A DNA stretch of 64,000 nt, taken from positions 124,001-188,000 of the forward strand of contig NZ_WQCG01000005.1 of assembly GCF_013032505.1 (NCBI RefSeq), given 5' to 3'. The position numbers were made by a program, and so were the translations under genes. Source of the stretch: Ruegeria atlantica. Lineage in GTDB: Bacteria; Pseudomonadota; Alphaproteobacteria; Rhodobacterales; Rhodobacteraceae. Below, piece by piece: positions 1 to 64,000 of this stretch. How positions within the stretch are numbered: the first letter of the stretch is position 1; every line of letters begins with the position of its first letter. The notes beneath the pieces were generated by a model. It searched no databases, had not been told where the DNA came from, and saw nothing but the letters and a program-made list of their open reading frames with translations.

Positions 1-27
1 CGTTCTGACAGCCTCACCAAAGGTCAT
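1..27 (-). CDS. 5' end of a gene downstream of sucD, possibly DUF805 family (partial)
   Basis: Only nine codons (MTFGEAVRT) lie inside the window, read leftward from an ATG at 25-27. A strong ribosome binding site (GGGAGGAAC) sits just upstream, and the gene begins about 40 bases after the sucD stop, so co-transcription with sucD is likely. The peptide looks like the start of DUF805 small membrane proteins, which I recall near sucD in related bacteria. Nine residues cannot prove this, and sucA (2-oxoglutarate dehydrogenase E1) is the main alternative. Confidence 0.35.
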
Positions 28-68
28 GTGTTCCGTTCCTCCCAGATTAGACGGCCGAAGCCGCCATA

Positions 69-950
69 TCAGCCAATTGCTTCCAGCACTGCCTCACCCA
101 GCTGCGCCGGGCTTTCGGCCACGACGATACCGGCAGAGCGCATGGCTTCGATCTTGTCCTCGGCACCGCCTTTGCCGCCGGCGACAATTGCGCCCGCGTG
201 GCCCATGCGGCGGCCCGGAGGGGCTGTGCGGCCTGCGATGAAACCCGCGGTCGGCTTCTTGCGGCCCTTCTTGGCCTCATCCGCCAGGAACTGCGCGGCT
301 TCTTCTTCGGCCGAGCCACCGATCTCACCGATCATGATGATCGACTCGGTCTCGTCATCGGCCAGGAACCATTCCAGCACGTCGATATGCTCGGTACCTT
401 TTATCGGGTCGCCGCCGATGCCCACACAGGTGGACTGGCCCAGACCCACATCGGTGGTCTGTTTGACGGCCTCATAGGTCAGGGTGCCCGAACGGGACAC
501 AACGCCGACCGAGCCGCGCTTGTGGATGTGGCCGGGCATGATGCCGATCTTGCAGGCGTCGGGTGTGATGACACCGGGGCAGTTCGGGCCGATCAGGCGA
601 GATTTCGAACCTTCCAGCGCGCGCTTCACCTTCATCATGTCGAGAACCGGGATGCCTTCGGTGATGCAAACGATCACTTCCATCTCGGCATCAATCGCTT
701 CTAGGATCGAGTCGGCTGCAAACGGCGGCGGAACATAGATCACCGAGGCATTGGCTTCGGTCACATGCTTGGCTTCGTGGACCGAGTTGAACACGGGCAG
801 GTCCAGATGGGTCATCCCACCTTTGCCAGGGGTCACGCCGCCGACCATCTTGGTGCCATATGCGATGGCCTGTTCAGAGTGGAATGTGCCCTGCGAGCCG
901 GTAAAGCCCTGACAGATCACTTTGGTGTTTTCGTCGATGAGGACTGCCAT
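69..950 (-). CDS. sucD: Succinyl-CoA synthetase, alpha subunit
   Basis: This is the alpha subunit of succinate-CoA ligase, which converts succinyl-CoA, ADP or GDP and phosphate to succinate, NTP and CoA in the TCA cycle. The 293 residues match the family length. The N-terminal CoA-binding Rossmann region contains [14 protein letters not shown] (about residues 15-28). The phosphohistidine loop [14 protein letters not shown] places the catalytic histidine at about residue 251. The partner sucC lies upstream on the same strand, but a methyltransferase gene separates the two, which is unusual because sucC and sucD normally abut or overlap. Expression probably starts at the sucC promoter with its twin operator near 3040-3068. 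Confidence 0.98.
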
Positions 951-1028
951 TTTAGGCCTCCGTAGTGATTGTTGTTAGCGCGCCGTTTTCTGACTTCTGC
1001 GGCACAGCGAGTTGTTTTTGCGTCTTGA

Positions 1029-1691
1029 TCAATCTTCACGCCGTTCCAAAGCGTCGATCACCTGATCTCTGGACCAAATTCCAAGAGAGCGTTGTTTCCG
1101 ACCCTCAGGCGTTTCCAGAAAATCCGGGTTGAGGTTGATTTCACCCGTTTCACTTACCGTTTCGATAGGATCCGGGAAGTTGAACGGAGCGGCGCACGGG
1201 TTGAACTTTTTGAAGTCTCCATTTCTCTGAAGCCGTGGATTGCGCGGAACATAGTCCATCGTGGTCATGAGATATGGAATCTCACTTTCAACAAAGTTCT
1301 CGAAGAATGCCCATCTCAACCACCATTTTAGATGAAAGAGACAGTCCCGACACATCATGAGATCCGCTTTAGGCAAGGCGTCCGAAGTTATGTCCAGATG
1401 GATAAACTCGCGACCGGGTGCTGCATGCTGATCTTTGACCTCAGTCAAAACTTCCGTCGAGATATCGCCCCCGATATATTGGATACCATTCAGGTCCACA
1501 TCTTGCATCCAAGTCCAATCCCCGCACGGTGCGTCAAGAAAGGTGCCGATCTTGTAGTCGACAAAGATACGGGGAAGCGCAGTGCGCAGGGCCGCAGTAG
1601 CAGCAAGAGTGGATCCGGGTCCTGAACGCGGTCCATTCCGCCGGCCGGCCCAACTCTTGCTTTCGAATACTGATCTGACACTGTCTCGCAT
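1029..1691 (-). CDS. Class I SAM-dependent methyltransferase inserted between sucC and sucD
   Basis: This 220-residue protein looks like a class I methyltransferase. It has a motif I-like FLDAPCGDWTWM (about residues 51-62), an acidic motif II at IGGDIS (73-78) and a post-motif region ADLMMCRDCLFHL. The substrate is unknown. Relatives I recall sit in polysaccharide or glycan gene sets, so a sugar or lipid target is an inference. It starts 45 bases after the sucC stop and ends 78 bases before sucD, all on the same strand, so it should be transcribed with the TCA genes. A GGGAAG ribosome site precedes the ATG. It looks more AT-rich than sucC and sucD, consistent with acquired DNA. Confidence 0.75.
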   Translation of the reverse strand: MRDSVRSVFESKSWAGRRNGPRSGPGSTLAATAALRTALPRIFVDYKIGTFLDAPCGDWTWMQDVDLNGIQYIGGDISTEVLTEVKDQHAAPGREFIHLDITSDALPKADLMMCRDCLFHLKWWLRWAFFENFVESEIPYLMTTMDYVPRNPRLQRNGDFKKFNPCAAPFNFPDPIETVSETGEINLNPDFLETPEGRKQRSLGIWSRDQVIDALERRED

Positions 1692-1736
1692 TGCGGCTTC
1701 CCAATGTGTAGCAAAATCTCAAGCTAATCAGTCAGA

Positions 1737-2930
1737 TTAACCCTTAACCGCTTTCACGATCTTCTCGGCACCGTCTTTCAGGTTGTCCGCCGCGATCACG
1801 TCCAGGCCAGAGGTGTTGATGATCTCTTTGCCTTTCTCGACATTTGTGCCTTCCAGACGTACGACCAGCGGAACCTTGAGGCCGACCTCTTTCACGGCAG
1901 CGACAACGCCTTCAGCGATGACGTCACAGCGCATGATGCCGCCGAAGATGTTGACCAGAATGCCTTTGACCTGTGGGTCCGAGGTGATGATCTTGAACGC
2001 TTCGGTCACTTTCTCTTTGGTGGCACCGCCGCCCACGTCGAGGAAGTTCGCCGGTTCAGCACCATAGAGCTTGATGATGTCCATCGTCGCCATTGCCAGA
2101 CCAGCGCCGTTGACCATGCAACCAATCTCACCATCCAGCGCGATGTAGTTCAGGTCATACTTGGAGGCTTCCAGTTCCTTGGGATCTTCCTCGGTGGTGT
2201 CGCGCAGTTCGGCGATGTCGGGGTGGCGGTAAACTGCGTTGCCGTCAAAGCCGACCTTGGCGTCCAGCACCTTGAGGTCGCCGCTGTCCGACACGATCAG
2301 CGGGTTGATCTCCAGCATCTCCATGTCCTTCTCGACGAAGGCGTTATAGAGCTGGCTCATCAGTTTCACGCATTGTTTGATCTGTGCGCCTTGCAAACCC
2401 AGCGAGAATGCGATGCGGCGGCCGTGATAGGGTTGATAGCCGGTCGCCGGGTCGACCGAGAAGGACAGGATTTTCTCGGGCGTCGCTGCGGCCACTTCTT
2501 CGATGTCCATGCCGCCCTCGGTCGAGCAAACGAACGAAATGCGGCTGGTCTGCCGATCCACCAGCAGAGCTAGGTACAATTCACGCTCGATGCCGGAACC
2601 AGCTTCGATGTAAATGCGGTTGACCTGCTTGCCTGCGGGACCGGTCTGATGTGTCACCAGCGTGCGGCCCAGCATCTTTTTGGCTTCTTCGGCTGCTTCT
2701 TCCACTGACTTGGTCAGACGAACCCCGCCTTTTTCGCCGGCATCAGCTTCTTTGAAGGACCCCTTGCCGCGGCCACCCGCGTGGATCTGTGCTTTGACAA
2801 CCCAAAGCGGGCCATCCAGTTCACCGGCTGCGGTTTTGGCTTCCTCAGCGCGCAGAACCGCGCGACCTTCGGAGACCGGAGCGCCATAGCTGCGAAGAAG
2901 CGCCTTGGCCTGATATTCGTGAATGTTCAT
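1737..2930 (-). CDS. sucC: Succinyl-CoA synthetase, beta subunit
   Basis: This is the nucleotide-binding beta subunit of succinate-CoA ligase, partner of SucD. The 397 residues start [12 protein letters not shown], the usual family opening. An ATP-grasp domain fills roughly residues 2-230. The C-terminal CoA-ligase domain carries the [13 protein letters not shown] signature that contacts the alpha-subunit phosphohistidine. It is the first gene of a sucC-methyltransferase-sucD unit. The mdh terminator at 3244-3272 isolates it from mdh, so it must have its own promoter in 2931-3243, where a twin GTGATCAC operator lies 110 bases before the ATG. Confidence 0.98.
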
Positions 2931-3036
2931 CGAAACTGTCCTGTCTGACTACGATTACTCCGTTATAGGGGTGTCTACGGGGCAAGTTTAAAGGGTTTTT
3001 TGCCAGTGAAGCAGTTTTTCACGAAGATTTTCATCA

Positions 3037-3071
3037 TTTGTGATCACGGTTTTTTTGGGTGTGATCACAAA
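3037..3071. promoter_or_regulatory. Twin palindromic operator upstream of sucC
   Basis: Two perfect 8-bp palindromes GTGATCAC lie at 3040-3047 and 3061-3068. Their start-to-start distance is 21 bp, two helical turns, so both face the same side of the DNA. In the sucC direction the first copy extends to TGTGATCACA. The pair ends 110 bases before the sucC ATG. The same pair with identical spacing precedes sdhC. The binding protein is unknown; the arms resemble CRP half-sites but with no spacer between them. Confidence 0.7.
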
Positions 3072-3243
3072 TTGAAAGGAAGGCCGCCCGTTTGATTCGT
3101 TGCCGGTGACGGCCTTTAGAATAAAGAGAGAATTCAGCTAGCGCTAAACCAAGTCGACCCGTCGAGACGGCAAATTCGCAAGACTGTAGGCCGCTAGCTT
3201 CGATAGCGGATCGATCGAAGAGCGCAGAAGTCGCCCAAAACAA

Positions 3244-3272
3244 AACCCGGCTCACCAAAGGTGAACCGGGTT
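3244..3272 (-). terminator. Terminator of mdh
   Basis: An inverted repeat (AACCCGG at 3244-3250 and CCGGGTT at 3266-3272, extended inward by TCACC/GGTGA around an AAA loop) lies just past the mdh stop codon. Read on the minus strand it is followed by TTGTTTTG. It should end mdh transcripts before sucC. Confidence 0.85.
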
Positions 3273-3293
3273 CTGATTTTCTTTACGTATGGA

Positions 3294-4301
<1,008 letters not shown>

Positions 4302-4416
4302 CTAAATGGCTTTCGCGCAAGTGTTCAGCGGCGCGGCATGCAACCGCATACTGTTTGCACGGTCCGGTCTGATTGCGCTAAACGGCCTGTGATACAAGCC
4401 TAAACCGGGACGTTAC

Positions 4417-5172
4417 ATGTTCGAATTGAACCTGATGTTTTTTGCTGTGTCGATCCCGGCCGTGATCTTTGCGGGTATTTCAAAGGGCGGCTTTGGCTCA
4501 GGGGTGGCCTTTGCATCTTCGTCGATTCTGGCGCTGATATTGGAGCCGGGTCAGGCGCTTGCCTTGATGTTGCCGATCCTGATGGTGATCGATGTCGCAA
4601 CGCTTGGACCCTATTGGAAACGCTGGAGCTGGACGGATTCGCGCCTGTTGATCATTGGGGCTGTACCCGGCGTAGCGCTGGGGGCATTGCTTTATCGCGC
4701 CACGGATGACGATCTTTTGCGTCTGCTGATCGGTGGGATTTCTGTGGGCTTTGTCGTGTGGCACGTCGCCCAGACCCGTGGCTGGGTGCGTGGGTTTGCC
4801 AATCGCTTACCGCCGGCAGCGGGGTTATTCGCTGGGCTTGTCGCCGGGTTCACAAGCTTTGTCAGCCATGCAGGCGGTCCGCCCGCCGCTGTGTATCTGC
4901 TTTCGCAACGATTGACGAAAACCGAGTTTCAGGCCAGCACCGTTCTGGCGTTTTGGGTCATAAACATTACGAAATTTGTGCCTTACGCGTATCTCGGCAT
5001 GTTCACTTGGCACACCGCGTGGGCCGATCTGCTTTTGACACCATTTGCGATTCTTGGTGCCTGGCTGGGCGTCCGGGCGCATTTCATGCTTTCTGAGCGT
5101 CTGTTCTTTGGCATCGCCTATGTGCTGCTGACGCTCACCGGCAGTAAACTGATCTGGGACGCGCTGACCTGA
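4417..5172 (+). CDS. TauE/SafE-family membrane exporter
   Basis: This hydrophobic 251-residue protein has about eight predicted membrane segments. It has the family pattern of glycine-rich helices near the N terminus (GISKGGFGSGVAFASSSIL) and a repeat in the second half (LVAGFTSFVSHAGGPPAAVY). TauE/SafE proteins are proposed exporters of sulfite, sulfoacetate and related anions. The substrate here is not shown by context, as the neighbours are mdh and a small secreted protein. It reads divergently from mdh, and its stop codon directly abuts that of the convergent next gene. Confidence 0.85.
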   Translation: MFELNLMFFAVSIPAVIFAGISKGGFGSGVAFASSSILALILEPGQALALMLPILMVIDVATLGPYWKRWSWTDSRLLIIGAVPGVALGALLYRATDDDLLRLLIGGISVGFVVWHVAQTRGWVRGFANRLPPAAGLFAGLVAGFTSFVSHAGGPPAAVYLLSQRLTKTEFQASTVLAFWVINITKFVPYAYLGMFTWHTAWADLLLTPFAILGAWLGVRAHFMLSERLFFGIAYVLLTLTGSKLIWDALT

Positions 5173-5472
5173 TCAGACGTTTGGTGGCAATGTTTCGGCG
5201 ATCATTTCATATGCCTGACCCGAGGCGACAAGGCAGGTCGTGCCATCTGGCAGGGTCACCGTGATCGTCCAGCTGCCGCTATGATCTGAGGCAAAAACCT
5301 CCATCACAGCGCCCCGTCGTGCGATTCCGATTCCCTGCCGCCTTTCGCCATAGGTCTCTGTCAGCCGTTTAATCACCTCTTCACGCGGCGCGCAGGTGCG
5401 GGCATGGGCCTGTTGTGCAGCCAGAGCCATGATTCCAAGGCCCATCGTCATCTTCAGTAATGTCTTTTGCAT
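5173..5472 (-). CDS. Small secreted protein of unknown function
   Basis: I do not recognise this gene. I chose the ATG at 5472 (99 residues, MQKTLLKMTMGLG) because a ribosome site (AAGGGGTGAAG) lies directly before it. A longer frame to 5544 exists but lacks one. A signal peptide with cleavage near AQQAHA-RTC is clear. The mature part has two cysteines (RTCAP and TTCLV), which could form a disulfide, and a DGTTC segment. The gene converges on the TauE-type gene with no gap between stop codons and is divergent from mcl2. Confidence 0.75.
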   Translation of the reverse strand: MQKTLLKMTMGLGIMALAAQQAHARTCAPREEVIKRLTETYGERRQGIGIARRGAVMEVFASDHSGSWTITVTLPDGTTCLVASGQAYEMIAETLPPNV

Positions 5473-5641
5473 CTTCACCCCTTTCGATTGCGTTTGCGAT
5501 CCAGGGTGCCGACCGCGAACCGAAATTCCGTTAAAAGAACGCACGTTGCGTCGTGAATGCTGCGATGCGGCGATTTTGCGCTTGAACTTTCCGGCAAAAA
5601 ATGCCCCATTCCGCGCAACTTTATTTCTTCGGGAGAAGCCA

Positions 5642-6499
5642 ATGGATCCGCGCCAGCGCCCCTATCGCTCTGTTCTCTACATCCCTGGTTCAAAAGACCG
5701 GGCGCTGGACAAGGCGCGTACGCTGCCTGTGGATGCGATCATTTTTGATCTCGAAGACGCGGTGTCCGCCGACGAAAAGAACAATGCGCGCGAAACGCTT
5801 AAGGCTGCACTAACTGCAGGCGGATATGGTGATCGGGTCAAGATTGTCCGCATTAATGGCCTGGATACCGAATGGGGTCACGCCGATGCCGAAGCTGTGC
5901 GCGAGATGGACGCCGACGTTGTTCTTTTGCCCAAGGTGAATTCTGCAGCGGATGTGGACGCGCTTGCCGCAATCACCGGCGATATCCCGATCTGGGCGAT
6001 GATGGAGACCCCACGCGGCATGCTGAACGCCGCTGAGATCGCCGCTCATCCGCTGATGGCAGGTTTTGTCATGGGTACCAATGATCTGGCGAAAGAGCTG
6101 CAAACCCGCTTCCGCCCGGATCGCCTGCCACTAATGACCTCGCTGGGCCTGTGCCTTCTGGCCGCAAAGGCCGAGGGTCTGATCATTGTTGATGGCGTCT
6201 ATAACGCATTCAAGGACGCCGAAGGTCTGGCCACCGAATGTGAGCAGGGCCGTGACATGGGTTTTGACGGCAAGACCCTGATCCATCCGGCGCAGGTCGA
6301 CGTTACCAACGCAGCCTTTGCGCCGTCGGAGATCGAGATTGATCTGGCGCGTCGCCAGATTGCTGCTTTTGAAGAGGTTGAAGCGCTAGGCCAGGGCGTC
6401 GCCGTGGTCGATGGGAAGATTGTCGAAAACCTGCACGTTGTAACTGCCCGCGAAACTCTGGCAAAAGCGGAGGCAATTACAGCTTTGCAAGCGGGGTAA
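5642..6499 (+). CDS. mcl2: (3S)-malyl-CoA thioesterase (CitE-like, Mcl2 type)
   Basis: A CitE/HpcH-fold protein of 285 residues. In Rhodobacter sphaeroides the paralogue Mcl2 hydrolyses (3S)-malyl-CoA to malate and CoA, the last step of glyoxylate assimilation in the ethylmalonyl-CoA pathway, while the longer Mcl1 is the lyase. The short length, the start MDPRQRPYRSVLYIPGS and the position between mdh and mch match Mcl2. Metal-binding candidates are in FDLEDAV (about 35-41), MMETPRG (about 120) and GTNDLAKEL (about 148). The start at 5642 has GGAG upstream. A malyl-CoA or other CoA lyase activity cannot be excluded from sequence. Confidence 0.85.
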   Translation: MDPRQRPYRSVLYIPGSKDRALDKARTLPVDAIIFDLEDAVSADEKNNARETLKAALTAGGYGDRVKIVRINGLDTEWGHADAEAVREMDADVVLLPKVNSAADVDALAAITGDIPIWAMMETPRGMLNAAEIAAHPLMAGFVMGTNDLAKELQTRFRPDRLPLMTSLGLCLLAAKAEGLIIVDGVYNAFKDAEGLATECEQGRDMGFDGKTLIHPAQVDVTNAAFAPSEIEIDLARRQIAAFEEVEALGQGVAVVDGKIVENLHVVTARETLAKAEAITALQAG

Positions 6500-6505
6500 G
6501 CCAGC

Positions 6506-7060
6506 ATGGGCTTTGTTCTTCTGATTCTCGGTGTGGCACTTTGGTGGGCTGCACATCTGTTCAAACGCGTGATGCCAGAACAGCGCGCAGCGATGGGCGA
6601 TGCTGGCAAGGGTGCTGTTGCTCTGGCGCTGGTCGCGTCCATCCTGTTGATGATCTTCGGCTATCGCATGACCGATTTCATCTATGTCTGGGCCCCACCG
6701 TCCTTCATGATCCACATCAACAACCTGCTGGTGTTGATAGCGATCTACATGATGAGCCCAGCCGGAACCAAAGGGCGGATTCTGAATAAGTTTCGCCACC
6801 CGATGCTGGGCGGGTTCAAACTGTGGGCTTTCGCGCATTTGCTGGTGAATGGGGATCTGGCTTCGATCATCCTGTTCGGCGGTCTGTTGGCTTGGGCCGT
6901 TGTCGAAGTGATCGTAATCAACAAATCGCAGCCTGACTGGACCCCCGGTGAACCCGGAACCTATGGCAAGGACGTGATGTTCTTTGTGGCCTCGATCGTG
7001 CTGCTGGGCATCATCGGATATATTCACGGGCTTGTCGGTCCGTCGCCATTCCCATCGTAA
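6506..7060 (+). CDS. NnrU-family membrane protein
   Basis: This 184-residue integral membrane protein has about five or six hydrophobic segments. It shows the NnrU pattern: WWAAHLFKR near the N terminus, a central NKFRHPMLGGFKLWAFAHLLVNGD with conserved His residues, and a C-terminal GIIGYIHG. NnrU was first linked to nitrite/NO metabolism, but the family also occurs without denitrification genes and its role is not settled. It follows mcl2 by six bases and precedes a DUF1737 gene by 12 bases, so it belongs to the mcl2-mch operon. The same order is known to me from R. sphaeroides. Confidence 0.88.
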   Translation: MGFVLLILGVALWWAAHLFKRVMPEQRAAMGDAGKGAVALALVASILLMIFGYRMTDFIYVWAPPSFMIHINNLLVLIAIYMMSPAGTKGRILNKFRHPMLGGFKLWAFAHLLVNGDLASIILFGGLLAWAVVEVIVINKSQPDWTPGEPGTYGKDVMFFVASIVLLGIIGYIHGLVGPSPFPS

Positions 7061-7072
7061 GGACCAGACACT

Positions 7073-7279
7073 ATGGCAAAACTCTATCGCCTGCTGACTG
7101 AAGAGGACACATCCGCATTCTGTCACAAAGTATCTGACGCGCTGGCAAAAGGATGGGTGCTTTATGGCGACCCGTCCTATGCCTACGACGCCACGAATGG
7201 CGTTATGCGCTGTGCGCAGGCTGTGACTAAAGAGGTCGAGGTCGACTATTCACCTGACATGAAACTGGGACAGCAATAA
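7073..7279 (+). CDS. DUF1737-family small protein
   Basis: This short 68-residue protein resembles the DUF1737 family. It has the typical pattern KLYRLLTEEDTSAFCHKVSDAL followed by GWVLYGDPSYAYD. No function is established for the family. The protein is hydrophilic with no signal peptide. Its TAA stop overlaps the mch ATG by one base (TAATG), so translation of mch is probably coupled to it. Confidence 0.85.
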   Translation: MAKLYRLLTEEDTSAFCHKVSDALAKGWVLYGDPSYAYDATNGVMRCAQAVTKEVEVDYSPDMKLGQQ

Positions 7280-8307
7280 TGGCAAAAACCAATTCGGGCC
7301 GCTTTTTCGAGGACTATTCCATTGGTCAGGTGTTGCACCATGCCGTGCCGCGCACGGTGACCACTGGAGAGCGGGCGCTGTACCATGCGCTCTATCCGGC
7401 GCGGCATGCGCTGTATTCTTCCGACGAATTCGCCCGGAACTGTGGCCTGCCACAAAGCCCGATTGATGATCTTGCGGCGTTTCATGTCGTCTTTGGCAAG
7501 ACCGTCCCTGACATCTCGCTGAATGCGGTTGCCAATCTGGGTTACGCAGAAGGGCGCTGGCTGAAACCGGTTTATCCGGGCGACACGCTGCGTTCGGAAT
7601 CCGAGGTGATTGGCCTCAAGCAGAACTCGAACGGCAAGACTGGTGTTGTCTGGGTGCGTACGCGCGGTCTGAACCAGCGCGATGAGGTTGTCATCGAATA
7701 CGTGCGTTGGGTCATGGTACGCAAATCGGATTTGGATGCGCCCGCACCCGAAACCGTGGTGCCTGAACTGAAAAAGGCGCTTGACGCGAAAGATCTAGTG
7801 GTGCCCGAGGGGCTGGATTTTTCAAAATACGATTTTGCTCAATCCGGTGAAGCGCATCGCTGGGGTGACTATGAGATCGGCGAGACTATTGATCACGTCG
7901 ATGGCGTCACCGTCGAAGAGGCCGAGCATATGCTGGCCACCCGCCTTTGGCAGAACACCGCCAAGGTGCATTTTGACCTGACCTTCCGTCCGGACGGGCG
8001 GCTGATCTATGGCGGTCACGTAATTTCGATGGCGCGAACCCTATCGTTCAACGGTCTGGCCAATGCACAGTTGATTGTAGGCCTAAACGGTGGCGCACAT
8101 GCGAATCCCTGCTTTGCCGGCGACACGATCAAGGCTTGGTCTGAGGTTCTGGATAAGGCGGAAACCTCTGTGCCGAGCGTCGGCGCTGTGCGTCTGCGGT
8201 TGGTCGCCACCAAGGGCGGCGCGCCTTTTGAGTTGAGGAACGAAGAAGGTCGGTATTTGCCGAACGTTCTTCTGGATCTCGATTATTGGGCCTTGATGCC
8301 GATCTAA
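7279..8307 (+). CDS. mch: Mesaconyl-CoA hydratase (beta-methylmalyl-CoA dehydratase)
   Basis: Interconverts mesaconyl-C1-CoA and beta-methylmalyl-CoA in the ethylmalonyl-CoA pathway. The 342 residues form two MaoC-like hot-dog halves: about 1-165 (opening RFFEDYSIGQVLHHAVPRTV) and about 185-342 (opening KYDFAQSGEAHRWGDYEIGE). The second half keeps a conserved FRPDGRLIYGGHVISMA. It is the last gene of the mcl2-nnrU-DUF1737-mch cluster. Its product, beta-methylmalyl-CoA, is cleaved by Mcl1, which is not in this window. Recognition is firm from length, domain order and context. Confidence 0.93.
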   Translation: MAKTNSGRFFEDYSIGQVLHHAVPRTVTTGERALYHALYPARHALYSSDEFARNCGLPQSPIDDLAAFHVVFGKTVPDISLNAVANLGYAEGRWLKPVYPGDTLRSESEVIGLKQNSNGKTGVVWVRTRGLNQRDEVVIEYVRWVMVRKSDLDAPAPETVVPELKKALDAKDLVVPEGLDFSKYDFAQSGEAHRWGDYEIGETIDHVDGVTVEEAEHMLATRLWQNTAKVHFDLTFRPDGRLIYGGHVISMARTLSFNGLANAQLIVGLNGGAHANPCFAGDTIKAWSEVLDKAETSVPSVGAVRLRLVATKGGAPFELRNEEGRYLPNVLLDLDYWALMPI

Positions 8308-8364
8308 CTGCGGTCCTGACATTCATTTGATCGCAGCCGGCACCAATCGTGTTAGGCTGTGGTC

Positions 8365-9027
8365 ATGACCCTGTTTCGCACGATAGCTGCCTGCGTCTGC
8401 CTCACGCCGCCTGCCTATGCTTGTGACCTGGCATTGGCGCTCGCCGTGGATGTCTCAGGTTCTGTAGACACGACCGAGTATCGTATCCAGATGGATGGTC
8501 TTGCAGCAGGTTTGCGCGACCCGATTGTGTCCGAGGCGCTGGTGCGCGGGAAAGCTCGTGTGATGTTGGTGCAGTGGACGGGGTCCTCTCGGCAAATGGT
8601 CACTGTTCCGTGGACACAAATAGACAGCTTCGAAGCAATTGATCAGTTTGCGGTCAAGGTGGCCAACGATCCAAGGGTTTGGCGCAACTTCTCCACCGCA
8701 ATCGGCGAGGCGCTGGAAACGACAATGTCCTATTTCGATGAGGTGTCGGACTGCAAGCGCCACCTTATTGATATCTCAGGCGATGGCGTGTCGAACGAAG
8801 GGGTTGAGCCGTCAAAGGTGCACCGGATTCTGCGCACACGTGGCGTGACGGTGAACGCCATTGCAATCGAAGAAAGCGAGCCTGATCTGACCGCATATTT
8901 TTTTGAGAATGTCATCGTAGGAGAGGGTGCGTTTGTCGTTTCGGCCTCGGGGTTTGCCGATTATCCCGAGCGTATTCGTAAGAAACTTCTACGGGAAGTA
9001 ACCCAGCAAACCGCTGAATTGAAATAG
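8365..9027 (+). CDS. DUF1194 secreted von Willebrand factor A-like protein
   Basis: About 220 residues with an N-terminal signal peptide (MTLFRTIAACVCLTPPAYA) and a von Willebrand A-type fold. The MIDAS-like metal motif DVSGSVD lies near residue 30. The sequence IDISGDGVSNEG and the NFSTAIGEAL segment match DUF1194 proteins, which are common and functionally uncharacterised in Rhodobacteraceae. A GTG six bases upstream (8359) is an alternative start; neither start has a strong ribosome site. It is transcribed towards sdhC but is separated from it by 200 bases that contain the sdh promoter region. Confidence 0.85.
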   Translation: MTLFRTIAACVCLTPPAYACDLALALAVDVSGSVDTTEYRIQMDGLAAGLRDPIVSEALVRGKARVMLVQWTGSSRQMVTVPWTQIDSFEAIDQFAVKVANDPRVWRNFSTAIGEALETTMSYFDEVSDCKRHLIDISGDGVSNEGVEPSKVHRILRTRGVTVNAIAIEESEPDLTAYFFENVIVGEGAFVVSASGFADYPERIRKKLLREVTQQTAELK

Positions 9028-9081
9028 CCGTTCAACAGATTCGGGACTGCAGGCGCTAACATCACGAACGATGAAAAACAT

Positions 9082-9116
9082 TTTGTGATCACGAGTTTAT
9101 TTTGTGTGATCACATA
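9082..9116. promoter_or_regulatory. Twin palindromic operator upstream of sdhC
   Basis: GTGATCAC occurs at 9085-9092 and 9106-9113, again exactly 21 bp apart with a 13-bp AT-rich spacer. The downstream copy is extended to TGTGATCACA. The pair ends 114 bases before the sdhC ATG. The architecture is identical to the site before sucC, which argues for one regulator acting on both TCA operons. Confidence 0.7.
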
Positions 9117-9227
9117 ATGCAAATATCCGTCATTTTGGGTCAATTATCAGCTTTTTTGCATCTGCAGCACGTGACAGAACCGCAAAAAACAGTAAAACCT
9201 TCGGGAGCCAACCGTAAAGGAGCCAAC

Positions 9228-9611
9228 ATGGCCGATGTAAATCGGGGCAATCGCCCTCTTTCACCTCACCTCACGATCTACCGCCCCCAACTGACTTCGA
9301 TAACGTCGATCCTTGTGCGGATCACCGGTATTGCATCGCTTATGATCGCATTTTTTGTCGTCTGGTGGTTCCTGGCGGCGGCAACATCCGAGACGGCATT
9401 CAATTTTATCGACGGGCTGATGAGAAGCTGGCTGGGTGATCTGGTGATGTTCGCTGCGACCTGGGCAATTTTCTATCACATGCTGGGTCGTCTGCGTCAC
9501 GTGATCTGGGATCTGGGATATTGTGTGGATGTCCGCATTTCCGAAAAGTTGGGGATCGGCATGTTGGTGCTTGCCACCATCCTGGCCTTCATCACAGCAA
9601 TTGCGGTTTAA
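9228..9611 (+). CDS. sdhC: Succinate dehydrogenase cytochrome b556 subunit
   Basis: Membrane anchor and haem/quinone-binding subunit of succinate dehydrogenase (complex II). I use the ATG at 9228 (127 residues) because AAAGGAGCC lies just before it and the protein then opens MADVNRGNRPLSPHLTIYRP, the SdhC signature. A longer frame from 9102 would run through the operator. There are three membrane helices. FYHMLGRLRHVIWDLGY (about 82-98) carries the conserved histidines, with H84 the likely haem ligand. It is the first gene of sdhCDA(B), controlled by the twin operator upstream. Confidence 0.96.
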   Translation: MADVNRGNRPLSPHLTIYRPQLTSITSILVRITGIASLMIAFFVVWWFLAAATSETAFNFIDGLMRSWLGDLVMFAATWAIFYHMLGRLRHVIWDLGYCVDVRISEKLGIGMLVLATILAFITAIAV

Positions 9612-9622
9612 GGAGAATGGCC

Positions 9623-9994
9623 ATGAATTACCTCACTGACCGCAAACGTGCGCAGGGTACTGGTGCCGGAGGCGAAGGGACGCATCATCACTGGCAGATG
9701 ATGGTCAGCTCGGCCGCTCTAGTCGTTCTGGTGCCACTTTTCGTTTTTGTCTTCGCAAGCGGCTTGGGCAGATCATACGAAGAGGTTCTGACCTACTACA
9801 GCCGCCCATTCCCGGCGATTGTAACCGGCCTGACTTTGGTCGTCGTAATCATCCATCTGGTACGAGAGACGCAGGTTGCGATCGAAGACTATGTCCATGG
9901 TGTCGCAGAAAAGCTGAGCCTCATGGCCGTCGCGGCGTTTGGCTACACATTGATAGCTGCCGGGCTGTTTGCCCTGATCAAGCTAGCTCTGTGA
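9623..9994 (+). CDS. sdhD: Succinate dehydrogenase hydrophobic membrane anchor subunit
   Basis: The second membrane anchor of complex II (123 residues) has three hydrophobic helices and the motif HLVRETQVAIEDYVHG, which contains the Asp-Tyr pair of the quinone site. Two ATG codons are possible (9617 and 9623). AGGAG at 9611-9615 is correctly spaced only for 9623 (MNYLTDRKRAQG), so I chose that. It lies 11 bases after sdhC and 24 bases before sdhA. Confidence 0.95.
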   Translation: MNYLTDRKRAQGTGAGGEGTHHHWQMMVSSAALVVLVPLFVFVFASGLGRSYEEVLTYYSRPFPAIVTGLTLVVVIIHLVRETQVAIEDYVHGVAEKLSLMAVAAFGYTLIAAGLFALIKLAL

Positions 9995-10018
9995 AACGCG
10001 CGGTAAGGAATTAATAAA

Positions 10019-11827
10019 ATGACAGCTGCATACGAATACGAAACACACGAATATGACGTGGTTGTTGTCGGCGCTGGCGGCGCTGGTCTGCGCGCCACGC
10101 TCGGCATGGCTGAACAGGGTCTGCGTACAGCGTGCGTGACCAAAGTGTTCCCGACGCGTTCGCACACAGTTGCTGCGCAGGGCGGTATCGCCGCATCTCT
10201 GTCCAACATGGGCCCAGACCACTGGCAATGGCACATGTACGACACCGTCAAAGGGTCGGACTGGCTGGGTGACACCGACGCGATGGAATACCTCGCGCGT
10301 GAGGCGCCCAAGGCCGTCTACGAGCTGGAACATTATGGCGTGCCCTTCAGCCGTACCGAAGAAGGCAAGATCTATCAGCGTCCCTTCGGCGGCCACACGA
10401 CCGAATTCGGCGAAGGTCCTGCCGTGCAGCGGACCTGTGCTGCTGCGGACCGGACCGGTCACGCGATCCTGCACACGCTGTACGGTCAGTCGCTTAAGAA
10501 CAACGCCGAGTTCTATATCGAATATTTTGCCATAGACCTGATCATGTCCGAGGACGGTCAGTGTCAGGGTGTCGTCTGCTGGAAGTTGGATGACGGCACG
10601 ATGCACGTTTTCAACGCCAAGATGGTGGTGCTGGCGACCGGCGGCTATGGCCGCGCCTATTTCAGTGCGACCTCGGCCCATACCTGCACTGGTGACGGTG
10701 GTGGCATGGTGGCCCGCGCAGGGCTGGCCCTGCAGGACATGGAGTTCGTTCAGTTCCACCCGACCGGCATTTACGGTTCTGGCTGTCTGATCACCGAGGG
10801 TGCGCGTGGCGAGGGTGGTTATCTGACCAACTCGGAAGGCGAGCGGTTCATGGAGCGCTACGCGCCCCAGTACAAGGATCTCGCACCTCGCGATTACGTC
10901 TCGCGCTCAATGACTATGGAGATCCGCGAAGGTCGTGGGCATGGCGAGGGTGGCGACCACATTCACCTGAACCTTAGCCACTTGCCCGCTGAGGCGCTGG
11001 CCGAGCGCCTGCCGGGCATTTCGGAATCGGCGCGCGTTTTTGCTGGCGTGGACGTCACCAAAGAGCCGATCCCGGTTCTGCCGACCGTGCACTACAACAT
11101 GGGCGGTATCCCAACGAACTATTGGGGTGAGGTTCTGAACCCGACGGCCGAGAATCCGACCGCTGTGGTCCCCGGCCTTATGGCCGTTGGCGAGGCAGGC
11201 TGTGCCTCGGTGCACGGAGCGAACCGTCTGGGCTCCAACTCGCTGATTGACCTTGTGGTCTTTGGCCGCGCGGCAGCTATCCGCGCAGGTAAGGTTGTGG
11301 ATGCTGAAGCGCCGAACCCTGTGCTAAATCAGGCGTCCGTCGACAAGGCGTTCGACCGCTTCGACGCGGTGCGTAATGCCAGCGGCGAGATTGCGACAGC
11401 CGATCTGCGTCTCGAAATGCAGAAGACCATGCAAGAAGATGCCGCTGTGTTCCGTACAGCCAAGACTATGGCCGAAGGTGTCGAAAAGATGACAGCGATT
11501 GCCGCCAAGATGGACGACCTGAAAGTCAGCGATCGCTCTCTGGTTTGGAACAGCGATCTGATGGAAACGTTGGAGTTGACTAACCTGATGCCAAGCGCCT
11601 TGGCCACGATTGTCGGCGCCGAGGCGCGTAAGGAATCCCGTGGCGCGCATGCGCATGAGGATTTCACCGAGCGTGATGATGAGAACTGGCGCGTTCACAC
11701 GGTCTCGCGTGTTGATGGCAACCAGGTCGAGCTTAGCTATCGCCCCGTCATTGCCGATCCGCTGACAACCGAGGATGAAGGCGGCATAAGCCTGCAGAAA
11801 ATCGCGCCCAAAGCGCGGACGTTCTGA
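10019..11827 (+). CDS. sdhA: Succinate dehydrogenase flavoprotein subunit
   Basis: Catalytic flavoprotein of complex II (602 residues), oxidising succinate to fumarate. The FAD-binding loop [21 protein letters not shown] (about 14-34) is followed by [12 protein letters not shown], where His49 is the expected covalent FAD attachment. The active-site region [20 protein letters not shown] and the C-terminal [11 protein letters not shown] are intact. In most bacteria sdhB follows directly. Here about 1.5 kb with a methyltransferase and a glycosyltransferase lies between sdhA and sdhB. Confidence 0.98.
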
Positions 11828-11871
11828 CGTCACTTAGCCTAAAGACGCGACATAAACCGAAAGGCCGCGCA

Positions 11872-11964
11872 ATGAATAGTATCGTTGAGGGAAAAGGACT
11901 ATACGCACTCACAGACCGTGGAACCAAGATCTGCGGCCTTGTCAGTGTTGATGTGCCGACATGA
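11872..11964 (+). CDS. Possible 30-residue leader peptide ahead of the methyltransferase
   Basis: A short frame (MNSIVEGKGLYALTDRGTKI...) starts 45 bases after sdhA with AAAGG seven bases before its ATG. It stops with a TGA that overlaps the next ATG (ATGA), the usual layout for coupled translation. It has no recognisable homology and is too short to test by composition. It could be a real small protein, a coupling leader, or chance. Confidence 0.35.
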   Translation: MNSIVEGKGLYALTDRGTKICGLVSVDVPT

Positions 11965-12572
11965 GTAGTTTTTCCTCAAACGAATACTGGACCAACCGAT
12001 ATGCGCGGGGCAGAAACTCTGGCGCCGGGTCATACGGCAGGCTGGCGGTTTACAAGGCCAATTTCATCAACACCTTCGTCGAAGTTGAAGACATACAATC
12101 GGTAGCCGAACTGGGCAGTGGCGACGGCAACCAGGCAAGCTTTTTTGATATTCCTCAATTCACAGGGCTGGATATCTCGGAAGATTGCGTGCGCAAATGC
12201 AACACGCAATTCAGTGGGCGTTCAGGTTGGACGTTTCTTTCGGCAGATGCAGAGGTCGAGCCGCACGACGCCGCTCTGTCTCTGGACGTTATTTACCATC
12301 TGGTCGAGGATGACGTTTTTGAGGCCTATATGAACCGGCTGTTTTCTTTGGCAAAACGGTTTGTGGTGATTTATTCGTCCGATTTCGATCTTGAAACAAA
12401 CAACGTTCATGTGCGCCATAGGGCATATTCGACCTGGGTCGCGGACCGGTTCCCAAATTGGAAGATGTATTGCGGCGAGACAAACCCGTTCAATCGAGAT
12501 GGCCATGGTAATGCCAGCAGGTACAGTTTCGCTTCGTTCAAAGTCTTCGAAAGGATGAGTGATGGCGGTTAG
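11961..12572 (+). CDS. Class I SAM-dependent methyltransferase in the sdhA-sdhB gap
   Basis: This 203-residue protein has a clear SAM-binding motif VAELGSGDGNQASFF (about 48-62) followed by the acidic strand end FTGLDIS (67-73) and a motif IV-like ALSLDVIYHLVED. The N-terminal pattern EYWTNRYARGRNSGAGSYG is one I associate with methyltransferases encoded beside glycosyltransferases in polysaccharide clusters, so a glycan target is an inference. It overlaps the next gene, a glycosyltransferase, by 11 bases, making a tight pair. The pair looks more AT-rich than sdhA and sdhB and interrupts an operon that is normally compact. Confidence 0.8.
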   Translation: MSSFSSNEYWTNRYARGRNSGAGSYGRLAVYKANFINTFVEVEDIQSVAELGSGDGNQASFFDIPQFTGLDISEDCVRKCNTQFSGRSGWTFLSADAEVEPHDAALSLDVIYHLVEDDVFEAYMNRLFSLAKRFVVIYSSDFDLETNNVHVRHRAYSTWVADRFPNWKMYCGETNPFNRDGHGNASRYSFASFKVFERMSDGG

Positions 12573-13263
12573 AGCACATATGGCCTCGTACCCATTGCGG
12601 GAGAAAATGTTACCCCTTGCGGTGCAATCGATCATCGATCAGGTGGATGCGCTGTACCTTTGTCTGAACGAATGGGGCGAGGTTCCGGCGGAATACAAAG
12701 AAAACCCTAAGATACACGCCTTTGTGCCGGAAGAGGATCAGAAAGATGTCGGTAAGTTCTTCACGACACCCGACCCGGACGACATCGTTTTCTTCGTCGA
12801 TGATGATCTGATCTATAGCGAAATTTTCGTAAAGCACATGGTGCAGCGGCTTGAGGAGAAGGGCCCGGAGAAGGTGGTTTTTGGAACTCACGCTTCGACC
12901 TACACCGAAAAGACTCCGACCAGCCATCGACAACGAGATGTTGTCAAAGTTGGCCGACCACTGCGCCGGATGCAGCGCGTTGACCAGCTTGCAACATGTG
13001 GCATGGTTGCGATGGGCAAGAACGTCGCCCCGTATGAATTCATGAAAGACAGTCAGAAATTCGTGGATGTGCGATATGCGCGTTGGCTATACGAAAATGG
13101 AGTTGAAAGCTGGGCAATTGACCGGCAACGGGGTTTTGTGGGCCGTATTCCAGCGGAAAGAGATCACGAGACTATCTTTAAAACATTCACTAGACGAACA
13201 CCTCCGGCCGTACTTGCAGAAATATCCGTATTTGCGTCCCGGTCCAAAGAAGGAGTGGAGTGA
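12562..13263 (+). CDS. Glycosyltransferase-like protein (GT-A fold) in the sdhA-sdhB gap
   Basis: This 233-residue protein resembles a family 2-like glycosyltransferase. The N-terminal strand VDALYLCLNEWGEVP is followed by DDIVFFVDDDLIYSEIF, whose acidic DDD is the likely metal and nucleotide-sugar site (about residues 75-80). A later WAIDRQRGFVGRIP may belong to the acceptor side. There are no membrane segments. I prefer the ATG at 12562 over a GTG three bases earlier. It overlaps the methyltransferase and ends 73 bases before sdhB, in the same direction. Its acceptor is unknown. Confidence 0.72.
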   Translation: MAVRAHMASYPLREKMLPLAVQSIIDQVDALYLCLNEWGEVPAEYKENPKIHAFVPEEDQKDVGKFFTTPDPDDIVFFVDDDLIYSEIFVKHMVQRLEEKGPEKVVFGTHASTYTEKTPTSHRQRDVVKVGRPLRRMQRVDQLATCGMVAMGKNVAPYEFMKDSQKFVDVRYARWLYENGVESWAIDRQRGFVGRIPAERDHETIFKTFTRRTPPAVLAEISVFASRSKEGVE

Positions 13264-13336
13264 ATATGCGCGTTCATTGCATTAGCATGTTGGTGCTTCA
13301 AATGTCGTCTAAGCAGCACGCCAAAGGACTTGACTG

Positions 13337-14116
13337 ATGGTACAATTAACCCTCCCCAAGAATTCTCGGATTACCACTGGCAAAACTTGGCCCAAGCCTG
13401 AAGGCGCGACCAATGTTCGTAAGTTTCAGATCTATCGCTGGAACCCGGATGATGGGCAGAACCCGCGCGTAGACACTTATTTCGTTGACATGGACAGCTG
13501 CGGTCCGATGGTTCTGGACGCGCTGATCAAGATCAAAAACGAGATTGACCCGACGTTGACGTTCCGCCGGTCCTGCCGCGAAGGCATCTGCGGATCCTGT
13601 GCGATGAACATCGACGGGATCAACACGCTGGCCTGTATCTACGGCATGGATGAAATCAAGGGCGACGTGAAGATATATCCGCTGCCGCATATGCCGGTGG
13701 TCAAAGACCTGATCCCCGACCTGACGCATTTCTACGCGCAGCATGCCAGCATCATGCCGTGGCTGGAAACCAAGACAAACCGTCCCGCGAAAGAGTGGAA
13801 GCAATCCATTGAGGATCGCAAGAAACTGGATGGATTGTACGAATGCGTGATGTGCGCCAGCTGCTCAACCTCGTGCCCCAGCTATTGGTGGAACGGGGAT
13901 CGCTATCTTGGCCCCGCCGCTTTGCTGCATGCGTATCGCTGGATCATCGACAGTCGTGACGAAGCCACCGGTGAGCGTCTGGATGAGCTGGAAGATCCGT
14001 TCAAGCTGTATCGCTGCCACACGATTATGAACTGCGCCAAGACTTGCCCGAAGGGTCTGAACCCGGCCAAGGCGATTGCCGAAATCAAGAAGATGATGGT
14101 CGACCGCGCGGTTTGA
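13337..14116 (+). CDS. sdhB: Succinate dehydrogenase iron-sulfur subunit
   Basis: Electron-transfer subunit of complex II (259 residues). The N-terminal ferredoxin-like domain holds the 2Fe-2S ligands in [15 protein letters not shown] and the downstream LAC. The C-terminal domain holds the 4Fe-4S motif [16 protein letters not shown] and the 3Fe-4S motif [17 protein letters not shown]. It has its own AAAGGA ribosome site. It is separated from sdhA by the inserted cassette, so read-through from sdhC or a local promoter is needed for balanced expression. A terminator follows directly. Confidence 0.98.
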
Positions 14117-14138
14117 ACACAGTTGAAGATTTTATTGA

Positions 14139-14168
14139 AACCCGGGATGGAAACTTCCCGGGTTTTTT
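14139..14168 (+). terminator. Terminator after sdhB
   Basis: AACCCGGGA (14139-14147) pairs with TCCCGGGTT (14156-14164) around an eight-base loop, followed by a run of T (14163-14168). This is a classic intrinsic terminator closing the sdh operon. Confidence 0.93.
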
Positions 14169-14204
14169 CGTTTCTTGCAGATATTGAAGTATCGGAGAAC
14201 ACTA

Positions 14205-14453
14205 ATGAATCAAACACTTATCAAGGCGCTGTCCGTTGCAGTGATCGCAACTCTTTCGGCCTGTGGCGGATCAGGCAGCAATCGGGCGGATACTGTATTT
14301 AAGCAGGTGGATTGTGCCGGGCAGGCAGGGATCACTGGTTCATTTACGACGCAATACGAACTGCAGGGCGGCAAGCAAACTGAAGTGTTTGTTCCTGGTG
14401 ATGGCGTAAGCGAGGCTCAGGCCGCCAAAGCGAATGCCTGTATGGCAGCTTAA
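14205..14453 (+). CDS. Small putative lipoprotein
   Basis: An 82-residue protein with a lipoprotein signal: MNQTLIKALSVAVIATLSAC, with cysteine at residue 20 after a good lipobox (LSAC). The short mature part (about 63 residues) has two further cysteines (VDC, NAC) and no family I recognise. A GGAG-type ribosome site precedes the ATG at 14205. It follows the sdh terminator, so it has its own promoter or depends on read-through. Confidence 0.75.
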   Translation: MNQTLIKALSVAVIATLSACGGSGSNRADTVFKQVDCAGQAGITGSFTTQYELQGGKQTEVFVPGDGVSEAQAAKANACMAA

Positions 14454-14604
14454 AGGGCACTAAGTTCAAGGCTGGCAGGTGTACTGCCGGCCTAAATTGC
14501 GTCCTGAACATACCGAGACTGCAAAAAGATGTGGTGAATCCGCCAGTATCTCCGCCTACTTTCCACTCAGGGAGGAGCGATCGAGACACAACAGGATCAC
14601 TCAG

Positions 14605-14736
14605 ATGGAAAAGCTGAACACCAGATCAGAGGCTTTGAAAGCACTGGAACAAGCGTGGTCATATTACACGCCCGCACCTGTAAAGCCCGAAAGTGACCGC
14701 ACGCCAGATATGTTCGAATACGCAAACGCGGCCTGA
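14605..14736 (+). CDS. 43-residue conserved-looking small protein
   Basis: I use the ATG at 14605 (MEKLNTRSEALKALEQAWSY) with AGGA a short way upstream. A longer frame from 14479 opens with low-complexity sequence and no ribosome site. The peptide has an amphipathic helix-like first half and an aromatic YYTPAP centre. I recall similar small proteins ending in YANAA in roseobacters, but no function is known to me. Confidence 0.55.
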   Translation: MEKLNTRSEALKALEQAWSYYTPAPVKPESDRTPDMFEYANAA

Positions 14737-14787
14737 ACCAACAACTGTAGACTTGCGACCAAGGGGTAAAATAGGCGATGCATTGGC

Positions 14788-14976
14788 ATGCCCATTTTGC
14801 TTCTTGTTTTGGCAGGCGGAGTGTTTGCCTATTTCCTGTGGCGCTCGCGCACTTCCTCTTTGACTCGGGACTGCCGATGGCGGCAGCACCGCAAGGAAGG
14901 CATGTGGGTGTGTGCATTCTGTGGCGCGCAGCAGCAAGGCAGCGACGCGCCCACTCAGTGTTTGAAGGGGCAATAA
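14788..14976 (+). CDS. Small membrane protein with a zinc-ribbon-like tail
   Basis: A 62-residue frame opens with one hydrophobic helix (MPILLLVLAGGVFAYFLW), followed by a basic stretch and a cysteine-rich tail: a Cys near residue 29, then CAFCG (about 42-46) and a final Cys near 59. The CxxC plus distant cysteines suggest a small metal-binding ribbon on the cytoplasmic side, but this is inference. The ribosome site is weak, so the start and the gene itself are moderately supported. Confidence 0.5.
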   Translation: MPILLLVLAGGVFAYFLWRSRTSSLTRDCRWRQHRKEGMWVCAFCGAQQQGSDAPTQCLKGQ

Positions 14977-15016
14977 CACCGCAATCAGGACGGCAACCTA
15001 TCCAGAATTCCTGCGT

Positions 15017-15727
15017 TTAAGTCGCCGGGAATGCCGCCTGCAAGGCAATTTCAACCATATCGCCGAAGCTGCGTTCGCGATCAGCCGAGGGCAGAGCTTC
15101 GCCAGTCAGCAAGTGGTCGGAAACGGTTAGAACGGCCAGGGCGCGGCACTTGTGGCGGGCGGCAAGAATGTATAGTTCGGCCGCTTCCATCTCGACCCCG
15201 AGAATGCCGTGTCGGACCATCTGTTCGTTAAGATCAGGACGTTCATCATAGAATACATCCGACGAATAGATGCCGCCGACATGGGTAGGAGTGCCTTTGG
15301 CCGCTGCCGCCTTAGCCGCCGCTTGCAACAGTCCCCAATCCGCACATGGTGCAAAGTTCAGCTCTTTCATTATGCCGCGTGACGGTGTGCTGAGTGTGGT
15401 TGATGTCATCGCAAGGATCACATCGCGGACATTCACGCTGTCTTGCATTCCCCCGCAAGAGCCGATGCGGATCAGCGTTTTGGCCCCATAGTCCCGGATC
15501 AGTTCGTTGACGTAGATCGACAAGGACGGCATGCCCATGCCGCTGCCCTGAATGGTAACTGGATTCCCTTTCCAGCTTCCGGTGAAGCCTAGCATTCCAC
15601 GCACATCATTGACTTGCTTTACGTCGTCCAAAAACGTTTCGGCTGCCCATTTTGCACGATAGGGATCGCCGGGCAAAAGAACAGTTTCTGCGATGTCGCC
15701 TTCTTTGGCTCCAATATGAATTGTCAT
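15017..15727 (-). CDS. deoD: Purine nucleoside phosphorylase, DeoD type
   Basis: Phosphorolysis of purine (deoxy)nucleosides to base and (deoxy)ribose-1-phosphate, for salvage. The 236 residues match the hexameric bacterial DeoD class: [19 protein letters not shown] at the N terminus, [15 protein letters not shown] in the phosphate/ribose region, [10 protein letters not shown] for ribose binding, and VSDHLLTGE with the catalytic aspartate. It reads convergently with the small genes on its left. The H-NS-like gene lies just upstream on the same strand, 24 bases away. Confidence 0.97.
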
Positions 15728-15751
15728 TTTGGGGTCCGTTCCAATTAGATA

Positions 15752-16066
15752 TTAAATTTCCAGATCCGAAATGTCCGCCCCGGATTTCAGCGCGTCATGA
15801 ATCCATTGCGGTTTTCGGCCGCGTCCTGACCATGTCTGTTTTGGATCTGCAGGGTTTTTGTATTTTGCTTTCGAGGTTTTTCCGGTCGACGGATGGTCTT
15901 TTGCCAATTCAGACAACGAGAATCCGAATTCTGCGGCGGCTTTTTCCGCAGCCTTTAACGCCTCTTTCCGTTCGCGTTTTTCGGCGCCAATTAACGCTTT
16001 TTCGACCTTGTCGCGCAATTCAAGTAGTTCTTTACGCGACATTTTTTCAAGATTTGCCCCCGACAT
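15752..16066 (-). CDS. H-NS family nucleoid-associated protein
   Basis: This 104-residue protein has an N-terminal lysine/glutamate/alanine-rich coiled-coil oligomerisation region (about 8-50) and the C-terminal H-NS DNA-binding motif NPADPKQTWSGRGRKPQWI (about 71-89). Relatives in Rhodobacteraceae (HvrA/Spb type) act as AT-rich DNA binders and regulators. The start at 16066 has GGGAGAGGGAAA directly before it. A long stem-loop in its leader (16080-16123) may affect expression. deoD follows on the same strand. Confidence 0.93.
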   Translation of the reverse strand: MSGANLEKMSRKELLELRDKVEKALIGAEKRERKEALKAAEKAAAEFGFSLSELAKDHPSTGKTSKAKYKNPADPKQTWSGRGRKPQWIHDALKSGADISDLEI

Positions 16067-16079
16067 TTTCCCTCTCCCT

Positions 16080-16123
16080 GGAATTAGTCATTACCGTTGT
16101 GCCCGAAGGCACACCGTAATTCC
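16080..16123 (-). promoter_or_regulatory. Long imperfect stem-loop in the leader of the H-NS gene
   Basis: Outer arms GGAATTA (16080-16086) and TAATTCC (16117-16123) enclose an inner stem TGTGCC/GGCACA closed by the tetraloop CGAA (16104-16107). The structure begins 14 bases upstream of the H-NS start codon. It could act as an RNA leader or as a DNA operator; which is not known. Confidence 0.45.
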
Positions 16124-16136
16124 AAAGTAAAGAATT

Positions 16137-16165
16137 ATCTATCCCCTTTCATTCAGGGGATAGAT
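16137..16165 (-). terminator. Probable terminator downstream of ecm
   Basis: A perfect 10-bp inverted repeat (ATCTATCCCC at 16137-16146 and GGGGATAGAT at 16156-16165, nine-base loop) lies 26 bases past the ecm stop. On the minus strand it is followed by AATTCTTT, a weak T-rich tract, so termination is likely but not certain. Confidence 0.65.
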
Positions 16166-16190
16166 TAACGGCCGATGAAATTGATAGGGA

Positions 16191-18158
16191 TCACTCAGCC
16201 GCGAGGTTTTGTGGATCAACCAGAGTCACGATATCGCCCATAATTGCGTTCAGCTCAAAATTCTTGGGCGTATAGATCTTTGCGACACCCATTGCGGTGA
16301 GCTTTGCGGCATCGTCATCGGGAATAATGCCGCCGACAATTACTGGAATACGATCCAGTCCGGCTTCGCGCAGCCGGTTCATAACGTCCTGAACAAGTGG
16401 AATATGGCTGCCGGACAGGATTGACAGACCGATCACATGCGCGTCGTCTTCGCCTGCGGCGGCCACGATTTCCTCGGGTGTCAGGCGAATACCTTCGTAA
16501 CTGATATCCATACCGCAATCTCGCGCGCGGAATGCAATCTGCTCCGCTCCGTTCGAATGTCCGTCCAAACCCGGCTTTCCGACCAGGAATTTCAGGCGGC
16601 GGCCCAGCTTATCGCTGACCGCATCCACTGCCGCTCGCAGATCTTCCAGGCCCTCGGTCTTGTTCGAGACCGAGCCCGAAACGCCGGTGGGACCCCGATA
16701 CGTGCCGTAGACCTTGCGCATCTCTTCGGCCCATTCACCTGTGGTCACACCGGCTTTGGCAGCCGCAATTGACGGCACCATGACGTTGCTGCCGTTTTGC
16801 GCCGCTTCACGTAGCGCGGTCAGGGCCGCGGCGACAGCCGTATCGTCGCGATCTGCGCGCCACTCGTTCAGTCGGTTGATCTGTTCCTGTTCGACAGCCG
16901 GGTCAACGACCATGATGCCGCCGTCTTCGGTTTGCAGGGGCGACGGTTCACCTTCGATCCATTTGTTCACACCGACAACGACAGTTTCATTCCGTTCGAT
17001 CCGGTTCAGGCGTTCGGCGTTTGAATCGACAAGCCGCGACTTCATGTATTCGATCGACGCCACCGCGCCTCCCATTGAATCCAGATTGGCCAGTTCGGCG
17101 CGCGCGCCCTCTTTCAACTCTTCAACCTTCGCATCCACGGCAGGGTTGCCGTCGAAGAGGTCACCGTATTCCAGAAGGTCGGTCTCATACGCCAAAATCT
17201 GTTGCATCCGCATTGACCATTGCTGATCCCAAGGACGAGGCAGGCCCAATGCTTCGTTCCATGCAGGCAATTGCACCGCACGGGCGCGGGCCTTTTTCGA
17301 CAACGTCACGGCCAGCATCTCGATCAGGATTCGGTAGACGTTGTTTTCAGGCTGCTGCTCGGTCAGGCCCAGCGAGTTTACCTGAACGCCATAGCGGAAT
17401 CGGCGGAACTTCGGATTTTCTACCCCGTAGCGTTCGTGCAGGATTTCATCCCAAAGATCGACGAAAGCACGCATTTTGCACATTTCAGTGACAAAGCGGA
17501 TACCTGCGTTCACAAAGAAAGAAATCCGCCCGCAAAGCGCCGGGAAGTCCTCGGCGGGGACGCGGGGGCGCAGTTCGTCCAACACGGCGATGGCGGTGGC
17601 CAATGCATATGCCAGCTCTTGTTCCGGTGTCGCGCCGGCTTCTTGCAGGTGATAGGAACACACGTTCATCGGGTTCCATTTCGGCACGTTGGTATAACAA
17701 TACTCGGCCACGTCCGCGATCATCTTGAGCGACGGTTTGGGCGGGCAGACATAGGTTCCGCGGCTCAGGTATTCCTTGATCAGGTCGTTTTGTACCGTGC
17801 CCTGCAATTTCGAGACATCGGCACCTTGTTCCTCGGCCACAGCGATATAGAGCGCAAGCAGCCAAGGCGCCGTCGCGTTGATCGTCATCGAGGTGTTCAT
17901 CTGTTCCAGTGGAATCTGGTCGAACAAAACACGCATGTCGCCCAGGTGGCAGACAGGTACGCCAACCTTGCCCACTTCGCCGCGTGCCAGAGTGTGGTCG
18001 CTGTCATACCCTGTCTGGGTCGGCAGATCGAAAGCCACCGACAGGCCCGTCTGGCCTTTTGCCAGGTTCCCGCGATACAAGGCGTTCGACGCTTTGGCGG
18101 TGGAATGACCGGCATAGGTTCGGATGAGCCAGGGGCGATCTTTCTGCGTCTGCGTCAT
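16191..18158 (-). CDS. ecm: Ethylmalonyl-CoA mutase
   Basis: Coenzyme B12-dependent mutase converting (2R)-ethylmalonyl-CoA to (2S)-methylsuccinyl-CoA, the signature rearrangement of the ethylmalonyl-CoA pathway. The 655 residues comprise a large catalytic TIM-barrel domain (about 1-500, including GHSTAKASNALYRGNLAKGQ near the start) and a C-terminal cobalamin-binding domain with the base-off motif GLDGHSNGA (DxHxxG). The start at 18158 (MTQTQKDRPWLIRTYAG) follows GAGG by six bases; the longer frame adds an unconserved 31 residues. Methylmalonyl-CoA mutase is the main alternative, but the single-chain length and nearby ccr favour Ecm. Confidence 0.95.
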   Translation of the reverse strand: MTQTQKDRPWLIRTYAGHSTAKASNALYRGNLAKGQTGLSVAFDLPTQTGYDSDHTLARGEVGKVGVPVCHLGDMRVLFDQIPLEQMNTSMTINATAPWLLALYIAVAEEQGADVSKLQGTVQNDLIKEYLSRGTYVCPPKPSLKMIADVAEYCYTNVPKWNPMNVCSYHLQEAGATPEQELAYALATAIAVLDELRPRVPAEDFPALCGRISFFVNAGIRFVTEMCKMRAFVDLWDEILHERYGVENPKFRRFRYGVQVNSLGLTEQQPENNVYRILIEMLAVTLSKKARARAVQLPAWNEALGLPRPWDQQWSMRMQQILAYETDLLEYGDLFDGNPAVDAKVEELKEGARAELANLDSMGGAVASIEYMKSRLVDSNAERLNRIERNETVVVGVNKWIEGEPSPLQTEDGGIMVVDPAVEQEQINRLNEWRADRDDTAVAAALTALREAAQNGSNVMVPSIAAAKAGVTTGEWAEEMRKVYGTYRGPTGVSGSVSNKTEGLEDLRAAVDAVSDKLGRRLKFLVGKPGLDGHSNGAEQIAFRARDCGMDISYEGIRLTPEEIVAAAGEDDAHVIGLSILSGSHIPLVQDVMNRLREAGLDRIPVIVGGIIPDDDAAKLTAMGVAKIYTPKNFELNAIMGDIVTLVDPQNLAAE

Positions 18159-18301
18159 AGCGGGCCTCGTGAGTTGGGTGGGCAACAAAATTACGTTCCC
18201 GGCTTCTAAAGCGCAATTTTCGGGATATGTCAATTCGCTGCGTCGCGGCATATTAGGTTCTTCAGATTGTAGGACGCAGCGTTTGGTGGCAGGGTGCCCG
18301 C

Positions 18302-19690
18302 ATGACTCAGACCGTGGAACTTCCGCTTTGGCTGTTTTTGCTGATCCTGGTGTTTGCCGCGGTCACTTTAGCGTCGCATTTTCTGTTCCCATCGGTGCGG
18401 TGGTTTTTCAGGCGCCGCCTTGAACGTGCCGTGAAACGTTTGAACACTCGTCTGAAACGGCCGATCCAACCGTTCAAGCTGGCACACCGTCACGATATGA
18501 TTCAGCGCCTGATCTACGACCCACAGGTTGGTCAGGCCATTCAGGACCGTGCACGCGAAACTGGTGTTCCTGAAGCTGTGGCGTTTGAGCAGGCGCGGCG
18601 ATACGCGCGCGAGATAGTGCCCTCGTTTTCAGCCGTTGCCTATTTCAGTTTTGCGATCCGTGTCGCCCGATTGCTGAGCAATGCGTTTTATCATGTGCAG
18701 CTCAGTTATCAGGACGAGGACGCTGTCGAGAATATTGACCCCGACGCCACGGTCGTTTTCGTCATGAACCATCGCAGCAATATGGACTATGTGCTTGTCA
18801 CCTATCTTGCAGCGCAACATTCTGCCTTGTCCTATGCGGTAGGTGAATGGGCTCGGGTCTGGCCACTAAGCCGTCTGATCCGTGCGATGGGTGCGTACTT
18901 TATCCGACGTAAGTCTGGCAACGATCTCTATCGTCAAGTGCTGGCCTGTTATGTGCGCCACGCGACTGAGGCGGGTGTAACTCAGGCCATGTTCCCCGAG
19001 GGAGGGCTAAGCCTGACAGGCGCCCTAGGTCGTCCAAAGCTGGGTTTGCTCAAGTATATCATCGACGGGACCACGAAAGGCGGGCGCGATGTCGTGTTTG
19101 TTCCCGTGGCGCTGAACTATGATCGTGTGCTCGAAGATACGGTTCTGACGCGGGCCGCATTGGGGAATGAACGGCGGTTTCGTGCGCGAATCGGAGTAAT
19201 CACCAGGTGGATCCTCAAACAGCTCTGGCGACGCGTGATCGGGCGCTACAAGCGATTTGGGCTGGCCTCGGTCCGGTATGGTCAGCCGGTTTCCCTACAA
19301 ACATTTCGGGCCGATCATCAGCGCGATCTCATGACCGATTTGGCGCGCGAGCTAATGACGCGTCTGCGCGCCGCTATCCCTCTGGTGCCCGTTCCGGCCG
19401 CCTGTTGGTTGATACAGAAGCATAAAGAGATGCCTGAGGCCGATGCCGTTCAGGTGATTGTCGAGCTTATGCGTCGCAATGGGATAGCCGACCAAAAAAA
19501 CCGGATCTCGGTTGAGGCTGCGATCGATCAATTGGTCGAACGCCGGATTCTCAAGCGAAGTAACGGTAAAATATGCTCCTCCGGTCAAAGGGTTGATCTG
19601 CTGGATTATTATGCAGCTTCGGTTCCGATGGGGCCGGATGAAGAAAATGCTGCGATCGCGAAAGAAATTTCTGCGCCCGCAGGGTCATAA
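18302..19690 (+). CDS. Glycerol-3-phosphate acyltransferase-like protein (PlsB/PlsC superfamily)
   Basis: This 462-residue membrane-associated acyltransferase has an N-terminal hydrophobic segment (about 8-30). The acyltransferase box NHRSNMDYVL carries the HX4D catalytic pair at about His157/Asp162. A later block FPEGGLSLTGALG fits the glycerophosphate-binding FPEGG motif. The C-terminal about 100 residues resemble PlsB-type extensions. It likely acylates a glycerol-phosphate acceptor at the inner membrane. It diverges from ecm and lies upstream of ccr on the same strand, with a 112-base gap. Confidence 0.85.
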   Translation: MTQTVELPLWLFLLILVFAAVTLASHFLFPSVRWFFRRRLERAVKRLNTRLKRPIQPFKLAHRHDMIQRLIYDPQVGQAIQDRARETGVPEAVAFEQARRYAREIVPSFSAVAYFSFAIRVARLLSNAFYHVQLSYQDEDAVENIDPDATVVFVMNHRSNMDYVLVTYLAAQHSALSYAVGEWARVWPLSRLIRAMGAYFIRRKSGNDLYRQVLACYVRHATEAGVTQAMFPEGGLSLTGALGRPKLGLLKYIIDGTTKGGRDVVFVPVALNYDRVLEDTVLTRAALGNERRFRARIGVITRWILKQLWRRVIGRYKRFGLASVRYGQPVSLQTFRADHQRDLMTDLARELMTRLRAAIPLVPVPAACWLIQKHKEMPEADAVQVIVELMRRNGIADQKNRISVEAAIDQLVERRILKRSNGKICSSGQRVDLLDYYAASVPMGPDEENAAIAKEISAPAGS

Positions 19691-19802
19691 AATTACAAAA
19701 CAGCGCTGAATTTGGTTGCATTGTTTCTTCAGGGCCAATATTCCATCGGTTAATGCACGCGATTCTGCATCGCGGCAAAGGTTTTGAACAAAGGAGGCCA
19801 AC

Positions 19803-21089
19803 ATGGCTCTGGACACCGACAGCGGCATCGCGTCGTACGAGGCACCGGAAAAAGACCTCTATGAGATGGGTGAAATCCCTCCGATGGGTTTTGTGCCCAA
19901 AAAAATGTATGCATGGGCGATCCGCAAGGAACGCCACGGCGAGCCGGACACCGCGATGATTCAAGAAGTCGTGGACGTCCCCGAGCTGGACAGCCACGAA
20001 GTGCTGGTTCTGGTGATGGCGGCTGGCGTGAACTACAATGGTGTCTGGGCATCGCTGGGTAAGCCAATCTCGCCTTTCGACGGCCACAAGGCACCTTACC
20101 ATATTGCTGGTTCGGACGCTTCGGGCATCGTTTGGGCTGTTGGTTCGAAGGTCACCCGCTGGAAGGTCGGTGATGAAGTTGTCATCCACTGCAACCAGGA
20201 TGATGGCGACGACGAGCATTGTAACGGCGGTGATCCAATGTATTCGGACAGCCAACGTATTTGGGGCTATGAAACCCCCGATGGTTCGTTCGCACAGTTC
20301 ACTAACGTCCAGGCCCAGCAGCTGATGCCGCGGCCCAAGCACCTGACTTGGGAAGAAAGCGCTTGCTACACGCTGACGCTGGCGACCGCCTACCGGATGC
20401 TGTTCGGTCATGAGCCACACGACCTGAAGCCGGGCCAGAACGTTCTGGTTTGGGGCGCGTCGGGTGGTCTGGGTTCCTATGCGATCCAGTTGATCAACAC
20501 TGCAGGCGCAAACGCCATCGGTGTGATCTCGGACGAAAGCAAGCGTGACTTTGTGATGGGTCTGGGTGCCAAGGGCGTTCTGAACCGTAAGGACTTCAAC
20601 TGCTGGGGTCAGCTTCCCACAGTCAACACACCGGAATATGCCGAGTGGTTCAAAGAGGCCCGCAAATTCGGCAAAGCGATTTGGGACATCACTGGAAAAG
20701 GCAACAACGTCGACATGGTGTTCGAGCACCCCGGCGAAAGCACCTTCCCGGTTTCGACCTTTGTTGTGAAGAAGGGCGGCATGGTTGTGATTTGCGCTGG
20801 TACCACCGGCTACAACCTGACCTTCGACGTGCGCTACATGTGGATGCACCAGAAGCGTCTGCAGGGTTCGCACTTTGCTCACCTGAAACAGGCGGCCGCA
20901 GCAAACCAGCTGATGGTCGAGCGTCGACTGGATCCGTGCATGTCCGAAGTGTTCACCTGGGCTGATCTGCCTGAGGCGCATATGAAAATGATGCGCAACG
21001 AGCATAAGCCGGGCAACATGTCGGTACTGGTCCAGGCACCACAGACCGGAATGCGTACTCTGGAAGAGGTTTTGGCCGCGCGCGACTAA
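19803..21089 (+). CDS. ccr: Crotonyl-CoA carboxylase/reductase
   Basis: Reductive carboxylation of crotonyl-CoA with NADPH and CO2 to ethylmalonyl-CoA, the committed step of the ethylmalonyl-CoA pathway. The 428 residues form a medium-chain dehydrogenase fold. The N-terminal catalytic part contains NYNGVWASLGKPISPF and the insert NQDDGDDEHCNGGDPMYSD typical of Ccr. The nucleotide-binding loop is VWGASGGLGSYAIQL. AAAGGAGG precedes the ATG. A strong terminator follows, then the luxR/luxI locus. ecm is two genes away on the other strand. Confidence 0.97.
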   Translation: MALDTDSGIASYEAPEKDLYEMGEIPPMGFVPKKMYAWAIRKERHGEPDTAMIQEVVDVPELDSHEVLVLVMAAGVNYNGVWASLGKPISPFDGHKAPYHIAGSDASGIVWAVGSKVTRWKVGDEVVIHCNQDDGDDEHCNGGDPMYSDSQRIWGYETPDGSFAQFTNVQAQQLMPRPKHLTWEESACYTLTLATAYRMLFGHEPHDLKPGQNVLVWGASGGLGSYAIQLINTAGANAIGVISDESKRDFVMGLGAKGVLNRKDFNCWGQLPTVNTPEYAEWFKEARKFGKAIWDITGKGNNVDMVFEHPGESTFPVSTFVVKKGGMVVICAGTTGYNLTFDVRYMWMHQKRLQGSHFAHLKQAAAANQLMVERRLDPCMSEVFTWADLPEAHMKMMRNEHKPGNMSVLVQAPQTGMRTLEEVLAARD

Positions 21090-21109
21090 ACCCGGACCGG
21101 ACGAATTCA

Positions 21110-21147
21110 AAACACCCGCGAATCGGTTTCTCGGTTCGCGGGTGTTT
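21110..21147 (+). terminator. Terminator after ccr
   Basis: AAACACCCGCGAA (21110-21122) pairs with TTCGCGGGTGTTT (21135-21147), followed by CCTTTTGG. The 13-bp arms are perfect. It separates ccr transcription from the quorum-sensing genes. Confidence 0.9.
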
Positions 21148-21261
21148 CCTTTTGGGCGGTGATGTATTTATTTTCAATGACTTAGTCGAAATCCCTCCGC
21201 TGTTTTTGGGGAGTAGAAACCAGTGAATAGGCTAAAAAAACTTGTTCATGCTATGGTTGTG

Positions 21262-21277
21262 TTAACCCTTCGTTAAC
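21262..21277. promoter_or_regulatory. CtrA-type box upstream of the luxR locus
   Basis: TTAACCCTTCGTTAAC matches the CtrA consensus TTAA-N7-TTAAC exactly. It ends 18 bases before the ATG of the small gene that overlaps luxR. CtrA is a cell-cycle and motility response regulator in alphaproteobacteria, and its link with quorum sensing is known in roseobacters. Confidence 0.6.
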
Positions 21278-21295
21278 CGTTTCGGAGAGACCCTG

Positions 21296-21514
21296 ATGGC
21301 GCAAAATGAGTGGATACTGGACGTTCTGTCGGACCTCAGCGCCTTTGCTGTTGAAAACGGTTTGACCGCGCTTGCCGAGCAGCTGGATGATACCAAGCTG
21401 GTCGCCGCAGCCGAAATCTCGTCCAGAAAGAATGAGGTTCAGGCACCCGCGGATGGCAACAAAACTCGATATGAGCCAAGTTCTGGAGGACTTGGAAAAC
21501 ACCAGCACGCTTGA
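21296..21514 (+). CDS. Small ORF upstream of and overlapping luxR
   Basis: This 72-residue frame opens MAQNEWILDVLSDLSAFAVENG with a GGAGAGA-type ribosome site. The first 45 residues look like a structured, helical acidic protein, whereas the last 25 run in a second frame through the start of luxR. I recall similar short proteins directly before luxR genes in Ruegeria-like genomes, but no function. The overlap with luxR (about 60 bases) suggests translational coupling. Confidence 0.6.
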   Translation: MAQNEWILDVLSDLSAFAVENGLTALAEQLDDTKLVAAAEISSRKNEVQAPADGNKTRYEPSSGGLGKHQHA

Positions 21515-22172
21515 CGAGCTGGGCGATGTCGCCATTCGCCTGCGGGACAGGCTACGGATCGAAAATCTGATTTATCATTGGGTCGATGGGGCAGGTGATC
21601 AATATGGCTACACTACCTATCCCGATGTCTGGGCCGAACGGTATCGCGAGCGCAATTATCACAGGATAGATCCGGTCATTCTGGGCTGTTTCCAACGGTT
21701 TCACCCGGTGGATTGGAAGACGCTGGATTGGTCCGGCAAGGTTGCCAAGACATTCCTGAAGGACGCGTTAGAGCACGGTGTTGGCAATCAAGGCTATTCC
21801 ATTCCGATCCGTGGGCCGAATGGGCAGTTCGCCTTGTTTACCGTCAACCACACCTGTGATGATGAAACCTGGCAGAAATTCATCGAAACGCATGGGCGTG
21901 AGTTGATCCTGATCGCTCATTACTTCAACCGAAAGGCGCTGGAGTTTGAAAGTGACCGCCAGCCCGACTCTGCGCGAGGATTGTCGCCGCGTGAAGTGGA
22001 CGCCATGACCTTGCTCGCCCTGGGCTACAGCCGGGCACAAGTGGCTCATTCCTTGTCGATCTCGGAACACACACTGAGGGTCTACATCGAAAGCGCCCGC
22101 GCCAAGCTGGGCGCGCAGAATACAACCCATGCCATCGCAACGGCGCTGAGCCGAGGGTTAATAGTCGTTTAA
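21453..22172 (+). CDS. luxR: LuxR-family acyl-homoserine lactone-dependent regulator
   Basis: Transcription factor of the LuxR type. With the start at 21453 (239 residues) it has an N-terminal autoinducer-binding domain (about 20-155). This keeps the pocket signature IYHWVDGAGDQYGYTTYPDVW, YHRIDPV and a later WQKF. The C-terminal GerE helix-turn-helix (about 175-235) includes LSPREVDAMTLLALGYS and SISEHTLRVYIESARAKLGA. The start is uncertain: 21471 is an alternative and a longer frame reaches 21372. It is paired with luxI 84 bases downstream and has CtrA-type boxes before and at its end. Confidence 0.93.
   Translation: MATKLDMSQVLEDLENTSTLDELGDVAIRLRDRLRIENLIYHWVDGAGDQYGYTTYPDVWAERYRERNYHRIDPVILGCFQRFHPVDWKTLDWSGKVAKTFLKDALEHGVGNQGYSIPIRGPNGQFALFTVNHTCDDETWQKFIETHGRELILIAHYFNRKALEFESDRQPDSARGLSPREVDAMTLLALGYSRAQVAHSLSISEHTLRVYIESARAKLGAQNTTHAIATALSRGLIVV
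22158..22172. promoter_or_regulatory. CtrA-type box upstream of luxI
   Basis: TTAA at 22158-22161 and TTAA at 22169-22172 are spaced by exactly seven bases (TTAA-N7-TTAA). The site covers the luxR stop codon and lies 84 bases before the luxI ATG, a position suited to luxI promoter control. Confidence 0.5.
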
Positions 22173-22216
22173 GGCACGCGCGCCCTCAAAACCGGAAATT
22201 AACCACGACTCTGTAC

Positions 22217-22247
22217 CCCCTTTGTTCCTGCACAGGACGACAAGGGG
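22217..22247 (+). promoter_or_regulatory. Stem-loop covering the luxI ribosome binding site
   Basis: CCCCTT (22217-22222) pairs with AAGGGG (22242-22247), and an inner TCCT/AGGA stem (22226-22229/22234-22237) closes a GCAC loop, with an irregular internal loop between. The 3' arm AAGGGG is the luxI ribosome site, nine bases before the ATG, so folding would hide it. Confidence 0.45.
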
Positions 22248-22256
22248 AAAAGAGTC

Positions 22257-22895
22257 ATGTTGCGCTATGTTTATGCTGACGAATTGCACAAATATCCAAA
22301 ATTGGCCCAGGGAATGTTTCGGGACCGTGCCGACCAGTTCAAAACCCGGCTGGGTTGGGATGTTCATGTCAATGCCAAGGGGGAAGAACGGGATCAGTAC
22401 GATGATCTGAACCCGATTTACGTCATTTGGGAAGAACCGGATGGCAGCCACGGTGGATCCATGCGCGTTTTGCCAACCACTGGCCCGGTCATGGTGAACG
22501 AGGTGTTTGGGCACCTGACAGGTGGCGAACCAATCTCCAGCCCTGTGATTTGGGAGGTGACGCGCTTTTGCCTGTCGCGCACGGCCAGCCCGCACACCGC
22601 CGGGGCTATCATGCTTAGCGGTGGCGAGATGATGGAGGGGTTTGGTCTAACCCACATTGCGGGTGTTTTTGATGCGCGCATGATTCGGATATATCGCCTC
22701 ATCGGATCGTCTCCGATTGTGCTGGGTGAGGAAGGCAAGGGGCGCGATCAAATCTCGGTCGGGCTGTGGCCTTATTCGGCCGACGACTGCAACCGCGTGG
22801 CCGAGCGCGCGGGCATTCCGCGCGAACTGTCGCGGCTGTGGTTCAAGACCGCCTTTGGCGTCGGAAGGCAGCACCGGTTTGCCATGTCGGCGTGA
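22257..22895 (+). CDS. luxI: Acyl-homoserine lactone synthase (LuxI family)
   Basis: Synthesises acyl-homoserine lactone signals from S-adenosylmethionine and acyl-ACP. All invariant LuxI residues can be placed one position from the classic numbering: Arg24, Phe28, Trp34, Asp46, Asp49, Arg70 (GGSMRVLPTTGP), Phe84, Glu100 and Arg103 (WEVTRF). The 212 residues match the family length. It follows luxR, and its start codon lies beneath a hairpin that includes the ribosome site. The acyl chain length made cannot be read from sequence. Confidence 0.95.
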   Translation: MLRYVYADELHKYPKLAQGMFRDRADQFKTRLGWDVHVNAKGEERDQYDDLNPIYVIWEEPDGSHGGSMRVLPTTGPVMVNEVFGHLTGGEPISSPVIWEVTRFCLSRTASPHTAGAIMLSGGEMMEGFGLTHIAGVFDARMIRIYRLIGSSPIVLGEEGKGRDQISVGLWPYSADDCNRVAERAGIPRELSRLWFKTAFGVGRQHRFAMSA

Positions 22896-22931
22896 CGGGG
22901 CGAAAACATAAATCCGCATCTGGTGATAGCT

Positions 22932-22955
22932 GGCGCGGCCTTGTAGGGTCGCGCC
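22932..22955 (+). promoter_or_regulatory. Stem-loop directly before the helicase start codon
   Basis: GGCGCGGCC (22932-22940) pairs with GGTCGCGCC (22947-22955), giving nine base pairs with one G-T wobble and a six-base loop. It ends at the base before the ATG and contains the only ribosome-site-like AGGG. It may limit helicase translation or help end luxI transcripts. Confidence 0.45.
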
Positions 22956-24488
22956 ATGTCTTTGCCCCCCGTGACTTTCTCTGACGACCAGGCCGCCGCT
23001 TATGACAACATCTCTGAGATGTTGAAATCGGCGGGTGTTGACCTTGATGATGACGCTCTGCTGAAACTTCCGGGGGCGGGCAAATCCGGAGTGATGGCCG
23101 TGATCGGCAAGGCGGGATCTGGGAAAACCCTGCTTTTGGCCGAGCTTTACAAGGCTCTTGCCCAGACCGGCGTTCAGATTGTGTCTGGTGATTTCGAAAG
23201 CCGCAAAGCCCGCGAAAAACGCAGCTTGGCCATTCTTGCCCCGACGAACAAGGCTGCCAGTGTGTTGCGTCTGCGTGGGGTGCCGGCCACCACGATCCAC
23301 CGTATTCTTTATACACCTGTTTACGACCCGGAATACGAGCGCATTGCTGAATGGTTGGCTGGCAATGACGAACGCCCCGAGATCGAAGGTCTGACAGACG
23401 AAGCCCTGGATCGCGCGGCAGCATTTTATGAAAACAACAAGTCCATTCCCGGAGCATTGGCTGCTGCAGGGTTGCGGGGCTCGGATTTCATTACTGGCTG
23501 GAAACGCCGGGATGAACCATTGGATATCGGGTTTGTGGACGAAGCATCGATGCTGGATGACCGTCAGTTCGAAGACTTGCAGGAGATCTTCCCGACTTTG
23601 TTGTTGTTCGGAGACCCGGCGCAGCTTGCTCCGGTTAATCAGTCGGGCAGCATGGTGTTTGAAGCGCTGCCAGAGCCGCGCAAACAAGTTCTTCACCGGG
23701 TTCACAGGCAAGAGGCGGACAATCCCATTCTCGACCTCGCTCATGCGCTGGCTGACCCGCAAATGGGGTTTGAAGATTTTGAACGCATGATTGAACAAAC
23801 CGCGCAGCGCGACGATCGTGTTGTGTGGGGCCAGCGGGTCGAAGTTGATCTGATGGCCCGCAGCCCTGTTTTGGTTTGGCGCAACGCAACGCGCATTCGG
23901 CTTATTCAGGCTTTCCGAAGTGTTCACGATGCGCCGGACACCGAGCTTTTGGAAGGCGAACCGCTTATCTGCGATGGTATCGAACTGCCGTTGAAACATC
24001 GCAAGAAACGCCTGGATCTTGAGGCGCGTGGCCTGATCAAAGGCGCGCAGGTCATCTATCTGGGGCCTGGGCGCAAACCGGGGTTTTCTAGATTACACGT
24101 GATGGGGGCAGAAGACCCGCAGGTCAGTGCCGCATCGATCGTCAAGATCGAGAAACCGGACGAGGAAGAGCCGTTTATTCCCTTTGCCGCGCGCATGGGC
24201 GCCACCTTTTTGCACGGTGCAGCAGTCACCATTCACAAGGCGCAAGGATCACAGTGGGACACCGTTCAGGTTTTCGCTCCGGATATTTATGCCGCTGCCC
24301 GTATGGGTCGCACTGAGGCGGGACAGCCGCTGTGGAAGAGGTTGGCTTATGTAGCTATCACACGCGCGCAGGAGAGGCTGATCTGGGTCGTACGCAATCG
24401 GCTGGCCAAGCCGACTTATCCGTTGCGAGTGGACGACCTGCGCGCGGTTCCTGCGGCCTCGCTGACATTGGAGGCGGAAGAGACATGA
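22956..24488 (+). CDS. RecD-like ATP-dependent DNA helicase
   Basis: A superfamily 1 helicase of 510 residues related to the exonuclease V alpha subunit (RecD/TraA type). The Walker A motif is VIGKAGSGKTLLLAEL (about 48-63), Walker B is FVDEASMLDD (about 193-202), and the C-terminal UvrD_C2-like motifs are IHKAQGSQWDTVQVF and VAITRAQERLIWV. It is much shorter than RecD of RecBCD and has no RecB or RecC partner nearby, so it probably acts alone in DNA repair or processing. Its TGA overlaps the ATG of the SDR gene. Confidence 0.9.
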   Translation: MSLPPVTFSDDQAAAYDNISEMLKSAGVDLDDDALLKLPGAGKSGVMAVIGKAGSGKTLLLAELYKALAQTGVQIVSGDFESRKAREKRSLAILAPTNKAASVLRLRGVPATTIHRILYTPVYDPEYERIAEWLAGNDERPEIEGLTDEALDRAAAFYENNKSIPGALAAAGLRGSDFITGWKRRDEPLDIGFVDEASMLDDRQFEDLQEIFPTLLLFGDPAQLAPVNQSGSMVFEALPEPRKQVLHRVHRQEADNPILDLAHALADPQMGFEDFERMIEQTAQRDDRVVWGQRVEVDLMARSPVLVWRNATRIRLIQAFRSVHDAPDTELLEGEPLICDGIELPLKHRKKRLDLEARGLIKGAQVIYLGPGRKPGFSRLHVMGAEDPQVSAASIVKIEKPDEEEPFIPFAARMGATFLHGAAVTIHKAQGSQWDTVQVFAPDIYAAARMGRTEAGQPLWKRLAYVAITRAQERLIWVVRNRLAKPTYPLRVDDLRAVPAASLTLEAEET

Positions 24489-25213
24489 CATCCATTATCG
24501 TTACCGGCGCAAGCTCGGGCATCGGGCGGGCCACGGCTGAATTATTTCTGACACAAGGATGGACAGTTGGCCTTTTGGCGCGCAGTGCGGGCACACTGAA
24601 TCAAATGGCCGGGGAATATGCCAATGCGGTTCCGTTGGTTGCGGATGTCACCGATGCACAAGCAGTCGAGGCCGCTTTCGTTACCTTTCAGGACAAGGCC
24701 GGCCATTTGGATGTTCTGTTCAACAACGCGGGAATCTTCGCGCCGGGGGGAACGATTGACGAAATTGCCTTGGACGACTGGTACCAAAGCGTCAACGTCA
24801 ACCTGAACGGTATGTTCCTATGCGCCCGCGAAGCCTTTCGGATCATGCGACACCAGTCTCCGCAAGGTGGGCGTATTATCAATAACGGCTCTATTGCAGC
24901 GCACGTGCCCCGACCGAACTCGGTGCATTACTCCGCGACGAAACACGCCATAACGGGCTTGACGCGCAGCCTGTCCCTGGACGGGCGAGCATTCAATATC
25001 GCTTGTGGTCAGATCGATATCGGCAATGCGCGAACACAAATGGTGCAGGGGCTGGTCGAGGCGGCCATTGCAGACGGGAAGCAGCCAGACCCAACAATGG
25101 CCGTCGAAGACGCGGCTCGGTCCGTTCTTCACATGGCGAACCTGCCGCTTGAGGCAAACGTTCAGTTCATGACCGTGATGGCCACGACGATGCCCTACAT
25201 CGGACGCGGGTAG
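24485..25213 (+). CDS. Short-chain dehydrogenase/reductase
   Basis: A 242-residue classical SDR. The NAD(P)-binding TGASSGIGRATAELF is near the N terminus (7-21), NNAG lies near 82, and the catalytic triad is in NNGSIAAHVP and HYSATKHAITG (Tyr-x-x-x-Lys, about 150-154). The substrate is unknown. I chose the ATG at 24485 because it overlaps the helicase stop (ATGA) and gives the canonical opening; an upstream frame is a shadow of the helicase. It converges on the TIGR02186 gene. Confidence 0.93.
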   Translation: MTSIIVTGASSGIGRATAELFLTQGWTVGLLARSAGTLNQMAGEYANAVPLVADVTDAQAVEAAFVTFQDKAGHLDVLFNNAGIFAPGGTIDEIALDDWYQSVNVNLNGMFLCAREAFRIMRHQSPQGGRIINNGSIAAHVPRPNSVHYSATKHAITGLTRSLSLDGRAFNIACGQIDIGNARTQMVQGLVEAAIADGKQPDPTMAVEDAARSVLHMANLPLEANVQFMTVMATTMPYIGRG

Positions 25214-25220
25214 CGGACAG

Positions 25221-25985
25221 TTACTCGCGCAACAGGCGGAACGCGGTTGAAGCACCCCAACCTGCAGCAATAGCAATGACCAGTGACATCAAGCCGTACC
25301 AGATCGGTTGTTGGCGGGACATGTTGTACAGGAACCGCTCCAACCCCACCTTGCGCACGTCGATGGTGGTCTCAAACTGTGAAACAACCGCACCGCCGCG
25401 GGTCAGGTATATGCGCGCCACGTAGTCGCCTTCGGTCAGGTCCGCAGGCATCTCGATTGAGGTACGGAACAGGGTCTGTTCATCAACGGCGACGGTGTCC
25501 TCGCGAATGGAATACAGCCCTTCGTCCTCGCGGATACGAATAACGGCGTCTGCAAATTCCTGGGCGCCGCGAATGTTCATTGCCGCACCAACGGACCGAA
25601 TGGCACGTTCGATTGACACGCTGTATCTCAGGTCTTCGGTGTCTGACAGGATCTCATCCAAGGGTGCACTGGTCGCAACGGCATAGAAGCTGGGGGCTTC
25701 GTCTACCAGAACACTGTCAGTATTGACCCAGATTCCAAGCTTGCGCGCTTTACGGCGAACGGTGACAGGGCCGGATGGACCGGACACTGCGACAATCACT
25801 TCCAGCGGTGGCCCCGGTGGAATAGGGGCCTCACGTTTGACTGCGCCAAAGACAAGGATCTCAGAGCCATCGAAATTGGCGGTGATTGCCACACGGTCCT
25901 GGCTCAGGCCCAGAACAACTTGTTCATCAACGGCCAGTGCGGGGCTGGCGCACAGCGCAAGCGCAAAAAGCAGGCGTTTCAGCAT
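25221..25985 (-). CDS. TIGR02186-family membrane-anchored periplasmic protein
   Basis: A 254-residue protein with a signal peptide (MLKRLLFALALCASPALA), a beta-rich periplasmic body (for example NFDGSEILVFGAVKREAPIP, a TIGR02186 hallmark) and a C-terminal membrane helix (LMSLVIAIAAGWGAST). TIGR02186 proteins are confined to alphaproteobacteria and typically lie next to a TauE/SafE permease, as here. The two starts and stops are two bases apart, so they form an operon. A role as accessory subunit of the exporter is an inference from that linkage. Confidence 0.9.
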   Translation of the reverse strand: MLKRLLFALALCASPALAVDEQVVLGLSQDRVAITANFDGSEILVFGAVKREAPIPPGPPLEVIVAVSGPSGPVTVRRKARKLGIWVNTDSVLVDEAPSFYAVATSAPLDEILSDTEDLRYSVSIERAIRSVGAAMNIRGAQEFADAVIRIREDEGLYSIREDTVAVDEQTLFRTSIEMPADLTEGDYVARIYLTRGGAVVSQFETTIDVRKVGLERFLYNMSRQQPIWYGLMSLVIAIAAGWGASTAFRLLRE

Positions 25986-25987
25986 GA

Positions 25988-26908
25988 TCAGTGCCCTCCG
26001 CCGGTGCCAAGCGAGTACAGCTCGGATGGTTCAATCAGCAGATCCAAAGCCAGCTTCCCGCAGACCGCAAGAACAAGGGCTGCAAGCAACACCCGCAATT
26101 GTTCCGCGGGCATACGAGCGCCGATGACCGTTCCGATTTGTGCGCCGATGACGCCGCCAACCAGAAGCAGAACGGCCAGTACGACATCCACCGTGAAGTT
26201 GGTCGTTGCATGCAACATGGTCGTAAAGGCGGTGACAAAGATGATCTGGAACAGGGATGTCCCGACCACGACCTTTGTGGGCATTCCCAAAAGGTAGATC
26301 ATCGCAGGAACCATGATGAACCCGCCGCCAACGCCCATAATGGCAGACAGGATGCCGACGAACAGGCCGACAAGCGCAGGCGGAATGACCGAGATATAAA
26401 GGCCCGAGGTCCGAAACCGCATTTTGAACGGCATCGCATGCACCCAGCCGCGCTGACGGCGCTTGGGCGGTGCGGACACGCCTTTCTTGGACTTACGCAG
26501 CGCATTCAGGCTCTCGATAAACATCAGGCCGCCCACGACGCCAAGAAACACGACGTAGCAAAGTGTGACCAACAGATCGACTTGCCCGAGGCTTTTGAGA
26601 TAGTTGAAGATCACCACCCCGACCGCAGCCCCAGTTAAGCCTCCTATCAAAAGGACGGTCCCCATTTTCAGGTCCACCGTCTTTCGTCGAAAATGCGCCA
26701 ATACGCCCGAGAATGAAGACGCGACAATCTGATTGGCTTCTGTTGCAACCGCAACGGCTGGCGGAATGCCGATAAAGAACAGAAGGGGTGTCATCAGGAA
26801 ACCACCGCCAACACCGAACATGCCCGAAAGAATGCCGACCATCCCTCCAAGTCCCAATAGAAGGAAGGCGTTGACAGAGACTTCGGCGATAGGAAGGTAA
26901 ATTTGCAT
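25988..26908 (-). CDS. TauE/SafE-family membrane exporter
   Basis: A 306-residue polytopic protein with about eight helices and the duplicated family signature: LGGMVGILSGMFGVGGGFLM in the first half and VGILSAIMGVGGGFIMVPA in the second. This is clearer than in the exporter at 4417. The family is proposed to move sulfite, sulfoacetate or other small anions. It is first in an operon with the TIGR02186 gene. The ribosome site is weak, and 328 bases of hairpin-rich non-coding DNA lie upstream. Confidence 0.92.
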   Translation of the reverse strand: MQIYLPIAEVSVNAFLLLGLGGMVGILSGMFGVGGGFLMTPLLFFIGIPPAVAVATEANQIVASSFSGVLAHFRRKTVDLKMGTVLLIGGLTGAAVGVVIFNYLKSLGQVDLLVTLCYVVFLGVVGGLMFIESLNALRKSKKGVSAPPKRRQRGWVHAMPFKMRFRTSGLYISVIPPALVGLFVGILSAIMGVGGGFIMVPAMIYLLGMPTKVVVGTSLFQIIFVTAFTTMLHATTNFTVDVVLAVLLLVGGVIGAQIGTVIGARMPAEQLRVLLAALVLAVCGKLALDLLIEPSELYSLGTGGGH

Positions 26909-27236
26909 ATCGAGCTACTGGAAGAGGGTGACCGCGGTCGCCTCAAGGCAAAGTGGTATAGGTTTAATGCAGCGCGCGGCGGCAATGCCCCGTGACCACA
27001 TGGCGAATGTCGGTTCGCTGGGCGTCATGCCAGCTGCCTGATAAGGCTGGTGATCTGATTTTCCCCAGTATTGAGGTTTGCAAGCGTTTCCAAATTCACG
27101 ATCCGGACCGCTTCCGAGTCGCGGGGTATGTTTGGAGACACCTGCATACCCCTTTAGAACGGTTGCGGCATGCAAAATCAACTCTGCATGCCGCTCTGCA
27201 GCGAACAGGACTGAACTGAGTCCGAAACTGGACTTA
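26909..27236. other. 328-base hairpin-rich intergenic region
   Basis: No supported gene is present; an 88-codon minus frame crosses it without a convincing product. The right half holds several strong inverted repeats downstream of the ABC transporter operon: GGGGTATG/CATACCCC (27123-27152), GCGGCATGCA/TGCATGCCGC (27165-27194) and three alternating arms GGACT-AGTCC-GGACT (27208-27234). The left half must contain the promoter of the TauE/TIGR02186 pair, but I see no clear elements. Confidence 0.6.
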
Positions 27237-28205
27237 TCAGCGCTCTTTCACATAGGGTTCGCCACCGGCGCGGGGCGGGACCGCCTTGCCGACAAAGCCA
27301 GCCAGAATGACCACGGTGAGGACGTAGGGCAGGGCATCCATCGCCTGCACAGGGATAACCACACCGCCCAGATCAATGTTCTGGAACCGCAAGGCAATGG
27401 CTTGCAGCAGCCCGAATAACAGGCACGCGCCCATTGCATGCCAGGGCCGCCATTTTGCAAAGATCAGGGCAGCCAGTGCGATGAACCCACGGCCCGCGGT
27501 CATGTCTTTGACGAACCCGGCCTGCAACGCAGTAGCCAGATACGCCCCGGCAATGCCGCACAGCACACCGCAGATGGCAACCGCAGCATAGCGCAAGCCA
27601 ACGACCGAGACACCAGCTGTGTCCACGGCAGCCGGGTTTTCACCCACGGCACGCAGGCGCAACCCGAACCGGGTGCGGTACAGAACCCACCAGGTTGCCG
27701 GCACCATCAGGAACGCGACATAGACCAGGATCGAATGGCCCGAGAGTAGCTCGGAATAGATCGGTCCGATGATCGGCACTCCGCTCAGCGACTCGGCAAA
27801 AGGGAAGTTGATCGGTGTGAAGCGACCGCCGCCAAACAGTGAGGGCGTGCGCCCACCCTGTTCGAACCAGCTTTGTGCGACAAGGACCGTCATACCTGCC
27901 GCAAGAAAGTTGATCGCGACCCCGGATATCAACTGGTTGCCCCGGAAGGTGATCGAGGCCAATCCATGAAGTCCTGAAAGCACAAGAGAAGAGGCAACCC
28001 CCGCTAGCAAGCCCAGCCAGACCGATCCGGTCACAGCCGCGACTGCCGCCGAAAAGAAGGCGGCCATCAGCATCTTGCCTTCCAGACCGATGTCGAAAAT
28101 GCCCGCGCGTTCAGAATAAAGGCCAGCCAGACAGGCCAGCAATAGCGGTGTGGCCAAACGGATGCTCGAGTCCAGGACCTGGATGAGTGTTATAAAGAAC
28201 TCCAT
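27237..28205 (-). CDS. Nucleoside-type ABC transporter permease 2
   Basis: A 322-residue inner-membrane permease of the BPD_transp_2 type (YufQ/NupQ-like), with about nine hydrophobic helices. Typical motifs are RIFDIGLEGKMLM-like AGIFDIGLEGKMLMAAF and TAGRGFIALAALIFAKWRPW. It pairs with permease 1 to form the channel of a BMP-dependent importer for nucleosides. I chose the ATG at 28205, which overlaps the preceding stop (TGATG); a GTG one codon earlier is the alternative. It is the last gene of the four-gene operon. Confidence 0.92.
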   Translation of the reverse strand: MEFFITLIQVLDSSIRLATPLLLACLAGLYSERAGIFDIGLEGKMLMAAFFSAAVAAVTGSVWLGLLAGVASSLVLSGLHGLASITFRGNQLISGVAINFLAAGMTVLVAQSWFEQGGRTPSLFGGGRFTPINFPFAESLSGVPIIGPIYSELLSGHSILVYVAFLMVPATWWVLYRTRFGLRLRAVGENPAAVDTAGVSVVGLRYAAVAICGVLCGIAGAYLATALQAGFVKDMTAGRGFIALAALIFAKWRPWHAMGACLLFGLLQAIALRFQNIDLGGVVIPVQAMDALPYVLTVVILAGFVGKAVPPRAGGEPYVKER

Positions 28206-29299
28206 CACTGCGCTCCCTTCCGCAGGCTCAGGAACAGCTTTTCAAGCGGCATCCGGACCATGTTGTCCAGTGCCCCGGTGAACAGGATCACCAGCGCCTG
28301 TATGACAACGATCAGTTCGCGAGGGATCGACGTCCAGAAGGCCAACTCCGCACCACCCTGATAGAGAAACCCGAACAGGATCGCCGCAAGAAACACACCG
28401 AACGGGTGCGACCGCCCCATGAGGGCCACGGCGATGCCGATGAAACCCGCGCCTTCGGTCGCATTCAAGACCAAGCGCTCTGCCTCACCCATCACGTTGT
28501 TGATCGCCATCAGCCCCGCCAGCGCGCCTGAAATCAGCATTGCAATGATCGTGATCCGCACCGGTGAAATGCCTGCATAGACAGCGCCGGTTTCGGTTTT
28601 GCCGTAGGATCGGATTTCATAGCCCAATCTTGTCCGCCAGATCAGCGCCCAGACAACAAAACAAGCCAAAACCGCAATGAAGAACGTAATGTTAACCGGA
28701 GTCCCCTTGAACACCACGTTGTCGGCGCTTGAGAACATCGACTGAAATGTCGGCAGGTGTACAGCCTCGGGGAAACGCGCCGAGGACGGGTCTTGCGCGC
28801 CCGGTGGCCGCATAAGGTTGACCAGAACGTAGTTCAGGAATGCCGCCGCAATAAAGTTGAACATGATCGTTGTGATCACGATGTGGCTGCCGCGTTTGGC
28901 CTGAAGATAGGCCGGAATGGCGGCCCATGCTGCGCCAAACAGCATTGCGCCTGCGCTTGCCGCTAACAGAGCAACGCTCCAATGCGGCCATGGGATGTAG
29001 AGACATACCAGGGCGACGCCCAGCCCACCCAGCATGGCCTGTCCTTCGCCCCCGATGTTGAAAAGCCGGGCATGGAAGGCGACGGCCACGGCCAACCCGG
29101 TGAACATGAAGTTGGTGGCGTAATACAGCGTATAACCCCATCCATAGGTCGACCCGAGCGCGCCGGTCACCATTAGCTTCACCGCTTCGACCGGGTTTTC
29201 CCCAATCGCAAGAATGACCAGAGCGGACAGGATTGCGGCCAATACCAGACTGATCAGCGGGATCAGTACTACATCGGCCCATTTGGGCATCTTTTCCAT
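28205..29299 (-). CDS. Nucleoside-type ABC transporter permease 1
   Basis: A 364-residue permease (YufP/NupP-like) with about ten hydrophobic segments and the family stretch FNIGGEGQAMLGGLG. The second permease of this transporter class is always distinct, as here. I prefer the ATG at 29299 (MEKMPKWADV), which begins two bases after the ATPase stop codon and has GGGGGAGG upstream. A longer frame to 29323 would overlap the ATPase. Confidence 0.93.
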   Translation of the reverse strand: MEKMPKWADVVLIPLISLVLAAILSALVILAIGENPVEAVKLMVTGALGSTYGWGYTLYYATNFMFTGLAVAVAFHARLFNIGGEGQAMLGGLGVALVCLYIPWPHWSVALLAASAGAMLFGAAWAAIPAYLQAKRGSHIVITTIMFNFIAAAFLNYVLVNLMRPPGAQDPSSARFPEAVHLPTFQSMFSSADNVVFKGTPVNITFFIAVLACFVVWALIWRTRLGYEIRSYGKTETGAVYAGISPVRITIIAMLISGALAGLMAINNVMGEAERLVLNATEGAGFIGIAVALMGRSHPFGVFLAAILFGFLYQGGAELAFWTSIPRELIVVIQALVILFTGALDNMVRMPLEKLFLSLRKGAQ

Positions 29300-29300
29300 G

Positions 29301-30830
29301 TTACGCGGCCTCCCCCGCAACACCGGCCATCAACAGGCCAAGTTCTTTTTCATCAGTTTCATGGGGCAGTCGTTCGCCCATGACATGTCCGTCAAACATC
29401 ACTGCAATACGGTCCGACAGTGAGAAGATTTCTTCCAACTCGACCGAGACCAGCAGGATCGCTTTGCCTTGATCGCGCAACGCGACGATCTGTTTGTGAA
29501 TGAACTCGATCGCGCCGATATCGACGCCTCGGGTGGGTTGTCCGACCAACAACAGATCCGGGTTTCGTTCAATCTCGCGCGCGACAACAATCTTTTGTTG
29601 ATTCCCGCCCGAGAAGCTTTTGGCTGCAAGCCATGCATCAGGTGGCCGAACGTCGAATTTCTCGATCTTGCGCTCGGTATCCGCGCGCAGGGCGGCATTG
29701 TTCATGAAAATCCCGCTCTGATAGGCGGGATCACGATGATAGCCGAAGGCCACGTTCTCCCATGCGTGAAAGTCCATCACAAGGCCTTCGCGCTGACGGT
29801 CTTCGGGCACGTGCGCGATATGTTGCGCCCGACGCGCCTGACCGTCCGATCCCGGACCGCTGAGCGCGAGCGGCCTGCCATTCAGTTTGATTGAACCCTG
29901 GCCCGGGCGCATACCGCCCAAAACTTCCAGAAGTTCCGATTGCCCGTTGCCAGCCACGCCTGCGATGCCGACGATTTCCCCGGCCCGAACAGTTAGATCG
30001 ATACCTTTGACCCGTTCGACTCCAGCCGAATCGAAAACACTCAGCTTTTCAATTTCCAATACAGGCTTGCCGGGTTGTGCGGGCACTTTGTCGACCTGCA
30101 AAAGAACTTTGCGGCCTACCATCAGCTCGGCCAGTTCTTCGGGGCTGGTTTCAGCTGTTTTCACCGTAGCCGTCATCTGGCCGCGTCGCATCACCGAAAC
30201 CGTATCGGTGTTTTCCATGATTTCGCGCAGCTTGTGCGTGATCACGATGATCGTTTTCCCTTCGGCCCGAAGCCGGTCAAGAATGCGGAACAGCTGGTCA
30301 GCTTCGGCTGGAGTCAGAACCCCGGTCGGTTCGTCCAGAATCAGGATTTCGGCCTTGCGATACAGCGCCTTAAGAATTTCGACCCGTTGCTGCATACCGA
30401 CGCCAATCTCGTCGATACGCTTGTCGGGATCAACGAACAGCTCGTATTCTTCCTCCAGCGCTTTCAGTTCCTTACGCGCTTTGGACAAGGACGGGGCCAG
30501 TAGCCCGCCATCTTCGGCACCAAGCACGATATTTTCAAGAACGGTGAAATTTTCAACCAGTTTGAAATGTTGAAAAACCATGCCGATCCCGGCAGCAATG
30601 GCCGCCTGGCTGTCAGGGATTTCGGTCTTGTTTCCGTTGATCCAAATTTCACCTTTATCGGCTTTGTAAAAGCCGTAGAGAATGCTCATCAACGTGGATT
30701 TGCCCGCACCGTTTTCACCGATGATCCCATGGATCGTACCGGGGGCGACGCTGATGGAAATGTCTTTGTTGGCCTGAACCGGCCCAAAGGCTTTGGATAT
30801 CCCTTTGAGCTCAATGGCGGGGACGGTCAT
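29301..30830 (-). CDS. Nucleoside-type ABC transporter, duplicated ATP-binding protein
   Basis: This 509-residue protein carries two ABC domains, as in sugar and nucleoside importers. The first half has Walker A GENGAGKSTLMSIL (about 37-50), an atypical signature around IGVGMQQRVEILKAL and Walker B ILILDEPTGVLTP. The second half has a degenerate Walker A (GVAGNGQSELLEVL) and signature FSGGNQQKIVVAREI, typical for this subclass where one site is catalytic. It lies between the binding protein and the permeases. Confidence 0.95.
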   Translation of the reverse strand: MTVPAIELKGISKAFGPVQANKDISISVAPGTIHGIIGENGAGKSTLMSILYGFYKADKGEIWINGNKTEIPDSQAAIAAGIGMVFQHFKLVENFTVLENIVLGAEDGGLLAPSLSKARKELKALEEEYELFVDPDKRIDEIGVGMQQRVEILKALYRKAEILILDEPTGVLTPAEADQLFRILDRLRAEGKTIIVITHKLREIMENTDTVSVMRRGQMTATVKTAETSPEELAELMVGRKVLLQVDKVPAQPGKPVLEIEKLSVFDSAGVERVKGIDLTVRAGEIVGIAGVAGNGQSELLEVLGGMRPGQGSIKLNGRPLALSGPGSDGQARRAQHIAHVPEDRQREGLVMDFHAWENVAFGYHRDPAYQSGIFMNNAALRADTERKIEKFDVRPPDAWLAAKSFSGGNQQKIVVAREIERNPDLLLVGQPTRGVDIGAIEFIHKQIVALRDQGKAILLVSVELEEIFSLSDRIAVMFDGHVMGERLPHETDEKELGLLMAGVAGEAA

Positions 30831-30885
30831 GTCTTGTCCTCAATTGCCGAAAGGGCCGCGGTGTCATTCGCGGCAGAGTTAGGGC

Positions 30886-30912
30886 CGAGGCGGAGGTTGT
30901 ACCCCCGCCTCG
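30886..30912 (-). promoter_or_regulatory. Stem-loop between the BMP gene and the ATPase gene
   Basis: CGAGGCGGAGG (30886-30896) pairs with CCCCCGCCTCG (30902-30912) with one mismatch and a five-base loop, in the 89-base gap after the BMP gene. There is no T-tract. Such stems often stabilise the upstream message or cause partial termination, so that the binding protein is made in excess of the membrane parts. Confidence 0.6.
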
Positions 30913-30919
30913 CGCGATA

Positions 30920-31918
30920 TTAGAACTGCAGTGCGGGGCAGCTGTCGTTCTCGTAGTAGCTGACGACCGAGACATTACCGTCGATAATGTCCTGACGTGC
31001 CTTGTCGACGGCGCCCTTCATCTCGTCCGAGACCAGAGGTGCGTTGTTTTCATCCATCGCGACGCCAACACCTTCTTCGGCCAGACCCATCTGGAACACG
31101 CCAGTTTCCAGACCTTCACCTGCTTTCATCGCGTCATAAACGGCGACATCAACACGCTTGAGCATCGAGGTCAGAACCTTACCGGGGTGCAGGTGGTTCT
31201 GGTTGCTGTCCACGCCGATCGACAGGATGCCTTCGTCTGCTGCGGTTTGCAGAACACCAACACCGGTGCCGCCTGCGGCCGCATAGATCACATCAGCGCC
31301 CTGGCTGATCTGTGCTTTGGTCAGCTCGGACCCTTTAACCGGGTCGTTCCACGCCGCCGGAGTAGTTCCGGTCATGTTGGCAACAACGTTGATGTCAGGG
31401 TTCACGGCCTTGGCACCCTGTGCGTAACCACAGCCAAAGTGGCGGATCAGCGGGATATCCATACCGCCGATAAAGCCCACGGTACCGGATTCCGATGCCA
31501 TCGCGGCCATCATGCCAACCAGATATGACCCTTCATGTTCGGCAAAACCGATCTGACGGATGTTGGGGATGTCCAGCCAGTTGACGTCAACCGCAACAAA
31601 TTTGGTGTCGGGATAGTCGGCGGCGACGGCCGAAAGCGGATCAGCCATACCGAAACCCATCGTAATGATCGGGTTCGAACCGGATTCAGCGAAACGGCGC
31701 AGAGCTTGCTCGCGCTGTGCTTCGGACTGGATCTCGATCTCGTTGTAGCTGCCGCCTGTTTCTTCTGCCCAACGCGACGCGCCGTTATGGGCGGCTTCGT
31801 TGAACGATTTGTCGAACTTGCCACCAAGATCAAAGATCAGGGCAGGATCTGCAAGCGCGGCGCCAGCCGTAAGTGCGACTGCGGCGGTGGCACCCATCAA
31901 GGATTTCATCAGGGTCAT
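30920..31918 (-). CDS. BMP-family periplasmic nucleoside-binding protein
   Basis: A 332-residue substrate-binding protein of the BMP/PnrA family. A signal peptide (MTLMKSLMGATAAVALTAGAALA) lacks a lipobox cysteine, so the protein is likely soluble in the periplasm. The mature part begins DPALIFDLGGKFDKSFNEAA, with the family motif GGKFDKSFN, and later VIYAAAGGTGVGVLQTA and GVDSNQNHLHPGKVLTS. It leads the transporter operon and has an operator resembling the RutR site upstream. A purine or pyrimidine nucleoside, or free base, is the likely cargo. Confidence 0.93.
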   Translation of the reverse strand: MTLMKSLMGATAAVALTAGAALADPALIFDLGGKFDKSFNEAAHNGASRWAEETGGSYNEIEIQSEAQREQALRRFAESGSNPIITMGFGMADPLSAVAADYPDTKFVAVDVNWLDIPNIRQIGFAEHEGSYLVGMMAAMASESGTVGFIGGMDIPLIRHFGCGYAQGAKAVNPDINVVANMTGTTPAAWNDPVKGSELTKAQISQGADVIYAAAGGTGVGVLQTAADEGILSIGVDSNQNHLHPGKVLTSMLKRVDVAVYDAMKAGEGLETGVFQMGLAEEGVGVAMDENNAPLVSDEMKGAVDKARQDIIDGNVSVVSYYENDSCPALQF

Positions 31919-32042
31919 TTCTTACTCCCGTTTGTTATTATCGATCGAGGCAAAGATAGCCCCGTTCACCCACTGTGAGCGAGCATAACTGTTGTGATGG
32001 CGGGAATTAAGGCCGTTTGCAACCGCCGTGGTCAACAGATTT

Positions 32043-32058
32043 TTGACCAAATGGTCTA
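32043..32058. promoter_or_regulatory. RutR-like operator upstream of the BMP transporter
   Basis: TTGACCAAATGGTCTA matches the RutR consensus TTGACCA-N2-TGGTCAA with one mismatch in 14 defined positions within the listed span. Extra half-sites flank it: TGGTCAA at 32029-32035 and TTGACC at 32064-32069. It lies about 125 bases before the BMP start codon, in the gap after rimI. Confidence 0.65.
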
Positions 32059-32077
32059 AAAAATTGACCGAAGGCAG

Positions 32078-32491
32078 TTAATTCAGCGCGATTTCCATCA
32101 CGATGGCGTCGATTTTCTGATTGTTTTCGCGAAGATAATAGGCCTTGCGCAAACCACAGGCACGATAGCCGCTGTTTTCGTACAACGCGATTGCTGGCAA
32201 GTTATCTGCAGCAACGTCCAGGAAAGCGCGTGTTGCGCCCAAAAATTTTGATTTGGAATGCCACTCTTGCATGCACGCTCGGGCCAGGCCCTGCCGCTGA
32301 AAGTTTGGATGAGTGGCGATCGTCAGCAATTCGGCCTCATCACCGATCACCTGGAATAACGCGAAAGATTTAGCATTTCCAACGGCATGGATGAACCGGT
32401 TGCTTAACAGGTCTTCGAATTCGACCGCAGCCCACGCACGTGATTGGGTAAATGCCGCCGCGTGTGTTTTGGCAAGGATTTCTGGGGTCAT
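32078..32491 (-). CDS. rimI: GNAT-family N-acetyltransferase (RimI-like)
   Basis: A 137-residue GNAT protein. The acetyl-CoA loop TIATHPNFQRQGLARACMQEW contains the Q/RxxG pattern QRQGLA, and the C-terminal NLPAIALYENSGYRACG fits the fold. RimI acetylates the N terminus of ribosomal protein S18 in E. coli, and in many bacteria rimI follows tsaB, as here. The start at 32491 overlaps the tsaB stop (ATGA); the longer frame repeats tsaB sequence out of frame. A substrate other than S18 is possible. Confidence 0.88.
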   Translation of the reverse strand: MTPEILAKTHAAAFTQSRAWAAVEFEDLLSNRFIHAVGNAKSFALFQVIGDEAELLTIATHPNFQRQGLARACMQEWHSKSKFLGATRAFLDVAADNLPAIALYENSGYRACGLRKAYYLRENNQKIDAIVMEIALN

Positions 32492-33075
32492 CAGTCCAGC
32501 AAAACCGGGGGGGAGTCTTTTGAAGGTGCCGCATCCGCGGGCCGAACATAGAGCGGGGCCGGCTTTGGGGTATGCGTCTGCCACCTTTGCCCGGCGATCC
32601 GGGCAATTGCGCGGATTTGCGCATCCGGGTCGTCATTCAGGAACAGGGGGCCAAGTGATTCTGCCTCGGTCTGAGGCATAAGCACGGGACCTTTGTCGGG
32701 CAACGCAACGTAAACCTGATCACGCGGAGCGCGGATGGCGGGTAGGGCGTCTTTGGACGTTTCGGCCAAAGCGTCAAACCCCGTAACGCCTACAGCAGGC
32801 ACTCCGAGTCCCAAGGCCAAACCACGCGCTGCAGAAACCGAGATTCGAATACCTGTAAAGTTTCCCGGTCCGACACCGACACCGAGCGCGGACAGGTCTT
32901 TCCAGTCATAACCGGTTTCTGCCAGAATCTCTTCCAGCAACGGCATCAGACGTTCGGCCTGACCCCGTGACATGGTTTCTATGCGCGATGTGACGATTTG
33001 GTCCCCGCACAACAAAGCGGCCGCGCAATGCGCGGCCGATGTGTCAAATGCCAGAATGATCGGGTCAGACGGCAA
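32491..33075 (-). CDS. tsaB: tRNA threonylcarbamoyladenosine biosynthesis protein TsaB
   Basis: Partner of TsaD in making the t6A modification at position 37 of ANN-decoding tRNAs. The 194 residues have the ASKHA-fold opening ILAFDTSAAHCAAALLCGD and the helix VGVGPGNFTGIRISVSAARG typical of TsaB. The start codon is TTG at 33073-33075, overlapping the end of the upstream nfu gene by 11 bases; no ATG or GTG nearby gives the family N terminus. It is translationally coupled to rimI downstream. Confidence 0.93.
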   Translation of the reverse strand: MPSDPIILAFDTSAAHCAAALLCGDQIVTSRIETMSRGQAERLMPLLEEILAETGYDWKDLSALGVGVGPGNFTGIRISVSAARGLALGLGVPAVGVTGFDALAETSKDALPAIRAPRDQVYVALPDKGPVLMPQTEAESLGPLFLNDDPDAQIRAIARIAGQRWQTHTPKPAPLYVRPADAAPSKDSPPVLLD

Positions 33076-33628
33076 CAGGGCGCACCTCGGTCACTTCGGG
33101 GATGTAGTGGCGCAGCAGGTTTTCGATACCCATCTTCAGCGTCAAGGTCGAAGACGGGCAGCCTGCGCAAGCGCCTTGCATGTGCAGGTAGACAACGCCG
33201 CGGTCAAACCCGTGGAACGTGATATCACCACCGTCCTGAGCAACCGCCGGGCGGACGCGGCTATCCAGCAAGTCTTTGATTTGGTTCACGACTTCGGCGT
33301 CCTCGCCGGTGTGCTCTGCATGGCCCGACGCGGCCGTAGCGTCAGCACCGATGACCGGTTGACCGGACTGGTAATGTTCCATCACCGCACCCAGGATCGC
33401 GGGCTTGATGTGATCCCATTGGACGTCATCAGATTTGGTGACGGTCACGAAGTCATTGCCGAGGAACACGCCGGTCACACCGCCGACCGAAAAAATCCGT
33501 TTGGCCAGGGGTGATTTCTCGCCAGCTTCAGCCGATGGGAAATCCGCAGTTCCAGCTTCCAGCACGGTTTGACCGGGCAGAAACTTCAAGGTTGCAGGGT
33601 TCGGCGTGGATTCGGTCTGGATGAACAT
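33065..33628 (-). CDS. NifU/Nfu-family iron-sulfur cluster scaffold
   Basis: A 187-residue Nfu-type protein. The N-terminal Nfu domain opens MFIQTESTPNPATLKFLPG (about 1-90). The C-terminal NifU domain has the CxxC cluster site ACAGCPSSTLTLKMGIENLL (about 150). It delivers Fe-S clusters to target enzymes, which fits a chromosome rich in Fe-S respiratory proteins such as SdhB. It is first in an apparent nfu-tsaB-rimI operon; the linkage with tsaB recurs in related genomes. Confidence 0.95.
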   Translation of the reverse strand: MFIQTESTPNPATLKFLPGQTVLEAGTADFPSAEAGEKSPLAKRIFSVGGVTGVFLGNDFVTVTKSDDVQWDHIKPAILGAVMEHYQSGQPVIGADATAASGHAEHTGEDAEVVNQIKDLLDSRVRPAVAQDGGDITFHGFDRGVVYLHMQGACAGCPSSTLTLKMGIENLLRHYIPEVTEVRPVAV

Positions 33629-33697
33629 GTCACGGCTCCGTTTCAGTTGGTTCTGATATGCGGGTCCGGGCCGAATAAGTCAAGATTTGGAACGATT

Positions 33698-34291
33698 CTA
33701 AATTTTGGCGGCCAACCGGATCGCATCATCCAACCGGTCGTCACCCCAATATAGTTCATCACCGACCACAAAGCTGGGCGCGCCAAACAACCCCTTGGAC
33801 TGAGCTGATTTGGTTTGTTCGATCAGCGCAGACTTGATTTCGGGGTCTTGGGTTCTGTCCAAAAAGCTCTCTGGCAAATCGGTAGACTTCAGGCAATCAA
33901 CCAGAACTGCATCATCCGATACATTTCGACCTTGCGCAAATTCGGCTGCATAGACCGCCCGGACAAAACGCGCCTTCTGGGCCTGATCCTCAATCGCCAG
34001 TGTAAGACGCGCAGCCTTCAGGCCGTTTTGCGGAAACGGGTCCGGCTGTCGGAAGGGCAGGCCGCGCTGCGCCGTCAACCGTTCCATATCGCGCCACATA
34101 TAGCGCCCCTTGGCTGGGTAGAGGTTGAATGGAGAATTGTCCCAACCCTGTGCTGCGAAAATGGGCCCCAGTAGAAAGGGGTGCCACTCAACAAAGACGT
34201 CTTGCTGTGCCGCAGCCTGCTCGATTCGCATTGCGCTAAGGTAGGAATAGGTCGATGCGAATTCGAACCAGAACTGGATGCGGTTCTGCAT
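33698..34291 (-). CDS. 2-hydroxychromene-2-carboxylate isomerase-like (DsbA/GST kappa fold)
   Basis: This 197-residue thioredoxin-fold protein opens IQFWFEFASTYSYLSAMRIE, where the FxxxSPYSYL-like serine region binds glutathione in the HCCA isomerase family. It ends with GLFGAPSFVVGDELYWGDDRLDDAIRL, the family signature. Known members isomerise 2-hydroxychromene-2-carboxylate in naphthalene breakdown, but no such pathway is seen nearby, so the real substrate is unknown. It is ten bases downstream of the universal stress protein gene on the same strand. Confidence 0.88.
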   Translation of the reverse strand: MQNRIQFWFEFASTYSYLSAMRIEQAAAQQDVFVEWHPFLLGPIFAAQGWDNSPFNLYPAKGRYMWRDMERLTAQRGLPFRQPDPFPQNGLKAARLTLAIEDQAQKARFVRAVYAAEFAQGRNVSDDAVLVDCLKSTDLPESFLDRTQDPEIKSALIEQTKSAQSKGLFGAPSFVVGDELYWGDDRLDDAIRLAAKI

Positions 34292-34300
34292 TAGGTGGCC

Positions 34301-34756
34301 TCAGGTGATGGCTTCCAGCTTTTCCTTGCTCAGGTCGCCGGGCACGATTGTGATCGGAATTGGCAAACTGCCCGAATTTTTGGTCAACTGCGTCACTAGG
34401 GGCCCGGGCCCCTTCTTTTCAATGCCGGCACCCAGTACCAGAACGCCGATTTCCGCGTCTGACTGGACATGTTCGATAATCTGAGGGACCGGATCGCCTT
34501 CGCGAATGGACAACTCGGGGTCGATCCCTTGTTTGTCGCGCATCCATTTGGCGAACACTTCGTAGTGCGCGTGAATGCGTTCACGTGCCTCTTCGCGCAT
34601 GGTTTCAGCGACACCGATCCAGTGGTTGAACTCATCCGGTGGGATCACGGACAGGATCGTGACGCCGCCGCCGGTATGGGCGGCACGCATTGCCGCGAAA
34701 CGCATAGCGTTCAGGCATTCGCGGCTGTCATCCAGAATGACTAGAAACTTACGCAT
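34301..34756 (-). CDS. Universal stress protein A family
   Basis: A 151-residue single-domain UspA protein: N-terminal FLVILDDSRECLNAMRFAAM, a middle VLVLGAGIEKKGPGPLV and a C-terminal strand IPITIVPGDLS. The loop after LVLGA is not the canonical ATP-binding G-2X-G-9X-G[S/T] pattern, so nucleotide binding is uncertain. It has a nearby upstream ATG ribosome region and precedes the isomerase gene by ten bases. Its function in stress is inferred from the family only. Confidence 0.88.
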   Translation of the reverse strand: MRKFLVILDDSRECLNAMRFAAMRAAHTGGGVTILSVIPPDEFNHWIGVAETMREEARERIHAHYEVFAKWMRDKQGIDPELSIREGDPVPQIIEHVQSDAEIGVLVLGAGIEKKGPGPLVTQLTKNSGSLPIPITIVPGDLSKEKLEAIT

Positions 34757-34821
34757 GGTTGTCCTCGTGTATTTAGGGGGATCATGCCCGACCAGATGCG
34801 GGCTGGCAACACGGTGAGTCC

Positions 34822-35685
34822 CTACCGCTTGCTTGCTGCCCAGTCCCAGTAGAGCTCGCGCGCGCGGCGCGCAATTGGTCCAACCTGATATTGTGTATCT
34901 TCCAATGCGGTGACCGGCGTTAATTTGTTCATGTTGCCGGTCATAAACACTTCGTCCGCCTTGTGAAAATCTTCAAAGCTGAGGACAGATTCGTGGACTG
35001 TCACGCCGTCGGCGCGCAGGTTTTTGATATGCCGCGCGCGGGTGATTCCTGCCAGGAAAGTTCCATTTGGGGTGGGCGTGAAAACCTCGCCATCGCGGAC
35101 CATGAAGATGTTTGCAGTAGCGGTCTCTGCCACGTGACCCAAAGCGTCCGCCACCAAAGCATTCGAGAAGCCTTTGGACCGGGCTTCCTGCAGCATGCGG
35201 GCGTTATTGGGGTACAGGCACCCGGCCTTGGCATTCACGACGGCTGATTCCAGAACCGGACGGCGGAACCGCGTGGTGGATAGGGTGACCGAGGCTGTTT
35301 CCGCCGCCATCGGTATTTCTTCCAGACAAATGGCAAAGCCCGTGCTGTTCTGCTGAGGCACGATGGCCGTGGCGTCGCCGTCAATCCCCCAATACATGGG
35401 CCGGATATAGACCGCAGCCCCTTTGGCATAGCTTTCCAACCCTTCCCGGACGATCTCGACCATCTGTGCGGTCGTGACGGTCGGCGTCAGCAGCAGCGCC
35501 TCTGCGGAACGGTTGACTCGTTCGCAATGAGCAGCCAGATCTGGGGCTAGCCCGTCAAAGTAGCGCGCACCATCAAAGACCGAAGACCCTAGCCATGCGC
35601 CATGATCTGCCGCGCGCATAATCGGGGCGTCCCCGTTATGCCACTGACCATCAAAATAGGTGCGGATATTCTTGCCGACTGCCAT
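34822..35685 (-). CDS. Branched-chain-type class IV aminotransferase
   Basis: A 287-residue PLP enzyme of fold type IV. The opening RTYFDGQWHNGDAPIMRAADHG and SVFDGARYF are typical of IlvE-like proteins. The PLP lysine lies in VVNAKAGCLYPNNARML (about residue 151), and the C-terminal EVFMTGNMNKLTPVTAL contacts the cofactor phosphate. IlvE (branched-chain amino acid transamination) is the likeliest role; D-amino acid or 4-amino-4-deoxychorismate relatives share the fold. AAAGGAGGG precedes the ATG. Confidence 0.85.
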   Translation of the reverse strand: MAVGKNIRTYFDGQWHNGDAPIMRAADHGAWLGSSVFDGARYFDGLAPDLAAHCERVNRSAEALLLTPTVTTAQMVEIVREGLESYAKGAAVYIRPMYWGIDGDATAIVPQQNSTGFAICLEEIPMAAETASVTLSTTRFRRPVLESAVVNAKAGCLYPNNARMLQEARSKGFSNALVADALGHVAETATANIFMVRDGEVFTPTPNGTFLAGITRARHIKNLRADGVTVHESVLSFEDFHKADEVFMTGNMNKLTPVTALEDTQYQVGPIARRARELYWDWAASKR

Positions 35686-35744
35686 GACGCCCTCCTTTGC
35701 CCTTGGGGCAACCTAGGAAGGCGTCACAGGAAGGTCCAGCGCAA

Positions 35745-36773
35745 TCAGCTTCGTTTTGCGCCAACCATGCCCACGATTTCGTAGGTCTGTTGCAGGATCG
35801 GGGCCGCAATTGCCCGTGCCTTGTCCGCACCGATGGCTAGAATCCGATCAATCTCGGCCTCTTCGCCCATCAGGCGTGCCATTTCTGTCGAGATCGGAGC
35901 CAGTTTGGCTACCGCCAATTCGGCCAGCATTGGTTTGAACTCGCCAAACTGCTTGCCGCCAACCTCAGCCAAAACCTGTTCCGCGGTCTGATCGCTGAGC
36001 GCAGCATAGATGTTGACCAGATTGCGCGCCTCGGGACGTTCGGACAGGCCATCGGTTTCCGATGGCAGCGCATCCGGGTCCGTCTTGGCCTTGCGGATTT
36101 TCTTGGCGATCGCGTCGGCATCGTCAGTCATATTGATCCGGGTCATGTCGGACGGGTCCGAAGATGACATTTTACGAGAGCCGTCGCGCAGGTTCATCAC
36201 ACGCGGCGCGGGGCCGCCGATGACCGGTTCGGTCACGGGGAAGAAATCGACGCCGTAATCATGGTTGAACTTGATCGCGATGTCGCGGGTCAGTTCCAGA
36301 TGCTGTTTCTGGTCCTCGCCCACTGGCACATGCGTCGCGTGATAGGTCAGGATGTCAGCTGCCATCAGCGCCGGATAGGCAAACAAACCCAACGATGCAT
36401 TCTGCGCGTTCTTGCCCGCTTTGTCCTTGAACTGTGTCATACGCTGCATCCAGCCCATGCGAGCGATACAGTTGAAGATCCATGCCAATTGTGTGTGCTC
36501 TGCCACCTGGCTCTGGTTGAACAGAATAGACTTTTCCGGGTCCAGACCAGCAGCAATGAAGCCGGCGCAGACTTCGCGAGTCTTCTCACGCAGACGGGCA
36601 GGGTCTTGCCAGACGGTGATCGCGTGCAGGTCGACCATGCAATAAATGGTCTCGTAATCTTCGCCCTGCATATCCACAAAACGCTTGAGCGCACCCAGGT
36701 AGTTGCCAAGGTGCAGGTTTCCCGAAGGCTGGATGCCGGAAAACACGCGCGGCGTGAACTTGGTTTCGGTCAT
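35745..36773 (-). CDS. trpS: Tryptophanyl-tRNA synthetase
   Basis: Class I aminoacyl-tRNA synthetase charging tRNA-Trp (342 residues, normal length). The HIGH-like motif is [19 protein letters not shown] (about 11-29, HLGN) and the KMSKS-like motif is [13 protein letters not shown] (about 200). It lies in the trpS-rhomboid-murJ-glnD neighbourhood typical of Rhodobacteraceae, divergent from the rhomboid-like gene. Confidence 0.98.
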
Positions 36774-36859
36774 CGAAGGGAACTCCCGTCTGGAAAAATC
36801 AGCCCCCGTCGCTTACCCATGAGGTCAAGGGACGTCAACAGCCGCGAAAGGCCAGCCCA

Positions 36860-37546
36860 ATGAGCAGTGAGCATTATACACCCGCCGTGAACCCCTTGCC
36901 GCCGGTCGTGGTGGCGTTGGTGTTGTTTATCATGGGGATCGAATTGGCGTTTACGCTGGGTTCGCGCGGCCTGGTCGGAGGACCTGGCGCAGTGGGTTGG
37001 CGCCTGGATGCCTTGCAGAGCTATTCATTTTCCCCGGACATCTTTCACTGGATGATCGAGAACGGGCGCTGGCCGTTTGAACACGTGATCCGTTTCGTGA
37101 CCTATCCGTTCGTCTCGGGCAGCTTTACGCAAGCGGTGTTCGTCAGCGTCTTCGTTCTGGCCATGGGCAAAATGGTGGCCGAAGTGTTCGGTGGCCTGCA
37201 GATGCTGATCATTTTCGTTGTGTCTGGGGTTGGCGGTGCGTTGATCTATGCGCTGCTGCTGAACCCAAATTACCCACTGGTCGGAGGGTTTCCCCCGGTC
37301 TATGGGCTGATTGGTGCATTCACGTGGTTGCTGTGGCGCAAGCTGTCTCTGGTCGGTGAGAACCAATCCCGCGCATTCAGCCTTATCGCGGTCTTGATGG
37401 GCATCCAGCTGGTGTTCGGGCTTTTGTTTGGCGGCACGTCGGATTGGGTCGCAGACCTTGGTGGATTTGCAACCGGATTCGGTTTGTCGTTTTTTCTGGT
37501 TCCCGGCGGATGGGCGCGGATCGTGGGACGTATCCGTCGCGAATAA
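36860..37546 (+). CDS. Rhomboid-like membrane protein lacking catalytic residues
   Basis: A 228-residue protein with about six helices and a clear rhomboid layout (FVTYPFVSGSF, MGKMVAEVFGG, VYGLIGAFTW, DLGGFATGF). In active rhomboids the GxSG box carries the serine and the last helix carries AHxGG. Here the first reads GGFPPVYG and the second VADLGG, so both the Ser and the His are replaced. It is probably a pseudoprotease that binds membrane substrates without cutting. It converges on murJ with stop codons adjacent. Confidence 0.82.
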   Translation: MSSEHYTPAVNPLPPVVVALVLFIMGIELAFTLGSRGLVGGPGAVGWRLDALQSYSFSPDIFHWMIENGRWPFEHVIRFVTYPFVSGSFTQAVFVSVFVLAMGKMVAEVFGGLQMLIIFVVSGVGGALIYALLLNPNYPLVGGFPPVYGLIGAFTWLLWRKLSLVGENQSRAFSLIAVLMGIQLVFGLLFGGTSDWVADLGGFATGFGLSFFLVPGGWARIVGRIRRE

Positions 37547-39088
37547 TCAGGACCGGCGTAGCGCTTTTCTGAATTCGGACACCTCGAACGCTTTGAGTAG
37601 GTGCCCAAGGAAAAAGTACGCAGTTGCGGCCACGACGATCAGGGCAAGCAACGCCGCATAGCGCCATCCCGGTATCTGGAATACCCAGCCAAAGAGGTGA
37701 AGGGCGGCGAAAAGCACAACGCCCATACCCAACGACGCCGCGACGATGCGCCAGGCGCGCCGTTTGAACCGTTCGTCAAACCGCGCCTCATCACCGAAAC
37801 GGCGCGCACCGATGGCCAGTAGCGCAACCATTGCCCAGCCCGCCGCCGAGGCTGCGATAGCTGGTGCGATCCACCCAAGAAATGGAAACAGGCCGAAAGC
37901 CAGCCCGGCATTCACAACCATCGCAACCACCGCATACCGGAAAGGGGACTTCGTGTCCTCGCGGGCGAAGAACAATGGTTGCAAAAGCTTCTGCAGCATG
38001 AAGGCCGGCAGGCCGATCCCGTAAATCGCCACGGCCAGTGCCGTTGCCGCGGTGTCTTCGGGGCCGAACTGACCGCGTTCGAACAGGACCGACACCAGAG
38101 GTATGGGGATGATCATAAAGGCCACCGTCGACGGCAGGGTCAGTAGCAACGTGAACTCGCCGGCGCGGGAATATGCATTGCGGGCACCGTCCTTGTCGCC
38201 TGCCCGCAGGCGACGGGAAAGGTCCGGCAGCAGCACGATCCCAACCGCGATGCCGACCACTCCCAAAGGCAGCTGATACAACCGGTCAGCTGCGAACAGC
38301 CAGCTGACGGCCTTTTCAGTTTTAGAGGCAACAAGCTGACCAACCACCAGATTGACCTGCGTAACGCCCATCGCCAAAGCGGCGGGAACGGCAATGCGCA
38401 CCATGTGCCGCATTTCCGGGCTGAGATTGGGTTTGCCGGGGCGAATTCGAATGCCTGCGCGTTCCGTCGCAACCCAGACGAGCGCGAGTTGCGCGACCCC
38501 GGCCAGCGGGATCACTGCGATCAGCCATCGGATCACCTCACCCCCGGACAGGGCGCCTGCGATCAGGGCGGTACAGGCAAAAATGTTTAGCAACACCGGA
38601 GCTGCGGCAGCGGCAGCGAACCGCCCGGTGGCATTCAAAACGCCGGAAAACAGCGCCGCCAGCGACATAAACAGGATGTAGGGAAAAACTACATAGCCAT
38701 AATCAACGGCCAGATCGAACCGTTCGTCGCCGTAGAACCCTTCGGCAGTGAGCCAGACAAGCCCGGGCATGAAAACCATCGCCAGTCCGACCAGCGCCAG
38801 CACGGCCACGGCTAAAAGGTTGAAGGCATCCTGCGCAAAGCTTTGGGCGTTTTCCTCGCCCTCCAGGCGTTTCGAAAACATCGGTACAAAGGCGGCGTTG
38901 AAGGCACCTTCGGCAAAAAACCGTCGGAACATGTTGGGCAGGCGGAAGGCGGCAACAAAGGCGTCCATCACCGGACCCGGCCCAATGAAAGCCGTTAGCA
39001 GAATCTCTCGTAGAAATCCCAAAATCCGGCTGGAGAGTGTCCAGAATCCGACTGTAAACAGTCCTGAAAACAATCGGATTTGTTTCAT
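37547..39088 (-). CDS. murJ: Lipid II flippase MurJ
   Basis: A MOP-superfamily flippase moving lipid II across the inner membrane for peptidoglycan synthesis. The 513 residues have about 14 helices and the family opening FWTLSSRILGFLREILLTAF, with later AFIPMFSKR-like AAFVPMFSKRLEGE and QLPLGVVGIAVGIVLLP. Its start codon overlaps the glnD stop (ATGA), so it is co-translated with glnD. This glnD-murJ pairing is common in alphaproteobacteria. Confidence 0.96.
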   Translation of the reverse strand: MKQIRLFSGLFTVGFWTLSSRILGFLREILLTAFIGPGPVMDAFVAAFRLPNMFRRFFAEGAFNAAFVPMFSKRLEGEENAQSFAQDAFNLLAVAVLALVGLAMVFMPGLVWLTAEGFYGDERFDLAVDYGYVVFPYILFMSLAALFSGVLNATGRFAAAAAAPVLLNIFACTALIAGALSGGEVIRWLIAVIPLAGVAQLALVWVATERAGIRIRPGKPNLSPEMRHMVRIAVPAALAMGVTQVNLVVGQLVASKTEKAVSWLFAADRLYQLPLGVVGIAVGIVLLPDLSRRLRAGDKDGARNAYSRAGEFTLLLTLPSTVAFMIIPIPLVSVLFERGQFGPEDTAATALAVAIYGIGLPAFMLQKLLQPLFFAREDTKSPFRYAVVAMVVNAGLAFGLFPFLGWIAPAIAASAAGWAMVALLAIGARRFGDEARFDERFKRRAWRIVAASLGMGVVLFAALHLFGWVFQIPGWRYAALLALIVVAATAYFFLGHLLKAFEVSEFRKALRRS

Positions 39089-41904
39089 GAAATTGCGCGC
39101 TCCGCACCTTCGGTGATGGCTGTGCGCAGCTTGGTTTCAAGGCCGCGTTGTTTGCTTTCCGAGTGGTATTTCAGGCCGAACATGTCCTTGACGTAGAAGG
39201 TATCGACAACCTGTTCGCCATAGGTCGCAATGACCGCATTGGCGATATAAACGTTGGCGGCGGCCAGCGTCCTTGTCAGGTCATACAGCAGGCCGGGACG
39301 ATCACGGGTATCAACCTCGATGATCGTGTAGATCTCGGACCCGTCATTGTCGAAGATTATATGGGTCGGCACGTTGAAGGCGCGTTCGCGTTTCTTGATC
39401 TTGTCGCGCGATTTCAATGCGTCCCGCGCGATCACTTCACCCTTTAGCGTCTTATGGATCATTTGCGTCAATCGCGGCAGGCGGCTTGCTTCAAAAGGAT
39501 GACCGTCGGCATCCTGGATCCAGAATGCATCGGTGACGTATCCGTCCTTTGTCGTATAGCTCCGGGCGTCGACCACGTTAGCCCCGACCAAAGCAAGCGC
39601 ACCGGCGATGCGCGCAAAAATCCCGGGGTGGTCTGCCATGGCAAAACAGGCACGGGTGGCGTCGCGGTCGTCATCCGGGTGCAGGTGAATTTCCATCGCT
39701 CCAGGGTCGCCACTGTGTTCTAGCGCGCGCAGCATTTTCGCAAACTCAACATGCGTGGACAGGTTCAAGCCCTGCCAATACGGCGCATAGTGCCGTCCCG
39801 TTTCAGCCTTCAGGTCAGCCTTGGACCAGTCGCTGAGTGCCGCGCGCAACGCCTTTTTGGCCTCGGCTCCGCGGTTGGCCCGGTTCAGGTCCTCCATGCC
39901 GGTTTCCAGCGCCCGCTTGGTTTCTGTGTGCAAAGCGCGCAGCAGAGTTGCCTTCCAGTTGTTCCAGGTGTTGGGCCCTACGCCGCGAATGTCACAAACG
40001 GTAAGAACCGTGAGTAGATCCAACCGTTTGACCGTCTTCACTGCTTTGGCAAAGTCACGGACCGTACGCGGATCCGAGATGTCGCGTTTCTGTGCCATAT
40101 CCGACATCAGCAAGTGATACCGTACCAGCCATTCCACGGTCTCCGAGTCGGATTTGTTCAGGCCCAAACGCGGAGCCACCTTGCGCGCGATCTGAGCGCC
40201 AAGGATCGAGTGATCTTCTGGTCGCCCCTTGGCGATGTCATGCAGCAGCAACGCGACGAATAGAACCTTGCGATTAACTCCGCGTTTCAGAATCGACGAG
40301 GCCAAGGGCAGAGATTCGACCAATTCACCGCGTTCAATCTGGGCCAGATTGACGATGGTCTGGATCGTATGTTCGTCCACGGTATAGCTGTGATACATGT
40401 TGAACTGCATCATCGCCACGATGTGCTCGAACTCTGGCAGAAAGGCCGACAATACGCCCAATTCGTTCATGCGGCGCAGGGCGCGTTCCGGGTTGCCGTG
40501 CTTCAGCATCAGGTCCAGAAAAATGCGCTGCGCCTCTTTGTTTTGGCGCATGTCGTCGTCGATAAGTTGCAGATTGGCAGTCACAAGCCGCATTGCATCC
40601 GGGTGGATCAGCATTCCCGTACGCAAACCTTCATCAAACAGACGCAGCAGGTTTAGTTTGTCCGATAGAAAGGTCTTGGGGTCTGCCACATCCAGACGGC
40701 CGTGAACCACCTTGTATCCCGATTTGACACGCGGCCTGCGCCGAAAGATGCGCTCCAGTAAGGCCGCGCCTTTCACGTGCGAGGCTTCGAGCTTGGTCAG
40801 GAAAATCCGGGTCAACTCACCGACACGCGTTGCCTCTCGGAAGTAACGCTGCATGAAAACTTCAACCGCCCGACGCCCTGCACGATCCTCATAGCCCATG
40901 CGGTCGGCCACCTCGACCTGCAGGTCGAAGGTCAGTTGCTCTGTGGCGCGCCCTGTCACCAAATGCAGATGCGATCGGACGGCCCAAAGAAACTCTTCAG
41001 CCTCAACAAAGGTGTTGAACTCTTCGGGTGTAAAAAGACCCAGGGGAACCAGTTCGGCCACGTCCTGAACGCCATAGATGTACTTGGCGATCCAGTAGAG
41101 AGACTGCAGATCGCGCAGTCCTCCTTTGCCTTCTTTGACATTGGGCTCAACCATATAGCGTTCACCCTGTTTGTGGTGACGCTCATCCCGTTCCTGCAGT
41201 TTGGCCTCGATGAACTGACGTTCGCTGCCTTTGAAGAGTTCGGTTTTCAGACGATTATCAAGCTCTTGGGCAAGGGCCGCGTCGCCAGCCAGGTAACGCT
41301 GCTCCAGCATGGCGGTGCGGATTGTGAAATCTTCTGTGCCCAGACGCAGGCAATCCTTGATCGTTCGGGATGAATGGCCAACCTTCAGGCGTAGATCCCA
41401 AAGCATGTAGAGCATGGACTCGATGACGCTCTCGGCCCAGGCGGTGATCTTGTACGGGGTCAGGAACAGCAGATCGACGTCTGAGGCCGGAGCCATTTCA
41501 CCCCGCCCGTATCCGCCTACGGCCAGAACCGCGATCCTTTCGCCCTGCGTTGGTGTTGCCAGAGGATGCAAGTGCACGCTGGCTACCTGCATGGCAGTGC
41601 AGACAAGGCCGTCGGTCAGATAGGTATAGGACCGGGTCAAAGGTCTGGCGTCGAAGGAGCGTTCGGCGAAGGCCTCTGCAATGGTCTTGCGCCCAGCCTT
41701 TTGGGCATCACGCAGGATGCGCACGGTTTCATTGCGCCGTGCGGCATTGTCCTGAATATTATTAAAGGCTTCCGACAGCTGGGCCATGACGGCGGCACTG
41801 TCGAAAATTTCATCAGCCGGGCAAATCAGTTCACCCTGAGGGGTGAGCGTCAGCTCTGGCTGATCAGAAACCGGCGCCTGAGAAGCTTTGAGGGGCGGAG
41901 TCAA
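39085..41904 (-). CDS. glnD: Bifunctional uridylyltransferase/uridylyl-removing enzyme GlnD
   Basis: The nitrogen sensor that adds or removes UMP on PII proteins. The 939 residues comprise an N-terminal nucleotidyltransferase domain with GGYGRGEMAPASDVDLLFL (about 126-144), a central HD hydrolase domain with LLHDIAKGRPEDHS (about 570), and two C-terminal ACT domains that sense glutamine. The frame begins with a TTG at 41902-41904 inside the 3' end of the upstream lipoprotein gene, with no good ribosome site; an ATG at 41790 is the alternative. It is coupled to murJ downstream. Confidence 0.96.
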   Translation of the reverse strand: MTPPLKASQAPVSDQPELTLTPQGELICPADEIFDSAAVMAQLSEAFNNIQDNAARRNETVRILRDAQKAGRKTIAEAFAERSFDARPLTRSYTYLTDGLVCTAMQVASVHLHPLATPTQGERIAVLAVGGYGRGEMAPASDVDLLFLTPYKITAWAESVIESMLYMLWDLRLKVGHSSRTIKDCLRLGTEDFTIRTAMLEQRYLAGDAALAQELDNRLKTELFKGSERQFIEAKLQERDERHHKQGERYMVEPNVKEGKGGLRDLQSLYWIAKYIYGVQDVAELVPLGLFTPEEFNTFVEAEEFLWAVRSHLHLVTGRATEQLTFDLQVEVADRMGYEDRAGRRAVEVFMQRYFREATRVGELTRIFLTKLEASHVKGAALLERIFRRRPRVKSGYKVVHGRLDVADPKTFLSDKLNLLRLFDEGLRTGMLIHPDAMRLVTANLQLIDDDMRQNKEAQRIFLDLMLKHGNPERALRRMNELGVLSAFLPEFEHIVAMMQFNMYHSYTVDEHTIQTIVNLAQIERGELVESLPLASSILKRGVNRKVLFVALLLHDIAKGRPEDHSILGAQIARKVAPRLGLNKSDSETVEWLVRYHLLMSDMAQKRDISDPRTVRDFAKAVKTVKRLDLLTVLTVCDIRGVGPNTWNNWKATLLRALHTETKRALETGMEDLNRANRGAEAKKALRAALSDWSKADLKAETGRHYAPYWQGLNLSTHVEFAKMLRALEHSGDPGAMEIHLHPDDDRDATRACFAMADHPGIFARIAGALALVGANVVDARSYTTKDGYVTDAFWIQDADGHPFEASRLPRLTQMIHKTLKGEVIARDALKSRDKIKKRERAFNVPTHIIFDNDGSEIYTIIEVDTRDRPGLLYDLTRTLAAANVYIANAVIATYGEQVVDTFYVKDMFGLKYHSESKQRGLETKLRTAITEGAERAIS

Positions 41905-43036
41905 TCACTACTACCTGTTTGTTCTGGATCGTGGCAACGGCCAGACCGCGTTCGTTCGTACCGTTGGGCCGCAAGCGGAAGATGCCGCCAACACCCTGGA
42001 ACCCTGCGTTCTGAGTCAGGGCCGAGGCGGTCAGTGCATCTGACTTACCCTGACTAACTAGTGCTGCAATTGCCGCGATCCCATCATAGGCTAAGCCGCT
42101 GATCGGATGGGGGGCCTCGCCATAGGTGTTGTTATACCGCTGGCGATAGGCCTGCGCCTTTGCCGGATCGGGCAGAGCGAACCAGCCGCCTTGTACGCCG
42201 GGCAGTTCCAGCGTCTGAGCCGGAATATCCCAGCGCGTCAAGCCAATGAACTGGGTGGTGGATGGCGATACACCTGCTTCGGGCAGCAATTGGGAATACA
42301 GCGGCAATGCACCAGCCGTCGTCGCTGTCAGAAACACGGAATCTGCACCTGCTGCATCTACCGTCGCCTTGATTGTGGGCACCGAGTTGATGACACCTTG
42401 CTGAGACCGGTCATAACCAACCGTCCCTGCGTTCGCTACGCGGCTGCTGGCAAGCGCCGTTGCGATAGCCGACTGTCCCAGCTGCCCAGCTGAGTCGTTG
42501 CTGTGGACAATGACCATGCTGTTCTTGCCTTGGGATCCGGCGAAGTTGACCAAACGATTTGCCGTGTTCTGAAAGGTCGGACCCAGAACAAAGACATTGC
42601 CACCCGCGATACTGGTATTGTTTGAGAAGGACAGGACGTTGACCTGATTGTTCAGCACCGCCAATCCGGCCGAGTTTGCTGCCTGTGCGTAAACCGGGCC
42701 AATGATTATCTTTGCCCCGTCTGCGACGGCCTGTTGCGCCACCGTCGCTGCCGTGTTCGAGCTGCCCCGCGTGTCGTAAACACGCAGATCAATCTGCACG
42801 TTTTGCAAGTCTGCCATTGCAAGGCGCGCAGCGTTTTCAAGGCTCCGCGCCAGTTGTGCGTCACCGGAATTCCCCGATCCTGCCGGAACCAACAGCGCGA
42901 CCGGTACGGGTTTGGATGTATTGATCGACGGGCCTCCGCCAAGACCTCCGGGCTCACACGCGGCGAGGAATGCTGCGGTTGCCAGGATCGCGGCGGATTT
43001 CGCCAGCTTGCGAACGGGCTTGCAAACGGTAAACAT
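41864..43036 (-). CDS. Penicillin-binding protein activator (LpoA-like lipoprotein)
   Basis: A 390-residue lipoprotein: the signal peptide ends in AFLAAC (Cys near 27) followed by EPGGLGGG. The body is a periplasmic binding-protein type I fold (Peripla_BP_6), as in LpoA, which activates peptidoglycan synthases from the outer membrane in E. coli. Typical parts are VALLVPAGSGNSGDAQLARSL and IIIGPVYAQAANSAG. A ligand-binding role like amino acid ABC receptors is the alternative. It overlaps the glnD reading frame by 41 bases and is divergent from rsmI. Confidence 0.88.
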   Translation of the reverse strand: MFTVCKPVRKLAKSAAILATAAFLAACEPGGLGGGPSINTSKPVPVALLVPAGSGNSGDAQLARSLENAARLAMADLQNVQIDLRVYDTRGSSNTAATVAQQAVADGAKIIIGPVYAQAANSAGLAVLNNQVNVLSFSNNTSIAGGNVFVLGPTFQNTANRLVNFAGSQGKNSMVIVHSNDSAGQLGQSAIATALASSRVANAGTVGYDRSQQGVINSVPTIKATVDAAGADSVFLTATTAGALPLYSQLLPEAGVSPSTTQFIGLTRWDIPAQTLELPGVQGGWFALPDPAKAQAYRQRYNNTYGEAPHPISGLAYDGIAAIAALVSQGKSDALTASALTQNAGFQGVGGIFRLRPNGTNERGLAVATIQNKQVVVIDSAPQSFSGAGF

Positions 43037-43124
43037 CTAAATGAAAACTCCCTGTCCCGGCGGCTTGGGGTACCACCAATCTGTTATGCCGCGATAATAA
43101 ACGTCACGCTGTGAGGGTCCAGCT

Positions 43125-43982
43125 TTGAATTTCCAAAAAGTAAGATTGGGCGCTGGCCTGTATTTTGTTGCCACTCCGATCGGGGCGGCGCGCGATATCA
43201 CGCTTAGAGCGCTGGATGTGCTCGCTTCGGCGGATGTCATCGCCGCCGAAGACACGCGCAGCTTGCGCCGGTTAATGGAAATCCACGGAGTCCCGCTGGA
43301 AGGACGTCGGATCCTAGCCTATCACGATCACAGCGGCGCAGGTGCGCGGGGGAAAATCCTTGATTCTCTGCAAGACGGGAAGTCTGTGGCTTATGCGTCC
43401 GAAGCTGGTATGCCAATGATCGCTGATCCCGGTTACGACCTGGGGCGACAAGCAGCAGAAGCCGGCCACACGGTGACCTGCGCGCCCGGACCGTCTGCTG
43501 CGCTAATGGCATTGACCCTTGCGGGATTGCCGACGGACGCGTTTTTCTTTGCGGGGTTCCTGCCCAATGCAAAAGGCGCGCGCCGCTCACGGATCGAGGC
43601 GTTGCGGGACGTACCGGGTACTTTGGTTTTTTACGAGTCGCCAAAGCGCGTGGCGGCGTGTCTGTCTGACCTTGCTGATGTTCTGGGCGGAAATCGTCAG
43701 GCTGCTATGTGCCGGGAACTCACTAAGAAATTCGAAGAAGTTCGTCGCGGGTCGCTGGAAGAACTGGCGACAGACCTGCAAGGTCAGACGGTCAAAGGTG
43801 AAATCGTGCTGCTCGTGGATCGCGGCCATTCGGAAACTGTTAACGAATCCGACATAGAAGAGGCTTTGACACGAGCCTTGGAAACCCACTCGGTTCGGGA
43901 CGCGGCTGATTTGGTATCAGAAATGTACAAACTGCCGCGGCGCCCGATCTATCAGAAGGCTCTGAAGCTGGGAAAGGGATGA
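43125..43982 (+). CDS. rsmI: 16S rRNA 2'-O-ribose C1402 methyltransferase
   Basis: RsmI methylates the ribose of C1402 in the 16S rRNA P-site. The 285 residues have the tetrapyrrole-methylase fold: LYFVATPIGAARDITLRAL near the start, VIAAEDTRSLRRLM, SEAGMPMIADPGYDL and FYESPKRVAACLSDL. The start is a TTG at 43125, supported by GAGGG seven bases upstream and by the position of the conserved N terminus. yraN follows after one base. It is divergent from the LpoA-like gene, as usual for this neighbourhood. Confidence 0.96.
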   Translation: MNFQKVRLGAGLYFVATPIGAARDITLRALDVLASADVIAAEDTRSLRRLMEIHGVPLEGRRILAYHDHSGAGARGKILDSLQDGKSVAYASEAGMPMIADPGYDLGRQAAEAGHTVTCAPGPSAALMALTLAGLPTDAFFFAGFLPNAKGARRSRIEALRDVPGTLVFYESPKRVAACLSDLADVLGGNRQAAMCRELTKKFEEVRRGSLEELATDLQGQTVKGEIVLLVDRGHSETVNESDIEEALTRALETHSVRDAADLVSEMYKLPRRPIYQKALKLGKG

Positions 43983-43983
43983 A

Positions 43984-44355
43984 ATGGGTGCACAATCCGT
44001 TCGAAGTTCTGTGTCATATTATGCTGGGCAAGCAGCAGAGCAACAGGTTGCAGCAGAATACGAACGGCATGGATTTTCTGTTGCCCACCGCCGCTGGCGT
44101 GGCGCCGGCGGGGAAATTGATCTGATTGCGCGTAACTCGGACGGGATTGTTTTTGTCGAGGTTAAGAAAAGCACCAGTTTCGATGCGGCTGCAGCCCGGA
44201 TCAATCGGCGTCAGATGGATCGTATCTGCGCATCTGCTGCCCAATATCTGGAAACTGAGCCCAGCGGACAACTGACGAGTGTTCGGTTTGACGCGGCTTT
44301 GGTTGACGCGTCGGGCGCCGTTCAAATTATCGAAAACGCTTTTGGTTTGGCGTGA
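43984..44355 (+). CDS. yraN: UPF0102 family endonuclease-like protein (YraN)
   Basis: A 123-residue YraN protein. The restriction-endonuclease-like core GGEIDLIARNSDGIVFVEVKK carries the conserved acidic and lysine residues (E..D...E.K) of the family, near residues 40-60. The cellular role is not settled; genetic linkage with rsmI and an LpoA-like gene is conserved across proteobacteria. It starts one base after the rsmI stop. Confidence 0.93.
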   Translation: MGAQSVRSSVSYYAGQAAEQQVAAEYERHGFSVAHRRWRGAGGEIDLIARNSDGIVFVEVKKSTSFDAAAARINRRQMDRICASAAQYLETEPSGQLTSVRFDAALVDASGAVQIIENAFGLA

Positions 44356-44416
44356 TCACCATTGAACCACCGGCGTGGCTGGGCCATGTATCTGGCGTGA
44401 AACTGAGGGACACGCC

Positions 44417-45349
44417 ATGAAAATCGCCTTTCAGATGGACCCGATCGGGGCCGTGGATATCAATGCCGACAGCTCATTCCGTCTGGCGGAAGAGGCGCAG
44501 GCGCGCGGACATACACTGTTTTTCTACAGCCCGGATCAACTGGCCTATCAAGAGGGGCGGATCACCGCGCGCGGTCAGGACATGAAAGTTCAGCGAGTGG
44601 AAGGCAATCCGGCGGAACTCGGCCCGGAACGTGAAGTGGACCTGGCCGAGTTTGACGTGATCTGGCTGCGTCAGGACCCGCCGTTTGACATGCATTACAT
44701 CACATCGACCCACCTGCTGGACCGTCTTAAGGGCCAGGTTTTGGTTGTAAATGATCCGTTTTGGGTGCGGAACTACCCTGAAAAGCTGCTGGTTCTGGAT
44801 TTCCCTGACCTGACGCCACCAACAACGATTGCGCGTGACCTAACGACGATCAAGGCGTTCAAGGAAAAGCACGGCGACGTCATCCTGAAACCGCTCTATG
44901 GCAATGGTGGTGCCGGTGTGTTCCGGCTGGACGCAAATGACCGCAACCTGACATCATTGCACGAGCTGTTTACCGGATTTTCGCGCGAGCCACTAATCGT
45001 GCAGAAGTTCCTGCCCGATGTCAGCAATGGCGACAAACGCGTTATTCTGGTCGACGGTGAAGCCGTCGGCGCGATCAACCGGGTACCCGCTGCAGGCGAA
45101 ACACGTTCGAACATGCATGTAGGCGGACGGCCTGAAAAAATCGGCCTGTCTGAGCGCGATCTGGAAATCTGCGCCGCGATTGGTCCGTTGCTGAAAGAAA
45201 AGGGTCAAGTATTCGTCGGGATCGACGTGATCGGCGACTACCTGACGGAAATCAACGTGACCTCGCCAACCGGCATTCAGGAACTGGAACGGTTCAACGG
45301 CGTGAACATCGCCGAGAAAATTTGGCAGGCGATCGAGGCCACACTCTAA
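44417..45349 (+). CDS. gshB: Glutathione synthetase
   Basis: Adds glycine to gamma-glutamylcysteine using ATP, the second step of glutathione synthesis. The 310 residues start MKIAFQMDPIGAVDINADSSF at 44417, supported by GAGGG upstream; the longer frame is non-conserved. The ATP-grasp region includes VILKPLYGNGGAGVF and later FVGIDVIGDYLTEINVTSPTG, the GshB signature. It ends convergently with comM, overlapping by four bases. Confidence 0.97.
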   Translation: MKIAFQMDPIGAVDINADSSFRLAEEAQARGHTLFFYSPDQLAYQEGRITARGQDMKVQRVEGNPAELGPEREVDLAEFDVIWLRQDPPFDMHYITSTHLLDRLKGQVLVVNDPFWVRNYPEKLLVLDFPDLTPPTTIARDLTTIKAFKEKHGDVILKPLYGNGGAGVFRLDANDRNLTSLHELFTGFSREPLIVQKFLPDVSNGDKRVILVDGEAVGAINRVPAAGETRSNMHVGGRPEKIGLSERDLEICAAIGPLLKEKGQVFVGIDVIGDYLTEINVTSPTGIQELERFNGVNIAEKIWQAIEATL

Positions 45350-46860
45350 AGCGTGGCCTTGGCGCTGATGCGGAAGCTCAGCGCTTCGGCAATATGGGGG
45401 CGTCGGACATCCGGTGCGCCGTCTAGATCAGCGATAGTGCGTGCCACGCGCAGGATGCGGTGAAAGGCGCGGGCGGAAAGGCCAAAGCGTTCGGCGGCCT
45501 TTAGCAGCAGTTCTTTCCCTTCGGCATCCGGCGCCGCTATTTCGTCCAGCAACTTGCCCTCGACGTCTGCGTTCTGACGGGTGGACGGCATATCGCGAAA
45601 CCGCTCTGCCTGAATAGAACGGGCCTGTTCAACCCGCGCAGCTACTGCGGCTGAACCGTCGCCCGAGGGCGGCAAATCAAGATCGGTGAACCCAACCGGA
45701 GGCACTTCGATTCTTAAATCGAACCGATCCATCAGTGGTCCGGAGATTCGGCTCAGATAATCCTCACCGCAAACCGGCGCACGCGAACAGGCGCGACCAG
45801 GGTCAGTCAGGTATCCGCATTTACAGGGGTTGGCCGCGGCCACGAGCATGAAACGGCAGGGGTATTTCACGTGCGCGTTTGCCCGTGCGACCATGACTTC
45901 TCCGGTTTCGATCGGCTGGCGCAAGGTCTCAAGAACAGTGCGAGGAAACTCGGGGAACTCGTCCATGAACAGAACCCCGTTATGGGCCAGTGATATCTCA
46001 CCTGGTTTGGCTCCTCTACCGCCACCAACGATTGCGGCCATCGACGCCGTGTGATGCGGTTCGCGGAAGGGGCGGCTGCGGCTGATCCCACCTTCGTCCA
46101 AAAGCCCGCAAAGCGATTGAATCATCGACGTCTCCAACGCTTCGGCCGGTGTGAGCGGGGGCAATATTCCGGGCAACCGCGCGGCCAGCATGGATTTGCC
46201 TGAGCCCGGTGTGCCGGTCATGATCAGGTGGTGCCGGCCCGCTGCGGCAATCTCCAAGGCACGCTTTGCGCGTTCTTGCCCTTTTACGTCGCGCAAATTC
46301 CGCACGCTGGGCTCAAACATGACTTCGCCGGGCTGGGCGGCGGGCAAAGGCGACTGGCCGGAAAAATGTCGCACGACATCACCCAGAGATCCCGCCCCGA
46401 TCACCTGAGTTGCGTCGACCCACGCGGCCTCGGCGCTGGACGCACGCGGGCAAAGCAAAGCGCGATCCTCTGCTGCTGCGGTCATAGCGGCAGGCAGGGC
46501 GCCGACAACAGGTACCAGAGAGCCGTCCAGAGACAATTCGCCCAGCGACACCGATCCTTCGGCGGCGTCCCGAGGAATGATCTCTAACGCAGATAGCAGC
46601 GCGACCGCGATGGGCAGGTCGAAATGGCTGCCTTCCTTGGGCAGGTCGGCCGGTGACAGATTGATCGTGATCCGTTTTGACGGCAATGCGATGGCCATGG
46701 AACTTAACGCGCTGCGGACGCGGTCCCGCGCTTCGGACACGGCTTTGTCTGGCAATCCTACAATGGAAAAGGCGGGCAAGCCCGGCGAGACGGCGCATTG
46801 CACCTCGACCGGGCGGGCATCAACCCCTTGAAAAGCAACGGTATGGGCGCGGGCAACCAT
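45346..46860 (-). CDS. comM: ComM/YifB-type Mg chelatase-like AAA ATPase
   Basis: A 504-residue hexameric AAA+ helicase; ComM promotes branch migration during natural transformation. The N-terminal Lon-like domain (about 1-170) has AVSPGLPAFSIVGLPDKAVS. The central AAA domain has Walker A GTPGSGKSMLAARLPG (about 220-235) and the Walker B region GVLFMDEFPEF. The Mg_chelatase_C region follows with a Cys-rich NPCKCGYLTDPGRAC loop. A degenerate CtrA-like site and TTAAC elements precede it (46875-46920). Confidence 0.94.
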   Translation of the reverse strand: MVARAHTVAFQGVDARPVEVQCAVSPGLPAFSIVGLPDKAVSEARDRVRSALSSMAIALPSKRITINLSPADLPKEGSHFDLPIAVALLSALEIIPRDAAEGSVSLGELSLDGSLVPVVGALPAAMTAAAEDRALLCPRASSAEAAWVDATQVIGAGSLGDVVRHFSGQSPLPAAQPGEVMFEPSVRNLRDVKGQERAKRALEIAAAGRHHLIMTGTPGSGKSMLAARLPGILPPLTPAEALETSMIQSLCGLLDEGGISRSRPFREPHHTASMAAIVGGGRGAKPGEISLAHNGVLFMDEFPEFPRTVLETLRQPIETGEVMVARANAHVKYPCRFMLVAAANPCKCGYLTDPGRACSRAPVCGEDYLSRISGPLMDRFDLRIEVPPVGFTDLDLPPSGDGSAAVAARVEQARSIQAERFRDMPSTRQNADVEGKLLDEIAAPDAEGKELLLKAAERFGLSARAFHRILRVARTIADLDGAPDVRRPHIAEALSFRISAKATL

Positions 46861-46905
46861 GAATGACCTTTTTGGTTAACAGGTCGTTGCTGCCACAGTG
46901 GCGGT

Positions 46906-47790
46906 TTAAGAATCGTTAACGGCGCGGGTCATTTCGGTGAATTTTGGCCAGGCTCCGGGATCAGCGACAGTTTTGTCACGGCAGAACGAATTACAGAACC
47001 CCCAGCGTTGGCCGTCGAGTTCAAGAACTGCAGTAATGGCTTTGCCGGAATAGGGGCAGGTGTCATTGATTGACGTCGTGCCATTCACCGCCTTTGCCTG
47101 CGACGTGTCGCCGATTGGCCAAGGTTCTGATTGCAGATCCATTGGGTAGGGAAATGGGTCGTATTCGACGGTCAGTCCCATCGCACGCCATTGGCGGACG
47201 GGTCCATCTGACAGCAACTCAAGACAGTATTCGCGACTGGCGTCAGACACGGGCAAGCCGTAGCCGATGATCCGCGCCGCGACTGGTGTGTAGAACACGT
47301 CAGCCAGCGAATAGCGACCGAACAAACGACCGGTATCCGCGCCTGACACATCACGGGCATGAGCCCACAAGGTCTCGATCCTTGCTAGATCGGTGCGCGT
47401 CTCAGACGAGGGAACGAACCCTTGCCAACACTGTTTGAGTTGCATCGGACACTGCCCGCGCAATGCGCCAAATCCAGCTACCATTTCCGCGCAAAGCCAT
47501 CGCGCGGTGGCGCGCGCGGCAGGATCTTCGGGCCACAACCCGGCTTCCGGATGCAACTCGGCCAGCGTTTCCGCCATCGCCAGACTTTCCCCAACCGCGG
47601 TGCCGTCAGGCAATCGCAGGGCAGGGACAAGGCGGGCAGGGGCGAGGGGTTTCATATCCTCGGCCATGGTGCCCGAATAAAGGCCGATCATATTGGAACG
47701 ATAGGGCAGGCCGAACTTTTCCAGCATCAGCCAGCCACGCATAGACCAGCTGGAAAACAAGCGGTCTCCGATAAACAAATCATAAGTCAT
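46906..47790 (-). CDS. Glutathione S-transferase with a cysteine-rich C-terminal extension
   Basis: The first about 220 residues are a GST: LFIGDRLFSSWSMRGWLMLE in the thioredoxin-like part and a helical second domain. The remaining about 70 residues (from about SQAKAVNGTTS) form a separate module, CPYSGKAITAVLEL followed by WGFCNSFCRDKTVADP, that resembles a small TRASH/YHS-like metal-binding domain. The whole protein is 294 residues, longer than the usual 200-230. The substrate is unknown. The fusion, and its role in metal or thiol handling, are inferences. Confidence 0.82.
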   Translation of the reverse strand: MTYDLFIGDRLFSSWSMRGWLMLEKFGLPYRSNMIGLYSGTMAEDMKPLAPARLVPALRLPDGTAVGESLAMAETLAELHPEAGLWPEDPAARATARWLCAEMVAGFGALRGQCPMQLKQCWQGFVPSSETRTDLARIETLWAHARDVSGADTGRLFGRYSLADVFYTPVAARIIGYGLPVSDASREYCLELLSDGPVRQWRAMGLTVEYDPFPYPMDLQSEPWPIGDTSQAKAVNGTTSINDTCPYSGKAITAVLELDGQRWGFCNSFCRDKTVADPGAWPKFTEMTRAVNDS

Positions 47791-47848
47791 GCGGCAAGGA
47801 TGGCGTGGCAGACCCGTTCAGTAAATCAGTGAATTGTGCGCGGTTGCA

Positions 47849-48427
47849 TCACGGAAGATGATTGATCCGCCCAACGGACCAGTGTTTTCCGTTGTGAGTG
47901 ATGTCGGTAACCGAAAGGTTGTCGATGCGATGGCTAAAGGCTTCTTGCGCGTCGACGTTAAGCGCCCTTTGGACCTGTGTCAGGATCACGCCAAAATGCG
48001 CCACGACCACGATATCGCGCCCGCTGTGTTGCGCGATCAATTGGTCAACGGCTGCGTTGACGCGTCCGCGAACCTCGTTCCAGCTTTCCCCGTTTGGGGG
48101 ACGTACGTCGCCGGGGTTGTCCCAATATGCGAATGCAAGCTCGGGGTCTTCGGCCTCGATCTCTTTGAAAGCACGCAGCTCCCACGTGCCGAAATTGATT
48201 TCGCGCAGCGCGGGTCGATGCGGTAGGCGCTGGCGGTTACCCTGTATGGCTGAGGCGGTATCTGCGGCCCGGCTCAGATCAGAGGAAACAACAAGTGCCG
48301 TGGCGGGTAGGTGGTCATGCAAGCGGGTAACGGCTGCCCGATCGCTCAGATCGGCGGGAAGGTCGGACCAACCGACCATCGTTTTGGCATGAGTTGGGCC
48401 GTGACGCACAAGATGCAGACGTGTCAA
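47849..48427 (-). CDS. Histidine phosphatase, probable alpha-ribazole phosphatase
   Basis: A 192-residue histidine phosphatase with the catalytic TRLHLVRHGPTHAK near the N terminus (RHG, His about 9) and a second histidine in VVAHFGVIL. The frame starts with TTG (48425-48427) overlapping the cobU stop codon (TTGA). That coupling makes a CobC-type role in cobalamin assembly (removing the 5' phosphate of alpha-ribazole phosphate) likely, which fits the need of Ecm for B12. Another phosphomonoesterase activity cannot be excluded. Confidence 0.8.
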   Translation of the reverse strand: MTRLHLVRHGPTHAKTMVGWSDLPADLSDRAAVTRLHDHLPATALVVSSDLSRAADTASAIQGNRQRLPHRPALREINFGTWELRAFKEIEAEDPELAFAYWDNPGDVRPPNGESWNEVRGRVNAAVDQLIAQHSGRDIVVVAHFGVILTQVQRALNVDAQEAFSHRIDNLSVTDITHNGKHWSVGRINHLP

Positions 48428-48945
48428 TCCAGTTGTCCCTTCAATACCATTGGCAAGCCGGCCGTGACCTGCACCACCAGATCGGCCTCGGCGGCCAACG
48501 CGATGTTCAACCGCCCCTGCGCCTCGCGGAATCGGCGGGATAGTGCATTGTCAGGGACGATCCCGTGTCCAACCTCGTTCGAGACGATGACGACTTGTGA
48601 GGAACACAGGCGCAAGGACTGCAAAAGCGCGCTTTGCGCCTGTTCCAAATCGTTTTCTGCAAGCAGGTGATTGGTCAGCCACATAGTGGCGCAGTCGATC
48701 AGACAAACAGAGTTCGGGGACAAATCCGCCAATGTCGGGCCAAGGTCAAACGGTGCCTCGATCGTCTTCCAGCCTTCGCCCCGTTGAGAAATATGGCGCT
48801 GAACCTTACCTCGCATCTCATCATCAAACACTTGTGATGTCGCAAGGTAAACTCTCTTTTTTCCTGATGAAACAACAAGATGTTCGGCAAAAGCCGACTT
48901 GCCCGAGGCCGCGCCGCCCAACACAAAGGTTAAATCCGGACTCAC
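48424..48945 (-). CDS. cobU: Adenosylcobinamide kinase/guanylyltransferase
   Basis: Phosphorylates adenosylcobinamide and transfers GMP to it in cobalamin nucleotide-loop assembly. The 173 residues start with GTG at 48945, preceded by GGAAGG; the longer frame to 49059 would overlap the rpoH promoter. The P-loop is FVLGGAASGKSAFAEHL (about 6-22), and VVIVSNEVGHGIVPDNALSR carries the guanylylation region. It is followed by the coupled phosphatase gene and is divergent from rpoH. Confidence 0.94.
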   Translation of the reverse strand: MSPDLTFVLGGAASGKSAFAEHLVVSSGKKRVYLATSQVFDDEMRGKVQRHISQRGEGWKTIEAPFDLGPTLADLSPNSVCLIDCATMWLTNHLLAENDLEQAQSALLQSLRLCSSQVVIVSNEVGHGIVPDNALSRRFREAQGRLNIALAAEADLVVQVTAGLPMVLKGQLD

Positions 48946-48962
48946 GATAATTACCTTCCATG

Positions 48963-48993
48963 TGATCCACCCGGTTTTGTTTTGCGTATCGTT
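48963..48993 (+). promoter_or_regulatory. Candidate ECF (RpoE-type) promoter of rpoH
   Basis: TGATCC (48963-48968) followed after 18 bases by TATCGTT (48987-48993) ends 52 bases before the rpoH ATG. TGATCC is the -35 hexamer I know for singlet-oxygen RpoE promoters in Rhodobacter, where rpoHII is a main target. The -10 identity is less certain. Confidence 0.5.
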
Positions 48994-49045
48994 CATAGGT
49001 CGGCAAAGCAACCCCGGCCCGCGCCTGTGAAAAGGGGAGATTTCA

Positions 49046-49924
49046 ATGGCACTGGACAATGCGAACGACTTTTCGATGTCCCGGAGGGCAATGAAAGCTG
49101 AACTTCTGGATGCGGAAACAGAATTGAAGTTGGCATATGCGTGGCGGGATGACCGCGATGAACAGGCCCTTCACCGGTTGATCACAGCCTATATGCGCCT
49201 GGCTATTTCAATGGCGGCCAAGTTCAAACGCTATGGCGCGCCGATGAATGACCTCATCCAAGAGGCAGGTCTGGGCTTGATGAAGGCCGCCGACAAGTTT
49301 GATCCCGATCGGGGAGTGCGGTTTTCGACCTACGCGGTCTGGTGGATCAAGGCGAGCATTCAGGACTATGTGATGCGCAATTGGTCCATGGTTCGCACCG
49401 GGTCCACATCTTCGCAAAAATCACTGTTCTTCAACATGCGACGTGTGCAAGCCCGGCTGGAGCGGGAAGCCGCGACCGAGGGCATGGATCTTGACCGTCA
49501 TCAATTGCACCAGATGATTGCCGCAGAGATCGGCGTTCCGCTGCGAGACGTGGAAATGATGGAAGGCCGTTTGTCCGGTTCTGATTTTTCGCTGAATGCC
49601 GTTCAATCGGCTGATGAAGACGGCCGCGAATGGATCGATGCGCTGGAAGATGAGCGCGAACAAGCTGCAGAAGCGGTCGAAAACAGTCACGATACCCAGC
49701 AATTGCGTGAATGGCTGGTGACGGCAATGCAGGCATTGAACGATCGCGAACGGTTCATTGTCCGCGAACGTAAGCTGCGCGAACCGGCCCGCACGCTGGA
49801 AAGCCTTGGGCAGGAACTGAGTTTGTCAAAGGAGCGCGTGCGTCAGCTTGAGGCTGCGGCTTTTGTGAAAATGCGCAAGAACCTTGAAGCTCAATCGCGT
49901 GAGGTGCAACACTTCATCGCATGA
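49046..49924 (+). CDS. rpoH: RNA polymerase sigma-32 factor (RpoHII type)
   Basis: Alternative sigma factor of 292 residues. Region 2 includes YMRLAISMAAKFKRYGAPMNDLIQEAGLG and DRGVRFSTYAVWWIKASIQDY. The RpoH box lies in the QKSLFFNMRR area, and region 4 is LESLGQELSLSKERVRQLE. Its position before a ChaN gene and coaBC matches rpoHII of R. sphaeroides, a regulator of the singlet-oxygen and photooxidative stress response. A TGATCC-type promoter lies upstream. RpoHI cannot be excluded without alignment. Confidence 0.93.
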   Translation: MALDNANDFSMSRRAMKAELLDAETELKLAYAWRDDRDEQALHRLITAYMRLAISMAAKFKRYGAPMNDLIQEAGLGLMKAADKFDPDRGVRFSTYAVWWIKASIQDYVMRNWSMVRTGSTSSQKSLFFNMRRVQARLEREAATEGMDLDRHQLHQMIAAEIGVPLRDVEMMEGRLSGSDFSLNAVQSADEDGREWIDALEDEREQAAEAVENSHDTQQLREWLVTAMQALNDRERFIVRERKLREPARTLESLGQELSLSKERVRQLEAAAFVKMRKNLEAQSREVQHFIA

Positions 49925-50736
49925 AACATCTTGCGATTCTGCTTTGTGCACTGGTGGTTATGGCCAACCCTGGCCATGCCGATGACCTGATACCTGACGA
50001 CGTTGTGTCCGCGATGACTTCAGCGGACGTCGTCATATTGGGTGAAATTCACGACAACCCGCAGCACCACATTGTTCAGGCCGAGGCGTTGAAGGCAATC
50101 AATCCCTCGGCGGTTGTCTGGGAAATGGTGACTGAAGAAGGTGCTCAGAGATTGGCGGATAAGGCCGTCTCTGATCCAGAGGAGCTTGCCAGGATTTTGA
50201 AGTGGCTCGAATCCGGCTGGCCGCCCCTTAGCATGTACTATCCGGTATTTCAGGCGTCGGACGCGCCGGTGTATGGTGCGATGGTTCCGCGCGCGGCGGC
50301 GCGAGCAGCCATGGAACGCGGCGCGGCCACAGCGTTGGGCGCAGATGCCGCGCGCTACGGTCTGACTGTCCCACTGCCAAGGGATGAACAGGCGGCGCGT
50401 GAAGCCGATCAATTGGCGGCTCATTGCAATGCGATACCCGAGACCGCTTTGCCGCAATTGGTTGCAATTCAGAGGCTGCGGGACGCGGTTCTGACCAGGG
50501 CCATACTACAAGCGGTGGACGATACCGGCGGTCCCGTTGCCGTGATCACTGGCAATGGTCACGCTCGCAAGGACAGGGGCATCCCAACTTTTCTGTCACG
50601 TCTGCGCCCAGGCTTGAAGGTTTTCGTGTTGGGTCAGTCCGAGGATGGTGTTGTAGACGGTGTGTTTGACGCAGTTATCGACAGCCCCGGCATTGAGCGT
50701 GAAGACCCCTGTCTGGCTTTTCAGACACAGAATTAA
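49921..50736 (+). CDS. ChaN-family haem-binding-like periplasmic protein
   Basis: A 271-residue protein with a signal peptide (MKHLAILLCALVVMANPGHA) but no lipobox cysteine. The ChaN/Cfr1 domain opens VVILGEIHDNPQHHIVQAEAL and ends VAVITGNGHARKDRGIPTFL. Campylobacter ChaN relatives bind haem at an equivalent site. Its ATG overlaps the rpoH stop (ATGA), so it is coupled to the stress sigma factor. A role in iron or haem handling during oxidative stress is an inference from that. Confidence 0.9.
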   Translation: MKHLAILLCALVVMANPGHADDLIPDDVVSAMTSADVVILGEIHDNPQHHIVQAEALKAINPSAVVWEMVTEEGAQRLADKAVSDPEELARILKWLESGWPPLSMYYPVFQASDAPVYGAMVPRAAARAAMERGAATALGADAARYGLTVPLPRDEQAAREADQLAAHCNAIPETALPQLVAIQRLRDAVLTRAILQAVDDTGGPVAVITGNGHARKDRGIPTFLSRLRPGLKVFVLGQSEDGVVDGVFDAVIDSPGIEREDPCLAFQTQN

Positions 50737-50798
50737 CCGCTGGAACTGTCCGTTGGCCTTCCCTAATGTCGGGCCGACCGGTACGGGAAGGGCACAAC

Positions 50799-51995
50799 AT
50801 GCTGGCATCGAAACGCATTCTTTTGATCATCGGCGCAGGGATCGCGGCCTACAAGTCGCTGGATCTGATCCGGCGACTGAAAGAGCGCGGTGCCTCAGTG
50901 ACACCGGTTCTGACTGGCGCGGCAGAAGAGTTTGTAACCCCGCTGTCGGTCTCGGCACTCGCCGGAGAGAAGGTATACCGCGAACTGTTTGACCTGACCG
51001 ATGAGGCCGAGATGGGCCATATCCAACTGTCGCGGTCCGCTGATCTGATCGTAGTCGCACCGGCCACGGCGGATATGATGGGAAAGATGGCTGCAGGTTT
51101 GGCCAACGATCTGGCTTCGACCTTGCTGATGGCGACGGATACTCCGGTTTTGTGTGCACCGGCGATGAATGTCCGGATGTGGGACCATCCCTCGACACAA
51201 CGCAACCTCAAGCAATTGCAGGCAGATGGCATACGCTTTGTCGGCCCCAATGAGGGTGACATGGCCTGTGGCGAATACGGTCCAGGCCGCATGTCTGAAC
51301 CGCTGGAAATTGTGTCTGCGGTCGAGGCACAGCTTGGTGACGGCCCTCTTAAGGGCAGGCGTATTCTGGTCACTTCGGGCCCGACCCATGAACCAATTGA
51401 CCCGGTGCGCTACATCGCAAATCGATCATCCGGCGCGCAAGGTACTGCGGTGGCACGGGCGTTATCTGCGCTGGGCGCAGACGTGATTTTTGTCACCGGC
51501 CCTGCGGATGTTCCGCCGCCCGACGGTGTGCAAGTGATCCGCGTGGAAACCGCCCAGCAGATGTCTGATGCAGTGGATGCTGCAATGCCAGTGGACGCGG
51601 GTGTCTTTGCAGCTGCAGTTGCGGACTGGCGCATGGCGACGGCCTCGGACAAGAAATTGAAGAAAAGCCGCGATGGTCTGCCGGTGCTGGAGTTTGCCGA
51701 GAACCCGGATATCCTCAAACGCGTGTCGCAGCTGGATGCAATTCGGCCGTCTCTGGTGGTTGGTTTTGCCGCAGAAACCGACAACGTGCTGGAACACGCC
51801 ACCGCAAAACGTGCGCGAAAAGGCTGTGATTGGATCGTCGCCAATGATGTCAGCCCGGCGACCGGCATCATGGGGGGCTCGGAAAACGCGGTTACCCTGA
51901 TCTCGGACGATGGGGCAGAAGAATGGCCGCGTATGGACAAGGATGCCGTGGCGCAACGTTTGGCGCAAAAGATCGCCGACGCTTTGACAAGCTAA
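50799..51995 (+). CDS. coaBC: Bifunctional phosphopantothenoylcysteine decarboxylase/synthetase
   Basis: Two consecutive steps of coenzyme A synthesis. The 398 residues begin MLASKRILLIIGAGIAAYKS at 50799, with GGAAGGG upstream; a frame from 50766 adds an unconserved head. The N-terminal CoaC flavoprotein half (about 1-180) has APAMNVRMWDHPSTQRNL with the PASANT-like and histidine regions. The C-terminal CoaB half (about 185-398) opens GRRILVTSGPTHEPIDPVRY. It lies between the chaN gene and dut, an order typical of this group. Confidence 0.97.
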   Translation: MLASKRILLIIGAGIAAYKSLDLIRRLKERGASVTPVLTGAAEEFVTPLSVSALAGEKVYRELFDLTDEAEMGHIQLSRSADLIVVAPATADMMGKMAAGLANDLASTLLMATDTPVLCAPAMNVRMWDHPSTQRNLKQLQADGIRFVGPNEGDMACGEYGPGRMSEPLEIVSAVEAQLGDGPLKGRRILVTSGPTHEPIDPVRYIANRSSGAQGTAVARALSALGADVIFVTGPADVPPPDGVQVIRVETAQQMSDAVDAAMPVDAGVFAAAVADWRMATASDKKLKKSRDGLPVLEFAENPDILKRVSQLDAIRPSLVVGFAAETDNVLEHATAKRARKGCDWIVANDVSPATGIMGGSENAVTLISDDGAEEWPRMDKDAVAQRLAQKIADALTS

Positions 51996-52010
51996 ACAAG
52001 AGGTGCAGTG

Positions 52011-52466
52011 ATGGTAGCAATTCGTGTGATCCGCGAAGACGGGGCTGATCCGGCCATCGCTTTGCCCTCTTATGAAACGACCGGAGCGGCGGGGGCGGAC
52101 GTCCGGGCGAACCTGCCCGATGGAGCGCCGATCACGCTGAAGCCGGGGCAGCGTGCCTTGGTTCCCACCGGGTTGCGGATCGAAATTCCAAACGGGTACG
52201 AAGTACAGGTTCGACCCCGATCCGGCCTAGCATTAAAACACGGGATCACCTTGCCCAACACGCCCGGCACGATCGACAGCGACTATCGTGGTCCGTTAGG
52301 TGTAATATTGCTAAATGTAGGCCAGGAAAGCTTTGAGATTGCGCATGGCGAACGCATCGCGCAATTGGTTGTTGCTCCTGTCATGCAGGCGACGTTTGAA
52401 GCTGTTGAAGCGCTCAGCGATACAGATCGCGGTGCCGGCGGTTTCGGCTCGACCGGACGCGGCTGA
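52011..52466 (+). CDS. dut: Deoxyuridine 5'-triphosphate nucleotidohydrolase
   Basis: Trimeric dUTPase making dUMP and preventing uracil incorporation (151 residues). Conserved motifs are present: [13 protein letters not shown] (I), [12 protein letters not shown] (II), [18 protein letters not shown] (III) and the C-terminal [11 protein letters not shown] arm (V). I use the ATG at 52011 because AGAGG is better spaced for it than for the GTG three bases earlier. Its stop overlaps the next start (TGATG). Confidence 0.98.
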
Positions 52467-53515
52467 TGTTTCTGGTTCTTATCCTTGCTGCCGGTCTGTG
52501 GGGCATTGGGTATATGGCCGGCGTGTCCCGAACTGCCCGATCCGTATCGGTCGGTGTTTTGTTGATCGGGGTACTGGTCATTCAGTTGACCTTACCGGAC
52601 GGGCACCCGCTGCGTGAGGCAACCGGCGGGTCCGCGGCCTTGTGGTTGATCCTGGCTGGTACGGTGGTTCTGGTTCTGATTTACGGCAGAGTGCTTAATG
52701 CGCTGCGCAATCGCGCTGCGCCACAGTCAGCCGAGGAAACCGCGATGCCATCAGACAACTTCTCTGAGACCGAACTGGAACGCTATGCACGCCATATCGT
52801 CCTGCGAGAACTTGGCGGGCCGGGGCAAAAAAAGATGAAACAGGCCCGCGTTCTGGTTGTCGGTGCGGGTGGGCTTGGCGCACCTGCTTTGCAATACCTT
52901 GCCGCGGCCGGTGTGGGTACGATCGGTGTGATCGACGACGATATTGTTGAAAACGCCAATCTGCAGCGGCAGGTGATCCATCGCGACGCTGATATCGGGA
53001 TGCCTAAAGTTTTCTCGGCCCAGCAGGCCATGCAGGCTCAAAACCCAAACGTCGTTGTACTGCCTTACCATCGCCGCCTGACCGATGAAATCGCAGCGGA
53101 CCTGTTCGACGATTTTGACCTGATCCTCGACGGGACCGACAATTTCGAAACGCGCTATTTGGCCAATCGTACTGCGGTGGCGCTGGGTAAGCCGCTGATT
53201 TCGGGTGCTCTGTCACAATGGGAAGGTCAGCTAAGCGTCTTTGACCCGGCCAACGGTGCCCCGTGTTATCAGTGTATCTTCCCCGAGGCCCCGGCCCCTG
53301 GCTTGGCCCCATCTTGTGCCGAGGCCGGCGTCATTGGCCCGCTGCCCGGCGTTGTGGGCTCGATGATGGCGGTTGAGGCGATCAAGGTAATCACGGGCGC
53401 CGGGCAGGCGCTGCGCGCAGAAATGCTGATTTATGACGCACTTTATGGCGAAAGCCGCAAGATCACCCTGACGCGACGTTCGGATTGCCCCATTTGCGGA
53501 GCAGAAGACGCGTAG
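52466..53515 (+). CDS. Membrane-anchored ThiF/MoeB-like adenylyltransferase
   Basis: A 349-residue protein. The first about 80 residues form two to three hydrophobic helices (VLILAAGLWGIGYMAGV, LWLILAGTVVLVLIYG). A linker then leads to an E1-like domain: ARVLVVGAGGLGAPALQYLA (ATP loop), DGTDNFETRY (catalytic Asp), and zinc cysteines CYQC and CPIC. It should adenylate a ubiquitin-like sulfur carrier such as MoaD or ThiS. No rhodanese domain is present, unlike many ThiF/MoeB fusions. It overlaps dut, and no partner gene lies nearby. Confidence 0.9.
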   Translation: MFLVLILAAGLWGIGYMAGVSRTARSVSVGVLLIGVLVIQLTLPDGHPLREATGGSAALWLILAGTVVLVLIYGRVLNALRNRAAPQSAEETAMPSDNFSETELERYARHIVLRELGGPGQKKMKQARVLVVGAGGLGAPALQYLAAAGVGTIGVIDDDIVENANLQRQVIHRDADIGMPKVFSAQQAMQAQNPNVVVLPYHRRLTDEIAADLFDDFDLILDGTDNFETRYLANRTAVALGKPLISGALSQWEGQLSVFDPANGAPCYQCIFPEAPAPGLAPSCAEAGVIGPLPGVVGSMMAVEAIKVITGAGQALRAEMLIYDALYGESRKITLTRRSDCPICGAEDA

Positions 53516-53620
53516 GGCAATCGTCGCGCCAGCATTGCAGTAGAATTTCGATGTATTGCAGGCACCGCCTCTGGACCATTCCACCCCGCCTCCCTAGCTT
53601 GACCAGCAAAGGAGATCCGC

Positions 53621-55636
53621 ATGACCAATCCGATCCTGTCCGACTGGACCACCCCATTTGAAATCGCGCCATTCGCCCGGATTTCGGATGACGATTTCGC
53701 ACCTGCTTTGGAACAGGCGATGGCAGCCCATAACGCGCAGATCGACGAGATTGCAAACAACCCCGAACCAGCCAGTTTTGCCAATACAATCGAGGCACTT
53801 GAAGCGGCCGGAGAGCAGATGGACAAGGTTTTGTCTGACTTTTTCACCGTTGCAGGGGCTGACAGCAACCCGGCGCGGGAAGAGCTGCAGCGTGCATTTT
53901 CGCCCAAACTGTCGGCGCATTTTTCGGGGATTTCTTCGAACAAAGCACTGTTTCAACGGGTCGCAGACCTGTGGGCGCGCAAGGATCAGTTGACGCTGAC
54001 CGATGAACAAGCCCGCGTTCTGATGTTGACGCATCGTGGTTTCGTGCGTGCAGGTGCCGCATTGGATGGCGACGATGACACCCGCATGCAAGAGATCAAG
54101 TCGCGCCTTGCCTCGCTGGGGACTTCGTTCACCCAAAATCTTCTGGCGGACGAACGGGAATGGTCAATGGACTTGCCCGAAGATGATTTGGAAGGGTTGC
54201 CGGACTTCGTTGTGGATACGGCACGGGCCGCCGGGGATGAGAAGGGGGCTGATGGACCTGTTGTCACTCTATCCCGGTCGCTGATCGTTCCGTTTCTGCA
54301 ATTCTCACCCCGTCGCGATCTGCGAGCGAAAGCCTACCGCGCCTGGACAGCACGCGGGGCCAATGGCGGCGACACGGACAACCGCGAGATTGCGGCCGAG
54401 ATCCTGAGCCTGCGCGAAGAGCGGGCCAAGCTTTTGGGGTATTCCAGTTTCGCGGACTACAAGCTGGAAACCGAAATGGCCCGAACGCCGGACCGTGTTC
54501 GCGATCTGTTGATGCAAGTTTGGGAACCTGCAAAAAAGCGGGCGGACGCGGATGCAGAAATCCTGACCACCATGATGCAGGAGGATGGCGTGAATGGCCC
54601 GCTCGAGGCTTGGGACTGGCGCTACTACGCCGAAAAACGCCGCAAGGCCGAACATGATTTGGATGAGGCAGCGCTGAAACCTTACCTGCGGCTTGATCGC
54701 ATGATCGAGGCTGCCTTTGCCTGTGCCAACAGGCTATTCGGGTTAGAGTTTACCCCGCTGGACGTGCCGCTTTATCACCCCGATTGCAGGGCTTGGGACG
54801 TGACGCGCGACGGGCAGCATATTGCGGTTTTCATTGGCGATTACTTTGCGCGTGGGTCAAAGCGCTCGGGCGCATGGTGCAGCGCCATGCGGGGTCAGGC
54901 AAAGTTCCCCAAGGAACAGGCCCCAATCGTAATCAACGTCTGCAATTTCGCCAAAGGTGACCCCGCGCTGCTGTCGTATGACGATGCGCGCACGCTATTC
55001 CACGAGTTTGGCCATGCCTTACATCAGATGTTGTCCAACGTGACCTACGAAAGCATCTCAGGTACCAGCGTTGCACGTGACTTCGTAGAACTTCCCAGTC
55101 AGCTCTTTGAACACTGGCTGGAGGTACCCGAGGTCCTGGCGGAATTTGCGACCCATGCTGAAACCGGTGAGCCGATGCCTCAAGACATGCTGGACAAGGT
55201 ATTGAAGGCGGCGAATTTCGATCAAGGGTTCCAGACCGTGGAATACGTGGCCTCGGCACTGGTTGATCTCGCGTTCCATGATGGCGCAGCGCCATCTGAC
55301 CCGATGGCAAAACAGGCCGAGGTACTGGCCGGTATTGGAATGCCAAAAGCCATTGGTATGCGCCATGCGACACCGCATTTTGCGCATGTCTTCGCGGGCG
55401 ACGGCTATAGTTCTGGCTACTACAGTTACATGTGGTCCGAGGTCATGGATGCAGACGCATTTGCTGCATTCGAAGAAGCCGGCGGAGCCTTTGATGCGGA
55501 ACGGGCAAAAGCCCTAGAGGACAATATTTTATCTACAGGCGGGTCCCGCGAAGCCGAAGACCTGTATCTTGCGTTCCGCGGACGTTTGCCAGGGGTTGAA
55601 GCGCTGTTGAAAGGCCGCGGGCTAATCGCGGCCTGA
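53621..55636 (+). CDS. M3-family oligopeptidase (Dcp/OpdA type)
   Basis: A 671-residue zinc metallopeptidase of clan MA. The catalytic LFHEFGHALHQML places HExxH at about His461 and His465, and the third ligand is in SISGTSVARDFVELPSQ (glutamate). It has no signal peptide, so it is cytoplasmic and probably trims small peptides. Oligopeptidase A and peptidyl-dipeptidase Dcp are both in this family, and sequence alone does not separate them. AAAGGAG precedes the ATG. Confidence 0.93.
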   Translation: MTNPILSDWTTPFEIAPFARISDDDFAPALEQAMAAHNAQIDEIANNPEPASFANTIEALEAAGEQMDKVLSDFFTVAGADSNPAREELQRAFSPKLSAHFSGISSNKALFQRVADLWARKDQLTLTDEQARVLMLTHRGFVRAGAALDGDDDTRMQEIKSRLASLGTSFTQNLLADEREWSMDLPEDDLEGLPDFVVDTARAAGDEKGADGPVVTLSRSLIVPFLQFSPRRDLRAKAYRAWTARGANGGDTDNREIAAEILSLREERAKLLGYSSFADYKLETEMARTPDRVRDLLMQVWEPAKKRADADAEILTTMMQEDGVNGPLEAWDWRYYAEKRRKAEHDLDEAALKPYLRLDRMIEAAFACANRLFGLEFTPLDVPLYHPDCRAWDVTRDGQHIAVFIGDYFARGSKRSGAWCSAMRGQAKFPKEQAPIVINVCNFAKGDPALLSYDDARTLFHEFGHALHQMLSNVTYESISGTSVARDFVELPSQLFEHWLEVPEVLAEFATHAETGEPMPQDMLDKVLKAANFDQGFQTVEYVASALVDLAFHDGAAPSDPMAKQAEVLAGIGMPKAIGMRHATPHFAHVFAGDGYSSGYYSYMWSEVMDADAFAAFEEAGGAFDAERAKALEDNILSTGGSREAEDLYLAFRGRLPGVEALLKGRGLIAA

Positions 55637-55641
55637 CCGGA

Positions 55642-56574
55642 TCAGTAGCCCAGATGGCGGTCAACGAGGTGCAGGAAGGGCTTTCCTTCCTCGCCTCGGA
55701 TAATGTTCTCACAGATCACCTGAGCTGCGGTCGCCGGGCGGGTTTCCGACGCGATATGCGGCGTGACCGTCACGTTGGGATGCGCCCAGTAGGGGTGCTC
55801 TGACGGCAGGGGTTCCACGCGAAACACGTCCAGCGTGGCGTGGCTTATGTGCCCCGAATCCAACGCGGCCAGCAGCGCATCGTCGTCGATCAATGGTCCG
55901 CGCCCGGGGTTGATGATCCGCGCACCCTTGGGCAGAACGGCCAGAGTGTCCGCATTCAGTGCATTCACCGTCGCCGGGGTATCGGGCAACAATAGAACCA
56001 CGATCTCGGCACTAGATAAGGCGGTACGCAAGCCGTCAGTGCCGTGCAAGCAGGTCACGCCGGGGATGTCCTTTGCGGTTCTGCTCCAACCCGTGACTTT
56101 GAAATTCAGCGCGGCCAGCGCCGTTGCGGCGGCTTCTCCTAATGCACCTAGGCCCAGCACACACACATTCCGCTCGCTGGCGAGCGGCGGGGCGTCAGGT
56201 GTCCAGACACCGTCCTGCACCGTGATATAGCGGTCCATGCCCAGATGATAGCGCAGCACCTGACCGATGACCCATTCCGTCATGCCGTGCTTTAGCCCGT
56301 GGTCAACCATTCGCGCCAGCGGAACGGTCAGCGTTTCATTGCCCGCAATTTTCTCAACTCCTGCCCAAAGGCTCAGAACCGCCTTCAATCGTGTGTAGGG
56401 TGAAAAATCCAGCAGCCCGCTTGTTGGTGCATAAACGACGTAGTCGACCTGATCAGGCTCAAACTCAGTTGCCAGACGGAAGTCCAGATCGGCCTGCGAC
56501 AGCCCTTTTGTAAGTAGAGGTTCATACACCGGCCATTGTTCTGGGCGCGCGGAAAACAGGACGTTTACGGGCAT
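55642..56574 (-). CDS. D-2-hydroxyacid dehydrogenase (glyoxylate/hydroxypyruvate reductase GhrA-like)
   Basis: A 310-residue NAD(P)-dependent 2-hydroxyacid dehydrogenase. The Rossmann loop is VLGLGALGEAAATALAAL (about 138-155). The catalytic Arg lies in IINPGRGPLIDDDAL, and the Glu/His pair in VTPHIASETRPA. The short N-terminal domain with a length near 310 matches GhrA rather than longer PGDH types. It may reduce glyoxylate or hydroxypyruvate, plausible beside the glyoxylate-linked pathways here. It reads convergently with the M3 peptidase. Confidence 0.88.
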   Translation of the reverse strand: MPVNVLFSARPEQWPVYEPLLTKGLSQADLDFRLATEFEPDQVDYVVYAPTSGLLDFSPYTRLKAVLSLWAGVEKIAGNETLTVPLARMVDHGLKHGMTEWVIGQVLRYHLGMDRYITVQDGVWTPDAPPLASERNVCVLGLGALGEAAATALAALNFKVTGWSRTAKDIPGVTCLHGTDGLRTALSSAEIVVLLLPDTPATVNALNADTLAVLPKGARIINPGRGPLIDDDALLAALDSGHISHATLDVFRVEPLPSEHPYWAHPNVTVTPHIASETRPATAAQVICENIIRGEEGKPFLHLVDRHLGY

Positions 56575-56589
56575 GAGGGGCCTTTCAAT

Positions 56590-57729
56590 TTAGCGGGGGC
56601 GGTGAATATGCGCGCTTTGAACAATGCCGAAGGCGGCCATTAGAACCAGCATGGCGGACCCTCCGTAGCTGACCATCGGTAGTGGCACACCCACAACCGG
56701 GGCAAGGCCCATGACCATTGACATGTTGACCGCGAAGAACAGGAAAAAGTTCAGAGCGACGCCCAATGTGACCAGCGATGAGAACCGGTCTTTGGTCGCT
56801 AAAGCAGTGACCATGCAAAAAATGATGATCAGGGCATAAAGGGTCAGCAGAGTAATGCCGCCGACAAAGCCGAATTCCTCGGCCAGCGTGGTAAAGATGA
56901 AGTCGGTGTGTTTTTCGGGCAGAAAGTTCAGGCGCGATTGCGTTCCTTGCATGAATCCGCGGCCGTTCCAGCCACCCGACCCCAGCGCGATTTTGGACTG
57001 CGTGATGTGATAACCAGCCCCAAGTGGATCGGTTGACGGATCAAGAAAGGTGTCTATTCGACGGAACTGGTAGTCCTTGAGAAGCTGCCATTCGGTGCCC
57101 CTGCTGTTGAACACGGTGGCAATCAGGCCGACTACCGCTGCGATAACGGCGGCGAAATAGGCCCAGTGAACACCTGCCAGAAACATCAGGCCACCGCCCG
57201 CTGCCAGCAAAAGGATCGAAGTGCCCAGATCGGGTTGCTTCAGGACCATTGCCGTGGGGATCAGGATCAGGACGACCGGAATCAAAACCCAGAGCGGGCG
57301 CGATGTTTTGTGAGAGGGTAGCCAGTCGTAATATGCCGCCAGCACCATAACCAGCGCCACTTTCATGACTTCGGAAGGTTGCAGCCGCATGAATCCAAGG
57401 TCGATCCAACGTTGCGCACCCATGCCGATGGTGCCAAAAAGTTCCACGAATACCAGAAGAACGATCGCGCCAAGATAGGCCACAACCGACATGTTGCGCC
57501 AGAACCAGATTGGTACCAGCGCGATGATGAACATAACTGTCAGTCCCAGTCCGAACCGTTCAATCTGCGGCTCGGCCCAAGGCATCCAGGATCCGCCCGC
57601 AACCGAGTACAGCATCAGAAACCCGGCGCTGGCTACACTGATCAGCAACAGCGTCAGCGGCCAGTTCATGTAGAGGAACTTGCGAAACCCCGTTGGTGTG
57701 GATTTGACGGCGTACTCGAGATAGCTCAT
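56590..57729 (-). CDS. rodA: Rod-shape-determining peptidoglycan glycosyltransferase RodA
   Basis: A SEDS-family glycosyltransferase working with PBP2 in lateral wall synthesis. The 379 residues have about ten helices and the family motifs IGMGAQRWIDLGFMRLQPSE and LPEKHTDFIFTTLAEEFGF, where the Asp near IGMGAQRW... is catalytic in SEDS proteins. Its start overlaps the mrdA stop, so the two are co-translated. It is the last gene of the mreB-mreC-mreD-mrdA-rodA operon. Confidence 0.96.
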   Translation of the reverse strand: MSYLEYAVKSTPTGFRKFLYMNWPLTLLLISVASAGFLMLYSVAGGSWMPWAEPQIERFGLGLTVMFIIALVPIWFWRNMSVVAYLGAIVLLVFVELFGTIGMGAQRWIDLGFMRLQPSEVMKVALVMVLAAYYDWLPSHKTSRPLWVLIPVVLILIPTAMVLKQPDLGTSILLLAAGGGLMFLAGVHWAYFAAVIAAVVGLIATVFNSRGTEWQLLKDYQFRRIDTFLDPSTDPLGAGYHITQSKIALGSGGWNGRGFMQGTQSRLNFLPEKHTDFIFTTLAEEFGFVGGITLLTLYALIIIFCMVTALATKDRFSSLVTLGVALNFFLFFAVNMSMVMGLAPVVGVPLPMVSYGGSAMLVLMAAFGIVQSAHIHRPR

Positions 57730-59675
57730 GCGCGGTCCTTTTCATCGGGTCGCGCTTTGGGGCGGCGGTCGCCCTCCAGCCGTTTTTGTTGTTCCTTGAT
57801 GCGCTCACGATCTGCTACCGGGTACGCTTCCAGCGGCGGGGTACCGTTGTACAACGCCTGCAACATGATGTCCCGTGCGACAGGGGCCGCTGCTTTGGAT
57901 CCGCCGCCGCCATGTTCCACCACCACTGCAACCGCGTATTTCGGGTTGTCATAGGGCGCAAAGCTGACGAACAACGCGTGGTCGCGCCGTTCCCATGGCA
58001 GGTCTTCGTTGCGGATCACGCCAGCGGCGCGTTCCGCCTTGGTGATGTTGCGTACCTGACTGGTTCCGGTTTTGCCGGCCATGCGGAATTCGTCTTCGAT
58101 TATCCGGCTGCGATAGGCGGTGCCACCCCTGTCGTTTGACACCGAGAACATCGCTTTGCGCACCTGTTCCAGATTGAACGGATTTACGTCTAGCGGCTCA
58201 CCCGCGCCAGATGGTTCTTCGATGCCGTTGACGGATCGCACCAAACGCGGCTTCACGGCCCGGCCAGTGGCGATCCTTGCCGTCATGACCGCAAGCTGCA
58301 GGGGAGAGGCCAGCATGAACCCTTGCCCGATCGAGGCATTCGCGGTGTCGCCCACCAGCCAACCTTCACCGTGGACCCGCTCTTTCCATGCCTGATTGGG
58401 GGCTAAACCAGCTGCAACTGCTGACATCGGGATGTCGTGTTTTACGCCCAGCCCGAACTTGCGCGCCATGTCCGAGATTTTGTCGATGCCGGTGCGCACC
58501 GCGACATCGTAGTAATAGACATCGCAGCTGCGTTTCAGTGACAAATTAAGATCCACTGTCCCATGTCCGCCACGTTTCCAGCAGTGGAAACGGCGGCTTC
58601 CAACCTTCAGGTGGCCGGGGCAATAGACGGTGTTGCCGGGGCCAACAACTCCGGCCTCAAGTGCGGCTAGCGCTGTGATCATCTTGAAGGTTGAGCCGGG
58701 CGGATAGGTGCCTTGAACCGTCTTGTTTGCCAGCGGGCGGTATTTGTCTTCAGTGAGTGTCCGGTAATCCCCAACCGAAATCCCGCGCACAAAAAGGTTC
58801 GGATCGAAACTGGGTGCAGAACTTATGGCCCGGATATCGCCGGTTTCACAGTCGATGACGACCGCGGCGGCGCTTTCACCGGCCAGGCGCGCTTGGGCGT
58901 ATTGCTGCAGGTCCGCATCTACGGACAGTTGCAGATCAGCCCCGGCCTCGCCTTCCTGCCGGTCAAGTTCGCGCATGACACGACCTGTGGCGTTGACCTC
59001 GACACGCTTTGCGCCCGCTTTGCCGCGCAATGTGATTTCTTGCTTGGATTCCAGTCCGACCTTGCCGATCTGGAAACGGGGGATACGCAATACTGGCTCG
59101 GGGTCTGTGATCTGGCTGAGGTCATAGTCACTGACCGGCCCTACATAGCCGACAACATGGGCGAAATCCTCGTATCGGGGATACTGACGAGCCATTCCGA
59201 CTTCGGGCGTAACGCCGGGAAGGGCGGGCGCGTTGACGGCGACTTTGGATATGTCTTCCCACGTGACCTGATCGGCCAGGGTGACAGGCAGGAACGGGGC
59301 AGATCGGCGCATTTCGGTCTTGGCGCGATCAATCTCTTCCTGAGTTAGCGGGATAAGGTCTGAAAGCTTGGCGATAACTTTGTCGACATCGCCTGCATCC
59401 TCGCGGACCATCACGATACGATAGGACTGCGTATTCTGGCCGATGATTTGACCGTTCCGATCATAGATGCGTCCGCGCGTTGGGGGGATCAAACGGATGT
59501 TGATACGGTTTTCTTCGGCCAGCAGGCGGTATTCGTCGGCCTGATCGACTTGCATAAAGCGCATACGAGCGGCCAGCCCGCCGATAAACGCAGCTTGCAA
59601 CCCGCCAACGATCAACGCGCGGCGGGGCAGGCGTTTGTAGGCCAAGCCTTGAGCTTTGGGGTTGCGTTGCTTCAT
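57726..59675 (-). CDS. mrdA: Penicillin-binding protein 2
   Basis: Transpeptidase of the elongasome (649 residues). After an N-terminal membrane helix, a dimerisation region follows. The transpeptidase domain has the SxxK motif TYPPGSTFKMITALAALE (Ser near 345), the SxD/SxN-type loop SLKRSCDVYYYD and KTG in AGKTGTSQVRNI. A C-terminal Lys/Arg-rich tail (LEGDRRPKARPDEKD) ends the protein. It is coupled to rodA downstream and mreD upstream by overlapping start and stop codons. Confidence 0.96.
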   Translation of the reverse strand: MKQRNPKAQGLAYKRLPRRALIVGGLQAAFIGGLAARMRFMQVDQADEYRLLAEENRINIRLIPPTRGRIYDRNGQIIGQNTQSYRIVMVREDAGDVDKVIAKLSDLIPLTQEEIDRAKTEMRRSAPFLPVTLADQVTWEDISKVAVNAPALPGVTPEVGMARQYPRYEDFAHVVGYVGPVSDYDLSQITDPEPVLRIPRFQIGKVGLESKQEITLRGKAGAKRVEVNATGRVMRELDRQEGEAGADLQLSVDADLQQYAQARLAGESAAAVVIDCETGDIRAISSAPSFDPNLFVRGISVGDYRTLTEDKYRPLANKTVQGTYPPGSTFKMITALAALEAGVVGPGNTVYCPGHLKVGSRRFHCWKRGGHGTVDLNLSLKRSCDVYYYDVAVRTGIDKISDMARKFGLGVKHDIPMSAVAAGLAPNQAWKERVHGEGWLVGDTANASIGQGFMLASPLQLAVMTARIATGRAVKPRLVRSVNGIEEPSGAGEPLDVNPFNLEQVRKAMFSVSNDRGGTAYRSRIIEDEFRMAGKTGTSQVRNITKAERAAGVIRNEDLPWERRDHALFVSFAPYDNPKYAVAVVVEHGGGGSKAAAPVARDIMLQALYNGTPPLEAYPVADRERIKEQQKRLEGDRRPKARPDEKDRA

Positions 59676-60208
59676 GCCCGGGCCCCTCTTGTGCCGGGAT
59701 CAGATACAGATACCCGCCGTACACCCAGCATGTTTTGGCTGAGAAAAACGATTAAAGGATAGACCGCAATTGTCAGAACAACTTGTATCACCACAGGACC
59801 CAATGCCGCTTGCTGTACAGATACAATAGCAAGAATGACACGGTTCAAAACGAAAACTCCAGTGATCACTACGGCAGCTGTTGTCCATTCAGCCATAAAC
59901 CCGGAATCACGCAGTACGAACGCAGCCGAGCGCAGATAAGCGGCTCCCAGGACCACAAGCGCGGCCAAAAGGCCCGGTGGCCGCTGCAGAAGCAAATCCG
60001 CCATCAACATTACCGCCGCAACCAGAAATATGGGAACGTACTCTGGTCTGCGGAGAACCCAAGCGAACGTAAGCGCGATCAACAGATCCGGAAACGGCCA
60101 GCGATCCGGCTGCGTGTTCAACGGCAGAAGATGCAAAAACATGATTACTACTGCCAAGAATACAAACAAACTGCGTTTGATCCAAAGATGCGTGGTTTGC
60201 TTATCCAT
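59672..60208 (-). CDS. mreD: Rod-shape-determining protein MreD
   Basis: A small inner-membrane protein (178 residues) with about five helices, linking MreB/MreC to the wall synthesis machinery. Sequence conservation is low in this family. The assignment rests on length, hydrophobicity, the PDLLIALTFAWVLRRPEYVP segment and its position between mreC and mrdA. The start overlaps the mreC stop region and the stop overlaps mrdA (ATGA). Confidence 0.92.
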   Translation of the reverse strand: MDKQTTHLWIKRSLFVFLAVVIMFLHLLPLNTQPDRWPFPDLLIALTFAWVLRRPEYVPIFLVAAVMLMADLLLQRPPGLLAALVVLGAAYLRSAAFVLRDSGFMAEWTTAAVVITGVFVLNRVILAIVSVQQAALGPVVIQVVLTIAVYPLIVFLSQNMLGVRRVSVSDPGTRGARA

Positions 60209-61103
60209 CGCCGACCTCCGGCGGGGTCAAGGCAGCCTCTGGTTGCCGTGGACCCACGATACCGCCGGGATCCGAGATCACAGGGGCCGAATGGAATCTC
60301 AAAACCCGAAGGAACTCAAGCCGTTCGAAATCTGCCGACAAACGCACCCGCAAACGTCCGCCGGGGTCTTCGGTGATTTGTCCGATCAGCAGCCCGCCTG
60401 GGAACACACCCCCATCGCCGGAGGTCACAACGCGATCGCCCGGACGTACCAGTTCGCGGTTCTCGAGGAACTCCACCGAAGGGGATTGGGTGTTGTCGCC
60501 GGTGATCAGGGCGGTTTGGCCAGACGGTTGGATCGTGGCCGGTATAGCGCTGGATGCATCCGTCATCAGGATAACGCGCGCTGTGTCCAGGCCAACGCCC
60601 GAGATGCGGCCGACCACGCCGATCCCATCCATTGTTGCCCAGCCGTCCCTGATCCCATCTCTCTCGCCGACATTTAGCAGGACCGACTGACGGAAAGGTG
60701 AGCCGCTGTCGGCCATGACCACCCCGGTGATATAGGTCAGGCGAGGATCCAGTCGGACATTGTTCAGGTCCAGAAGCCGGGCATTTTCCTGCTCCAGCTG
60801 CAAAGCGGCCTCTTTCCAGGCGCGCATAATGCGCAACTCGCTGCGTAATTCCTGGTTCTGGTCGCTAAGCCGTTGATAGCTTTGGAAGTCGCGGACCAGA
60901 TTTACGGTGGCGGTGACCGGAACCATGGCCCATTCCATAGACGGCACGACCCTGTCTACGACCTGTGCGCGAAACCGTTCTACGCGGGGGCTGTCGATCC
61001 GCCAGATCAGGAAGATTCCCAACAGGCACAACACAACAATCCCCAGCAGCAGGCGGCGCAAGGGGGTTGTGTATTCATCGCGCTGTGATCGGTCTTTTGC
61101 CAC
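60201..61103 (-). CDS. mreC: Rod-shape-determining protein MreC
   Basis: A periplasmic scaffold anchored by one N-terminal helix (LLLGIVVLCLLGIFLIWRID, about 19-38). A coiled-coil follows (LSDQNQELRSELRIMRAWKEAALQLEQEN), then the two beta domains with GWATMDGIGVVGRISGVG and GDRVVTSGDGGVFPGGLLIG. The 300 residues are typical. The start codon is GTG at 61101-61103 with GGAG just upstream. It lies between mreB and mreD, about 59 bases after mreB. Confidence 0.95.
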   Translation of the reverse strand: MAKDRSQRDEYTTPLRRLLLGIVVLCLLGIFLIWRIDSPRVERFRAQVVDRVVPSMEWAMVPVTATVNLVRDFQSYQRLSDQNQELRSELRIMRAWKEAALQLEQENARLLDLNNVRLDPRLTYITGVVMADSGSPFRQSVLLNVGERDGIRDGWATMDGIGVVGRISGVGLDTARVILMTDASSAIPATIQPSGQTALITGDNTQSPSVEFLENRELVRPGDRVVTSGDGGVFPGGLLIGQITEDPGGRLRVRLSADFERLEFLRVLRFHSAPVISDPGGIVGPRQPEAALTPPEVGDG

Positions 61104-61162
61104 AGGACTCCTTCCCGTGCTGCTCGTGCCGAATTTACCCTATGTGGTTAAGGGTGCGCGCC

Positions 61163-62275
<1,113 letters not shown>

Positions 62276-62364
62276 TTATAGGGTGCCAACTCGCCCGGTA
62301 AAAGGGCTGATTCCGCGGCAATCAGCACCTTTCCGCCTTAATTGCAGGGACTTTAGAAGGCATC

Positions 62365-63153
62365 ATGCTCTCATATCAACATATTTACCACGCCGGTAAC
62401 CTTGCGGACGTCCATAAGCACGCAATTTTGGCAGAAACGCTGGCCTATCTGACCCAAAAAGACAAACCGCTGAGCTACATCGAAACCCATTCGGGGCGGG
62501 GGCTGTATAAGCTGGACTCGGATCAGGCCGTTCAGACGGGTGAAGCAGCAGCAGGAATCGAACGTGCGTTGACCGAAGGCTGGTTTCACGCCGATCATCC
62601 CTTGAGCCAAGCCATTGCCGCTGTGCACGACCGATACGGCACATCCGCATATCCGGGGTCGCCTTTGATTGCTGCGAACCTGTTGCGCTCATACGACAAG
62701 ATGCACTTTGCCGAATTGCACCCGCAAGAATACCGAGCACTGTCCGACGCATTGATCACGTCTGACGCCCGAACCTATCGGCAGGACGGCTTTGACCTGG
62801 CCCAATCTTTGCTGCCCCCGACACCGCGCCGTGGCGTATTGCTGATTGATCCAAGCTATGAGATCAAATCTGACTATGACCGAATGCCCGGTATTATCGC
62901 CTCGTTGAACCGGAAATGGAACGTCGGTGTCATTGCGTTGTGGTATCCGATACTGGCCAATGGGCGGCATCAGGGCATGCGCGACGCTTTGGAGAAACGG
63001 GATTTCCCCAAAGTTTGGCATCACGAGGTGCGCTTTCCGGCCGCACGTGAAGGGCACGGTATGGTTGGTTCGGGCATGTTTGTCGTGAACGCGCCTTATG
63101 GTCTGAACGAGTCCGCTAAAACGCTGGACGGCTTGTTCGGCAAACTTCGTTGA
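62365..63153 (+). CDS. rlmJ: 23S rRNA (adenine(2030)-N6)-methyltransferase
   Basis: RlmJ methylates A2030 of 23S rRNA. The 262 residues open MLSYQHIYHAGNLADVHKHAIL, a hallmark of the family, and have a SAM-binding YIETHSGRGLYKL. The catalytic DPxY replaces the usual NPPY of adenine-N6 methyltransferases in GVLLIDPSYEIKSDY. It is divergent from mreB. Its transcript likely ends at the hairpin at 63241-63275 after a structured 3' region. Confidence 0.96.
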   Translation: MLSYQHIYHAGNLADVHKHAILAETLAYLTQKDKPLSYIETHSGRGLYKLDSDQAVQTGEAAAGIERALTEGWFHADHPLSQAIAAVHDRYGTSAYPGSPLIAANLLRSYDKMHFAELHPQEYRALSDALITSDARTYRQDGFDLAQSLLPPTPRRGVLLIDPSYEIKSDYDRMPGIIASLNRKWNVGVIALWYPILANGRHQGMRDALEKRDFPKVWHHEVRFPAAREGHGMVGSGMFVVNAPYGLNESAKTLDGLFGKLR

Positions 63154-63171
63154 AGAAAAACCGGTGATTAC

Positions 63172-63249
63172 ACGGGATTTTGCCTGAGAGTGAACTTCTC
63201 AGGAGCAAATTCTGATGCCACAGCAATGTCTTTGCCGGAAGGTCCCGCT
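63172..63249 (+). ncRNA. Candidate structured RNA element downstream of rlmJ
   Basis: CCTGAGA (63183-63189) pairs perfectly with TCTCAGG (63197-63203). The stem extends by TTTG/CAAA (63179-63182/63206-63209) with a two-base bulge. CGGGA (63173-63177) could pair with TCCCG (63243-63247) to close a multi-stem fold, and GCAA/TTGC (63223-63226/63232-63235) could form a further short hairpin. TTCTGATGCC is repeated at 63210 and 63251. It could be an rlmJ 3' UTR, a leader for the next gene, or a small RNA. It matches no riboswitch I know. Confidence 0.3.
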
Positions 63250-63275
63250 TTTCTGATGCCGGGATCTTGATTTTT
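63241..63275 (+). terminator. Probable terminator between rlmJ and the desaturase-family gene
   Basis: GGTCCCG (63241-63247) pairs with CGGGATC (63260-63266), seven base pairs including a G-T wobble, followed by TTGATTTTTAA. This suits the end of the rlmJ transcript. Confidence 0.6.
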
Positions 63276-63334
63276 AATATTGGCTCCGTACATAAGTTGT
63301 CACATATGACAGCGAACGGAATCGGATTACTTCG

Positions 63335-64000
63335 ATGGACTTTCTAACCCGCCATATCAGTGACTTTCACCTGAGTTACTGGGAAACTTTGATCAACGAC
63401 TGGTTCTTTGTCTTCGCAATGGGCTTCCTGGCCTTCGAATTGGTCCGCTATGCAGTCGTCAAAAAACTGAACTGGCAGATGATGGGGGATACCGTCACCA
63501 ACTTTATCACGCTGGTTTTCTTCATCGGAATCAGCTTTGTATTATTGGCCGGGTTTTACATCGGTGCATATGTCTGGGCTTCGCAATTTGCCGTGTTCGA
63601 AATTCCGACGACATGGGCCTCGTTCATCATTGTGCTGATACTTGCAGACCTTGCTTACTACTGGGAGCATCGAATCCTGCACCGGATCAACTTCCTTTGG
63701 GCTACACATTCGGTTCACCACAGCTCGCCCTTCTTCAATATCTCGGTCGCCTATCGCCATGGCCCGCTGGATGGTTTCTGGCCGCTGTTCTTTCACATTC
63801 CGCTGGTTCTTTTGGGCTTTAACCCGTTCATGGTGTTGATCGCAGAACTGCTGGTGCAGCTGTATCAGACGATCCTGCATACCGAAGTTATCAAAAAGCT
63901 GTGGCGGCCGATCGAGTATATCTTCAACACGCCGTCGCACCACCGCGTTCACCACGGGTCCAACCCGAAATACCTGGACAAGAACTATGCCGGGATTCTG
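63335..64000 (+). CDS. Sterol desaturase/fatty acid hydroxylase superfamily protein (3' end cut by window)
   Basis: The first 222 residues of a membrane di-iron enzyme are present; the frame runs off the window. At least four hydrophobic helices surround the histidine clusters: HRILH (about 118-122), HSVHH (about 131-135) and HHRVHH (about 206-211), the HxxxH, HxxHH and HxxHH ligand set of the family. Members hydroxylate or desaturate lipids; bacterial ones often act on ornithine lipids, carotenoids or fatty acids. No neighbour indicates the substrate. The ATG at 63335 follows a CGATTACTTCG leader with a weak ribosome site. Confidence 0.9.
   Translation, partial: MDFLTRHISDFHLSYWETLINDWFFVFAMGFLAFELVRYAVVKKLNWQMMGDTVTNFITLVFFIGISFVLLAGFYIGAYVWASQFAVFEIPTTWASFIIVLILADLAYYWEHRILHRINFLWATHSVHHSSPFFNISVAYRHGPLDGFWPLFFHIPLVLLGFNPFMVLIAELLVQLYQTILHTEVIKKLWRPIEYIFNTPSHHRVHHGSNPKYLDKNYAGIL

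Follow-up and report, generated by a model that had tools for sequence, protein, structure and literature searches.

Paired palindromic octamers before sucC and sdhC in Ruegeria atlantica are the probable operators of AkgR

The 64,000-nucleotide stretch of DNA analyzed here (the window) contains two pairs of the perfect palindrome GTGATCAC, one before sucC and one before sdhC, with the two octamers of each pair 21 bp apart. Comparison of genomes, combined with published work on the regulator, makes it highly likely that each pair is an operator of the GntR/FCD regulator AkgR, which would bind as one dimer per octamer and activate sucCD-sucAB and sdhCDAB. The sites, their spacing, conservation, targets, co-occurrence with the regulator, and phasing were computed; the activator role and the motif were taken from papers. 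The features of the window are as follows.

69..950, minus strand: sucD, open reading frame matched to orthologues
1737..2930, minus strand: sucC, first gene of the sucC..sucD..sucA-sucB cluster, open reading frame named from its sequence and matched to orthologues
3040..3047, no strand: octamer proximal to sucC, perfect palindrome GTGATCAC, conserved as an exact pair
3061..3068, no strand: distal octamer of the sucC pair, 21 bp from its partner
9085..9092, no strand: octamer distal to sdhC, from the exact pair scan
9106..9113, no strand: octamer proximal to sdhC, from the exact pair scan
9171..9176, plus strand: conserved GTGACA, proposed as the sdhC -35 box and located 57 bp downstream from the nearer octamer
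9228..9611, plus strand: sdhC, first gene of the sdhC-D-A..B cluster, open reading frame with its start codon assigned
10019..11827, plus strand: sdhA, open reading frame matched to orthologues
13337..14116, plus strand: sdhB, open reading frame matched to orthologues

The pairs end 109 bp upstream from the sucC ATG (position 2930, minus strand) and 114 bp upstream from the sdhC ATG (position 9228, plus strand). This confirms the original prediction, which had placed twin octamers at 3040 and 3061, about 110 bp before sucC, and the same arrangement with the same spacing before sdhC. The sucA and sucB genes of the sucC cluster are located beyond the edge of the window. Since sucC heads sucD, sucA, and sucB, and sdhC heads sdhD, sdhA, and sdhB, the two pairs between them span the part of the cycle that leads from 2-oxoglutarate to fumarate. 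Both clusters contain additional open reading frames, at 1029-1691 (minus strand) between sucC and sucD, and at 11961-12572 and 12559-13263 (plus strand) between sdhA and sdhB. One of the three has a methyltransferase domain match below the cut-off, and the other two have no Pfam match. In Cereibacter johrii, the gap between sucC and sucD is only 4 bp.

The octamer occurs nine times in the window for an expected number of 1.05 (standard deviation of 1.03), a count reached by none of 100 dinucleotide shuffles. Nine random positions are expected to give about 0.001 pairs at exactly 21 bp, and two exact pairs were found. Together, these comparisons make chance very unlikely. Allowing up to three mismatches, the pair with 13 intervening bp (N13) was detected at four places in the window, for 0.30 expected, the sucC and sdhC pairs being the only exact ones. 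These two are also the only exact pairs in the whole genome. A third candidate in that genome, with two mismatches (C23:701558), was discarded because it lies inside a 480-codon open frame. The five other octamers of the window were unpaired, as predicted, and the accompanying claim that all of them fall in coding regions was only roughly right: those at 28872, 30238, and 50542 are within open frames of 277-512 codons, the one at 44352 overlaps a stop codon, that of a 129-codon frame, and the one at 59862 is within overlapping stop-to-stop frames of 184-206 codons.

Conservation was first assessed in 41 genomes with a pattern including the flanking T and A and allowing up to two mismatches. 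The pattern was present in 25 of them, corresponding to all 25 genomes of the window's genus (its own included) and none of the 16 from other families; each of the 25 harbored two pairs with exact octamers. At the family level, the exact pair was found in 249 of 295 genomes representing 294 genera, two copies per genome being the usual number. The reversed control pattern was absent from all 295. Among 289 genomes drawn from the class, five contained the exact pair, including three members of the family (G000, G250, and G334). Outside the family, 2 of 285 genomes were positive. One of these two pairs is inside an inositol monophosphatase-family frame, and the other (G464, L201:992-1020) is located just before a GntR/FCD gene whose product is 30% identical to AkgR. 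At the latter locus, one more octamer, with one mismatch, is found 20 bp upstream from the exact pair.

All 50 loci checked for the gene downstream from the pair precede a TCA operon (25 sucC, 23 sdhC, one sucA, and one fumC). They comprise 20 loci of the genus (10 sucC and 10 sdhC), drawn from its 25 pair-bearing genomes, and 30 loci of the family (15 sucC, 13 sdhC, and 2 other), drawn from the 249. The pair associated with sucA is placed between mdh and sucA. The pair associated with fumC (G082, L044:1501-1529) lies 124 bp upstream from a gene for class II fumarase that scores above the NCBIfam cut-off; fumC is a possible extra target of AkgR in this genome. A TTGCGCTATCA stretch lies between this pair and the fumarase gene. 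Of the genes that the original prediction had listed for such a scan, sucA was a target at one locus, and acnA, icd, and gltA were absent as targets among the 50 loci. Pairs unrelated to central metabolism or a lack of conservation had been named as outcomes speaking against the prediction; the pairs were conserved and stood before TCA genes, which supports the proposal that one transcription factor controls the TCA operons. In an alignment of 39 sucC and 39 sdhC promoters, the octamers are invariant because the promoters were selected for the exact 21-bp pair. Inside the spacer, no position exceeds 0.54 bit, except for the bases adjacent to the octamers (A after, T before), which reach up to 1.55 bit. 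Conservation extends to the TTT and AAA on the outer sides (0.41-1.94 bit), indicating that the entire unit has two-fold symmetry.

The AkgR regulon of Rhodobacter sphaeroides was reportedly described by Imam, Noguera and Donohue in mBio in 2015. We take AkgR to be the product of RSP_0981. According to an excerpt of PMC6365646, the sites bound by AkgR, an activator of R. sphaeroides, include GTGATCAC, and RSP_0981 is presented as a GntR transcription factor predicted to regulate sucCD, sdh, and the 2-oxoglutarate dehydrogenase genes in an excerpt of PMC4344238. The factor, left unnamed in the original prediction, can therefore be named: the pair is very probably bound by AkgR, a member of the GntR/FCD family, and not by a variant of CRP. 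The window's genome contains 18 FCD matches, and the octamer is present in the 3-kb locus of only one of them, just upstream from the start codon of a gene encoding 215 residues. This akgR homologue (L080:5959-6606) encodes an N-terminal GntR winged helix and a C-terminal FCD domain (PF00392 and PF07729, both over the cut-off). The protein matched no NCBIfam family above the cut-off; among proteins of known structure, the closest to it in sequence is E. coli McbR (4p9f). TGTGATCACA occurs nine times in the window's genome, with six occurrences in open frames; outside open frames, there is one per twin and one just 5' of the same 215-residue GntR and FCD gene. A single octamer was also found near the akgR start at 29 of the 30 best-scoring loci of the family, which are those of the closest homologues only.

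C. johrii, a close relative of R. sphaeroides, has a reaction-center L protein 100% identical to the R. sphaeroides sequence used as query. Its akgR homologue, with 76% identity (31% for the next best match), is located 0.7 kb beyond sdhB on a contig that also carries exact pairs before both sdhC and sucC. No octamer was found near akgR on inspection of this locus. The gene order is ygjP-akgR-sdhBA..C / mdh-sucCDAB, and the order suc-mdh-sdh-akgR is consistent with the RSP numbers 0962-0968, 0974-0976, and 0981 given in an excerpt of PMC4344238. The system of the window resembles the AkgR regulon of R. sphaeroides in its palindrome, in its targets (sucCD, sucAB, and sdh), in the presence of an akgR orthologue in the genome, and in the gene order seen in C. 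johrii.

The distribution of akgR was compared with that of the pair in the 295 genomes of the family. An AkgR homologue was detected in 278 genomes at an E value of 1e-20 or better and in 268 with the threshold retained for strong homologues (E ≤ 1e-50), which was set once the table had been inspected. The exact 21-bp pair was present in 243 of the 268 genomes with a strong homologue versus 6 of the 27 without. Considering pairs at 20 or 21 bp, the corresponding fractions were 259/268 and 6/27 (Fisher p of 5e-20, uncorrected for kinship). For the 260 genomes that were at least 90% complete, a tally in which contamination was also bounded, the 21-bp pair was found in 221 of 240 versus 3 of 20 genomes (p of 4e-14, again uncorrected for kinship). 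Six genomes, three of which were at least 90% complete, had the exact pair and no strong akgR match, possibly owing to gaps in the drafts. Three genomes with this combination (G059, G154, and G296) were at least 91% complete and in about 210 or more contigs. Conversely, nine genomes had a strong akgR match and neither an exact 21-bp nor an exact 20-bp pair; at least one of them, G080, has kept pairs with one mismatch at both promoters.

The CRP operator consensus is TGTGA-N6-TCACA, with a 6-bp spacer. The arms of the octamer, TGTGA and TCACA, resemble these half-sites, and the original prediction had noted the likeness. However, the arms are fused, without the spacer, and co-occurrence points to AkgR; binding of a CRP/FNR-like protein to fused half-sites is scarcely credible. 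This candidate was rejected since the spacer is missing and since R. sphaeroides is not predicted to possess CRP analogues according to an excerpt of PMC4344238. Binding of another GntR/FCD paralogue, or of AkgR together with one, is a somewhat less remote idea, albeit an improbable one. In its favor, the window's genome has the 18 FCD matches mentioned above, the nearest being 39% identical to AkgR, and the excerpt of PMC6365646 proposes a GTGATCAC site for PS417_07240, a GntR protein of Pseudomonas simiae that is 32% identical to AkgR. In contrast to the arrangement described here, that protein has a single described palindrome, which spans -47 to -40 relative to its own gene, and regulates a deoxyribonate catabolism cluster rather than TCA operons (PMC6365646, same excerpt). 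Against a paralogue, the octamer is found at the AkgR locus alone among the 18 FCD loci, and the nearest paralogue, the only one tested for this purpose, was not found in 25 of the 34 genomes with twins that were tested. Its presence (E ≤ 1e-65) in only 9 of these 34 genomes, and in 5 of 46 genomes lacking the exact pair, indicates that it does not account for the pair.

Octamers separated by other distances were also surveyed. Pairs with 0-12 bp between the octamers were found in 62 of the 295 genomes. N12 (20 bp center to center) accounted for 52 of 71 tallied pairs of this type, and all 23 N12 loci examined were before sucC or sdhC. None of seven loci with shorter spacings preceded sucC or sdhC; one preceded akgR. 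Spacings of 14-44 bp were found in 47 of the 295 genomes, and 1 of 30 loci examined, in G325, preceded sucC; it holds three octamers in a triple array, spaced 21 + 21 bp. Loci retrieved separately also showed triple arrays before sucC in G175 and G231 and, in G210, a pair 22 bp apart at that gene. These counts indicate a standard distance of 20-22 bp, or about two turns of the helix. Pairs at spacings other than 20 and 21 bp were set aside, as most of them (36 of 37 loci) lay away from the TCA genes. The N14 pair of G101 (L166) is near a contig end. A spacing of 30-31 bp, close to three turns of the helix, was seen in G176 (L250:2543-2581), G204 (L251:1468-1505), and G082 (L254:2513-2551), the pair in G176 being 84 bp before a TauE/SafE-type gene. 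In promoters with at least two exact octamers (loci L208 onward), the pair ended 97-154 bp before the start codon of sucC (48 promoters) and 107-191 bp before that of sdhC (42 promoters).

In the sdhC promoter of the window, GTGACA is followed 16 bp later by TAAAAC. Downstream from the proximal octamer, 56 of 63 distinct sdhC promoters carry a GTGAC[AT] box that is probably the -35 element; the remaining seven have none. The offset from the proximal octamer was 57-61 bp in 48 of the 56, and 48, 69, 70, 70, 71, 78, 79, and 80 bp in the other eight. The 63 promoters include 11 from the window's genus, all with an offset of 57 bp; leaving this genus out, 37 promoters had offsets of 57-61 bp and eight had other offsets, of 52. 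Two promoters contained further boxes, at 15 and 24 bp, and the box nearer the gene was chosen. The eight outlying offsets fall on steps of about 10.5 bp, and all offsets together (48, 57-61, 69-71, and 78-80 bp) occupy four helical steps. Of 100,000 random sets of eight offsets, 5 were phased equally well, a figure that is no strict probability since the test was devised once the pattern was known and the genomes share ancestry. If the box is the -35 element, the octamer centers would be near -98 and -119. Phasing between the sites and to the -35-like box suggests that two dimers lie on the same side of the helix and activate from these positions. In the aligned sucC promoters, no clear -10/-35 pair was recognized, only a weakly conserved CGTTT-like stretch.

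For class I activators such as CRP, the helical face matters and displacements by whole turns are tolerated. The pair would share these two properties and would differ from the class I CRP architecture by the involvement of a GntR/FCD protein, by the pairing of the sites, and by their position at about -98 and -119. In the proposed mechanism, one AkgR dimer would bind each GTGATCAC, and the two dimers, two helical turns apart on the same DNA face, would probably touch and may bind cooperatively. Transcription of sucCD-sucAB and sdhCDAB would be activated from about -98 and -119, presumably by contact with RNA polymerase, and the 2-oxoglutarate-to-fumarate steps would be switched together. The single GTGATCAC at the akgR start probably lets AkgR limit its own synthesis, as expected for autorepression. 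Alternatively, the two AkgR dimers could act independently, the second octamer being a redundant back-up. A single site is seemingly enough at akgR, and in a few promoters (L265 and L267) just one of the octamers is exact; however, both octamers and the 20-21 bp spacing are conserved in most sampled genera and 21 + 21 bp triple arrays exist, making a mere back-up unlikely. Returning to the pair as a joint operator, we tentatively propose, with slightly less than even confidence, a code based on the number of sites: a lone octamer would mediate self-repression of akgR, and a pair on one face, with sites 20-22 bp apart, would mediate activation by a dimer of dimers from -98/-119, the switch being frozen throughout the family, with the pair-to-promoter distance shifting almost only by 1-2 bases or by whole turns.

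The site of the window very probably adds one more AkgR operator to a system whose regulator and targets were already known. The twin geometry, the phasing, the family-wide invariance, and the akgR site were derived here. No description of the twin arrangement, its phasing, or its near-fixity was found in the literature searched, which does not include the original AkgR paper of 2015, and the latter may report twins. The GntR/FCD group is known mostly for repressors. The AkgR pair would offer a clean test bed for activation by this group from paired upstream sites, place the central TCA steps under a single regulator throughout a widespread family (Rhodobacteraceae, judging from named relatives), and provide an invariant motif usable to find AkgR targets in unstudied genomes. 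In PMC5507952, PMC4419725, PMC7471390, PMC8557541, and PMC11323563, the name AkgR appears only in the reference lists.

A second regulator may contribute at some of these promoters. The stretch GCGCTAAC, which resembles the core of the CceR motif, was found between the pair and the start codon in 5 of 39 sucC and 8 of 39 sdhC promoters, for shuffle means of 1.6 and 1.8, respectively, and a maximum of 6 in 200 shuffles each. The enrichment is suggestive for sdhC only. This suggests that CceR and AkgR may act on the same promoters in some genera. An excerpt of PMC4344238 gives the motif of RSP_1663 as GTT-N6-8-AAC. CceR-like GCGCTAAC stretches were seen in the promoters of L209, L210, L213, L216, L223, and L252.
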